A stretch of DNA of 38,955 bases, taken from contig JAFAPI010000155.1 of the NCBI GenBank assembly GCA_019247195.1, positions 1 to 38,955 of the forward strand. Direction: 5' to 3'. Source of the stretch: Gammaproteobacteria bacterium. Lineage in GTDB: Bacteria; Pseudomonadota; Gammaproteobacteria; Steroidobacterales; Steroidobacteraceae. A program made the translations under genes and the position numbers. Shown here in pieces: positions 1 through 38,955 of this stretch. The notes beneath the pieces were generated by a model. It saw only the letters and a program-made list of their open reading frames with translations. It was not told the origin of the DNA and did not search any database. Every line of letters starts with the position of its first letter. Positions within the stretch are counted from its first letter, which is position 1.

Positions 1-1
1 C

Positions 2-892
2 AATGCGGAGCAACGAGCAATTCGCTTCGACGTGCGCTACGCAGGTAGTCGAACGCGAGTCATGTCCTCGATAGGACTCCCGCTGGCGGACATCGCGCCG
101 CTGCCCGCACGTGTACCGGACGGCGCCATGATCGTCGTGCCCGGCACGGCCGATGGGATTGCCTTTGCGCCAGAACCATCACCGGCCGCGGTGCGTGAAG
201 ACGAGCGCGCTATTGTCGAGTGGCTTCAGTCTAACGTTAGACCCGGTCACACGCTCATTACGATTTGCTCCGGCGCACTGTTGGCTGCGCGCGCCGGACT
301 ACTGGATGGCCGCTCATGCACCACCCATCACACGGAATGTGCGGAGCTCGCCGCACTGGCACCGCGCGCCAAGGTTCTAGAAAACCGTCTCTTCGTCATC
401 GACGGCGAGCGTTACACCAGTGCCGGTGTGACCGCGGGCGTCGACCTCATGCTGCACCTCGTCGGAGCGCTTACCGGTCATACATGCGCGGTCGCGATTG
501 CTCGTCACTTGGTCCTGTACCTGCGCCGCGAAGGTACCGATGCACAGATTTCACCCTGGCTCAAAGGTCGTAATCACATTCATCCGGCCGTGCATCGTGT
601 CCAGGACGCGATCGCCGCTAACCCCGCCGCGGAGTGGACGCGAACACGCTTGGCGCAGATCGCTAACACGAGCCCACGACACCTGTCGCGGCTCTTTAAT
701 GAGCACGCCGGCATGAGTCTGACTGCCTACGTCAATAATCTACGCGTCAGGCTTGCCCACGAGTTGCTCAAAAGCAGCCGCTTGGATTTGGAGCGCGTCG
801 CGGAGCGCACTGGCTTTGCGTCATCCCGGCAGCTGCGGCGCGCGTGGCGGCGTTCCTTTGATACCCCTCCGATCGCCCTACGCAGCTCCTGA
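2..892 (+). CDS. GlxA-type AraC-family transcriptional regulator, 5' partial
   Basis: The reading frame is open to the left edge of the window, and the peptide before the GTG at 32 (AEQRAIRFD) fits the family, so the true start lies outside. The N-terminal half is a DJ-1/PfpI-like amidase-fold domain with the nucleophile-elbow motif ITICSGA. The last ~100 residues form an AraC-type double helix-turn-helix (RHLSRLFNEHAG, then ERTGFASSRQLRRAWR). Proteins of this architecture (GlxA, FtrA, ArgR of pseudomonads) are transcription activators whose DJ-1 domain senses metabolites rather than acting as an enzyme. The next gene, an M13 peptidase on the same strand, begins 61 nt downstream and is a possible target or operon partner. 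Base composition is visibly lower in GC than the genes from 3082 on. The ligand is unknown. Confidence 0.87.
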   Translation, partial: NAEQRAIRFDVRYAGSRTRVMSSIGLPLADIAPLPARVPDGAMIVVPGTADGIAFAPEPSPAAVREDERAIVEWLQSNVRPGHTLITICSGALLAARAGLLDGRSCTTHHTECAELAALAPRAKVLENRLFVIDGERYTSAGVTAGVDLMLHLVGALTGHTCAVAIARHLVLYLRREGTDAQISPWLKGRNHIHPAVHRVQDAIAANPAAEWTRTRLAQIANTSPRHLSRLFNEHAGMSLTAYVNNLRVRLAHELLKSSRLDLERVAERTGFASSRQLRRAWRRSFDTPPIALRSS

Positions 893-953
893 GCCGAGGC
901 ATTGTCCCCGTATCGCCTTTCTCACGGTTCGCAGTGACCCAGCGAGGCGCTTG

Positions 954-3011
954 ATGATGAAGTCCATGCTTGTTTGCGTCACAGCCGTGCTTGCACTCGC
1001 GCCCGCGTTCGCCGCTGACGCAGGGCTCCGGCAAATGGCCGTCGGCGGCGCCGACGGTGCCGCGCTCAGGGGCATCGAAACGGATGATATTGATCGCTCG
1101 GCGGCACCCTGTGATGACTTTTACCAGTTCGCCAATGGGACCTGGCGGGCAAAGAATCCAATCCCGGATGCGATGTCACGTTGGAGTCGGCGCATCGCCG
1201 CGCACGAGGCCAACAAACAGCGCATTCGCGATATCCTCAAAGAAGTCTCCCGCAACAGCCTATGGCCCAGCGGCAGTGTCGAACAGCTCGTCGGGGACCA
1301 CTACGCGTCGTGCATGGATACGACGGCCGTCGACGCCGCTGGTCTTAGTCCACTCGGCCCCTTGCTGGCGGAGATCGAACGTGTGCGCGACGTCGCCGAG
1401 GTGCAACGCGTGATCCGCCGCCTGCATGAACTCGCTGTGTTTGTGCCATTCGCTACCGGCGGGGTGCCTGACTACCACGAGCCGGTGAATTTCATCGAGA
1501 ACATAAGCGCCGGCACACTCGGCTTGCCCGGAGTTGAGTACTACCTGAAGAAAGAGCCCGCTTTCGACGAAGTCCGGTCCAGATACCTCGCACACGTAGC
1601 GAAGGTCCTGCATCTTAGTGGCCTTTCGTCCGAGCAAGCGACGTCGGCCGCCGGCCATATCTTCGCGCTCGAGAAGAGTCTCGCCCAAGCCGCTCTGGAC
1701 AACGCGTCGGCAGCGGACCCGGCGGCGACCGATCACAAGATGACCTTCCTGCAGCTGAAGCGGCTCACTCCTCACATCGACTGGGATGACTACTTCGATG
1801 AAGCCAAGCTACCGCGCAGCGCGCTCAATGTGGCCGAACCGAGGCTCCTGCAGCAGGTGGACGCTCAGCTCATTGGTACGCCAGTCGCGACCTGGAAGCT
1901 GTACCTCAGATGGCAACTACTGGCCTCAGCCGCGCCATGGCTATCCGCGCCCTTTGCTCAGGAGTCGTCGGAGTTCCGGCAGCTCTATCCTGTGTCGGAC
2001 CGTGCGCGGAGGACCCGGGAGGAGGTGTGCGCCGACTCGGTAGAGGCGTTGCTGGGCGATGCGCTGGGGCGCTTGTATGTCGAACGCTATTTTTCACCAG
2101 CAGCCAAGGCGAAAGCGCAGGAAATCTCGCGAAACCTGCTGGTGACACTGCGGGATGTGGTCGCGGGAACGCAATGGCTGGAAGCTGCAACGAAGCGGAC
2201 CGCGCTCGCCAAGCTTCAGGCCAGCAATGTGCAGCTTGGGTACCCGGACACATGGAAGGATTACTCCTCGCTCAGTATCCGCAAGGGCTCACTCTGGAAA
2301 AATGTCGCGGCGGCTCGCCGCTTCGCAGTGCGGCGTGACCGTGAGCAGATCGCAAAGCCCACCAACCGCAGCTTCTGGGCTTTGCCCCCCTCCTCGGCGG
2401 ACGCCTATATCGACCTGCAGCTCAACGAGCTGGTCGTGCCGGCAGGGGTTTTGCAGCCTCCCTATTTCGATCGCTTGGCTTCCGATGCAGTCAACTACGG
2501 CGCGTTCGGCATCGGCCTCGCGCATGACATGACGCATGCAATCGACAGTCTGGGCTCTCAAATTGATCTGATAGGAAGACCGGCACCTTGGTGGACAGAA
2601 CTGGACAACAAGGAATTCGCGAGTCGCAGCCAGTGCTTGATCGATCAGTACGATGGGTATTTCATCGAACCGGGCGTGCATCACGACGGGCGGCGCGTAC
2701 TGAGCGAATCAATAGCGGACCTGGCAGGCGTCGGCATCGCATATCGGGCGCTGCAGAAGTCGCTCGCGCTCCATCCGCTTCCGGTCATCGATGGTTTTAC
2801 ACCGGTGCAACAGTTCTTTATCTCGTGGGGGCAGAGCGCGGGTGGAGCCATGCGGCTAGAAGCGCAACGAGAGCTGGTTCGGGCTGACCCGCATCCCGTA
2901 CCGAAATTCCGCGTCATTGGTCCGCTCTCCGATACGGCGGAATTTGCACAGGCGTTTGCCTGTAAAGCGGAGGCGCCGATGGTACGGCAGCCACCGTGTA
3001 AGGTGTGGTAG
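954..3011 (+). CDS. M13 (neprilysin-like) family metallopeptidase with altered HDxxH active site
   Basis: The product is 685 aa, the usual length for bacterial M13 proteins. The ATG at 954 is chosen because it gives a clean signal peptide (MMKSMLVCVTAVLALAPAFA, cleavage near residue 20); the frame is open further upstream but that part overlaps the regulator gene. Family marks are the N-terminal CDDFYQFANGTW, VPAGVLQPPYFD, SESIADLAG and the C-terminal CKVW. The zinc motif is H524-D525-M-T-H528 where active members have HExxH; the third ligand E585 is present 57 residues on. The substrate-binding NAYY/NAFY segment reads DAYI. M13 enzymes are periplasmic or secreted oligopeptidases. With the general-base Glu replaced by Asp, this copy may be weak or inactive. 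Low GC relative to the rest of the window suggests transfer. Confidence 0.88.
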   Translation: MMKSMLVCVTAVLALAPAFAADAGLRQMAVGGADGAALRGIETDDIDRSAAPCDDFYQFANGTWRAKNPIPDAMSRWSRRIAAHEANKQRIRDILKEVSRNSLWPSGSVEQLVGDHYASCMDTTAVDAAGLSPLGPLLAEIERVRDVAEVQRVIRRLHELAVFVPFATGGVPDYHEPVNFIENISAGTLGLPGVEYYLKKEPAFDEVRSRYLAHVAKVLHLSGLSSEQATSAAGHIFALEKSLAQAALDNASAADPAATDHKMTFLQLKRLTPHIDWDDYFDEAKLPRSALNVAEPRLLQQVDAQLIGTPVATWKLYLRWQLLASAAPWLSAPFAQESSEFRQLYPVSDRARRTREEVCADSVEALLGDALGRLYVERYFSPAAKAKAQEISRNLLVTLRDVVAGTQWLEAATKRTALAKLQASNVQLGYPDTWKDYSSLSIRKGSLWKNVAAARRFAVRRDREQIAKPTNRSFWALPPSSADAYIDLQLNELVVPAGVLQPPYFDRLASDAVNYGAFGIGLAHDMTHAIDSLGSQIDLIGRPAPWWTELDNKEFASRSQCLIDQYDGYFIEPGVHHDGRRVLSESIADLAGVGIAYRALQKSLALHPLPVIDGFTPVQQFFISWGQSAGGAMRLEAQRELVRADPHPVPKFRVIGPLSDTAEFAQAFACKAEAPMVRQPPCKVW

Positions 3012-3081
3012 CTGCGGTCAGGACTGATGAGTCTATTCTGCGGTCCGCCCCGGCGTGCTCATGGAACTCGGTCCTGCGGTT

Positions 3082-3900
3082 TCAGCCGGAGCCGCTCAAG
3101 AAGAACTCTACCTTGTCGCGATAGGTGCGTGACAGCTTCAGCTCGTGGCCGCCCTCGAGGGTGAGGAAGTACTCGCCGTTCATGTGAGCGCGCAGGCTCT
3201 TCACCAGACGCAGATTGACGATGGTCGAGCGGTGCACGCGCTGAAAGAGCTTTGGATCGAGGATTTCCTCGAGCTCCTTCATCGTGCCGCGCAGGATGTG
3301 GGTATCGCCGCCAGCGTGGATGCACATGTAATCCCCCGCCGCGTCGATCCACTGGATCGAGGCCACCGGCACGCGCAGGGTCTCGCGCCCCTGGCGGATC
3401 GGGAGTACCTCGGGGCGCCGCCCCTCCACCGCCTTGCGGCCGTGCACGAGCAGCTGCTCGAGCGCCAGCTCGCCGCAGCCGGTGATCTCCGCGATGATCT
3501 CCAGCAGCCGGTCGCGCTGCGTGGCGGCGCTCTTGGCACGCACGTGCTCGCGCACGCGCACCAGCGCGGCGAGAAAGCGCGCGTCATCGATGGGCTTCAG
3601 CAGGTAGTCGACCGCGCGCGCCTCGAAGGCCTGGATCGCGAATTGATCGTAGGCGGTGATGAATACCACCACCGGCAGGGATTCCTGCGGCACGTGCGCC
3701 AGCACCTCGAAACCGGACATGCCCGGCATCTGGATGTCGAGGAACATCGCCTCGGGTTTGTACTGCTGGATGGCGGCGACCGCCTCGCGGCCGTTGGCGC
3801 ATTGCGCGACGATCTCGAAGTCAGGCGCATCGCGCAGTCGCAGCTCCACGCCGCGGCGCGACAGCACCTCGTCATCCACGATCAGCGTGCGGATCTTCAT
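3082..3900 (-). CDS. LytTR-family response regulator
   Basis: The 272-aa protein has an N-terminal receiver domain with the acidic pocket IVDDE (D9, D10), phosphoacceptor D55 (FLDIQMPG), T82 and K102 (LLKP). A linker follows and then a C-terminal LytTR DNA-binding domain (about residues 165-268, including IQWIDAAGDYMCIHA and FQRVHRSTIVNL). It belongs to the LytR/AlgR class, which binds direct repeats upstream of target promoters. Its ATG overlaps the stop of the upstream kinase gene by 4 nt (ATGA), so the two are translationally coupled and form a cognate pair. Targets cannot be read from this window. The degenerate-EAL gene upstream on the same strand could belong to the same regulon, but nothing in the sequence proves it. 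Confidence 0.93.
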   Translation of the reverse strand: MKIRTLIVDDEVLSRRGVELRLRDAPDFEIVAQCANGREAVAAIQQYKPEAMFLDIQMPGMSGFEVLAHVPQESLPVVVFITAYDQFAIQAFEARAVDYLLKPIDDARFLAALVRVREHVRAKSAATQRDRLLEIIAEITGCGELALEQLLVHGRKAVEGRRPEVLPIRQGRETLRVPVASIQWIDAAGDYMCIHAGGDTHILRGTMKELEEILDPKLFQRVHRSTIVNLRLVKSLRAHMNGEYFLTLEGGHELKLSRTYRDKVEFFLSGSG

Positions 3901-5030
3901 GCGCGTACGGTCCCGGCGCTGCTCGGTGGGAAGGTGGCACGCGGCGGTGGCTCGCTGCGGCTCTCGTCGCGCTCGAGCGGCAACGCCATGTCGACGCGCA
4001 GGCCCGGGTGACAGTTGGCGACCGCGAAGCGATAGTTCTCACCGTACAGCACCCCGAGGCGCTCGCTGGTGTTGCGCAGTCCCACCCCGCGCCGCTCGCT
4101 GAGCGGGGTACCCTCGCGCAGGCCCGGCCCGTCATCGACGACCGACAGCTCCAGCCAGCTGCCCCGTACCCGCCCCTCGATGCGGACCAGCCCGCCCTGC
4201 TCGCGCGCCGAAACCGCGTACTTCAGCGAGTTCTCCAGCAGCGGCTGCAGCAGCAGGCTCGGCACCAGCGCCTCGAAGGCCGGCGCCTCCACCGCGTATT
4301 CCAGGCGCAGCCGCTCGGCGAAGCGCAGCCGCTCGGTGCCGAGATAAAGATCTAGCGCCTCGAGCTCCTGGCGCAACGTGACCTTCTTCATCGGGTCCTG
4401 GTCGAGGGTGTAGCGCAGGAACTCAGACAGGCGCGTGACCGCATGGTTCGCCTTGCGGTTCTGGTTGTCGAGGATCAGGGTGGAGATCGCGTTGAGCGTG
4501 TTGAACAGGAAGTGCGGATTGAGCTGGTAACGCAGCATCTTCAACTGCGCCTCCTGCGCGAGCGCCACCGCCTTGAGCATCGCCTCCTCCTGCTTGCGCT
4601 GCGACTCGTAGAACTTGATACCGAAGTACAGCACGCTCCAGCACACGAGCAGGTAGGTGGTCGAGAGCGTACCGCCCAGGAGCTCGAAGAGCGTGCGCGC
4701 CTGCCAGTCCGGCTCGACGAAGGCCTGATAGGAGAGATTGATGACGACGCGCAGCGCCAGGGCAGTCACGTAGCAGGTGGCGAGCACCCCCAGCACGATG
4801 CTGCGCGGCCGCCGCCCCCACAGCCGCCGGTAGATGTAGCGCATCGGCATCGACAGGATGAAGCCCGCGACCGCGGAGACGGCGATGACGCGCGCATAGC
4901 TGGCGGGTTTCTCGTAAAGCAGGGCCCCGAAGTACTGGCTGACGCCGTAGGCCGCCCAACCGGCCGCGTGCAGGCTCCAGAACAGCACGTTGCGGTTGGT
5001 GCGCAGCTCCTCGAGGGTCGGCATCTTCAT
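3897..5030 (-). CDS. LytS/AlgZ-type sensor histidine kinase
   Basis: The start at 5030 (MKMPTLEEL) is chosen because the family N-terminus begins here; the frame stays open upstream but encodes Arg/Gly-rich nonsense. A second ATG at 5024 is possible. The 377-aa product has four predicted membrane helices (about residues 14-38, 45-65, 78-98, 118-141). A His_kinase domain follows with the phosphoacceptor H173 in QLNPHFLFN, then an HATPase domain with N-box LLENSLKYAV, G1 VVDDGPGL and G2 GVGLRNTSERL. There is no separate periplasmic sensor domain, so the signal is probably sensed in or near the membrane. It phosphorylates the LytTR regulator encoded directly downstream with a 4-nt overlap. Confidence 0.92.
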   Translation of the reverse strand: MKMPTLEELRTNRNVLFWSLHAAGWAAYGVSQYFGALLYEKPASYARVIAVSAVAGFILSMPMRYIYRRLWGRRPRSIVLGVLATCYVTALALRVVINLSYQAFVEPDWQARTLFELLGGTLSTTYLLVCWSVLYFGIKFYESQRKQEEAMLKAVALAQEAQLKMLRYQLNPHFLFNTLNAISTLILDNQNRKANHAVTRLSEFLRYTLDQDPMKKVTLRQELEALDLYLGTERLRFAERLRLEYAVEAPAFEALVPSLLLQPLLENSLKYAVSAREQGGLVRIEGRVRGSWLELSVVDDGPGLREGTPLSERRGVGLRNTSERLGVLYGENYRFAVANCHPGLRVDMALPLERDESRSEPPPRATFPPSSAGTVRA

Positions 5031-5227
5031 CGGCAGAAGCTTAGGCCATGGGCGGTTGTTGCGGCCGACGCCGCGCTCGGCCGGCCGCGGTCGCCACTCT
5101 CTTCGTCGCGCCACGATACCCGCTCGCCGCACCCACCGTCCCGCTCGGGCCGGAAGGCACGCCGCTCGTCCGGACGTGGGTCTGCCGCGCTGCAGCGGCG
5201 GGGACCGAAGGGGGGTCCCGGAGGGGG
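5031..5227. other. Intergenic region between the kinase and the degenerate-EAL gene
   Basis: These 197 bp are GC-rich and hold no convincing gene. The only structure I note is a 6-bp inverted repeat, GGGACC at 5201-5206 with GGTCCC at 5214-5219, just past the stop of the gene that ends at 5228. It could act as a transcript-end hairpin for that minus-strand gene, but no U-tract follows. The promoter of the kinase gene must lie here if it is not read through from upstream; I cannot point to a good sigma-70 match. Confidence 0.35.
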
Positions 5228-6994
5228 TCAGCCGAGGGGGGGTGCCATCGCCGTGATCCCGGTGGGATCGGGCGAGCTGGCGAGCGCTTCCAGCGGCTGC
5301 GCCAGCGCGACCGCGGCCCCCTGGGCGAAGTCGCAGCCGATCGCGGTGAGCCACTGCAGCGCCGCCTGCGAGTCGACCTTCTTGGCCGCGCAGTGGATGC
5401 CGAGCACCTTGGCAGCCTGCACCGTCGCCACCACCAGCGATTGGGACAGCTTGTCCTTGAGCGCCGAGGAGCTCAGGCGCGGGTGGATCTTCACCAGGCG
5501 TAACGCCTTGGAGCGCAGCAGCGGCAGCACCTGCGAGTCGAAGGAAAAATCATCGATGACGGCCCACGAGCCGAGCTTGTCGCACTGGGTCAGGAAGCGC
5601 TCGACCTGGGCGCGTCGCTGCGTGCACAGCGGCTCGCCGATCTCGAAGCCGAGGTTCTCCGGCGCGATGCCGTGAGCGTTGAGCGTCGCGGCGATCTTCT
5701 GCGCGAAGCGCTCGTCCTCGAGCGTCGAGATCGACAGGGTGACGGTGAAGCTGCTGGGCTGCGAACTCCAGGCCGCGCGATGCGCCGCGAGCCAGCCGAG
5801 CAGACGTTGCAGGACCAGGGTATCGAAGGCAGCCGGATCGCGGTGGGCCGCCGCGGCGCGCGCCAGCACCTGGTAGCGACGTGTCTGGCCACCCGCGCGC
5901 AGCTTCACGATCGGCAGCAGCTCGAGCATGAGATTCGAGTCGGCAGACGCGCTGGTCCGTGCGGGCGCGACCGGCTCGGCGGGCGCGGCAGCCGCGAGGT
6001 GGGCCGGACGAAAGGGGGTGGCGCGCGGTGTGAGGCGCGCGACGGACGCCGGCGGTGCGGGCGGTGCGACGGGGGGTGGCTCTGTCTTTGGCTCTGGCGT
6101 CTGCGCCGCCGTCGCTGCGGGGGCCGGCACCTCGGGCACGGTCACGGGCGCGGCAGGTTCCGGGACCGGTGCCGCGGCGAGGCCGGGCAGCGCCTCCTCC
6201 TCCGGAAGCTCCGGCTCGGGCGGCGGGGGCGTCGTCGGCAGCGGGCGCGCGGCGGGGCCGCGCGGCGCGGCGGGCGCGAAGTCCAGCTCCACCATGTCAC
6301 CCGCCGAAGTCGTGGGCGCGGGGACCGGCTCGGCCACGGGCACGGGCGGCGTCTCGACCACGTCGAACTCGAGGATGTCGTCGATCTGCTGCGGTGTGAT
6401 GACCGCCGCCGGCGCCGCCGTCTCGGCACCCGGGGCCGGCTGCACCACGGGGATGCGCACCGAGGCGATGGAGGGCAAGGGATCCTCGTCCTCCTCCGGC
6501 TCGAGAGCCAGCACCGGAACCGCCCCCTTGCCGTTGGCCGCCTCCTCGGGTCGCAGCAGGATGGCCAGTCGCTGCATGATCGCGCGCACGGGCGCCGCGA
6601 GCATGCGCTCGAGCGTGTCATCGCCCACAGACTTGCGGTCCGCGAGGATCATCGCGATCCCGACGGGGGCCCCGGTCGGGGTGCGTACCGGCAGGAAAAT
6701 CGCGAAGCGGCCATCCTCGAGACCCATCTCGTGGCACGGCAGCGAGGTGTCGGCGGCCAGCACCGCCAGCGCCTCCATGACCAGGCCGTGTTCGTCCGGC
6801 CCGAGCGCACCTTCGCTCAGCCACAGGACGTTGGCTTCGTGATCGCAGAGGGAGAGGGAGTGCAGGCGGCGCGCGGGAAGAGCTTCGCGCAGCTGCTGCC
6901 CCAGTGCCTCGACGGTGGCCGGCGTCGCGGGCGCGGCCGGAGCGCCGGGCGCAGCCGCAGGGGCAGAGGATCGTTTCGCCGCTTTGAAGAACAC
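5228..6994 (-). CDS. Protein with degenerate (probably non-catalytic) EAL domain and long Pro/Ala linker
   Basis: The 588-aa product has three parts: an N-terminal globular region (about 20-165, GAF-like in feel but not assignable), a Pro/Ala/Glu-rich low-complexity linker (about 165-350), and an EAL-type domain (353-588). In the EAL domain the signature Glu is Q375 (RYQVLAR), the metal-binding Asn is T419 (TLSI) and the catalytic Glu of the AEGVE motif is K538 (AKKVD). E451/E454 (FEIGE), D481-D482, K502 and Q558 (FAQG) remain. Three essential residues are thus lost, so c-di-GMP hydrolysis is very unlikely. Such domains usually serve as c-di-GMP receptors or protein-interaction modules. There is no signal peptide or membrane helix. 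The start is ATG at 6994 (MFFKAAKRSS). Confidence 0.8.
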   Translation of the reverse strand: MFFKAAKRSSAPAAAPGAPAAPATPATVEALGQQLREALPARRLHSLSLCDHEANVLWLSEGALGPDEHGLVMEALAVLAADTSLPCHEMGLEDGRFAIFLPVRTPTGAPVGIAMILADRKSVGDDTLERMLAAPVRAIMQRLAILLRPEEAANGKGAVPVLALEPEEDEDPLPSIASVRIPVVQPAPGAETAAPAAVITPQQIDDILEFDVVETPPVPVAEPVPAPTTSAGDMVELDFAPAAPRGPAARPLPTTPPPPEPELPEEEALPGLAAAPVPEPAAPVTVPEVPAPAATAAQTPEPKTEPPPVAPPAPPASVARLTPRATPFRPAHLAAAAPAEPVAPARTSASADSNLMLELLPIVKLRAGGQTRRYQVLARAAAAHRDPAAFDTLVLQRLLGWLAAHRAAWSSQPSSFTVTLSISTLEDERFAQKIAATLNAHGIAPENLGFEIGEPLCTQRRAQVERFLTQCDKLGSWAVIDDFSFDSQVLPLLRSKALRLVKIHPRLSSSALKDKLSQSLVVATVQAAKVLGIHCAAKKVDSQAALQWLTAIGCDFAQGAAVALAQPLEALASSPDPTGITAMAPPLG

Positions 6995-7091
6995 GTGCGC
7001 TCCCCGGGGACTCGGACGGCCCGCGCGCGCGGGTCCGCAGGGAGCAAGAGTGGCAGCGCGGGCCTCAGCTCGCCGTGAAATCCCTCGCGTT

Positions 7092-7137
7092 CTGTTCCAA
7101 ACAGGCGACAGGGGTTATGTCGCCATTTGTCATAACC
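7092..7137. repeat. Three interlocking inverted repeats upstream of the degenerate-EAL gene
   Basis: Three perfect dyads overlap within 46 bp. CTGTT (7092-7096) pairs with AACAG (7100-7104). GGCGACA (7104-7110) pairs with TGTCGCC (7118-7124). GGTTATG (7113-7119) pairs with CATAACC (7131-7137). The second and third share 7113-7124, so in RNA they cannot form together. The block lies just after the DUF1993 stop codon and about 100 nt before the ATG at 6994, on whose leader it probably sits. It could be a transcription-factor operator, a structured leader, or a terminator for DUF1993, although no T-tract follows. Confidence 0.5.
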
Positions 7138-7138
7138 G

Positions 7139-7654
7139 CTAGGACTCCCGACCTCCGTTCAGGAAGTCACGCTTACCGAGGTCGACGCCGTTGTGGCGCA
7201 GGATGTCGTACGCGGTCGTGACGTGGAAGAACACGTTGGGAATCGCCCAGCGCTGCAGGAACGCCAGGCCCTTGAACTCGAACGTGCGCTCGCCCGCCGG
7301 CACCTTGATGTCGCGGGTCTCGCTGCCCTCGAGCGCGCTCGGCGGCACGCTCTGCAGATAATCCACGGTGCGCGCGATGCGCGAGCGCAGCTGCTCGAGC
7401 GTCGTTTCCGTGTCCTCGAAACGCGGCGGCTCCTGCGCGGCAAGGCGCGCGATCGAGTTCTTCGCGATGTCGCAGGCGATCTGCACCTGGCGGGACAAGG
7501 GCAGCATGTCCGGCGCGAGCCGCGCCGCGAGCAGCACCGCGGGGTCGAACTTGCGGTGGGTGGCGCTCGCCGAGCCTTTCTCGAGGAGCCACGACAGATT
7601 CTTCAGCAGGTTCGTGAAGAGCTCGACCGACATCGCGTGCATCGTGATCTTCAT
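7139..7654 (-). CDS. DUF1993 domain-containing protein
   Basis: The 171-aa cytoplasmic protein starts at the ATG at 7654 (MKITMHAMSVELFTNLLKNL), preceded by a GAGGA Shine-Dalgarno; the frame is open further upstream without family similarity. The sequence is mostly helical and matches the DUF1993 pattern: SVELFTNLLKNLSWLLEKG, LLAARLAPDMLPL, and near the end NVFFHVTTAYDILRHNGVDLGKRDFL. DUF1993 proteins are structurally related to the DinB/YfiT four-helix bundle, and their function is not established. A LysR-type regulator is transcribed divergently from the same ~115-bp intergenic region, a layout in which the regulator commonly controls the divergent gene. Confidence 0.88.
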   Translation of the reverse strand: MKITMHAMSVELFTNLLKNLSWLLEKGSASATHRKFDPAVLLAARLAPDMLPLSRQVQIACDIAKNSIARLAAQEPPRFEDTETTLEQLRSRIARTVDYLQSVPPSALEGSETRDIKVPAGERTFEFKGLAFLQRWAIPNVFFHVTTAYDILRHNGVDLGKRDFLNGGRES

Positions 7655-7770
7655 GGTCGTCCTCGTGCGCCGCCCGCGGGCCAGGGGGGCGGATTCTAGA
7701 CCGGCACCCGTGGCTTGTCTGCTCCTCATATGAAACAATATTCGCCACGGGAATGGGGATTGGAAAATCC

Positions 7771-8697
7771 ATGAACCTTATCTGGGCACCGGCCCAGCTC
7801 GCGATGCTGGCCAAGGTGGTGGATCTGAACGGCTTCTCGGCCGCGGCCCGGGCACTCGGCGTACCCAAGGCGGCGGTGAGCCGCGCGGTGGCCGACCTCG
7901 AGCGTGCCTTGGGGGTCAAGGTGCTCGAGCGCACCACCCGGCGCCTCTCGCTCACGGACGCGGGGCGGCTCGTGTACCCGCACGCGCGCCGCGTGGGGGA
8001 GGAGGCGGACGCTGCGCGCGCGGCCATCGCCCGGCTGCAGTCCCCGGAGGCACGGCCGCTGCGCATCGCCGCCGACCCGACCTACGGCCGGGTGCTGCTC
8101 TCGCCGCTCGTGCCTCGCTTCCTCGAATCGTTTCCACAGCTGCCCCTGGAAGTGACGCTCGACCTGCAGGCCCTCGCGGCGAGCGCCTGGGACGTGGCGA
8201 TCCGCACCCGCCCGCCGGCCGAGGGCGCGCTGGCGCAGCGGCTCCTCGGTGCCCCGCCGGCGCTCTTGTGCGCCACGCCCGCGTATCTCGCGCAGCGCGG
8301 CGTGCCGCAGCGCCCGGACGATTTGCGCGGCCATGACCTGCTCACCCCGGACGCGGCCGAACTTCCCGAGTTCCGCCTGCTGCTTACGCGCGCCGCGCAG
8401 CGGGCCGAGGTTCCCCTCACCCCCAAGCTGGCGGTCGATGACCCCGGCGTGCTGCACGCCGCCACGGCCGCAGGGCTCGGCATCGGCCTGCTGCCCGAGT
8501 TCCTCTGCCGCCAGGGCCTCGCCACGGGACGGCTGAAGGCGGTGTTGCCCGAGTGGACGGTGCCGGCCGCCGCGGCGCTGTACGCTCTTTATCCGCTGGC
8601 GCTGGAGTCCGATCCGCGGGTGCAGCAGTTCGTCGACTTCCTCGCCGCCAACATCGTGCCGGCGCTCGCGGCCCCCGCCCATCAGCCGGCCGCGTGA
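7771..8697 (+). CDS. LysR-family transcriptional regulator
   Basis: The 308-aa product has an N-terminal winged helix-turn-helix (LNGFSAAARALGVPKAAVSRAVADLERALGVKVLERTTRRLSLTDAG pattern) and a C-terminal type 2 periplasmic-binding-like effector domain (LRIAADPTYGRVLLSPLVPRF onward, with GIGLLPEF near the end). The ATG at 7771 gives the standard family spacing to the HTH and has GGA about 8 nt upstream; an in-frame ATG at 7753 is the alternative. It is divergent from the DUF1993 gene, and the shared region contains an AT-rich patch (ATAT at 7728-7731 and 7738-7741) that could be part of the operator or promoter. It resembles the CrgA-like subgroup. The inducer is unknown. Confidence 0.9.
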   Translation: MNLIWAPAQLAMLAKVVDLNGFSAAARALGVPKAAVSRAVADLERALGVKVLERTTRRLSLTDAGRLVYPHARRVGEEADAARAAIARLQSPEARPLRIAADPTYGRVLLSPLVPRFLESFPQLPLEVTLDLQALAASAWDVAIRTRPPAEGALAQRLLGAPPALLCATPAYLAQRGVPQRPDDLRGHDLLTPDAAELPEFRLLLTRAAQRAEVPLTPKLAVDDPGVLHAATAAGLGIGLLPEFLCRQGLATGRLKAVLPEWTVPAAAALYALYPLALESDPRVQQFVDFLAANIVPALAAPAHQPAA

Positions 8698-8795
8698 CGC
8701 ACCACACGCTCAAGGTTACCGGCGAGTAGGATCGCGCGCGACCGGCTAAGATGAGCCCGGCGCGGGTCGAAGCCGCCGCGTCGCAGGAGACCACC

Positions 8796-10574
8796 ATGTA
8801 CCGTGCCCCGCTGCGTGAGATGCGCTTCGTGCTCGAGGAGCTGCTCGGTGCGGGGCGCCTGGCGGGGCTGCCGGGCCTCGAAGACTACTCGGACGAGCTC
8901 GCGCGGCAGGTGCTCGAGGAGGCCGCGCGCTTCGCCGAATCCGTGCTCGACCCCCTCAACCGTCCGGGAGACGAGAGCGGCGCGCGCTGGACCCCGGCGG
9001 GGGTCCTGACGGCACCCGGCTTTCGCGAAGCCTACGGGCAGTTCGTCGCGGGCGGCTGGCCGGCCCTCGGCGGCCCGGCCCAATTTGGCGGGCAGCCCGC
9101 GCCGCGGGTGCTCGTGAGCGCGGTCGGGGAGTTCTGGGGCTCAGCCAACCTCGCCTTCAAGCTCGGCCCGATGCTGACGCACGGTGCCGTGCATGCGCTG
9201 GAGCTGTGCGGCTCGCCCGCACAGCAGGCGCTCTTCCTGCCGCGGATGGTGACGGGCGAGTGGACGGGCACGATGGTGCTCACCGAGGCGCAGGCCGGCT
9301 CCGACCTGGGGCAGGTGCGCACGCGCGCCGTGCCCGAGGGGGACCACTACCGGCTGTTCGGCCAGAAGATCTTCATCACCTGGGGCGACCACGACCTAAC
9401 GCCCAACACGATCCACATGGTGCTGGGACGCATCGAGGGCGCGGTGGCCGGCGTCAAGGGCATCTCGCTCTTCATCGTGCCGAAGGTGCTGGTGAATGCC
9501 GACGGCTCACTCGGGGAGCGCAACGAGGTGCGCTGCCTGTCCATCGAACACAAGCTCGGCATCCACGCGAGTCCCACCTGCGTGCTGGCCTTCGGCGAGC
9601 AGCGCGGCGCCACCGCCTACCGCGTCGGCGATCCCGGCCGCGGCCTGGAATACATGTTCATCATGATGAACAGCGCGCGGCTCTCGGTCGGCAGCGAAGG
9701 CTATGCCGTCGGCGAGCGGGCCTTGCAGCGGGCCCTCGAGTGGGCCCGCACCCGCGTGCAGGGGCGGCCGCGCGGCGCGCGGTCCGAGGGCGTCCCCACC
9801 ATCATCGAGCACCCGGACGTAAAGCGGATGCTGCTGCGGATGAAGTCGCAGACGGAAGCCTCGCGCGCCCTGACCCTGTACACGGCGCTGCAGCTCGACC
9901 TCGCCGCTCACGCGCGCGACGCCGCGCAGCGCGCGCGCGCGCAGGCGCGGTCCGAGCTCCTCACCCCGATCGTCAAGGGATGGTGTACCGAGCTCGGCAA
10001 CGAGGTCGCCGCGCTCGGCGTGCAGGTTCACGGTGGCATGGGCTTCATCGAGGAGATCGGCGCTGCCCAGTACCTGCGCGATGTGCGCATCACGACCATC
10101 TACGAGGGCACCACCGGTATCCAGGCGAATGACCTGCTCGGGCGCAAGATCGCGCGCGATCATGGGGCGGCGGTCGGCACCTTCATCGAGGAGATGGAGG
10201 CGGAGCTCAGGGACCTGGATGTCCGCTCGCCTGCCCTCGATGAAGCCCGGCACGCTGCGCTCGAGGCCGTCGGCCACCTGCGGGCGTCGACGCAGTCCAT
10301 CGGTCGGGCGCTGGCCAGTCGCCCCGAGGTGGCCCTGGCGGTCTCGGTCCCGTACCTGAAGCTGTGCGGCTACGTGGCGGGCGGCTGGCTCCTCATGAAG
10401 TCGGCGGCGCTGGCCGCCGCCCGGCCCGCGGGCGCCGACCACGTCTTTTACAACGCCAAGGTCCGCACCGCGCTTTTTTACGTCCAGCAGGTGCTGCCGG
10501 AGGCCGGCGCGCTCGCGCGCGTGTGCTGTGGCGGCGGCACCAGCGTGGTCGACACGGACGCGGCACTTCTCTGA
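8796..10574 (+). CDS. Acyl-CoA dehydrogenase, long (~600 aa) subfamily
   Basis: Start ATG 8796 (MYRAPLREMRFVLEELL) is the conserved N-terminus of this subfamily and has AGGAGA about 7 nt upstream. The 592-aa protein contains the N-terminal helical domain, the FAD-contacting middle domain (TGTMVLTEAQAGSDLGQVRTRA, IFITWGDHD), and the C-terminal domain with the catalytic base E437 in IYEGTTGIQANDLLGRK. It also has the ~120-residue C-terminal extension that separates this class, which includes 3-methylmercaptopropionyl-CoA dehydrogenase DmdC-like and many FadE homologues, from 380-residue medium-chain enzymes. It oxidises an acyl-CoA to the 2,3-enoyl-CoA and passes electrons to ETF. Substrate cannot be predicted from context, since neighbours are not beta-oxidation genes. 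Confidence 0.93.
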   Translation: MYRAPLREMRFVLEELLGAGRLAGLPGLEDYSDELARQVLEEAARFAESVLDPLNRPGDESGARWTPAGVLTAPGFREAYGQFVAGGWPALGGPAQFGGQPAPRVLVSAVGEFWGSANLAFKLGPMLTHGAVHALELCGSPAQQALFLPRMVTGEWTGTMVLTEAQAGSDLGQVRTRAVPEGDHYRLFGQKIFITWGDHDLTPNTIHMVLGRIEGAVAGVKGISLFIVPKVLVNADGSLGERNEVRCLSIEHKLGIHASPTCVLAFGEQRGATAYRVGDPGRGLEYMFIMMNSARLSVGSEGYAVGERALQRALEWARTRVQGRPRGARSEGVPTIIEHPDVKRMLLRMKSQTEASRALTLYTALQLDLAAHARDAAQRARAQARSELLTPIVKGWCTELGNEVAALGVQVHGGMGFIEEIGAAQYLRDVRITTIYEGTTGIQANDLLGRKIARDHGAAVGTFIEEMEAELRDLDVRSPALDEARHAALEAVGHLRASTQSIGRALASRPEVALAVSVPYLKLCGYVAGGWLLMKSAALAAARPAGADHVFYNAKVRTALFYVQQVLPEAGALARVCCGGGTSVVDTDAALL

Positions 10575-10626
10575 CGGCGAAAGGACCGTTGCGCGGGCGG
10601 TGCCGCCGCGCCACGGGTGCGATCGT

Positions 10627-11535
10627 ATGCGGATGAATCGGCGCGACGTACTCGCCTCAGGAGCGTCCCTCATGGCCGCCGCCACCTTCGGAACGGGCGC
10701 GGCCGGCTCGCCCGCCCCGCTACTGACCCGGCGCATCCCCTCCAGCGGCGAACTCCTGCCCCTGATCGGGCTGGGCACCTCGGGACCCTTCGAGGTGGAC
10801 GCCGCCCCCGCGAGCCGCGCTCCACTGGGCGAGGTGCTCGAAGCCTTCTTCTCCGCCGGCGCGCGACTGATCGACACCTCGCCCATGTACTCGAGCGCCG
10901 AGACCGTGCTCGGGGAGCTCCTCACCCCCGTGATGCACGAGCGCGCCTTCCTCGCCACCAAGGTCTGGACGCGCGGCGAGCGCGCCGGCATCGAGCAGAT
11001 GACGCAGTCCGCGCAGCGCCTGAAGACCCCGCGCCTCGACCTGATCCAGGTGCACAATCTCCTCGATCTCGATACGCACCTGCGCACGCTGCGGGCGTGG
11101 AAGGCGCAGGGTCGCGTGCGCTACATCGGCATCACCCACTACACCGTCGCTGCACAGGCGGAACTCGCGCGCATCCTCGCGCGCGAGTCACTGGACTTCG
11201 TGCAGTTCAACTACTCGCCCCTGACGCGGGCCGCCGAGCAGCGGCTACTGCCACTCGCGGCCGAGCGTGGCGTGGCAACCCTCATCAATCGCCCGTTCGA
11301 GGATGGTGCGCTGCTGCGGCGCGTGCAGGGGCGCGCGCTCCCGGCGTGGGCGACGGAGCTCGAGGTGACGAGTTGGGGGCAGCTGGCCCTCAAGTTCATC
11401 GCCAGCCACCCCGCCGTGACCTGCATCATCCCGGCCACGGGCAAGCGCGCGCACCTCGAGGACAACCTCGCCGCGGCGCGCGGCCCGCTGCCGGATGCGC
11501 GCCAGCGCGAGGCGATCGCCGCCGCTTTCGGCTGA
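10627..11535 (+). CDS. Aldo/keto reductase with Tat-type leader
   Basis: The 302-aa protein begins MRMNRRDVLASGASLMAAATFGTG, a twin-arginine (RR-D) Tat leader, so export to the periplasm with a folded cofactor is likely. ATG 10633 is an alternative start. The TIM-barrel AKR body has the catalytic tetrad: Asp and Tyr in LIDTSPMYSSAETVLG, Lys in LATKVW and His in IQVHNLLD. The C-terminal segment CIIPATGKRAHLEDNLAAARG contacts the nicotinamide cofactor in the family. Exported AKRs of this type are common in proteobacteria but their substrates are unknown. It follows the acyl-CoA dehydrogenase by 52 nt on the same strand. Its stop directly abuts the stop of the convergent hydrolase. Confidence 0.9.
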   Translation: MRMNRRDVLASGASLMAAATFGTGAAGSPAPLLTRRIPSSGELLPLIGLGTSGPFEVDAAPASRAPLGEVLEAFFSAGARLIDTSPMYSSAETVLGELLTPVMHERAFLATKVWTRGERAGIEQMTQSAQRLKTPRLDLIQVHNLLDLDTHLRTLRAWKAQGRVRYIGITHYTVAAQAELARILARESLDFVQFNYSPLTRAAEQRLLPLAAERGVATLINRPFEDGALLRRVQGRALPAWATELEVTSWGQLALKFIASHPAVTCIIPATGKRAHLEDNLAAARGPLPDARQREAIAAAFG

Positions 11536-12855
11536 TCAGCCCCGGCGCGGCACCCGCAGCCGCACGTGCAGGGGCTCATTGAGGTTCTGCAGGAACTCAC
11601 GCCGCGCCGCCGGCGTCAGCGCCGCCCAGTCCACCTTGTGCTGGTGCGTGCGGGCGAGATCCCGATCGCTGAGCGTCGCGCTCGCGCGCGCCCGGCTGTG
11701 CCAGCGCGCCGGCAGTCGCGCGGTGGCCCCGTGCGCGAGCAGATCGTCCACGGCGCGCGCCACCACCACGTCGCGCGTGAGATCGCTGTGGGCGACGCGG
11801 GCGTAATACGTGGGCACGCCCGGCAGTGCGGCGCTCGCGGCCGGCACGGTACCATCGCCCGCGCGCCGGATCGTGTAGCGGAAGCCGCCAGCGCCACGGC
11901 GCAGCGCCGTGACCGTCTCCTGGCCGACGCCCGCGATCGCCGCAAAGCGCGGATCGGCGGGCGCGAGCCGTCCGCGCGCCCGCCGCGCCTGCTGCAGCAG
12001 CGCGGCGTCGGGGCGCGGTCCGGTATCGGGCCAGCTCTGCGCCTCGAAGAGATCGAGCCCGCCGTCCTCGGGCGGCGGCAACAGGTCATACAGGCTGGCG
12101 AAGGAGCTGAACACCTCCGCGGTGAGGGACTCCGCGCTGGCGCGTGGGGCGAGGCGCGCCACCTTGCGCACCACCGCGTAGGTGCCGCGCAGCGCCTGCA
12201 CCGCCGCGAAGGAGCCGAGATTGGGCGTACCGAGCAGCACCACCCGCTCGATGCGGGGCAGCGCCGCGGTGGCGAGCGCCGCGCGCGCCACGAGTCCGCC
12301 CAGGCTGTGCGCGACGAGCGCGACGCGCCCCGGCAGCGAGTGCAGATGACTCGCCAGGGCCGGCCCGAGGTGGCTCAGGGACCGCCGCCAGTCGTAGGCG
12401 TAGCACTCCACGCGATAGCCGCGCGCCCGCAGCGAGAGCTTCAGGCGCAGATACGAGAAGAGCATGACCCCGAGCGGCACCACCGCCGACGCCCCTGCCA
12501 AGCGCAGCAGCGCGAGCCGTCCCAGCTGGATGTCGATCGGATCGATCCACACGATGTCGTGCGGCAGCGGTGCGGCGCGGCGCAGACCCAGCTGCGAGCC
12601 CATGATGCCCGGTACCAGACACACCGTCAGGTCCGGCGCGCGCACCCCGACCCGCTGTGCGCGGCGCGCCAGTTGCGCGAGCCGCCGGTACTCCTCCGCG
12701 CCGAAGTAGGCACGCAGCTCGCTGCGGTACTCGCCGCTCGCCAGCCAGCGCTCGATCTGCTCATCGCTCCAGGCGAAGCGGTCGTAGGGGGTGACGTGCT
12801 CGAGGGGCGCGTCACGGTCCGGGAGGAGGCCGCCGGCGCGCGGTTCAGCGGGCAT
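11536..12855 (-). CDS. LCAT/PGAP1-like alpha/beta hydrolase
   Basis: From ATG 12855 (MPAEPRAGGLLP) the product is 439 aa; this start overlaps the end of the upstream copper chaperone gene by 11 nt. It shows the lecithin:cholesterol acyltransferase-like pattern: VCLVPGIMGSQLG (oxyanion region), IVWIDPIDIQLG, YAYDWRRSL, nucleophile elbow VALVAHSLGGLVAR, then VVLLGTPNLGSFAAVQ. A late GDGTVPAASA segment probably carries the catalytic Asp, and VAHSDLTRD the catalytic His. There is no signal peptide, so it is probably cytoplasmic. Likely a lipase, esterase or acyltransferase; substrate not predictable. Confidence 0.85.
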   Translation of the reverse strand: MPAEPRAGGLLPDRDAPLEHVTPYDRFAWSDEQIERWLASGEYRSELRAYFGAEEYRRLAQLARRAQRVGVRAPDLTVCLVPGIMGSQLGLRRAAPLPHDIVWIDPIDIQLGRLALLRLAGASAVVPLGVMLFSYLRLKLSLRARGYRVECYAYDWRRSLSHLGPALASHLHSLPGRVALVAHSLGGLVARAALATAALPRIERVVLLGTPNLGSFAAVQALRGTYAVVRKVARLAPRASAESLTAEVFSSFASLYDLLPPPEDGGLDLFEAQSWPDTGPRPDAALLQQARRARGRLAPADPRFAAIAGVGQETVTALRRGAGGFRYTIRRAGDGTVPAASAALPGVPTYYARVAHSDLTRDVVVARAVDDLLAHGATARLPARWHSRARASATLSDRDLARTHQHKVDWAALTPAARREFLQNLNEPLHVRLRVPRRG

Positions 12856-13276
12856 CCGGCGGCCGCACCGGCGCAGCAAGTTCGACCGTCTGCCCGTCGC
12901 TGAACTCGAGGATCAACGGCACCCGCAAGCCGACCGCGAGCGGTACGTGCAGCTGGCTGAGCATCACGTGCAGCCCTTCCGGTGCGAACGCGACGCGGGC
13001 GCCGGGCGCGATGGGCACGGCCGCCCCCGGCCGCATCTGTGACTGGCCATTGACCTGTCGCGTCTCGTGCACGCTCACGCTGCCGGCGAGCGGCGAGCGT
13101 ACCGCGCGCAGGCTCACGGCGGCGGGTCCGGTGTTGTACAGCACGAAGTAGGCCGCGGCGACATCGGCGCCGGGGACGGCGCGCACCCACGCCCCGCTCA
13201 CGCGCACCGCGGGGGACGCGGCGTGCGCCACGTTGAGCAGTGCCAACACGAGGAGCGGGCGGATGGCGGCGGACAT
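12845..13276 (-). CDS. PCu(A)C periplasmic copper chaperone
   Basis: Start ATG 13276 gives a 143-aa precursor with a typical signal peptide (MSAAIRPLLVLALLNVAHA) followed by the mature domain VRVSGAWVRAVPGADVAAAYFVL. The copper-binding signature H-x10-M-x21-H-x-M is exactly present: the His of VHETRQ, the Met of SQMRPG ten residues later, then after 21 residues HVM in EGLHVML. Members bind Cu(I) in the periplasm and help metallate the CuA centre of cytochrome c oxidase, often with Sco1. No sco or cox gene is in the window. The downstream LCAT-like hydrolase overlaps by 11 nt, so the two are probably co-translated. Confidence 0.93.
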   Translation of the reverse strand: MSAAIRPLLVLALLNVAHAASPAVRVSGAWVRAVPGADVAAAYFVLYNTGPAAVSLRAVRSPLAGSVSVHETRQVNGQSQMRPGAAVPIAPGARVAFAPEGLHVMLSQLHVPLAVGLRVPLILEFSDGQTVELAAPVRPPDAR

Positions 13277-13303
13277 GCGCAGGTGCGGACGGACGAAGCG
13301 CCG

Positions 13304-13309
13304 ATTATG
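13304..13309 (-). promoter_or_regulatory. Candidate extended -10 element for the copper chaperone gene
   Basis: On the minus strand CATAAT (5 of 6 match to TATAAT) is preceded by TGG, an extended -10 pattern. It lies 27 nt before the ATG at 13276, so a short leader would result. No good -35 is seen at 16-18 bp. The divergent EamA gene starts at 13352. Confidence 0.35.
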
Positions 13310-13351
13310 CCAGACGCTCGCGCAGCGACCGACTATCATGCCCGCAGCCAC

Positions 13352-14293
13352 ATGACACGCCGCACCTCCGGCGCGGAACTGCCCGCGCTAATCGCCCTCA
13401 CCTGCGGCGCGCTCGCCATCGGCAGTTCCGGCATCTTCGTGCGCCTGTCGGAGACCGGTCCCACCGCGACCGCGTTCTGGCGCGGTGCCCTCGCCGTGCC
13501 CGTGCTCGCCGTGTGGGCCTGGCTGGAGCGACGTAGCCAGGCCCGTCGCGGCCCGCTGCCCTCGCTGCGTGACCCGCGTTTCTTCTGGGCCGGCTTCTTC
13601 TTCGGCGGCGACCTCGCGCTGTGGCACTGGTCGCTGCTGCTCACCTCGGTCGCCGCCTCCACGCTCGAGGCCAACTGCGCACCGTTGCTGGTGACGCTCC
13701 TCGCCTGGGCATTGTGGCGCGAGCGGCCGGCGCCGGCGTTCCTCCTCGCCATGGCGCTTGCCTTTGGCGGCATGGTGCTGATCGTCCTGCCCAAGCTCGG
13801 CGCCGGCCACCATGCGCTGCTCGGTGACGCGCTGGGGCTGGGCACCGCCTGCTTCTATGCCGGCTACCTCGTGGTCGTGGCGCGACTGCGCACCGTGCAC
13901 GGCACCGGCATCGTGATGCTGACCAGCACCGTCGTGTTCAGCGTCCTGCTGCTGCCGCTCGCCCTCATGCAGACGCTGCTGCCCGTCAGTGCGCACGGCT
14001 GGTGGCTGCTCCTCGGCTGCGCGGGCACCGCGCAGGTCATCGGCCAAGGGCTGATCGCCTACGCGCTCGCACACCTGCCCGCGACCTTCGGGGCCGTCGC
14101 GCTGCTCGCGCAGGTGATGGCCGCGGCAGGCTACGCCTGGTGGCTGCTCGGGGAGCGCCTGTCACCGCTCCAGGTCATGGGGGGTGCGGTGGTGCTGGCC
14201 GGCATCCTCTTCGCACGCAACGCGCAGCGCGGCACGTCTCAGGAGCGTGCGTCGAGCCAGTCGAGGGCATCGGCCCACAGCGAGTCGCGATGA
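13352..14293 (+). CDS. EamA/DMT-superfamily transporter
   Basis: Start ATG 13352 (MTRRTSGAELPALIALTCGALAIG) lies 75 bp from the divergent copper chaperone start. The 313-aa inner-membrane protein has ten predicted helices arranged as two EamA repeats: the first from ALIALTCGALAIGSSGIFVR to about residue 150, the second from DALGLGTACFYAGYLVVVARL to VVLAGILFARN. Typical motifs are the first-repeat TAFWRGALAVPVLAVWAW, the E in ASTLEANCAPLLVTLLAW and the second-repeat GERLSPLQVMGGAVVLAG. EamA proteins export amino acids, nucleosides or other metabolites; the substrate is unknown. The hydrophilic tail overlaps the convergent hydrolase gene by 55 nt. Confidence 0.91.
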   Translation: MTRRTSGAELPALIALTCGALAIGSSGIFVRLSETGPTATAFWRGALAVPVLAVWAWLERRSQARRGPLPSLRDPRFFWAGFFFGGDLALWHWSLLLTSVAASTLEANCAPLLVTLLAWALWRERPAPAFLLAMALAFGGMVLIVLPKLGAGHHALLGDALGLGTACFYAGYLVVVARLRTVHGTGIVMLTSTVVFSVLLLPLALMQTLLPVSAHGWWLLLGCAGTAQVIGQGLIAYALAHLPATFGAVALLAQVMAAAGYAWWLLGERLSPLQVMGGAVVLAGILFARNAQRGTSQERASSQSRASAHSESR

Positions 14294-15111
14294 CCGGCCG
14301 CGAAGAAGCCGTGATGGCCGAGGGCGCGGACGCCGAGCTGGCGCGGTGAGCTCAGACGCCGCTCGATACTCGCGTGCGGATAGGCCGTCAGTAATGCCTC
14401 GATCGCGGCGGGAGTGGCGATCGGATCATCGGTGAAGCCCCACGACAGCAGCGGGGCACGCACCGCCTCGAACTGCGCGCCGGCCAGCTCCGGGTCGAAG
14501 CCGCGGCCGAAGGGGGCCGGCGACAGTCCCCAGCGTCGCCACTGCCGGAACACCTCGGGGGGCAGCGCCGCGCCGCGCCACAAGGTGCCGCGCGGCACGT
14601 AGCCGTGCCGCCACAGCTGCCACGGCCCGTACAGCCACCAGAAAGCGAGCGCCTGGTAGCGAAAAGGCGCCTGCTCGCGTCCCCAGTAAGCCGTGCCGAC
14701 GGCGATCAGGACGTGCGCGGCCGCGAGTGCGTGATTGTCCATGCAGCCGATGAGCTGACCACCGACCGAGTGCCCGACGGTGGCGAGGGGCAGGGTGGGG
14801 TAAGTGCGGTGCAGCCAGTCGAGCGCGGCGGGCATGTCCAGCCGCCCCCAGTCGCTCATCCGGGCACGCTCGTGCGCCGGCGTGCCCGCCGCGGAGGCAC
14901 CCATGCCCCGGTAGTCATAGACGAGCGCCGCGTACCCCCGCGTGGCGCAGTAGGCGGCAAACTTGAGATAGAACTCGCGCAGAATGCCCGTGGCGCCGTT
15001 CACCAGCAACGCACCGCGCCGGCGCGGACCCTCCACGAGCAGACCCGCGAGCACCCGCCCGTCGCGCGCCGCGAAGCTCACCGCGCGCGCCGCGGGTGCC
15101 TCTTCGCTCAA
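14239..15111 (-). CDS. Alpha/beta hydrolase (COG4757-like), translationally coupled to oxyR
   Basis: The frame is open far upstream inside oxyR, but the protein begins to look family-like only at the TTG at 15111 (LSEEAPAARAVSFAARDG), which overlaps the oxyR stop as TTGA; no ATG or GTG fits better. The 290-aa product has GALLVNGATGILREFYLKFAAYCATRGYAALVYDYRGMGAS, the nucleophile elbow TVGHSVGGQ, a Trp-rich cap (AFWWLYGPWQLWRHGY), an acid region (LLSWGFTDDPIATP) and the catalytic His in ALGHHGFF. It matches the predicted hydrolases of COG4757, of unknown substrate. The coupling to oxyR suggests a role during peroxide stress, for example on oxidised lipids, but that is inference. Confidence 0.85.
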   Translation of the reverse strand: MSEEAPAARAVSFAARDGRVLAGLLVEGPRRRGALLVNGATGILREFYLKFAAYCATRGYAALVYDYRGMGASAAGTPAHERARMSDWGRLDMPAALDWLHRTYPTLPLATVGHSVGGQLIGCMDNHALAAAHVLIAVGTAYWGREQAPFRYQALAFWWLYGPWQLWRHGYVPRGTLWRGAALPPEVFRQWRRWGLSPAPFGRGFDPELAGAQFEAVRAPLLSWGFTDDPIATPAAIEALLTAYPHASIERRLSSPRQLGVRALGHHGFFAAGHRDSLWADALDWLDARS

Positions 15112-16007
15112 GCCGCGTGCTCGCTGATCAGGCGGCACAGGGCGTCGATCGCCGCCCGGCGGGCCGTGCTCCGGCGCCATACGGCCCCGACGTGCCGCAC
15201 GGGGGCGGGGCGCGCGAAGGGACGCAGCACGACGCCGCGCGCGCTGCGGTACGCACCGCGGCCGGCGAGCTCCGGCAACAGCGTGATCCCGGCGCCGGTG
15301 GCCACCATCTGCCGCAGCGTCTCGAGACTCGTGGCGCGGAAATCCTGCTCCTCCCGGCGCACCGCGCGACCGCACACCTCGAGCGCCTGCTCACGCAGGC
15401 AATGGCCGTCCTCGAGCAGCAGCAGCTTCTCGTCCTTCAGGTCCGCCACCTTGAGGCTCGGGTGTGCGGCGAGCGGGTGCCGTTCCGGCAGCGCGACGGT
15501 GAAAGGCTCGCGGTAGAGCTCGCGTGCCTCGAGCCCGGCCAGCTCGACCGGCAGCGCGAGGACCCCGAGGTCGAGCTCGCCCGCGTGCAGCTTCTCGAGC
15601 ATCGTCGCGGTCTGATATTCGTAGAGGCGCAGCTGCAGGCGCGGCAGGCTGCGCCGCACGGCGGGCACCACGTGCGGCAGCAGATACGGCCCGATGGTGG
15701 GCAGCAGCGCGACGCGCAGCTGGCCGGCGAGCGGGTCGCGGTGCGCGCGGGCCAGGGTCACGACCTCCTCGGTGGCCTCGAGGATGCGCCGCGCCCGCGC
15801 CACGATCTCCTGACCGGCCGGGGTGAGGGCGACGCGGTGCGGGACGCGCTCGATCAGCTGCACCCCCAGGCTCTGCTCGAGCTTCTTCAGCTGCGCCGAG
15901 AGCGTCGGCTGGCTCACGAAGCACTGCGCGGCGGCGCGGCCGAAGTGCCGCTGCTCCGCCACCGCGACCAGGTAGCGCAGATCCTTGAGCTTGAGGTCCG
16001 CTGCCAC
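15108..16007 (-). CDS. oxyR: OxyR hydrogen-peroxide-sensing LysR regulator
   Basis: The 299-aa protein has an N-terminal LysR HTH (FGRAAAQCFVSQPTLSAQLKKLEQSLGVQLIER) and a redox domain with both conserved cysteines, C203 and C212, in LLEDGHCLREQALEVC. These correspond to E. coli C199 and C208, which form the regulatory disulfide. The reading frame is closed by a stop at 16022, and the only sensible start is the GTG at 16007. No Shine-Dalgarno precedes it: the OxyR operator (16009-16045) begins one base upstream, so the operator occupies the leader. It is divergent from ahpC-ahpD, which it presumably activates while repressing itself. A hydrolase gene overlaps its stop by 4 nt (TTGA). Confidence 0.95.
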   Translation of the reverse strand: MAADLKLKDLRYLVAVAEQRHFGRAAAQCFVSQPTLSAQLKKLEQSLGVQLIERVPHRVALTPAGQEIVARARRILEATEEVVTLARAHRDPLAGQLRVALLPTIGPYLLPHVVPAVRRSLPRLQLRLYEYQTATMLEKLHAGELDLGVLALPVELAGLEARELYREPFTVALPERHPLAAHPSLKVADLKDEKLLLLEDGHCLREQALEVCGRAVRREEQDFRATSLETLRQMVATGAGITLLPELAGRGAYRSARGVVLRPFARPAPVRHVGAVWRRSTARRAAIDALCRLISEHAA

Positions 16008-16008
16008 G

Positions 16009-16045
16009 ATAAATAATATCTATCGAAACAATAAGATCAATCGAT
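16009..16045. promoter_or_regulatory. Four-element OxyR binding site in the oxyR/ahpC intergenic region
   Basis: The E. coli consensus is ATAG-N7-CTAT-N7-ATAG-N7-CTAT, contacted by an OxyR tetramer in four successive major grooves. Here ATAA (16009-16012), CTAT (16020-16023), ATAA (16031-16034) and CGAT (16042-16045) are spaced exactly 7-7-7. Each of three elements differs by one base and CTAT is perfect. The site abuts the oxyR GTG codon and ends 63 bp before the ahpC ATG, fitting dual autorepression and activation. A weak TTGGAA at 16045-16050 could serve as the ahpC -35. Confidence 0.85.
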
Positions 16046-16108
16046 TGGAATGATAGCAGGGCGTCCCCACATCATGGACAGGATTCCCAAACCGACCCGG
16101 AGTGTTCC

Positions 16109-16648
16109 ATGACCGCGATTGGGCGCAGCTTCCCCGACTTCAGCCTGACCGGGGTGGTCTCGGCAGAGGCGGCACAGGCGTTTCAGACCCTGACGCTCGA
16201 CAGCTATGCGGGCAAGTGGAAGGTGGTGTTCTTCTGGCCGAAGGACTTCACCTTCGTGTGCCCCACCGAGCTGGCCGCATTCGGCAGGCTGGAGAAGGAA
16301 TTTCGCGCCCGCGACGCGCAGCTGCTCGGCGTCAGCACGGACAGCGAGTACGTGCACCTCGCCTGGCGCGGCGCGCGGGAGGAACTGCGGAACCTGCCCT
16401 ACCCGATGCTCGCCGACGTCAAGCGCGAGCTTACCGGCGCGCTGGGCATCCTCGATGCGGAGACCGGCGTGGCGCAGCGCGCCACCTTCATCGTCGACCC
16501 GCAGAACATCATCCGTTTCGTGTACGTGACCGACCGCAGTGTCGGCCGCAATCCCGAGGAGGTACTGCGCGTGCTCGATGCGCTCCAGACCGATGAATTG
16601 TGTCCGTGCAACTGGCAGAAGGGCGATGCGACCCTCGAGGCGGCCTGA
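16109..16648 (+). CDS. ahpC: AhpC-type peroxiredoxin (three-Cys, AhpD-partnered type)
   Basis: This 179-aa two-cysteine peroxiredoxin starts at ATG 16109 after GGAG. The peroxidatic C51 is in DFTFVCPTE. The C-terminal DELCPCNWQKGD supplies C165 and C167, the arrangement of mycobacterial AhpC (three cysteines, resolving residues near the C-terminus) rather than the enterobacterial AhpC that uses AhpF. It reduces hydrogen peroxide, organic peroxides and peroxynitrite in the cytoplasm. ahpD follows with a 1-nt overlap and should encode the reductant. OxyR control is indicated by the binding site and the divergent oxyR. Confidence 0.94.
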   Translation: MTAIGRSFPDFSLTGVVSAEAAQAFQTLTLDSYAGKWKVVFFWPKDFTFVCPTELAAFGRLEKEFRARDAQLLGVSTDSEYVHLAWRGAREELRNLPYPMLADVKRELTGALGILDAETGVAQRATFIVDPQNIIRFVYVTDRSVGRNPEEVLRVLDALQTDELCPCNWQKGDATLEAA

Positions 16649-17217
16649 TGATGACGCTCGAAACCCTGCGTGAGGCACTGCCGGGCTACGCCCGCGACCT
16701 CGCCCTGAACCTCGGCGCAGTGCTGACCCCGGCCGGGGCTCCCGGCCTGTCGGAGCGGCAGATCTGGGGGGCGGCGCTCACGGCCGCGGCCGCCTCGGGC
16801 AACCCCGCCTTCGCGCGCAGCGTGCAGGCACTCGCGGCGCGGCACCTGGATGCCGCACACGTGAGCGCGGCGCATGCGGCCGCGTCCATCATGGCGATGA
16901 ACAACGTCTACTACCGCTTCCTGCACCTGGTGCAGGACGAGGAGTACGCGCGCCTCCCGGCCCGGTTGCGCATGAACGTGATCGGCAGTCCCGGCATCGC
17001 CAAGGTGGACTTCGAGCTGCTCGCGCTCGTGGCCTCCGTCATCAACGGCTGCGGCAGCTGCGTGGTCTCGCACGAGCGGCAGCTGCGCCAGCATGGCATC
17101 GAGCGCGAGGCCATCCAGAGCGCGGTGCGGATCGCGGCGACGGTACACGCGGTGGCGCGTACGCTCGCCACCGCCGGTGGTGAGTACAGCAGCGCGGGGC
17201 GCAGCGAGGCGGCCTAG
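16648..17217 (+). CDS. ahpD: AhpD alkyl hydroperoxidase / AhpC reductase
   Basis: The ATG at 16648 shares its A with the ahpC stop (TGATG); a second ATG at 16651 is equally possible. The 189-aa protein carries the AhpD CxxC active site in INGCGSCVVSHERQL: C135 and C138, with E123 twelve residues before and H142 four after. This reproduces the Glu-Cys-Cys-His proton-relay spacing of Mycobacterium tuberculosis AhpD. Mtb His132 is replaced by Ser here. In that organism AhpD passes electrons from lipoamide dehydrogenase and dihydrolipoyl succinyltransferase to AhpC and has weak peroxidase activity itself. No ahpF is seen in the window, consistent with AhpD serving as reductant. Confidence 0.94.
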   Translation: MMTLETLREALPGYARDLALNLGAVLTPAGAPGLSERQIWGAALTAAAASGNPAFARSVQALAARHLDAAHVSAAHAAASIMAMNNVYYRFLHLVQDEEYARLPARLRMNVIGSPGIAKVDFELLALVASVINGCGSCVVSHERQLRQHGIEREAIQSAVRIAATVHAVARTLATAGGEYSSAGRSEAA

Positions 17218-17326
17218 TCCGGGCGCGCGCCAGGCGACGCGCCGGGCGCCTCCGCCTGCCGGCAGCAGGGCTCAATGGCGGCGCGCGGCCCGCTCCTTCA
17301 TGATGGATCGGGTCCGCGGCCCCCCA

Positions 17327-18199
17327 ATGATCCGAGCCCTCGTCCATACGCTGCTGCTGTTCGTCCTGCCGGCCGCGGCGCTCGCGCGCACCGTCACGGA
17401 CGATCTCGGGCGCGCCGTGCCGGTGCCTGAGCCGCCGCTGCGCATTGTGAGCCTCACGCCGGGCTCCACGGAGCTGCTGTTCGCCGCCGGAGCGGGATCC
17501 TCCGTCATCGCCACCGTCGAGTATTCCGATGAGCCGGTGGCGGCGCGGCGCGTGCCGCGCATCGGCGATGCCGCGGCGGTCGACATGGAGCGCCTGGTGG
17601 CGCTGCACCCCGACGTGGTGATCGCCTGGGCCGCCGGCGGCAACCCCGCGCAACGCGAGAAGATCGCAGCCCTGCATATTGCCGTTTACGAGCAGCAGGT
17701 GCTGCGGCTCGCGGACATCCCCGCGGCCGTACGGCGGCTGGGAAGCCTCGCCGGCACCGCGGCGGCGGCGCAGCCGGCCGCTGCCACCATGGAGGCGCGG
17801 CTCGCGGCGCTGCGTCGCGCGCATCCGCTCAACGGGCCGCGCCCGAGCGTGCTGCTGCAGGTGTGGAACCGACCCGTATACACCGTCGGCGGTCGCCACC
17901 TGATGAGCGATGCACTGACGCTGTGCGGGGCGCGCAACGTATTCGCCGATCTGACCGAACCCGGGCCGGTGGTCGACACCGAATCGATCATCGCCCGCGA
18001 CCCGGACATCATCATCGCGGCGGCTCCGACGGGCGAGGGCGCCTCCTGGGTAGCCGACTGGCGCAAGCTCAGGGCGCTGCGGGCCGTGCGCACCGGGCGG
18101 GTCGCCGCCTTCGAGGATCAGGCGCTGTCGCGCCTCGGGCCGAGCGTCATCGGGGCGACCGAGGCGCTGTGCGCCACGCTCGCGCGCCTCAGTCCCTGA
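17327..18199 (+). CDS. BtuF-like periplasmic substrate-binding protein (helical backbone class)
   Basis: With ATG 17327 (MIRALVHTLLLFVLPAAALA) the product is 290 aa with a good signal peptide; ATG codons at 17300 and 17303 would add a charged extension. No clear Shine-Dalgarno is seen for any of them. The fold is the TroA/BtuF class: VTDDLGRAVPVPEPPLRIVSLTPGSTELLFAAGAG, then DMERLVALHPDVVIAW, a long connecting helix, and VYTVGGRHLMSDALTLCGARNVFADL. Such proteins deliver cobalamin, haem or ferric siderophores to an ABC importer. No permease or ATPase gene is adjacent, so the partner must be elsewhere. I see no B12-box upstream. The 3' end overlaps convergent yajQ by 11 nt. Confidence 0.87.
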   Translation: MIRALVHTLLLFVLPAAALARTVTDDLGRAVPVPEPPLRIVSLTPGSTELLFAAGAGSSVIATVEYSDEPVAARRVPRIGDAAAVDMERLVALHPDVVIAWAAGGNPAQREKIAALHIAVYEQQVLRLADIPAAVRRLGSLAGTAAAAQPAAATMEARLAALRRAHPLNGPRPSVLLQVWNRPVYTVGGRHLMSDALTLCGARNVFADLTEPGPVVDTESIIARDPDIIIAAAPTGEGASWVADWRKLRALRAVRTGRVAAFEDQALSRLGPSVIGATEALCATLARLSP

Positions 18200-18671
18200 A
18201 GTTAGTGAACTGCAGCGGCACGGGCAGCTTGGCGCCGCGCAGCAGCGCGATCGCCGCCTGCAGCTCATCGCGCTGCTTGCCGGTGACCCGCACCTTCTCG
18301 CCCTGCAGCCCCGCCTGCACCTTCAGTTTCGAGTCCTTGAGCAGCCGCATGATGCGTTTGCCGGTCTCCGCATCGATGCCGTGGCGCAGCACGACTTCCT
18401 GGTGGGCGGCGGACAGGGTGCTCTGCGGCTCCTTCACCTCGAGGCAGACGAGGTCGATACCACGCTTGGCGAGGCGCAGCTTGAGGATCTCGAGCATCTG
18501 CTTCAGCTGGAAATCCACCTGCGCGTGCAGCGTGACGGTGAAGTCCTGCAGCTCGAAGCGGGCGCCCGTATCCTTGAAATCGAAACGCTGCGCGAGCTCG
18601 CGACCCGCCTGGTCGACCGCGTTCGCCACCTCATGCGCATTGAGCTCGGAGACGGTGTCGAAGGAGGGCAT
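18189..18671 (-). CDS. yajQ: YajQ-family nucleotide-binding protein
   Basis: The 160-aa protein is full length for UPF0234/YajQ and matches its hallmarks: MPSFDTVSELNAHEVANAVDQ, AQRFDFKDTGARFEL, KRGIDLVCLEV, KLKVQAGLQGEKVRVTGKQRDELQ and the C-terminal LPVPLQFTNFRD. The family has two RRM-like ferredoxin folds. Xanthomonas and Pseudomonas members bind c-di-GMP and act with a LysR regulator in virulence control, while E. coli YajQ binds nucleotides and tRNA. Start ATG 18671 is 2 nt from the stop of the upstream small gene, so they form an operon. Confidence 0.95.
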   Translation of the reverse strand: MPSFDTVSELNAHEVANAVDQAGRELAQRFDFKDTGARFELQDFTVTLHAQVDFQLKQMLEILKLRLAKRGIDLVCLEVKEPQSTLSAAHQEVVLRHGIDAETGKRIMRLLKDSKLKVQAGLQGEKVRVTGKQRDELQAAIALLRGAKLPVPLQFTNFRD

Positions 18672-18673
18672 GC

Positions 18674-19030
18674 TCAGCGACGCCGCCGCGGGCTGCGTCC
18701 GCGCTGCAGGCGACGCCGCTGCTCGCGCGCCAGGGTCATGAAGCGCGGCGTGAGGCCCGCATCCTCGTACACCGGGTCACCGTGCTCGTCGGTGGAGATG
18801 ACGCGGCTGCCGGGCACGTACGGCATCGCCGCGGCGAGTTGCTGCAGTGCCGCGCCGAGCAGCTCGCTGATCAGCTGCTCGGTGCTGCGCCCGGGGAACA
18901 GCTCGGCGAGGGCGAGCAGGCGCGCCGCGTCATCGATCGGCAGGCGCACCGCGTAGCGGCGCGCGGTGCGCGGCGCCGCCGCGCTCTGCGTCCAGCTCTC
19001 CAGCAGCGCCTTGAATTCCAACGTGCCCAC
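18674..19030 (-). CDS. Small conserved protein, resembles gammaproteobacterial 'pilin assembly / type 1 pilus tip' annotations
   Basis: A GTG at 19030 starts a 118-aa protein (MGTLEFKALLESW). The core RRYAVRLPIDDAARLLALAELFPGRSTEQLISELLGAAL looks like a helical, ribbon-helix-helix-like segment. It is followed by MPYVPGSRVISTDEHGDPVYEDAGLTPRFM, a block I recall from short pseudomonad proteins annotated as type 1 pilus tip components. I see no signal peptide, so that name is doubtful. A basic Arg-rich tail (RRRLQRGRSPRRRR) ends the protein and could bind nucleic acid. It lies 2 nt before yajQ and probably shares its transcript. The function is unknown. Confidence 0.75.
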   Translation of the reverse strand: MGTLEFKALLESWTQSAAAPRTARRYAVRLPIDDAARLLALAELFPGRSTEQLISELLGAALQQLAAAMPYVPGSRVISTDEHGDPVYEDAGLTPRFMTLAREQRRRLQRGRSPRRRR

Positions 19031-19160
19031 CTGCGGCGACCGGGCGGGTCGCGCCGCGCGATCTTACCGGAAAAGCACACCGGGGCCTGCGCGGTGGGCG
19101 GCGCGTGTCGGCGCGCCGGGAACCATCCCGCCGCCCGGGGCGGGCGGCGACCCGGTTTCC

Positions 19161-19190
19161 TTGACGGCCCGGCGGCGCCACGGCGATACT
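19161..19190 (+). promoter_or_regulatory. trp operon promoter
   Basis: A sigma-70-like promoter with -35 TTGACG (19161-19166, 5 of 6) and -10 GATACT (19185-19190, 4 of 6) at 18-bp spacing. The expected start, 6-8 nt after the -10, falls at 19197, which is the A of the leader-peptide ATG. No other match of this quality lies before trpE. A TrpR operator is not evident. Confidence 0.65.
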
Positions 19191-19196
19191 CGAACC

Positions 19197-19244
19197 ATGC
19201 CGTTCGCCCGCCCGACGCGTCTTTGGTGGTGGCGCCCCACGTAA
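19197..19244 (+). CDS. trpL: trp leader peptide (15 aa, three tandem Trp codons)
   Basis: ATG at 19197 opens a 15-codon frame encoding MPFARPTRLWWWRPT, ending in TAA at 19242. The three consecutive TGG codons (19224-19232) are the hallmark of a tryptophan attenuation leader. They sit just before the 5' arm (19236-19240) of the first hairpin, so a ribosome stalled there would mask it. No Shine-Dalgarno precedes the ATG, and the predicted transcription start coincides with it, so translation is probably leaderless. Rhizobial trpL has the same architecture (leaderless, about 14 codons, WWW). Only the architecture is compared here, not homology. Confidence 0.85.
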   Translation: MPFARPTRLWWWRPT

Positions 19245-19305
19245 ACGGAGTGGGCACGGTCAGCTTCGCGCGCATTTAGTTCGGACTTCACCAGAACCCA
19301 TCTCC
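19236..19305 (+). promoter_or_regulatory. trp attenuator: pause and antiterminator hairpins
   Basis: CCCAC (19236-19240) can pair with GTGGG (19250-19254) as the 1:2 pause hairpin. GGAGTGGG (19247-19254) can instead pair with CCCATCTCC (19297-19305, one bulged T) as the 2:3 antiterminator. The latter uses bases needed for the terminator stem at 19295-19302, so antiterminator and terminator exclude each other. Stalling at the Trp codons covers arm 1 and favours the antiterminator, giving read-through when charged tRNA-Trp is scarce. Confidence 0.75.
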
Positions 19306-19330
19306 GGATCAACCCCGGGATGGGTTTTTT
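19295..19330 (+). terminator. trp attenuator intrinsic terminator
   Basis: AACCCATC (19295-19302) pairs perfectly with GATGGGTT (19319-19326), with a further CCGG/CCGG pairing inside the loop. The T-run continues to 19330, giving six T residues from 19325. The terminator ends 23 nt before the trpE start codon and is the 3:4 element of the attenuator. In this GC-rich genome the stem plus T-run is unmistakable. Confidence 0.88.
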
Positions 19331-19353
19331 GTTGTCTGCTGGAGGATAGGCCC

Positions 19354-20730
19354 TTGCAGGCCCGTTTCGACATCGCCGGCGATCTCGACACTCCGGTGTC
19401 GGCGTTCATGAAGCTGCGCGCCTTCGACCCGTGCTTCCTGCTCGAGAGCGTGGAGGGCGGTGAGCGGCTCGGCCGCTACTCCTTCGTCGGCTTCGGCGAG
19501 ACGCTGCAGGTGCGGCTCGATGCCGGCGGCCTCGTGGTGGGCGAGGAGCGGCGGCCGCTGCCGCGCAGCGCGCCCGAGCTGCTCGCGGCCCTGCGCAGCG
19601 CGCTCGCCCGGGCGCCCCAGCCGCAGCCCGAGGCGGGCGTGCCCCTCGCCGGCGGCCTCGTCGGCTACGCCGCCTACGACGTGGTGCGCTACTTCGAGCA
19701 CCTGCCGGCGCGTCTGCGCGCCGATGTGCCGGCGCTGCATTACGCGGCGCCGCGTTCGGTGCTGGTGTTTGACCATCTGACGCGCGGTATCGCCCTGCTG
19801 CACGCCGGCAGCGAGGCGGAGCGGGCAGCGCTGCGGCGCGAGGTGGTGCGGGCCCTGCATGGCGCGCTGCCGAACGGCGCGCGCCGCGGGCGCTACTCCC
19901 CGCCGCTGAGCGCCTTCGCGCGCGAGGCCTACCTCGAGGGTGTGCGCCGCACCCAGGAGCACATCGCCGCCGGCGACGTCTACCAGCTGGTGCTCGCCAG
20001 CCGCTTCGGCGGACGGCACGAGCTCGAGCCCTTCCAGGCCTATCGCGCCCTGCGGCTCATCAACCCTTCGCCCTACATGTACTACTGCGCCCTGGGCGAG
20101 GTCGCGGTGGTCGGCTCCTCGCCCGAGGCGCTGGTGAAGCTGAGCGGCCGCCACGCACAGCTGCGGCCGATCGCCGGCACCCGGCCGCGCGGCGCCGATC
20201 CCGCGCGCGATGCCGCGCACGAGCGCGAGCTGCTCGCCGACCCGAAGGAGAACGCCGAGCACGTGATGCTGGTCGATCTGGCGCGCAACGACCTCGGGCG
20301 GGTGGCGCGTGCCGGCAGCGTACGGGTGGATCCCTACCGCGCCATCGAGCGCTACAGCCACGTGATGCACATCGTCAGCGGCGTACGCGGTGAGCTCGCA
20401 CCGCAGTGCGACGCCTTCGACCTGTTCGCCGCGACCTTCCCGGCCGGTACGCTGGTCGGCGCCCCCAAGGTGCGCGCCATGCAGATCATCGACGAGCTCG
20501 AGCCGGTGAGCCGCGGACTCTATGGCGGCACGGTCGGCTACTTCGGCGCGCGCGGCGACATGGACCACGCGATCACCATCCGCACGCTGGTATTCCGCGG
20601 CGACGAGTACTCCTACCAGGCCGGTGCCGGCATCGTCGCCGACAGCCGCCCGGAGAGCGAGTACCAGGAGGTGCTCGCCAAGGGCGGGGCCATGGCGCGC
20701 GCGCTCGAGCTGGCCGGGGAGGGCCTGTGA
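19354..20730 (+). CDS. trpE: Anthranilate synthase component I
   Basis: Translation starts at TTG 19354 (LQARFDIAGD), fixed by a strong GGAGG at 19341-19345, 8 nt upstream and immediately after the attenuator T-run; no ATG is available. The 458-aa enzyme is somewhat shorter than the usual ~490-520 at the N-terminus but keeps the feedback-site LLES motif (FLLESVEGGERLGRYSFVGFGE). The chorismate-binding domain has AGDVYQLVLASRF, IAGTRPRG, HVMLVDLARNDLGRV, TFPAGTLVGAPKVRAMQII and YQAGAGIVADSRPESEYQE. With TrpG it converts chorismate and glutamine to anthranilate. The non-ATG start after an attenuator should keep translation modest. Confidence 0.97.
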   Translation: MQARFDIAGDLDTPVSAFMKLRAFDPCFLLESVEGGERLGRYSFVGFGETLQVRLDAGGLVVGEERRPLPRSAPELLAALRSALARAPQPQPEAGVPLAGGLVGYAAYDVVRYFEHLPARLRADVPALHYAAPRSVLVFDHLTRGIALLHAGSEAERAALRREVVRALHGALPNGARRGRYSPPLSAFAREAYLEGVRRTQEHIAAGDVYQLVLASRFGGRHELEPFQAYRALRLINPSPYMYYCALGEVAVVGSSPEALVKLSGRHAQLRPIAGTRPRGADPARDAAHERELLADPKENAEHVMLVDLARNDLGRVARAGSVRVDPYRAIERYSHVMHIVSGVRGELAPQCDAFDLFAATFPAGTLVGAPKVRAMQIIDELEPVSRGLYGGTVGYFGARGDMDHAITIRTLVFRGDEYSYQAGAGIVADSRPESEYQEVLAKGGAMARALELAGEGL

Positions 20731-21320
20731 GCGCGCGGCTGCTGCTCATCGACAACTACGACTCCTTCACCTACAACCTGGTGCAGGCCTTCCTGGTGCT
20801 GGGCGCGCAGGTGAGCGTCTACCGCAACGACGCCCTGACGCCCGAGGCGGCGCGCGCGCTCGCGCCGACGCACCTCTGCATCTCGCCCGGTCCCGGCACG
20901 CCGCGCCAGGCCGGGGTCTCGATGGAGATGATCCGTGCCTTCGCCGGGCAGGTGCCGGTGCTCGGGGTATGCCTCGGCCACCAGGCGATCGTGGAAGTGT
21001 TCGGCGGCGAGGTGGTGCGCGCCGCGCGTCTCATGCACGGCAAGACCTCGCCGGTGCATCACGACGGCCGCACGCTCTTCGCCGGGTTGCCGCAGCCGTG
21101 CGAGGTCGGGCGCTATCACTCGCTGCTGGCCGCCCCCGAGCGCATCCCGGCCGCGCTCGAAGTCAGCGCCCGTACCGCCGAGGGGGAGGTCATGGGGGTG
21201 CGTCACCGCTCACTGGCGGTGGAGGGCGTGCAGTTCCACCCGGAGAGCATCCTGACGCCCACCGGTCCGCGCCTGCTGGCGAACTTCCTGGGCGTCACCG
21301 CGGAGGCCGCGCGTGAGTGA
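20727..21320 (+). CDS. trpG: Anthranilate synthase component II (glutamine amidotransferase)
   Basis: The GTG at 20727 overlaps the trpE stop by 4 nt (GTGA). The 197-aa class I amidotransferase begins SARLLLIDNYDSFTYNLVQAF, has CISPGPGTP, the nucleophile C82 in VLGVCLGHQAI, and the His-Glu of the triad in VQFHPESILTP. It hydrolyses glutamine and channels ammonia to TrpE. Many bacteria share one TrpG between anthranilate and p-aminobenzoate synthesis; its placement here, coupled to trpE and under attenuation, points mainly to tryptophan. It is not fused to TrpD, unlike in E. coli. Confidence 0.97.
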   Translation: MSARLLLIDNYDSFTYNLVQAFLVLGAQVSVYRNDALTPEAARALAPTHLCISPGPGTPRQAGVSMEMIRAFAGQVPVLGVCLGHQAIVEVFGGEVVRAARLMHGKTSPVHHDGRTLFAGLPQPCEVGRYHSLLAAPERIPAALEVSARTAEGEVMGVRHRSLAVEGVQFHPESILTPTGPRLLANFLGVTAEAARE

Positions 21321-22338
21321 GGTGCGGGTGCTGCTCGAGCAGCTGCTCGAGCGCCGAGACCTGAGCGAGGCGCAGGCGGAGTCGCTCCTCGGGCACCTCA
21401 GTGACCGTGCCCTGCCGCCGGCGCTCGGCGGCGCGCTGCTCGCGGCCCTGGGCAGCAAGGGCGCGGTGGCGGCGGAGGTGCGCGGACTGGCGCGCGCGAT
21501 GCGCCGTCTCGCGCAGCGGCCCGCCACCCCGCCCGGACTGCGCGCCATCGACATCGTCGGCACCGGCGGCGATGCCTCCGGCAGCCTCAACATCTCCACC
21601 GGCACCGCGCTGCTGACGGCCGCCTGCGGCGTGCCGGTCATCAAGCACGGCAACCGCTCGGTGTCGAGCCGCTGCGGCAGTGCCGACGTGCTGGCCGCGC
21701 TCGGGCTGCCCATTCCGCTCGATGCGGGGGCCGCCGCGCGCTGCCTGCAGGCCACGGGCTTCACCTATCTCTTCGCGCCGCACTACCACGCCGCCACTGC
21801 GGCGATCGCACCGATCCGCGCCGCACTCGGGGTGCGCACCGTCTTCAACATCCTCGGCCCGCTCGTCAATCCCGCGCAACCGCCCCTGCACCTGGTCGGT
21901 GCCTACAGCGCCGAGGTGGCGCGGCTGATGGCGGACACCTTCGCCGGTCTGCCCATCGAGCGCACCTTCGTGGTCCATGGCGCGCTCGGCTGGGACGAAC
22001 CGACCCCGATCGGACCCTTCACGCTCTTCGACGTCGTGCCCGGGAGGGTACGCGAGAGCACCCGCACACCCGAGGACTACGGGCTCGAGCGCTGTCGCGC
22101 GCACGATCTTGCCGGCGGCGATGCTGCCCACAACGCACACGCCCTGCGCGCGGTGCTGCGCGGCGAGCGTCGCGATGCGCATCGTGACTGCCTGCTGCTC
22201 GGGGCGGCGCTGGCGCTGGAGGTGGCCGGCGAAGCCGACACGCCGGCCGCGGGCGTCGCGCGCGCCGCGCGGGCCATCGACGAGGGCGCGGCCGCCGCAT
22301 TGCTCGATCGGCTCGCGCGGCTGGGCGACGCGCCGTGA
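21313..22338 (+). CDS. trpD: Anthranilate phosphoribosyltransferase
   Basis: The GTG at 21313 overlaps trpG by 8 nt. The 341-aa protein has standard length and the type III phosphoribosyltransferase fold: IVGTGGDASGSLNISTGTALL (PRPP binding; the usual T-F-N-I-S reads S-L-N-I-S), VPVIKHGNRSVSSRCGSADVLAALG (anthranilate and Mg site), FAPHYHAATAAIAPIRAALGVRTVFNILGPLVNPA, and VVHGALGWDEPTPIGPF. It transfers phosphoribose to anthranilate, the second pathway step. Confidence 0.97.
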   Translation: MSEVRVLLEQLLERRDLSEAQAESLLGHLSDRALPPALGGALLAALGSKGAVAAEVRGLARAMRRLAQRPATPPGLRAIDIVGTGGDASGSLNISTGTALLTAACGVPVIKHGNRSVSSRCGSADVLAALGLPIPLDAGAAARCLQATGFTYLFAPHYHAATAAIAPIRAALGVRTVFNILGPLVNPAQPPLHLVGAYSAEVARLMADTFAGLPIERTFVVHGALGWDEPTPIGPFTLFDVVPGRVRESTRTPEDYGLERCRAHDLAGGDAAHNAHALRAVLRGERRDAHRDCLLLGAALALEVAGEADTPAAGVARAARAIDEGAAAALLDRLARLGDAP

Positions 22339-23150
22339 GCGGCTTCCTGGACGAGATGGCCGCGGCGAGCCGTGCTCGGCTGGAGACCTCGCGGCAGGCG
22401 GTCCCGCTGCGGGACCTCGCGCGCCGCGCGACCACGCTGGCGCCGGCCCCGCCCTTGCGGCTGAGCGGCTTCGACCTCATCGCCGAGGTGAAGCGTCGCT
22501 CGCCCGCGGCGGGCGTGCTGCGCGCGGCGGAGGATGATCTCGCGCAGCGGGTGCGCGACTACGCTGCCGGCGGCGCCTGCGCGGTCTCGGTGCTCACCGA
22601 GCCCACGCGCTTCGCCGGCACCCTCGCGGATCTCACGGCCGCGGCCGCGGCGCTGCAACCGCTGGGAGTCCCGGCGCTGCGCAAGGATTTCATCGTCGAT
22701 CCGTACCAGGTGTACGAGGCGCGCGCGGCCGGGGCCGGCGGCGTGCTGCTCATCCTGCGGATGCTGCCGCCGGCGCTCACGCAGACCCTGCTCGCCTGCG
22801 CGCGCGAGCTCGGGCTGTTCGCGCTGCTCGAGGCCTTCGATGCGGCCGACGCGGCCCTGGCACGGCGGCTGGTGGAAGGTCACGCGCATCAGCAGGTGCT
22901 GCTCGCGGGCCTCAACTGCCGCGACCTCGACTCGCTGCAGGTCGTGCCGCAACGCCTGCTCGAGGGGCTGGCGCAGTTGCCGCGTGGCGTGCCGCGGGTC
23001 GCCGAGAGCGGCCTCGAGCAGGCCGCGGACGCCGCGGCGCTCGCCGCGGCGGGCTATGAGGCGGCGCTGGTGGGTAGCGCGCTGATGCGTGGGCCCGAGC
23101 CGCGCGAGCTGACCGCCGCGCTCATCGCGGCGGGGCGGGGGGCGCGCTGA
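22335..23150 (+). CDS. trpC: Indole-3-glycerol-phosphate synthase
   Basis: The GTG at 22335 overlaps the trpD stop by 4 nt. The 271-aa (beta/alpha)8 enzyme shows LIAEVKRRSPAAGVL (catalytic Lys and phosphate-binding Ser), PALRKDFIVDPYQVYEARAAGAGGVLLI (catalytic Lys-Asp-Phe), LNCRDLDSLQV (the conserved Asn-x-Arg) and RVAESGL. It closes carboxyphenylaminodeoxyribulose phosphate to indole-3-glycerol phosphate. It is a single-function protein, not the TrpC-F fusion of enteric bacteria. trpF starts on the last base of its stop codon. Confidence 0.97.
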   Translation: MSGFLDEMAAASRARLETSRQAVPLRDLARRATTLAPAPPLRLSGFDLIAEVKRRSPAAGVLRAAEDDLAQRVRDYAAGGACAVSVLTEPTRFAGTLADLTAAAAALQPLGVPALRKDFIVDPYQVYEARAAGAGGVLLILRMLPPALTQTLLACARELGLFALLEAFDAADAALARRLVEGHAHQQVLLAGLNCRDLDSLQVVPQRLLEGLAQLPRGVPRVAESGLEQAADAAALAAAGYEAALVGSALMRGPEPRELTAALIAAGRGAR

Positions 23151-23743
23151 TGTGGATCAAGATCTGCGGCCTCAGCTCGGCGGAGGCGGTGGCGGCGGCG
23201 CTCGAGAGCGGCGCCGATGCGCTCGGCTTCGTGTTCACGGACTCGCCCCGGCGCGTGACGCCGCTCCAGGCGGCGCGGCTCGCCGCGCCGATCGGCGGGC
23301 GTGCCCGGCGCGTCGCCGTCGCGCGCCACCCGCCGCAGCAGCTCGTCGATGCCATCCTCGCGGACTTCGCGCCCGAGGTGCTGCAGACCGATGCCGACGA
23401 CTTTGCCGGTCTTACCCTGCCGGCCAGCCTCGGCCGGCTGCCGGTCTGGCGCGCGTCCCGCGGCGGGGCGCTGCCCGCGCGGCTGCTGTTCGAGGGCGCG
23501 GCGAGCGGGCGCGGCGAGCTCAGCGACTGGGCGGCGGCGCGCGAGCTCGCGCGCCGCACCGAGCTGGTTCTCGCCGGCGGGCTCAACTGCGCCAATGTCC
23601 GCGAGGCCCTCCGCGCCGTCGCTCCGTTCGGCGTCGACGTCTCGAGCGGCGTCGAGGACGAGCCGGGCCGCAAGAGCCCGGCGCTCATTGCCCGTTTTGT
23701 CGCTACCGTGCGGGGCGCGAGCGCCCCGGGGAACCTGTCATGA
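23150..23743 (+). CDS. trpF: Phosphoribosylanthranilate isomerase
   Basis: ATG 23150 shares its A with the trpC stop (TGATG). The 197-aa TIM barrel begins MWIKICGLSSAEAVAAALESGADALGFVFTDSPRRVTP, with the catalytic Cys in KICG. Near the end it has LVLAGGLNCANV and FGVDVSSGVEDEPGRKSP, the phosphate-binding loop. It carries out the Amadori isomerisation of phosphoribosylanthranilate. The catalytic Asp expected in the LQTDAD segment is present (EVLQTDADDF; the usual form is LQLHGDE). trpB overlaps its end by 4 nt. Confidence 0.96.
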   Translation: MWIKICGLSSAEAVAAALESGADALGFVFTDSPRRVTPLQAARLAAPIGGRARRVAVARHPPQQLVDAILADFAPEVLQTDADDFAGLTLPASLGRLPVWRASRGGALPARLLFEGAASGRGELSDWAAARELARRTELVLAGGLNCANVREALRAVAPFGVDVSSGVEDEPGRKSPALIARFVATVRGASAPGNLS

Positions 23744-24987
23744 GTGTCAGTGCCGCATCCGCCTCGCCCGAGCAGCTGCTCGCCGCCCTGATCGCCGGCG
23801 AGTATCCCGACGCGCGCGGACGATTCGGCCCGTTCGGCGGCCGCTACGTGCCCGAGACCCTGATTCCCGCGCTCGAGCGCCTGGAGCGCGGCGTACGCAC
23901 GCACCTGCACGCCGCCGAGTTCCGTGCCGAGCTCGACGCGCAGCTGGCGAGCTGGGCCGGCCGACCGACCGCGCTCACCCATGCGGCCCGGCTGTCGGCC
24001 CGCTGGGGGGCCGAGGTGTGGCTGAAGCGCGAGGACCTCGCCCATACCGGTGCGCACAAGATCAACAATGCGCTCGGGCAGGCGCTGCTCGCGCGGCGAC
24101 TCGGCGCGCGGCGCATCGTCGCCGAGACCGGCGCGGGCCAGCACGGCGTGGCGAGCGCGGCCGCGTGTGCGCGTCTCGGCCTGCCGTGCACGGTGTACAT
24201 GGGGTCGCTGGACATGGAGCGCCAGGCGCCCAACGTCGGGCGCATGCGGCTGCTCGGCGCGGAAGTGGTGCCGGTGACGAGCGGAGACCGCACGCTGCGC
24301 GCGGCGATCGATGAGGCGCTGCGGGACTGGGTGAGCGACCCTCTCGAAACCTACTACCTGCTCGGCTCGGTCGTGGGCCCACACCCCTACCCCTATCTGG
24401 TGCGCGAGCTGCAGGCGGTGATCGGTCGGGAAGCCCGCGCGCAGATACTCGCCGCCACCGGACGGCTGCCGCGGGCGCTGATCGCCTGCGTCGGCGGCGG
24501 CTCGAACGCGATCGGCGCCTTCCATGCCTTCATCGCCGACCGCGCGGTCGAGATCCTGGGGGTCGAGGCCGGCGGCCGCGGTCCGGCGCTGGGCGAGAAC
24601 GCCGCGACGCTTGCCTTCGGCACCCCCGGGGTGCTGCACGGCACGTACTCGCTCCTGCTGCAGGATGCGGAAGGCCAGGTGCAGGAGACTCACTCGGTGT
24701 CCGCCGGCCTGGACTACCCGGGGGTCGGTCCCGAGCACGCACTGCTGGCCGCCGCCGGGCGTGTCCAGTACGGCACCTCGAGCGACGCCGACGCGCTCGC
24801 GGCGGTGCGGGCGCTGTGCGAGTGCGAGGGCATCCTGCCGGCGATCGAGAGCGCGCACGCGCTCGCGGGCGCGATGCGCTGGGCGCAGCAGCACCCGGGA
24901 GACACGATCCTGGTGTGTCTCTCGGGGCGCGGCGACAAGGACATGCCTACCCTGCAGCGCACGCTGCTCGCCGAGGGGCAGCCGTGA
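23740..24987 (+). CDS. trpB: Tryptophan synthase beta chain
   Basis: ATG 23740 overlaps the trpF stop (ATGA). The 415-aa PLP enzyme begins with a short extension before GRFGPFGGRYVPETL. The PLP-binding lysine is K107 in HTGAHKINNALGQ. Other family blocks are ETGAGQHGVASA with catalytic Glu, GSLDMERQAPNVGRMRLLGAEV, CVGGGSNAIGAFH (PLP-phosphate loop), SVSAGLDYPGVGPEH and CLSGRGDKDM. It condenses indole with serine to tryptophan in an alpha2beta2 complex with TrpA, whose gene overlaps by 4 nt. Confidence 0.98.
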   Translation: MSVSAASASPEQLLAALIAGEYPDARGRFGPFGGRYVPETLIPALERLERGVRTHLHAAEFRAELDAQLASWAGRPTALTHAARLSARWGAEVWLKREDLAHTGAHKINNALGQALLARRLGARRIVAETGAGQHGVASAAACARLGLPCTVYMGSLDMERQAPNVGRMRLLGAEVVPVTSGDRTLRAAIDEALRDWVSDPLETYYLLGSVVGPHPYPYLVRELQAVIGREARAQILAATGRLPRALIACVGGGSNAIGAFHAFIADRAVEILGVEAGGRGPALGENAATLAFGTPGVLHGTYSLLLQDAEGQVQETHSVSAGLDYPGVGPEHALLAAAGRVQYGTSSDADALAAVRALCECEGILPAIESAHALAGAMRWAQQHPGDTILVCLSGRGDKDMPTLQRTLLAEGQP

Positions 24988-25778
24988 CCGGCCCCGCGCG
25001 CATTACCGCGGCGCTGCGCCGCGCGGGGGCCGGGGGGGAGCCCGCCCTCATCGCCTATCTCACGGCGGGCTTTCCCGAGCGCGCCCGCTTCGGCGCGCAT
25101 GTGCGCGCGATCGCCGCCGCCGCCGACGTGATCGAAGTGGGCGTACCGTTCACTGATCCGATGGCGGACGGCGTCACCATCCAGCGCGCGAGCTTTGCGG
25201 CGCTGGCGCAGGGCGTGACGCTGCGCTGGATCCTCGATGAGCTCGAGCAGCTGCAGCCCCTGCCGGTGCCGGTGCTGCTGATGAGCTACCTCAACCCGCT
25301 GCTCGCCTTCGGCCCGCTGCCGCTGGCCGCCCGCGCGGCGCGCGCGGGGGTGAGCGGGTTCATCGTGCCGGACCTGCCGCTCGATGAGAGCAGCGAGCTG
25401 CGGGCGGCGCTGCGCGGCGAGGGGCTCGCGCTGGTGCAGATGGTGACTCCGGTCACCGAGCCGGAGCGGCTGGGCCAGCTGTGCGAAAGCAGCGAGGGAT
25501 TCCTCTACGCCGTCACCATGACCGGCACCACCGGGCGGCAGGTGAGCGTCCCGCCCGAGACGCTCCGCTACCTGGATGCGGTGCGCGCCCGCTCGCCGCT
25601 GCCGGTCTGCGCCGGGTTCGGCATCCGCAGCCGCGAGCACGTCGCAAAGCTGAAAGGCCACGTGGACGGGGTGGTGGTCGGCTCGGCGCTGGTGGAGGTG
25701 CTCGAGCGCGAGGAGGACGCGACGCGCTGGCTGCGCGCCCTGCGGGGGCCGCTGGCCGCCCGGGGTGCAGCGCGCTAA
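24984..25778 (+). CDS. trpA: Tryptophan synthase alpha chain
   Basis: The GTG at 24984 overlaps the trpB stop (GTGA). The 264-aa TIM barrel has LIAYLTAGFPE, the catalytic Glu in ADVIEVGVPFTDPMADG along with the second catalytic Asp (PFTDP), MSYLNPLLAFG, GFIVPDLPLDES, YAVTMTGTTG and VCAGFGIRSREHV. It cleaves indole-3-glycerol phosphate to indole, which is tunnelled to TrpB. It is the last pathway gene; a thioesterase-like gene follows 18 nt downstream with no terminator visible between them. Confidence 0.97.
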   Translation: MTGPARITAALRRAGAGGEPALIAYLTAGFPERARFGAHVRAIAAAADVIEVGVPFTDPMADGVTIQRASFAALAQGVTLRWILDELEQLQPLPVPVLLMSYLNPLLAFGPLPLAARAARAGVSGFIVPDLPLDESSELRAALRGEGLALVQMVTPVTEPERLGQLCESSEGFLYAVTMTGTTGRQVSVPPETLRYLDAVRARSPLPVCAGFGIRSREHVAKLKGHVDGVVVGSALVEVLEREEDATRWLRALRGPLAARGAAR

Positions 25779-25796
25779 GGTTTCCGCAGGGTTCTC

Positions 25797-26504
25797 ATGC
25801 CGACGCTGCTCATCGCGACCCGTTTTCGTGGCCCGCCGGACTCGGCCAACGGGGGCTATTTCGCCGGCACGGTCGCGAGCCTCGCCGCGCGCACCCTCAC
25901 CGTCCGGCTGCTGAAGCCACCGCCCCTGGACGCCCCGTTCGAGGTGCGCGAGCTGCCGCAGGGACAGCTGCAGATCCTCTACGGCGAGGTGCCGGTCGGG
26001 CGCGCCACGCCGGCGGAGCTCAGCCTGGCGGTGCCACGGGCACCGCGCTATCTCGAGGCGGTCGAGGCCTCCCGGCGCTACGCGGGCTTCCGCTTCCATC
26101 GCTTTCCCGGGTGCTTCGTCTGCGGCACGCAGCGCGCCCGCGGCGACGGGCTGCGCATCTTCGCCGGCGCCATCCCCGAGCTCGCGCTGGTGGCGGCACC
26201 GTGGGTGCCGGACGCCTCACTCGACCGGGGAGATGGCAAGGTGCGGCCGGAGTTCATGGCCGCCGCGCTCGATTGTCCCGGGTATTACGCGGTCGTCGAG
26301 GAGGACCGCATGATGCTGCTCGCCGAGTTCACCGCGCACATCGACCGGCCGGTCCACGTCGGCGATGCCTGCACGGTGATCGGCTGGAAGCTCGGCGCCG
26401 AGGGTCGTAAGCACGAGGCCGGCACGGCGCTGCTGGATGGGCAGGGAGTCGTGTGCGGGCGGGCTCGGGCACTGTGGATCGAGCCGAAATCGACTGACGG
26501 GTGA
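25797..26504 (+). CDS. Hypothetical protein, hotdog/thioesterase-like
   Basis: The 235-aa soluble protein starts at ATG 25797. Two blocks suggest a double-hotdog acyl-CoA thioesterase-like fold: the N-terminal FRGPPDSANGGYFAGTVASLAA and the C-terminal VRPEFMAAALDCPGYYAV with LLAEFTAHIDRPVHVGDACTVIGWKLGAEGRKHEAGTALLDGQG. A central FHRFPGCFVCGTQRARGDGLRIF holds a Cys-x-x-Cys-like pair. Function is not established; the thioesterase idea rests on pattern recognition only. It follows trpA by 18 nt on the same strand and may be co-transcribed with the trp operon, although no link to tryptophan synthesis is evident. Confidence 0.78.
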   Translation: MPTLLIATRFRGPPDSANGGYFAGTVASLAARTLTVRLLKPPPLDAPFEVRELPQGQLQILYGEVPVGRATPAELSLAVPRAPRYLEAVEASRRYAGFRFHRFPGCFVCGTQRARGDGLRIFAGAIPELALVAAPWVPDASLDRGDGKVRPEFMAAALDCPGYYAVVEEDRMMLLAEFTAHIDRPVHVGDACTVIGWKLGAEGRKHEAGTALLDGQGVVCGRARALWIEPKSTDG

Positions 26505-26805
26505 GCGATCTTCTGGCCGCTGCACGAGCCGTACTTGCGGCTCCGACCACGGCTTTATCGCGCACCCCCCGGCCGCCCCCGCGGTTACCCTGGACCTGCT
26601 GCGCACCCTCAGCCGGCGTTTCGGGCATGAGGCCGTGGAACGCCTAGAGCTCATCATCTCAGGTACGAAATCAGCTGCCCGAGCCTGACGGGAAAGCTCA
26701 GGGTCCGCGCAGGCCTCGCAGCGCCGGCACGCACTGTTCGGATCACGGAGCGCGATGAGCCGCGGCGCAGAACGACGAGGGGCCGAAGCGGGCGCAGCGC
26801 CGCCG
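26505..26805. other. Intergenic region with no confident gene
   Basis: Convergent genes end on both sides. I see no hairpin with a T-run. A short plus-strand stretch ending in TGA at 26688 has coding-like composition (LDLLRTLSRRFGHEAVERLELIISG) but lacks a start of its own and could be a gene remnant or chance. No RNA gene or repeat is recognisable. Confidence 0.4.
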
Positions 26806-27969
26806 TCAGACTTCGCGCAGTGCCGCGCTTACCGGCATGCGCGCGGCGCGCAGCGCCGGCAGCAGGCCGCCAAGCAAGCCGATCGCCAGCGACCAGGCGA
26901 TCCCGATCTCCGCCAGGCGCGGCGTCACGCTCAGCTGAAACGTGAAACCCAAGGGGCTGGTCGACATCCCATCGAAGAATAGCCACGCCAGAATGCCGCC
27001 CAGCACGGCTCCGGGCAGGGCAAACAGGATCGATTCGCAGAGCACCGCCGCGCTGATGGGGGCCGGGCCGAAACCGATGGCCCGCAGCGTCGCCGACTCG
27101 CGGCGACGCGAATCAACGATCGAGTAGAGGGAATTGACCGCGCCGAGAATCGCGCCGAGCGCCATGATGGTGCCGATGAAGTAGCTGATGAAATTCAGCA
27201 GCCCGGTGAACTCCTTGAATTCCGCGGCAATGACCTCCGCCTCCAGGCGCACCTCGAGGTGCAGCGCGGGGTCGGCCTGCAACGCGGCCCGTAGGGCGGC
27301 GAAGTCGGCCGGGGAGTGGAGCAGGGCGGTGACCTGCGAGTAGGTATTGCGCCCGAATACCGCCATGAGGGTCTCATCATCGGTATGCACGACGCAGTTC
27401 TGCGATTGTCCCGAGTCGAAGTGCCCGACGACGGTCCAGTCGTTGCCGTGGATGTCGCGCTTGTCGCCGAGCCCAAAATCGCTGAACTGGCGCACACAGG
27501 CATTGCTGGCGATGAGCTCGTGCAGGCCGGGGCGGAACATGCGGCCGTCGGTGAGGTGCAGCTCGGGCACCAGCTCCGTGAGGCCGGGACTCACCCCGAG
27601 CAGCAGGTAGAAGGTCCGCTTGCCCGTGCCGCGCCGGCGGGCCTGCAGCGGCAGGATGACCTGCGATACCACGATGGGCTGGCCCTGCAGCCCGCGGCGT
27701 ATGCCGGGGAGACTCCGCACCGCGGCGGCCTCCTCGCGCGGGATGCTGCCCTGGGAGCCCTGGCCCTCGAGACTGGTGAACACGACGCGGTCCGGGCGGG
27801 CATCCCCCAGGGCCTGCCGGCGTACCCCGCTGCCCATGGCCAGCATGGAGACGAGGGCGCCGACCGCGCAGGTCACCCCGATCAGGATCGTCAGCACCGG
27901 ACCGAGCCGCTGCCTGAACCCCGCCAGGTTCATCAGCAGCAGCTGCAGGAACTGGCGCAGGAAGCGCAC
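26806..27969 (-). CDS. FtsX/MacB-type ABC transporter permease (second of pair)
   Basis: GTG 27969 starts a 387-aa inner-membrane protein 4 nt after the stop of its partner permease; an ATG at 27933 is a shorter option. The topology is that of MacB/LolC permeases. One N-terminal helix (PVLTILIGVTCAVGALVSMLAMGSG) precedes a large periplasmic domain (about 50-255), followed by three C-terminal helices (FISYFIGTIMALGAILGAVNSLY, AAVLCESILFALPGAVLGGILAW, IAWSLAIGLLGGLLPALRAARM). The cytoplasmic loop SIVDSRRRESATLRAIGFGP is the coupling-helix region that contacts the ATPase. No ATPase or membrane-fusion gene is adjacent. Confidence 0.9.
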   Translation of the reverse strand: MRFLRQFLQLLLMNLAGFRQRLGPVLTILIGVTCAVGALVSMLAMGSGVRRQALGDARPDRVVFTSLEGQGSQGSIPREEAAAVRSLPGIRRGLQGQPIVVSQVILPLQARRRGTGKRTFYLLLGVSPGLTELVPELHLTDGRMFRPGLHELIASNACVRQFSDFGLGDKRDIHGNDWTVVGHFDSGQSQNCVVHTDDETLMAVFGRNTYSQVTALLHSPADFAALRAALQADPALHLEVRLEAEVIAAEFKEFTGLLNFISYFIGTIMALGAILGAVNSLYSIVDSRRRESATLRAIGFGPAPISAAVLCESILFALPGAVLGGILAWLFFDGMSTSPLGFTFQLSVTPRLAEIGIAWSLAIGLLGGLLPALRAARMPVSAALREV

Positions 27970-27973
27970 CGCC

Positions 27974-29113
27974 CTAGCGCCCCGCGAGACCGGCGGCGAC
28001 GCGCAGCCGGGCCGACAGCAGCGCCGGGATCGCCGCGCTCAGCAGTCCGGCCAGGGCGGCGGAGGCGACGCCGATGACGATCATGCTCGCGGGCATCGAG
28101 ATCCCGCGTACGAACTCGGCCGCGAACGGGAACGCCGCCGAGGCCAGGAGGATGCCGGCGGCCGCCGCCGAGACGAACACCACGAGCCCTTCGCCGAGGA
28201 TGAGCAGGAAGACGACCCAGTCGGTGAAGCCGACCGTCTTCAGCACGGCAATCTCGGGCAGCCGCTCCCGCACCGACTGGATCATCGAGGTCGCGGTGGC
28301 GAAGAGCAGCGCCACCAAGACCGCGCTGACGATGGCACGGATGAGGAAATTGAGATCGCCGATCGACTGCAGCTGCGCCTGCGCCATCTCCCGCAGTGAC
28401 TCGGTCTGGGTCTCGTGCGCGGAGTTGGCGAAGCGCCGGTCGATCCGCTCGGCCACGGCGACCGCCTGCCGGGCATCGGCCACCGCGACGTTGAAATGGT
28501 GCGTGGTGCCCTTCCCGCCGAAGCGCGCCTCGTCGACGTAGGGATAGCTGACCAGGATCTGTATGCGGTTGCCACCGAGATCGGTGTCGGTATAGGTACC
28601 GACGATGTCGAAGGTCCAGGTGGTGGAGCCGTTCATCTGCGGCGTGCTCGTCAGCAGGGGCACGTGATCGCCCACGTGCCAGCCGTACCTCTTGGCGATC
28701 TCCACGCTCATCAGGGCGGCAGTGCGCGTCCGCGCGAAGGCCGCGAGCTGTTGCGGGCTGACCGTGAAGGTAAACGCCCGCTCCCAGCCCGCCTCGGGCG
28801 TCACCGCCACCACCGCCAACGGCTGGGTGGGCTTCTGATACGTGGCGCCGAAGATCTCCACGGGAATGGCACGCTGCACGCCCGGCACCGCCTTGATCGC
28901 GGCGAGCAGACCGAGGGGCAGGGGGTGAAAGCCCTGCGCGTCATGCACGACCAGCAGGTCGCCCCGTGCGGCGGCGACCGCGTTTTCGGCCCCGGTCTTG
29001 ACGCCCTGCAGGACTGCGAAGAGGGCAAACGCCACCGTCACCTGCAGAAAGTTCAGGATGGTCCGCCCCCGCTTGCGCCACAGCCCGGCCCAGATGAGCG
29101 GCAGGAACTTCAC
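27974..29113 (-). CDS. FtsX/MacB-type ABC transporter permease (first of pair)
   Basis: GTG 29113 (MKFLPLIWAGLWRKRGRTIL) is preceded by GAGG at a good distance. The 379-aa protein shares the MacB-like layout: an N-terminal helix (ILNFLQVTVAFALFAVLQGV), a periplasmic domain to about 260, then three helices with the coupling segment QSVRERLPEIAVLKTVGFTDW between the first two. It is paired with the similar permease encoded 4 nt downstream, so the transporter is probably a heterodimer. Such systems usually also have a LolD-like ATPase and an HlyD-like adaptor, which must be encoded elsewhere. They export lipoproteins, peptides or small toxins; the substrate is unknown. Confidence 0.9.
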   Translation of the reverse strand: MKFLPLIWAGLWRKRGRTILNFLQVTVAFALFAVLQGVKTGAENAVAAARGDLLVVHDAQGFHPLPLGLLAAIKAVPGVQRAIPVEIFGATYQKPTQPLAVVAVTPEAGWERAFTFTVSPQQLAAFARTRTAALMSVEIAKRYGWHVGDHVPLLTSTPQMNGSTTWTFDIVGTYTDTDLGGNRIQILVSYPYVDEARFGGKGTTHHFNVAVADARQAVAVAERIDRRFANSAHETQTESLREMAQAQLQSIGDLNFLIRAIVSAVLVALLFATATSMIQSVRERLPEIAVLKTVGFTDWVVFLLILGEGLVVFVSAAAAGILLASAAFPFAAEFVRGISMPASMIVIGVASAALAGLLSAAIPALLSARLRVAAGLAGR

Positions 29114-29169
29114 GCGGACCTCGCATGCCGGGACATCGCGCGCCGGGCTCCGTCAGCTCGCCTGCGGCT

Positions 29170-30159
29170 TTAGCCGCGCACCAGGCGCAGCATGTTCTCG
29201 GCGTAGCGCGCCCCGGCGGCGCGACCAGCCGGCAGCACGGCCTCGATGCGCGCCAGATCCGCCCCGTCCAGCTGGACCTCGAGCGCCCCCAGGTTCTCCT
29301 CGAGATTGCGCACGCGGCGCGTGCCGGGGATCGGCACCACGTGCGCGCCGCGCGAGAGCACCCAGGCGAGGGCGAGCTGCGCTGGCGTGCAGCCCTTCTG
29401 CTGCGCGAGCGAGCGCACCAGCTCGACGAGCTCGAGGTTGCGCGCAAAGTTCGCGCCCTGGAAGCGCGGGTTCTCGCGGCGGTAGTCGTCGGGGGCGAAA
29501 TCCTCCGGCGAGCGGATCGCGCCGGTGAGGAAGCCGCGGCCGAGCGGACTGTACGGCACGAACCCGACGCCGAGGCGCTCGCAGGTCTCGAGCACCCCGT
29601 CCTCCGGATCCCGCGTCCAGAGCGAGTACTCGCTCTGCAAGGCGGTGATGGCGTGCACGCGCTGGGCGCGCTCGAGGGTGCGCGGGGCGACCTCGGACAG
29701 GCCGAGGTGGCGCACCTTGCCGGCGCTCACCAGCTGCGCCATCGCCCCCACCGTCTCCTCGACCGGCACCTCGGGGTCGACCCGGTGCAGATAGTAAAGG
29801 TCGATGGTCTCGATGTTGAGACGCCGCAGGCTCGCCTCGCACGCCTCGCGCACCCGCTGCGGGCGGGCATCGATGACGCGCGGCTGGGGGTGCGCAGGGT
29901 CGCGCACGAAGCCGAACTTCGTGGCGATGAACGCCCGCGCGCGCTGGCCACGCAGGGCGCGCCCGATGAGTTCCTCGTTCGTGTGCGGCCCGTAGGCATC
30001 GGCCGTGTCGAAGAAGGTCACGCCAAGCTCGAGCGCGCGGGCGAGGGTGGCGAGCGACTGCGCATCCTCGTGCGGCCCGTAGAACTCGCTCATGCCCATG
30101 CAGCCGAGGCCGAGGGCGGACACTTGCGGTCCGTGCGGACCGAGCTTGCGCATCTGCAT
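29170..30159 (-). CDS. Aldo/keto reductase (cytosolic, IolS/Tas-like)
   Basis: Start ATG 30159 ([28 protein letters not shown]) is chosen on family grounds; the open frame extends upstream into the neighbouring region without similarity. The 329-aa TIM-barrel enzyme has the full tetrad: Asp and Tyr in [18 protein letters not shown], Lys in FIATKFGF and His in YYLHRVDP. The C-terminal [19 protein letters not shown] is the NADPH-binding end. It lacks a signal peptide, unlike the other reductase at 10627. The class reduces assorted aldehydes and ketones and is often linked to stress or detoxification. Confidence 0.93.
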
Positions 30160-30220
30160 GGAGGAACTCCGCTGGCGGCCCTCCATTGTGCCCAGCCGCC
30201 CGGAAGGGGGTACGCCTTTT

Positions 30221-31588
30221 TCAGCCGAGCGCGGGCTGCAGCCGTGCCTGCCGCCAGCGTCCGTAGCGGTAGTAGAGGAAGGCGAGCACCGCCGAGAGCA
30301 CCGAGGAGACCGGGAAGCTCCACCAGATGGCGTCGGCACTCAGGTGCGGCAGGAGCAGCTCGGCCAGCGGGAAGCGCACCCCGAGCATCGCGATCGCCAG
30401 CACCACGAGCGGAGCCATCACCGCTCCAGTGGCGCGCACCACCCCGAAGAGCGCCACGGAGACACCGAAGAAGAGCCAGGAAGGGGTGACGATGCGGTTC
30501 AGGTGGGCTGCGATCTCCAGCGCGACCGAGCGCGGCGGCAGGAACAGCCCATATAACGGGCGGTCGAACAGCTCCAGCGCAAACCCGGCCGTGCCGGTGA
30601 GCAGCACGCTGTAGAGCACCCCGTAGCGTGCGATGCGCGTGACGCGCTCCCACAGGCCCGCTCCGACATTCTGCGCCGCCATCGCCGAGACGCCCATGCC
30701 GACCGCGAACGCCGGCATCTGGATGTAATTCCACAGCTGCAGCGCGGCGCCGAACGCCGCCGTCGTATCGACGCCGAAGCGATTGACCAGGGTGAGCATC
30801 AGCACCGCGCTCAAGGACAGCACCAGCATCTGTGCGCTCATCGGGATCCCCTTGCGCACCAGGGTCGCCACCAAGGTCCAGTCGGGTCTGAGCAGGGCGA
30901 GTTCACCGCGATGCAGCACCAGCACGTGGCGACGCCGGTAGAGGTGGCGCACCAGCGCGATCAGGCTCACGGCCTGGGCGATGAAGGTCGCGAGCGCGGA
31001 GCCGGCGATGCCCAGGCGCGGCAGCGGCCCGAGCCCGAAGATGAGCAGCGGATTGAGCGCGATGTCGATCGCCACCGACAGCAGCATGAAGTAGAAGGGC
31101 GTCTTCGAGTCGCCCGCGCCGCGCAGCACCGCCATGACGAAGGCGTACAGGTACAGCCACGGCAGCGCCAGGAAGATCACGCGCATGTAGGCCACGGCCA
31201 GCTCCAGCGAGGCGGGCGGCGTGCTCATGGCCACCAGCAGCGGGCGGCACAGGATGAGTCCCGCGACCGCCATCACGACGGAGATGCCGGCGAAGAAGCT
31301 GGCACTGGTGCCGACCACCCGCTTGGTCTCCGCCAGGTTGTTGGCGCCGATGCACTGCCCGATGAGGATGGTGGCGGCGAGCGCGATGCCAAAGGCCGCG
31401 CCGATGAGCAGGAACATGACGGTGTTGGCATTGGAGGTGGCGGTGAGGGCCGCCTCACCCAGGTAGCGCCCGACCCACACCGAGTTCACCGAGCCGTTCA
31501 GCGACTGCAGGATGTTGGCATAGAGGATCGGCAGCGAGAAGCGCACGAGCCCGCGCGGGATCGAGCCCTCGGTGAGCGAGCGCGGCAC
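30221..31588 (-). CDS. MATE-family efflux transporter
   Basis: GTG 31588 starts two bases after the ubiB stop (31591), giving 455 aa beginning [44 protein letters not shown], the usual MATE start. The frame is open upstream only within ubiB. The protein has twelve predicted helices in two six-helix bundles, the second opening at [27 protein letters not shown] proteins export cationic drugs or metabolites in exchange for Na+ or H+. The tight link to ubiB suggests it is translated from the ubi mRNA. No functional tie to ubiquinone is known to me. Confidence 0.92.
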
Positions 31589-31590
31589 CG

Positions 31591-33228
31591 TCAGCGCCGC
31601 AGGCCGGCGAGCAGCAGGGCGAGCGCGGCGCTGAGCCCGAGCCACGCCGGCCAGAGCGGCTGGCGGTGCGCGAGCACCCACAGTCCGGCCAGCAGCAGCA
31701 ACACCGCGCCGAGTGAGCCGAGCTCGCGCCGCCAGGCTCCGCGCCGCAGCTCGCGGCGCAGTGCGGCGAGTTCGACGGTGGCGAGCGCCGCCGTCTCCGT
31801 CCCGGGCGGGGTACGCAGGCTGCGCTCCAAACGCAGCGGCAGACGCTCGGCGGCGGCGAGCAACGCCGGCGCGTTGCGCCGCAGCGTGGCGAGCAGCGTG
31901 CGCACGCTGGTGCGCTCGTGCATCCACTCGCGCAGGATGGGGCTGGCGGTGCTCCAGATATCCAGCTCGGGGTAGAGCTGGCGCCCCAGCCCCTCCACGT
32001 TGAGCAGCGTCTTCTGCAGAAGGATGAGCTGCGGCTGCACCTGCATGTTGAAGCGGCGGGAGATCTCGAAGAGCCGCAGCAGGATGCGGCCGAAGGAGAT
32101 GTCCTTGAGCGGCCGGTCGAAGATCGGCTCGCAGACGGTGCGTACCGCGGACTCCATCTCATCCAGACGCGTGGCCGCGGGCACCCAGCCCGACTCGAGG
32201 TGCAGCTGCGCCACGCGGCGGTAGTCGCGGTCGAAGACGGCGAGGAAGTTCTCGGCCAGGTAGTGCTGGTCGCGCGGGTCGAGGGTGCCGACGATGCCGA
32301 AGTCCACCGCCGCGTAGCGCGGCTGCTGCGGGTCCTCGATGAGCACGAAGATGTTGCCGGGGTGCATGTCGGCGTGGAAAAAGTTGTGGCGGAACACCTG
32401 GGTGAAGAAGATGCGCACGCCGTTCTCCGCCAGGCGCGGGATGTTGGTGCCGGCGGCGCGCAGGGTGGCGAGATCGCTGATGGGCACGCCGTGGATGCGC
32501 TCCATCACCATGACCTCGTTGCGACAGTAGTCCCAGTACACCTCCGGCACGTACAGCAGTCCGGTGCCGGCGAAATTGCGCTTGAGCTGCGAGGCGTTGG
32601 CCGCCTCGCGCATCAGATCGAGCTCATCGAGTACGGTCTTCTCGTACTCGGCGACGATCTCGCGCGGGCGCAGCCGGGGGCCCTCGCTCCAGTAGCGCTC
32701 GGCCAGCTGCGCCAGCGCGTGCAGCACCTCGAGGTCGCGGGCGATAACCGCGCGCATCCCCGGCCGCAGCACCTTGACCACCACCTCCTGGCCGCTCAGC
32801 AGGCGCGCTGCGTGGACCTGCGCGATGGAGGCGGCGGCGAGCGGCGTCGCGTCGAAGGCGCCGAACACCGCGCTCACCGGTGCGCCGTAGGCCGCCTCGA
32901 TGAGCGCGCGCGCCACCTCGCCGGGGAAGGGCGGCACCCGGTCCTGCAGCCTGGCGAGCTCGTCGGCGATGTCCGGCGGGAGCAGGTCGCGGCGCGTCGA
33001 TACCGCCTGCCCGAACTTCACGAATATCGGACCGAGCTCCTCGAGCGCCTCGCGCAGGCGCACGGCGCGGCTGCCGGGGCGACGCCGGGCGAACCAGATG
33101 CCCGGGGAGAGGAAGAATACGAAGCGCAGCGGCCGGTACAGGTGGGTCGCGCGCACGTAGCCGTCCAGGCCGTGCCGCAGCAGCACGCGCTGGATCTCCA
33201 GCAGCCGCAGCAGGACGCGCAGCTTCAC
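31591..33228 (-). CDS. ubiB: UbiB, ubiquinone biosynthesis atypical kinase/ATPase
   Basis: GTG 33228 overlaps the ubiJ stop by 4 nt (GTGA). The 545-aa protein shows the ABC1/ADCK/UbiB signature: the KxGQ motif at K71-F-G-Q74, the Ala-rich loop AAASIAQVH (131-139) replacing the glycine loop, the ATP-anchoring Lys in VVVKVLRPG (K152), HADMHPGN catalytic loop and VDFGIVG metal motif. Two membrane helices close the C-terminus ([16 protein letters not shown] and [14 protein letters not shown]). UbiB has ATPase activity and is thought to help extract or deliver ubiquinone intermediates to the soluble Ubi complex. Its genetic order ubiE-ubiJ-ubiB is the classic gammaproteobacterial one. Confidence 0.97.
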
Positions 33229-33830
33229 GGAGCGGGCGCGGAGCGCGGCCCGCGCCGAGCTTCGAGGAGCGCCAGCCGCGCCTGCAGCCGGTCGAGGTCC
33301 TCGCGCAACGTGTCCACGCCGCGCAGGAACGACTCCGCCTCGGTGCGCGGCACGAGGTCGCGCCGCTCATGCGCCAGGTACTCGGCGAGATTGCGCAGCC
33401 CGGTGGACGCGGCGCGGCGTGTGAAATCCACGCCGGCGCGGGCCAGCCCGCCGAGGCGGTGCGCGGCGACGTCGCCGGTGAGGAGCGACAGCTCCTCCTC
33501 GGGATCCGGGCGCAGCAGCGCCAGGAGCTCCGCGAATTGCTCCGCGAGCTGCGCATCGCCACTCACGGTGACCGCACCGCTGCGCAGGGTGGCCTCGCGT
33601 GCCGGTCCGAGCAGGGCCAGGAGCGTGAAGGGCCCGCCGCGGCACGCCGCGTCCGCCGGTACGTCCCCCAGCGCAAGCGTGAGGGTCGCGCCATTGCTCG
33701 CGATGCGCAGGCGTGCCAGCCCCTCGGCCTCGAGCGCGAAGCTGCGGCCGGCGAGCGCCGCGCACAGGGTGCGCGCACGGATCGAGCGTGGCAGGCCACG
33801 GTTGAGCAGGTTTTCCAGCGTGCCGAGCAT
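33225..33830 (-). CDS. ubiJ: UbiJ, SCP2-domain ubiquinone biosynthesis accessory factor
   Basis: The ATG at 33830 shares its base with the ubiE stop (TGATG). The 201-aa protein begins [26 protein letters not shown]. An N-terminal SCP2 sterol-carrier-like lipid-binding domain (about 15-105, with [15 protein letters not shown]) follows, then a helical region and a C-terminal coiled coil ([23 protein letters not shown]). In E. coli, UbiJ and UbiK form a lipid-binding accessory of the Ubi metabolon. Its position between ubiE and ubiB secures the assignment despite low family conservation. Confidence 0.93.
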
Positions 33831-34579
33831 CAGTACTTGTAGCCGCGATGCAGGGCGACGATGCCGCCGCTGAGGTTGTGGTAGCGGCAGTCCTCGAGTC
33901 CGGCTGCGCGCATCAGCTCGAGCAGCTGCGCCTGGTCCGGATGCATGCGGATCGATTCGGCCAGGTAGCGGTAGCTGTCGGCATCGCCGGTCACGACACG
34001 GCCCAGCCGCGGCAGAACGTGGAAGGAGTACGCATCGTAGAGTGGCGCGAGCCCGGGCAACACCGGATGCGAGAACTCCAGCACCAACAGCTGCCCCCCC
34101 GGTCGCAGCACGCGTCGCATGCAGGCGAGCGCGGCGGGCTTGTCGGTGACGTTACGTAATCCGAAGCCGATGGTGACGCAGTCGAAGCTGTGATCCGGAA
34201 ACGGCAGCGCCGCGGCATCCGCCTGCACGCAACGCACCTGGCGCACCAGGCCCGCATCGATCAGCCGGTCGCGGCCGCGCGCGAGCATGGCCGCGTTGAT
34301 GTCGGAGAGGATCACGAGCCCCTGCGCGCCGACCTGACGCGCCAGACCCACGGCCAGGTCCCCGCTGCCGCCGGCCACGTCGAGGGCGCGTTGCCCGCGG
34401 CGCAGGTTCGCCACCGAGAGCGTGAAGCGCTTCCACAGCCGGTGCGCACCACCGGACATGAGATCGTTCATCAGGTCGTAGCGGTCGGCTACCGAGTCGA
34501 ACACGCCCCGCACGCGACGGGTCTTCTCCGCCGGCGCGACGCGCTCGAAGCCGAAATCGGTGAGGGGATCGGGGCTCAT
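33830..34579 (-). CDS. ubiE: UbiE, demethylubiquinone/demethylmenaquinone C-methyltransferase
   Basis: The 249-aa SAM-dependent class I methyltransferase starts at ATG 34579. The family signature is complete: [30 protein letters not shown] motif [72 protein letters not shown] and the C-terminal [15 protein letters not shown]. It performs the C-methylation step of ubiquinone (and menaquinone, if made) synthesis. It is the first gene of the ubiE-ubiJ-ubiB-MATE operon, whose junctions all overlap or lie within 2 nt. Confidence 0.98.
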
Positions 34580-34606
34580 GCGCTCGGTGCTCAGGAAGGC
34601 GCGGGC

Positions 34607-34612
34607 ATTCTA
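34607..34612 (-). promoter_or_regulatory. Candidate -10 element for the ubi operon
   Basis: TAGAAT on the minus strand (5 of 6 to TATAAT) lies 28 nt before the ubiE ATG in otherwise GC-rich sequence. The expected -35 position has no good TTGACA match, so this is tentative. Confidence 0.35.
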
Positions 34613-34708
34613 GCGAATGGCCGCGTCGGCCTCCGCGCGCCGTTCCTGTTGCATTTTCGGACAGGCGGCGCGCAGAATCGGGCCCGATTGAGGGGGTCTT
34701 GTGACGAG

Positions 34709-34741
34709 CGGGCCGGACAGCGATGTCCGGCCCGTTTCATT
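34709..34741. terminator. Strong hairpin at the 3' end of the DUF971 gene
   Basis: CGGGCCGGACA (34709-34719) pairs perfectly over 11 bp with TGTCCGGCCCG (34724-34734) around a GCGA loop. The plus strand continues TTTCATTT, so the T-rich tail faces plus-strand transcription. On the minus strand the hairpin follows the DUF971 stop within 2 nt but without a U-run. It probably ends the DUF971 transcript or acts in both directions. Confidence 0.7.
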
Positions 34742-35087
34742 TCGGCGCCGCCTGCGCCTTGCGCCGCAGGTACTCGGCCCACTTGCTGGCCTGCTCGACG
34801 CCCAGCTCACGCAGGTACTTCCAGGTATAGAGCCCGGTGTCGTGGCCGTCATCGAACACCAGCTTGACCGCGTACTGCCCGACGGGCTCGACCGCGCGGA
34901 TGCCGACCCCTTCCTTGCCGAGCACGAGCACTTCCTGACCTGGACCGTGGCCCTTCACCTCCGCGGAGGGTGAATGCACGCGCAGGTACTCGAAGGGAAG
35001 CGCGTAACGCGCGCCGTCCTGGAAGGACACCTCGAGTACGCGCGCGGCGCGCCGCAGCCGGATCTCGGTGGGGATGGGCTCGCTCAT
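34737..35087 (-). CDS. DUF971 domain-containing protein
   Basis: Start ATG 35087 (MSEPIPTEIRLRRAARVLEVSFQDG) gives 116 aa, the usual length. The frame continues upstream through a repeat without family similarity. Family blocks are RVLEVSFQDGARYALPFEYLRVHSPSAEVKGHG, GIRAVEPVGQYAVKLVFDDGHDTGLYTWKYLRELG and the basic helical tail. DUF971 (GBBH-like N-terminal domain) is found alone or in iron-sulfur-related and carnitine-related proteins. In pseudomonads the gene commonly stands just before ubiE, as here. Function unknown; a role in Fe-S or quinone metabolism is guesswork. Confidence 0.92.
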   Translation of the reverse strand: MSEPIPTEIRLRRAARVLEVSFQDGARYALPFEYLRVHSPSAEVKGHGPGQEVLVLGKEGVGIRAVEPVGQYAVKLVFDDGHDTGLYTWKYLRELGVEQASKWAEYLRRKAQAAPK

Positions 35088-35105
35088 GACCCTATTGACC
35101 CTATT
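35088..35105. repeat. 9-bp tandem direct repeat at the DUF971 start
   Basis: GACCCTATT occurs twice in tandem (35088-35096 and 35097-35105), directly before the DUF971 ATG on the minus strand and followed by the AT-rich TAAAAG. On the minus strand each unit supplies an AGGG that could act in ribosome binding. It could also be an operator half-site pair for the divergent genes. Confidence 0.5.
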
Positions 35106-35219
35106 TAAAAGTATGGCAGCTACTGGACGTGGGGGTTGCTGCGCTGCACAATGCAGGTTCGGTCCGGCCGGAGCGCCGGGCGGCGCGCGCGGCGCAGGCG
35201 CAAAAAACGCGCTCGCCTC

Positions 35220-35225
35220 TATACT
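35220..35225 (+). promoter_or_regulatory. Candidate -10 element for the FAD/Fe-S oxidoreductase operon
   Basis: TATACT (5 of 6 to TATAAT) with an A6 run at 35202-35207 upstream lies about 59 nt before the ATG at 35284. No clear -35 is found at 16-18 bp, so an activator may be required. Tentative. Confidence 0.35.
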
Positions 35226-35283
35226 CACCGTCCCGTTTTACCGTTGAGGGCCCAGGGGCCGCCACGTCGGCCCCGGGCAGTGA

Positions 35284-37095
35284 ATGGAACCGACCGATAC
35301 CTCGCACCCTGATTACTACCATCGCGTCGTGGATTGTCAGTGGGCCTGTCCGGCCCACACCGATGTCCCTGAATACATCCGTCTGATCGCCCAAGGCCGC
35401 TTCACCGAGGCCTACATGGTGAACCGGCACTCCAATGTCTTCCCGGGGATCCTGGGGCGTGTGTGCGACCGGCCGTGCGAGCCGGCCTGCCGGCGCGGGC
35501 GCATCGAGCAAAAACCGGTCGCGATCTGCCGCCTCAAGCGGGTCGCGGCCGATCACCGCGAGGACGTGAGCGCGCGGCTGCCGAAGGTCCCGAAGGTGAA
35601 AAACGGCAAGCGCGTCGCCTGCATCGGCGCCGGCTGCGCTTCGCTCACGGTGGCCAACGACCTGCTGCCGCTTGGCTACCAGGTCAGCATTTTCGAGCAG
35701 TACGGCGAGCCCGGCGGCCTGATGCGCACCAACATCCCCTCCTTCCGCCTGCCCGCGGCGGTGCTCAACGAGGAGATCGCGATGATCACCGGGCTCGGGG
35801 TCGACCTGCGCCTGAACTCCCCGGTGCCGAGCATGCGTGCGCTGCTCACGCAGGGGTTCGATGCGGTGTTCGTGGGCTCGGGGGCGCCCAAGGGCAAGGA
35901 GCTCGACCTGCCGGGCCGCGCCGCGGCCAGCGCCAACGTGCACATCGGCATCGCCTGGCTCGAGTCGGTGGCGTTCGGCCACGTGAGCCGCATCGGTGAG
36001 CGCGTACTGATCATCGGCGTCGGCAACACGGCGATGGACTGCTGCCGCACCAGCCTGCGCCTGGGCGCGACGAACGTGAAGGTGATGGCGCGCAAGCCGC
36101 GCGGCTTCTTCAAGGCCTCGGTGTGGGAGCTCGAGGACGCCGAGGAGGAGAGCGTGCAGATCGTCGTCAATCGCTCGCCCAAGGCCTTCGTCACCGCCAA
36201 CGGCCGGCTGAGCGGCATGCTCTTCGATCAGATGGAGTACGAGCTCGACGCCAACGGGCGCATCACCGCGGAGCGCGTTACCGGCGAGGAGTTCCTGCCC
36301 GCCGATGACGTCATCCTGGCCATCGGCCAGGAGAACGCCTTCCCGTGGGTGGAGCGCGATCTCGGCATCCAGTTCGATCGCTGGGACGTGCCGGTCATCG
36401 ACCCGGCGACCTTCCAGTCGACGCGCGCCGGGGTCTTCTTCGGTGGCGACGCCGCTTTCGGACCGAAGAACATCATCTGGGCCGTCGAGCACGGCCACCA
36501 GGCCGCCATCTCGATCCACCGCCACTGCCAGGGCGAGCCGGTGCAGGTGCGCCTGCCGCCGGGCATGAACCTGCAGAGCCGCAAGATGGGCATGCACGAG
36601 TGGAGCTACTCGAACGATTACACCCCGGTGGAACGGCGACTGATGCCGCACGTCTCCCTCAAGGAGCGCTTCAAGAAGCTCAACATCGAGGTCGAGCTCG
36701 GCTTCACCGCCGGTCAGGTGGAGCAGGAAGTGCAGCGCTGCCTCAACTGCGACGTGCAGACCGTGTTCACCGCCAAGCTGTGCATCGAGTGCGATGCGTG
36801 CATCGACATCTGCCCGGTGGACTGTCTGACCATAACCCACAACGGCACCGAGGCGGAGGTTCGCTCGCGGCTGAAGGCGCCGGCGCGCAACCCGGCCCAG
36901 CCGCTGTACGTCTCGGCGGCGCTGCCGCAGACCGCGCGCGTCATGGTCAAGGACGAGGACCTGTGCGTGCACTGTGGGCTGTGCGCCGAGCGCTGTCCGA
37001 CCGCCGCCTGGGATATGCAGAAGTCCGAGCTGCACTGGCCGCATGCCGGCGACGAGGCCGATGCCCTGGCCGCGCAGCAGCCGAAGATCGCCTAA
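35284..37095 (+). CDS. GltD-like FAD-dependent NAD(P) oxidoreductase with C-terminal 2[4Fe-4S] ferredoxin domain
   Basis: The 603-aa protein resembles the small subunit of glutamate synthase. The N-terminal Fe-S region has C18/C22 and C61, C65, C69 (GRVCDRPCEPACRRG). The FAD fold starts at VACIGAGCASLTVANDL, where the usual Pro of GAGPA is Cys. The NAD(P) fold starts at VLIIGVGNTAMDCCRTSLRLGA, and the second FAD motif is GVFFGGDAAFGPKNIIWAVEHGHQAA. The C-terminus carries two ferredoxin motifs, C500-x2-C503-x2-C506-x3-C510 and C561-x2-C564-x2-C567-x3-C571, plus a CLNC at 486-489. Since a 2-oxoacid:acceptor oxidoreductase gene follows 28 nt downstream, this subunit likely shuttles electrons between that enzyme's Fe-S clusters and NAD(P). 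No gltB is present. Confidence 0.9.
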   Translation: MEPTDTSHPDYYHRVVDCQWACPAHTDVPEYIRLIAQGRFTEAYMVNRHSNVFPGILGRVCDRPCEPACRRGRIEQKPVAICRLKRVAADHREDVSARLPKVPKVKNGKRVACIGAGCASLTVANDLLPLGYQVSIFEQYGEPGGLMRTNIPSFRLPAAVLNEEIAMITGLGVDLRLNSPVPSMRALLTQGFDAVFVGSGAPKGKELDLPGRAAASANVHIGIAWLESVAFGHVSRIGERVLIIGVGNTAMDCCRTSLRLGATNVKVMARKPRGFFKASVWELEDAEEESVQIVVNRSPKAFVTANGRLSGMLFDQMEYELDANGRITAERVTGEEFLPADDVILAIGQENAFPWVERDLGIQFDRWDVPVIDPATFQSTRAGVFFGGDAAFGPKNIIWAVEHGHQAAISIHRHCQGEPVQVRLPPGMNLQSRKMGMHEWSYSNDYTPVERRLMPHVSLKERFKKLNIEVELGFTAGQVEQEVQRCLNCDVQTVFTAKLCIECDACIDICPVDCLTITHNGTEAEVRSRLKAPARNPAQPLYVSAALPQTARVMVKDEDLCVHCGLCAERCPTAAWDMQKSELHWPHAGDEADALAAQQPKIA

Positions 37096-37123
37096 CTTCC
37101 ACGGCCCGTCCTGCCCTACCGCC

Positions 37124-38955
37124 ATGTCGCCAGCCACCCCGCGCGTCAACGACTTCACGCTCAAGATCGCCACGGTCAACGGCACCGGCTCGGCCAGTGC
37201 CAACACGCTGCTGATGAAGTCGATCTTCCGCAGCGGCATTCCGGTGATGGGCAAGAACTACTTCCCCTCCAACATCCAGGGGCTGCCCACCTGGTACGAG
37301 ATCCGCGTCACCCGCGAGGGCTACGTCGCGCGCTCGGGCCGGGTGGACATCATGGTGGCGATGAACGCCGAGACCTACGCGCGCGACGTGCGCGAGGTCG
37401 CCCCGGGCGGCTACCTGGTCTACGACTCGACCTGGCCACGCCCGGCGCTGCTGAAGCGCGAGGACATCACCGTGCTCGGCGTACCGCTGGCGCGGCTCTG
37501 TAACGAGAACTTCAACGGGGTGCGCACGCGCATCCTCATGAAGAACATCTGCTACGCCGGGGTGCTGGCGGCGCTGCTCGATCTCGACCTGGAGCGCATC
37601 CGCGAGCTGCTCGCCGAGACTTACGCCAAGAAGCCGCAGCTGGTGGCAAGCAACATGCAGGCCATCCAGCTCGGCTATGACTACGCGCGCGCCAACTTCC
37701 AGTGCCCGCTGCCGCTGCACGTCAGCGCGCTGCCGGCGCAGGACGGCCACCTGATGATCGACGGCAACACTGCCGCTGCACTCGGCTGCGTGTACGCCGG
37801 GGCGACCGTGGCGGCCTGGTACCCGATCACCCCCTCCACCTCGCTGATGGACGCGTTCAAGATGTTCTGCGACCGCGCGCGCGTCGACAAGGCGAGCGGG
37901 CGGCGCAATTTCGCCTTCATCCAGGCCGAGGACGAGCTGGCCGCGATCGGCATGGTCATCGGCGCGATGTGGAATGGCGCGCGGGCCTTCACCGCCACCT
38001 CAGGTCCCGGCATCTCGCTCATGAACGAGTTCCTCGGCCTGGCGTACTACGCCGAGGTCCCGGCGGTCATCTTCGATATCCAGCGCGTCGGGCCCTCGAC
38101 CGGCATGCCGACGCGCACCCAGCAGGGCGACATCCTGGCCGCCGCCTATGCCTCGCACGGCGATACGCGCCACGTCTGTCTCTATCCGGCCAACCCGGAG
38201 GAGTGCTTCTACATGGCGGTGCAGGCCTTCGACCTCGCCGAGCGGCTGCAAACCCCGGTGCTGGTGCTGTCGGATCTGGATATCGGCATGAACGACTGGA
38301 TGTGCCCGCCGCTGCGCTGGGACGACAGCTATCGCCCCGACCGCGGCAAGATCCTCAGCCGCGAGGAGGTGCTGAAGCTGGAGAAGTTCTACCGCTTCAT
38401 CGACAAGGACGGCGATGGCATCACCCCCCGCACCCTGCCCGGCGTGCACCCCAAGGCGGCCTACTTTACCCGCGGCTCGGGACACACCCAGTTCGGCACC
38501 TATACCGAGGACCCGGCGGAGTACCAGCTGGTGCTCGACCGGCTGACCAAGAAGTGGGCGACCGCCAGGCGCCTGGTGCCGCGCGCCGTCATCGACGCCC
38601 GCGCCGACAGCCCGGTCGGCCTGGTGTCGCTCGGCAGCTGCGACGGCGCGATCCGCGAGGCGCTCGATGTGCTGCGCGCGCGCGGCGTGACGCTCGACTA
38701 CCTGCGGGTGCGCTCCTTTCCCTTCACCGAGGACGTCGAGCGCTTCCTGGGGGCGCACCAGCTGCTGTTCGTCGTGGAGCAGAACCGGGACGCGCAGCTG
38801 CGCGCCCTGCTGACCCTCGAGACTGCCGTGGACAAGCACAAGCTGCGCTCGCTCCTGCATTATAGCGGGCTCGCCATCTCCTCCGCCTTCATCGTCGAAG
38901 GTGTGCTCGGGGAGCTGGGGACGCAGAGCGAGGCGCGCAAGGTGAGCGTCGCCGG
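37124..38955 (+). CDS. 2-oxoacid:acceptor oxidoreductase, fused gamma-alpha subunit, 3' partial
   Basis: ATG 37124 (MSPATPRVNDFTLKIATVNGTGSASANTLL) opens a frame that runs unbroken for 610 codons to the right edge, so the stop is outside. The N-terminal gamma domain (about 12-190) has VNGTGSASANTLLMKSIF, NYFPSNIQGLPTWYEIRV and VDIMVAMN. The alpha domain starts near DGNTAAALGCVYAGATVAAWYPITPSTSLMD, followed by FIQAEDELAAIGMVIGAMWNGARAFTATSGPGISLM and RVGPSTGMPTRTQQGD. This is the KorA-type arrangement. The beta subunit with thiamine diphosphate should follow beyond the window. The complex would oxidatively decarboxylate a 2-oxoacid (2-oxoglutarate is a common substrate) with CoA, giving low-potential electrons to the Fe-S/flavin partner upstream. 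Confidence 0.93.
   Translation, partial: MSPATPRVNDFTLKIATVNGTGSASANTLLMKSIFRSGIPVMGKNYFPSNIQGLPTWYEIRVTREGYVARSGRVDIMVAMNAETYARDVREVAPGGYLVYDSTWPRPALLKREDITVLGVPLARLCNENFNGVRTRILMKNICYAGVLAALLDLDLERIRELLAETYAKKPQLVASNMQAIQLGYDYARANFQCPLPLHVSALPAQDGHLMIDGNTAAALGCVYAGATVAAWYPITPSTSLMDAFKMFCDRARVDKASGRRNFAFIQAEDELAAIGMVIGAMWNGARAFTATSGPGISLMNEFLGLAYYAEVPAVIFDIQRVGPSTGMPTRTQQGDILAAAYASHGDTRHVCLYPANPEECFYMAVQAFDLAERLQTPVLVLSDLDIGMNDWMCPPLRWDDSYRPDRGKILSREEVLKLEKFYRFIDKDGDGITPRTLPGVHPKAAYFTRGSGHTQFGTYTEDPAEYQLVLDRLTKKWATARRLVPRAVIDARADSPVGLVSLGSCDGAIREALDVLRARGVTLDYLRVRSFPFTEDVERFLGAHQLLFVVEQNRDAQLRALLTLETAVDKHKLRSLLHYSGLAISSAFIVEGVLGELGTQSEARKVSVA

Follow-up and report, generated by a model that had tools for sequence, protein, structure and literature searches.

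An apparently leaderless trpL start in the predicted trp attenuator of a gammaproteobacterium, conserved across its order

Introduction

Textbook trp attenuation is modelled on the leader of Escherichia coli, which has a Shine-Dalgarno (SD) sequence and a 5'UTR. In Sinorhizobium meliloti, the trpLE(G) transcript is described as opening with the AUG of a 14-amino-acid ORF containing Trp codons, with an attenuator before trpE(G), an arrangement like the one reported here (PMC7298713). According to the available parts of these reports, S. meliloti has three trp operons, trpE(G) being one, and rnTrpL destabilises the separate trpDC mRNA (PMC7298713, PMC7143759). Streptomyces lividans trpL1 (MFAHSTRNWWWTAHPAAH) resembles our locus as well: it is leaderless as judged by an RNA-seq start, contains three Trp codons, and terminator-like hairpins are located before trpE; however, unlike here, leaderless transcripts are frequent (17%) in the organism, an actinobacterium, and trpE is monocistronic (PMC8079986, in the parts available). 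The ilvL leader of Corynebacterium glutamicum likewise belongs to an attenuator and has its start codon one nucleotide from the transcription start, but it controls a branched-chain amino acid operon of an actinobacterium (PMC11857589, in the parts available). In searches mainly of the open-access literature, as far as the sources were available, a leaderless trpL was found described neither for a gammaproteobacterium nor for Bacteroidota.

We have analyzed a stretch of 38,955 nucleotides, in the following called the window, from a gammaproteobacterium of the order Steroidobacterales (contig JAFAPI010000155.1, assembly GCA_019247195.1). In this organism and its relatives, a classic attenuator appears to control the trp genes, and its sensor peptide seems to start at the first RNA base. 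The attenuator kind is known, as is leaderless trpL in Sinorhizobium and Streptomyces; apparently new is the conserved leaderless-type trpL start in this lineage.

Results and Discussion

The trpL region and the trp operon

A short ORF with tandem Trp codons is located directly upstream of trpE, as is expected of a ribosome-mediated trp attenuator (Table 1). A promoter scan returned one site, with shuffled sequences averaging 0.0, and the A of the trpL ATG at 19197 is the seventh base past the -10 hexamer. This ATG has no SD sequence before it. The strict pattern TTGAC-N18-20-ATACT-N6-9-ATG gave a single match in the 3.18-Mb genome (257 contigs, 92% complete), which is trpL, and none in a reversed control. 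The initial annotation had described a TTGACG-N18-GATACT promoter, an SD-less trpL with three consecutive Trp codons, an attenuator and a trpE starting with TTG. All of these are present in the window, the coordinates of the elements are correct, and the layout is beyond chance, except for an additional hairpin proposed at 19236-19254.

Table 1. Features of the trpL leader and the trp operon in the window
Feature	Position	Strand	Basis or remark
-35 element TTGACG	19161-19166	+	promoter scan; element kept in relatives
-10 element GATACT	19185-19190	+	18-nt spacer; ends 6 nt before ATG
trpL, leaderless-type leader ORF MPFARPTRLWWWRPT	19197-19244, stop included	+	translated frame; relatives
Three tandem Trp (UGG) codons, presumed sensor	19224-19232	+	
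Segment 2 CGGAGUGGG, 5' arm of predicted antiterminator	19246-19254	+	
Segment 3 AACCCAUCUCCG, common to antiterminator and terminator	19295-19306	+	
Intrinsic terminator hairpin with T6 tail	19295-19330	+	would end leader RNA at ~131-134 nt
Shine-Dalgarno GGAGG of trpE	19341-19345	+	
trpE, TTG start	19354-20730	+	above Pfam cut-off, below cut-off of best NCBIfam model
trpG	20727-21320	+	TIGR00566 above cut-off
trpD	21313-22338	+	TIGR01245 above cut-off
trpC	22335-23150	+	above cut-off for Pfam IGPS, below it for the NCBIfam TrpC models
trpF	23150-23743	+	NCBIfam best 132.9 bits, below family cut-offs
trpB, within open frame	23152-24987	+	TIGR00263, residues 223-603; positions are those of the open frame
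trpA, open frame	24816-25778	+	TIGR00262; positions are those of the open frame

A complete trpEGDCFBA operon lies downstream of the attenuator. TrpE was matched best by the NCBIfam model trpE_most with 478 bits (cut-off 517.7), compared with 256 bits for trpE_proteo, which we take to be the model of E. coli-type TrpE, and 202 bits for TrpE-clade3, presumably the fused rhizobial type. Unlike in S. meliloti, the trp genes form a single operon here, trpE and trpG are separate, and a different TrpE model fits best. Among relatives, 72 loci were searched, some of which end early; 69 of them have TrpG next to trpE, and 66 have TrpD.

Conservation of the leader start

Two kinds of loci were used for comparison, namely trpE loci of genomes related at the genus, family or order level, and contigs picked by a TrpE identity of about 58-84%, for which the order is not given and some labels look wrong. 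A usable trpE start was available for 91 of the 93 loci (L032 and L109 had none within the locus), and 81 remained as distinct after removal of 10 duplicates. A W-rich leader ORF was identified by rule in 77 of the 81, the ORF of L127 being spurious and that of L015 probably a wrong choice; the longest run of Trp codons is three in 49 and two in 26 of the 77 loci. No W leader was found by this rule in L019, L030, L046 and L124. The trpE locus of L019 shows no leader, L030 has kept promoter and ATG with the Trp codons absent, and L046 has kept promoter, terminator and an ATG that leads into a frame containing just one Trp codon.

A ribosome-mediated trp attenuator with a leaderless-type start, as initially annotated for this one gammaproteobacterium, proved to be conserved over the order: promoter elements end 5-10 nt ahead of an in-frame start in 74 of the 77 W-leader loci, which are kin, so that these counts are not independent. 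The Trp codons and hairpins are likewise kept in relatives, the small hairpin 19236-19254 excepted. Leader starts were examined by an anchored test, in which -35 and -10 hexamers are scored at 5-10 nt ahead of the ATG that is closest to the Trp run, and 9 of 12 matches constitute a pass. This test was passed by 47 of the 77 leader ATGs, compared with 4 of 244 other upstream ATGs and none of the 77 trpE starts. Six further loci reach the same threshold at another in-frame start, which is GTG in two of them. The remaining 21 passing loci constitute one subclade of close relatives with another element, TATTGTA plus TG(n)TAnnnT, ending 6-7 nt before the ATG; this element, which was defined post hoc after being seen, occurs at 21/21 leaders and 0/63 other ATGs. 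By source, 48 of 49 W-leader loci from genomes of given kinship passed, and 26 of 28 from the others. Loci of trpE were examined in 14 families, 13 of which contain at least one anchored leader; in family f12, none was anchored among the examined trpE loci, and in family f6, one of two loci is without a leader.

SD 4-mers were found before 2 of the 77 leaders as compared to 52 of the 77 trpE starts. SD energies at the leaders equal those at random upstream positions (p=0.26), hence the SD sequence is absent rather than depleted. The chosen leader starts are ATG in 76/77 loci, under a rule that prefers ATG, and trpE starts are TTG in 34/77; the base preceding the leader start is C in 54/77. Both marks of a leaderless mRNA, a promoter positioned at the start codon and an absent SD sequence, are thus found as far as geometry goes, from which a 5'UTR of 1-3 nt is indistinguishable from zero. 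Judged in this way, the "apparently leaderless" trpL start is a conserved trait across the order.

The attenuator could also be real and its start ordinary, with transcription beginning further upstream and SD-less translation from a short or normal 5'UTR. Trp leaders of the same class outside the order are informative in this respect. A TrpE match was obtained in 137 of 184 genomes of the class sample at E<=1e-90, a limit which probably leaves out enteric-type TrpE, and 67 of the 134 outside the order were examined. W-rich leaders, many of them of WRW type, were found in 22 of the 67 loci, and 45 had no W leader by rule. These other gammaproteobacterial leaders are SD-less too, with an SD at -6 kcal/mol or better in 1/22, and the best promoter ends 5-10 nt from the start in 1/22, as would be seen if SD-less trp leaders commonly had an ordinary start. 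Additionally, TATTGT itself could be the -10 element in the 21-locus subclade, which would result in a 5'UTR of ~24 nt. However, the same best-promoter method gave a gap of 5-10 nt to the ATG in 49 of the 77 order-type loci, and the anchored test distinguished leader ATGs (47/77) from control ATGs (4/244). We regard an ordinary start as distinctly improbable.

Class loci such as L141, L154, L165, L176, and L177 showed another leader type with W-R-W near its end, SD-less and with no ATG-anchored promoter. In the phylum sample, which gave a TrpE match in 105 of 120 genomes, no anchored W leader was found among the 29 loci examined.

Attenuator structures

The terminator arms AACCCAUC and GAUGGGUU at 19295-19326 lead into the T6 run at 19325-19330; a terminator scan returned two overlapping sites (shuffles average 0.5). 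A terminator was identified by a T-run rule in 71 of the 77 loci, and L018, L112, L114, L115, L118, and L127 failed. The first five of these, with weak or odd terminators, were removed before alignment together with L127 and L015; removal of 14 near-duplicates from the remaining 70 loci left 56 aligned leaders. The terminator helix is paired in 86.3% of the cells of this alignment and shows compensatory changes, with 9 of 12 pairs changed on both sides; its covariation score was reached by 0/500 shuffles, which ignore relatedness. The antiterminator 19246-19254/19297-19306 is paired in 85.5% of the cells without excess covariation (163/500 shuffles equal its score, 110/500 its percentage), as would be expected of a segment that takes part in two helices. 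Across many families of the alignment, the terminator sequence ACCCATCTCC (19296-19305 in the window) is the most frequent form, which is also expected of such a segment.

Of 76 loci, 59 have a duplex of segments 2 and 3 that is better than its mononucleotide shuffles (60 per locus, p<=0.05); the duplex of the window itself is not distinct from shuffles (p=0.13). Folding over the 76 loci gave a mean z of -2.07 for the stretch of segments 2-3 and of -4.87 for segments 3-4. The hairpin 19236-19254, as drawn in the initial annotation, was rejected as a conserved feature: 65.4% of its cells are paired, which is below its own shuffles. The 1:2 stretch reached a mean z of -1.36 over the 76 loci and an MFE z of +0.3 in the window (Trp codons to segment 2). 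Of the hairpins originally proposed, the terminator was retained on account of its covariation and the antiterminator on account of its conserved complementarity.

No Rfam family matched the window at the gathering threshold. Among six sub-threshold matches, Trp_leader (RF00513) was the sole plausible one, with 17.8 bits against a threshold of 41, an E-value of 0.25 and the full model length; in the loci of 17 relatives this model gave no match at E<=0.5.

Taken alone, the complete leader of the window folds only modestly better than shuffles (z -1.78, 9/200 as good), a value that would also suit a chance ORF with chance hairpins devoid of any regulatory function. Such a coincidence is hardly credible, however, as the Trp codons, the terminator and the geometry are conserved, and a covariance model of the leader gave matches ahead of trpE in 49 of 60 genomes, that of the window included.

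The region is best explained, with high confidence, as a ribosome-mediated transcription attenuator of trpEGDCFBA whose leader peptide is made from a leaderless (5'-terminal AUG) start. We infer that RNA polymerase would start at the leader AUG or within one or two bases of it, and that the ribosome would load straight onto the 5' end of the RNA. When Trp is scarce, the ribosome would stall at UGG-UGG-UGG, segment 2 would pair with segment 3, and the operon would be read through. When Trp is plentiful, it would reach the stop codon and mask segment 2; the terminator formed by segments 3 and 4 would then release a leader RNA of ~131-134 nt.

The E. coli trpL leader is a classic attenuator like the one described here, and its core around TTGGTGGCGCACTTCCTGAAACGG agrees nearly base for base with that of some relatives (e.g. 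L131); the nearly identical part comprises TGGTGGCGCACTTC, the stop codon and AACGG. Upon alignment to E. coli trpL, 39 of 75 leaders outscored all 50 mononucleotide shuffles. Unlike in the leader of the window, AAAAAGG precedes the ATG of E. coli trpL, which also differs in start site and TrpR operator. Hence, the regulatory core resembles the enteric one, but the start does not. The likeness of the cores may reflect either common descent or shared constraint.

Trp leaders of Bacteroidota

We also examined 44 distinct trpE loci of Bacteroidota. The titles of their records assign 15 of these to the phylum, and the other 29 come from the class to which one of the 15 belongs, where a TrpE match at E<=1e-120 was obtained in 31 of 99 genomes. 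W-rich leaders were found by rule in 29 of the 44 loci, those of L074 and L079 being doubtful. The -7 box consensus of Bacteroidota is given as TAnnTTTG (PMC7366714, in the parts available). This box ends 3-10 nt before the leader ATG in 14 of the 29 W leaders (L069-L071, L260, L266, L268, L269, L274-L276, L280, L281, L284, and L287). Altogether, 15 of 306 upstream ATGs are anchored to the box, and all 15 are W-leader starts, with two in L284. In the other 15 leaders, TAnnTTTG is located 12-32 nt away or missing, hence the anchored layout is not universal. Very short 5'UTRs are uncommon in Bacteroidota: in the parts available of the respective reports, 5'UTRs under 10 nt are put at ~3.7% in Bacteroides thetaiotaomicron (PMC7366714) and leaderless transcripts at 5.5% in Flavobacterium psychrophilum (PMC9723704). 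The Bacteroidota leaders may represent a leaderless or near-leaderless trp attenuator geometry with a promoter box of their own.

Action in trans and relation to Sinorhizobium

It had further been suggested from the sequence of the window that the terminated leader RNA and peptide could be a trans-acting pair. By analogy to S. meliloti, one or both might act in trans in addition to attenuation in cis, as S. meliloti trpL shares the layout of 5'-terminal AUG, Trp codons and attenuator (PMC7298713, in the parts available). Furthermore, no match to Trp_repressor (PF01371) was found in the genome of the window, which is 92% complete, so that the leader could be made at every Trp level. A PF01371 protein is, however, present in 26 of 38 genomes of the genus, and its absence here could be due either to a gap in the assembly or to a true loss. 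Codons were compared in 15 disjoint close pairs. Before the Trp run, amino-acid changes are below expectation (21 nonsynonymous, 20 synonymous, ratio 0.34, with 20 multi-hit codons not counted), which is the only hint of constraint on the peptide; but this signal may stem from needs of the RNA or of initiation and would become smaller on inclusion of the multi-hit codons, and the codons after the Trp run are unconstrained (12 nonsynonymous, 4 synonymous, ratio 1.08). The N-terminus of the peptide varies in sequence and length between families, and the ends outside the Trp run are not conserved.

The organization of the genes also argues against action in trans. In S. meliloti, trpDC is transcribed apart from trpE; here, the window contains one trpEGDCFBA run with trpDC in the same operon as trpE, hence the known trans target is not separate. 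Moreover, no stand-alone copy of the leader was recognised in the 60 genomes with the covariance model, in a search that scored at most 54 candidates per genome under strict filters and could have missed weak copies. Matches away from trpE comprised 17 weaker ones (E of at least 4.5e-6) and antisense echoes of the terminator; the six of the 17 that were inspected resemble ordinary terminators or coding sequence and not trpL. When the leader was scanned against the window for RNA-RNA duplexes, the mean was -64 kcal/mol and the best trp-operon stretch ranked 3 of 1925, which is uninformative at this G+C content. With one operon, no stand-alone copy recognised and unconserved peptide ends, the suggested trans-acting pair gained no support, and we consider it unlikely.

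The initial annotation had allowed for a design either convergent or shared with Sinorhizobium. The nearest TrpE model is trpE_most and not TrpE-clade3, and no W leader was found in 45 of the 67 class loci; hence, the comparison favours convergence rather than a shared origin.

Occurrence of leaderless-type starts

Leaderless-type trp leaders are combined with a sigma-70-type -10 box in the lineage studied here and with TAnnTTTG in Bacteroidota. It is conceivable, and we propose it tentatively, that leaderless or near-leaderless starts are under selection in the trp attenuators of non-enteric bacteria and arose there several times, each with the promoter of its own lineage, perhaps because a 5'-terminal AUG allows the ribosome to stay close enough behind the polymerase for Trp to be sensed on a leader of ~130 nt. 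Should the leaderless form be the rule in the order and frequent in Bacteroidota, in addition to the published cases of Sinorhizobium and Streptomyces, the special case may be the textbook layout, and the coupling of leaderless initiation to transcription would become testable by comparison and by reporters. The recurrence of this layout across lineages is a more interesting lead than action in trans.

The promoter-ATG geometry additionally provides a simple rule for locating leader starts in genomes without transcriptomes. In the 60 genomes, the one of the window included, the strict pattern occurred 55 times as compared to 14 times in the reversed control, and 20 of the 55 matches are trpL by coordinates. 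Among the other 35 matches, 20 were examined and none opens an evident amino-acid leader; some of them open regulator-like or other genes, and others are probably due to chance. In three cases (L205, L206, and L212), small regulator-like genes, ArsR-like by look, directly follow a consensus promoter in relatives, which suggests that leaderless mRNAs are in use beyond trpL.
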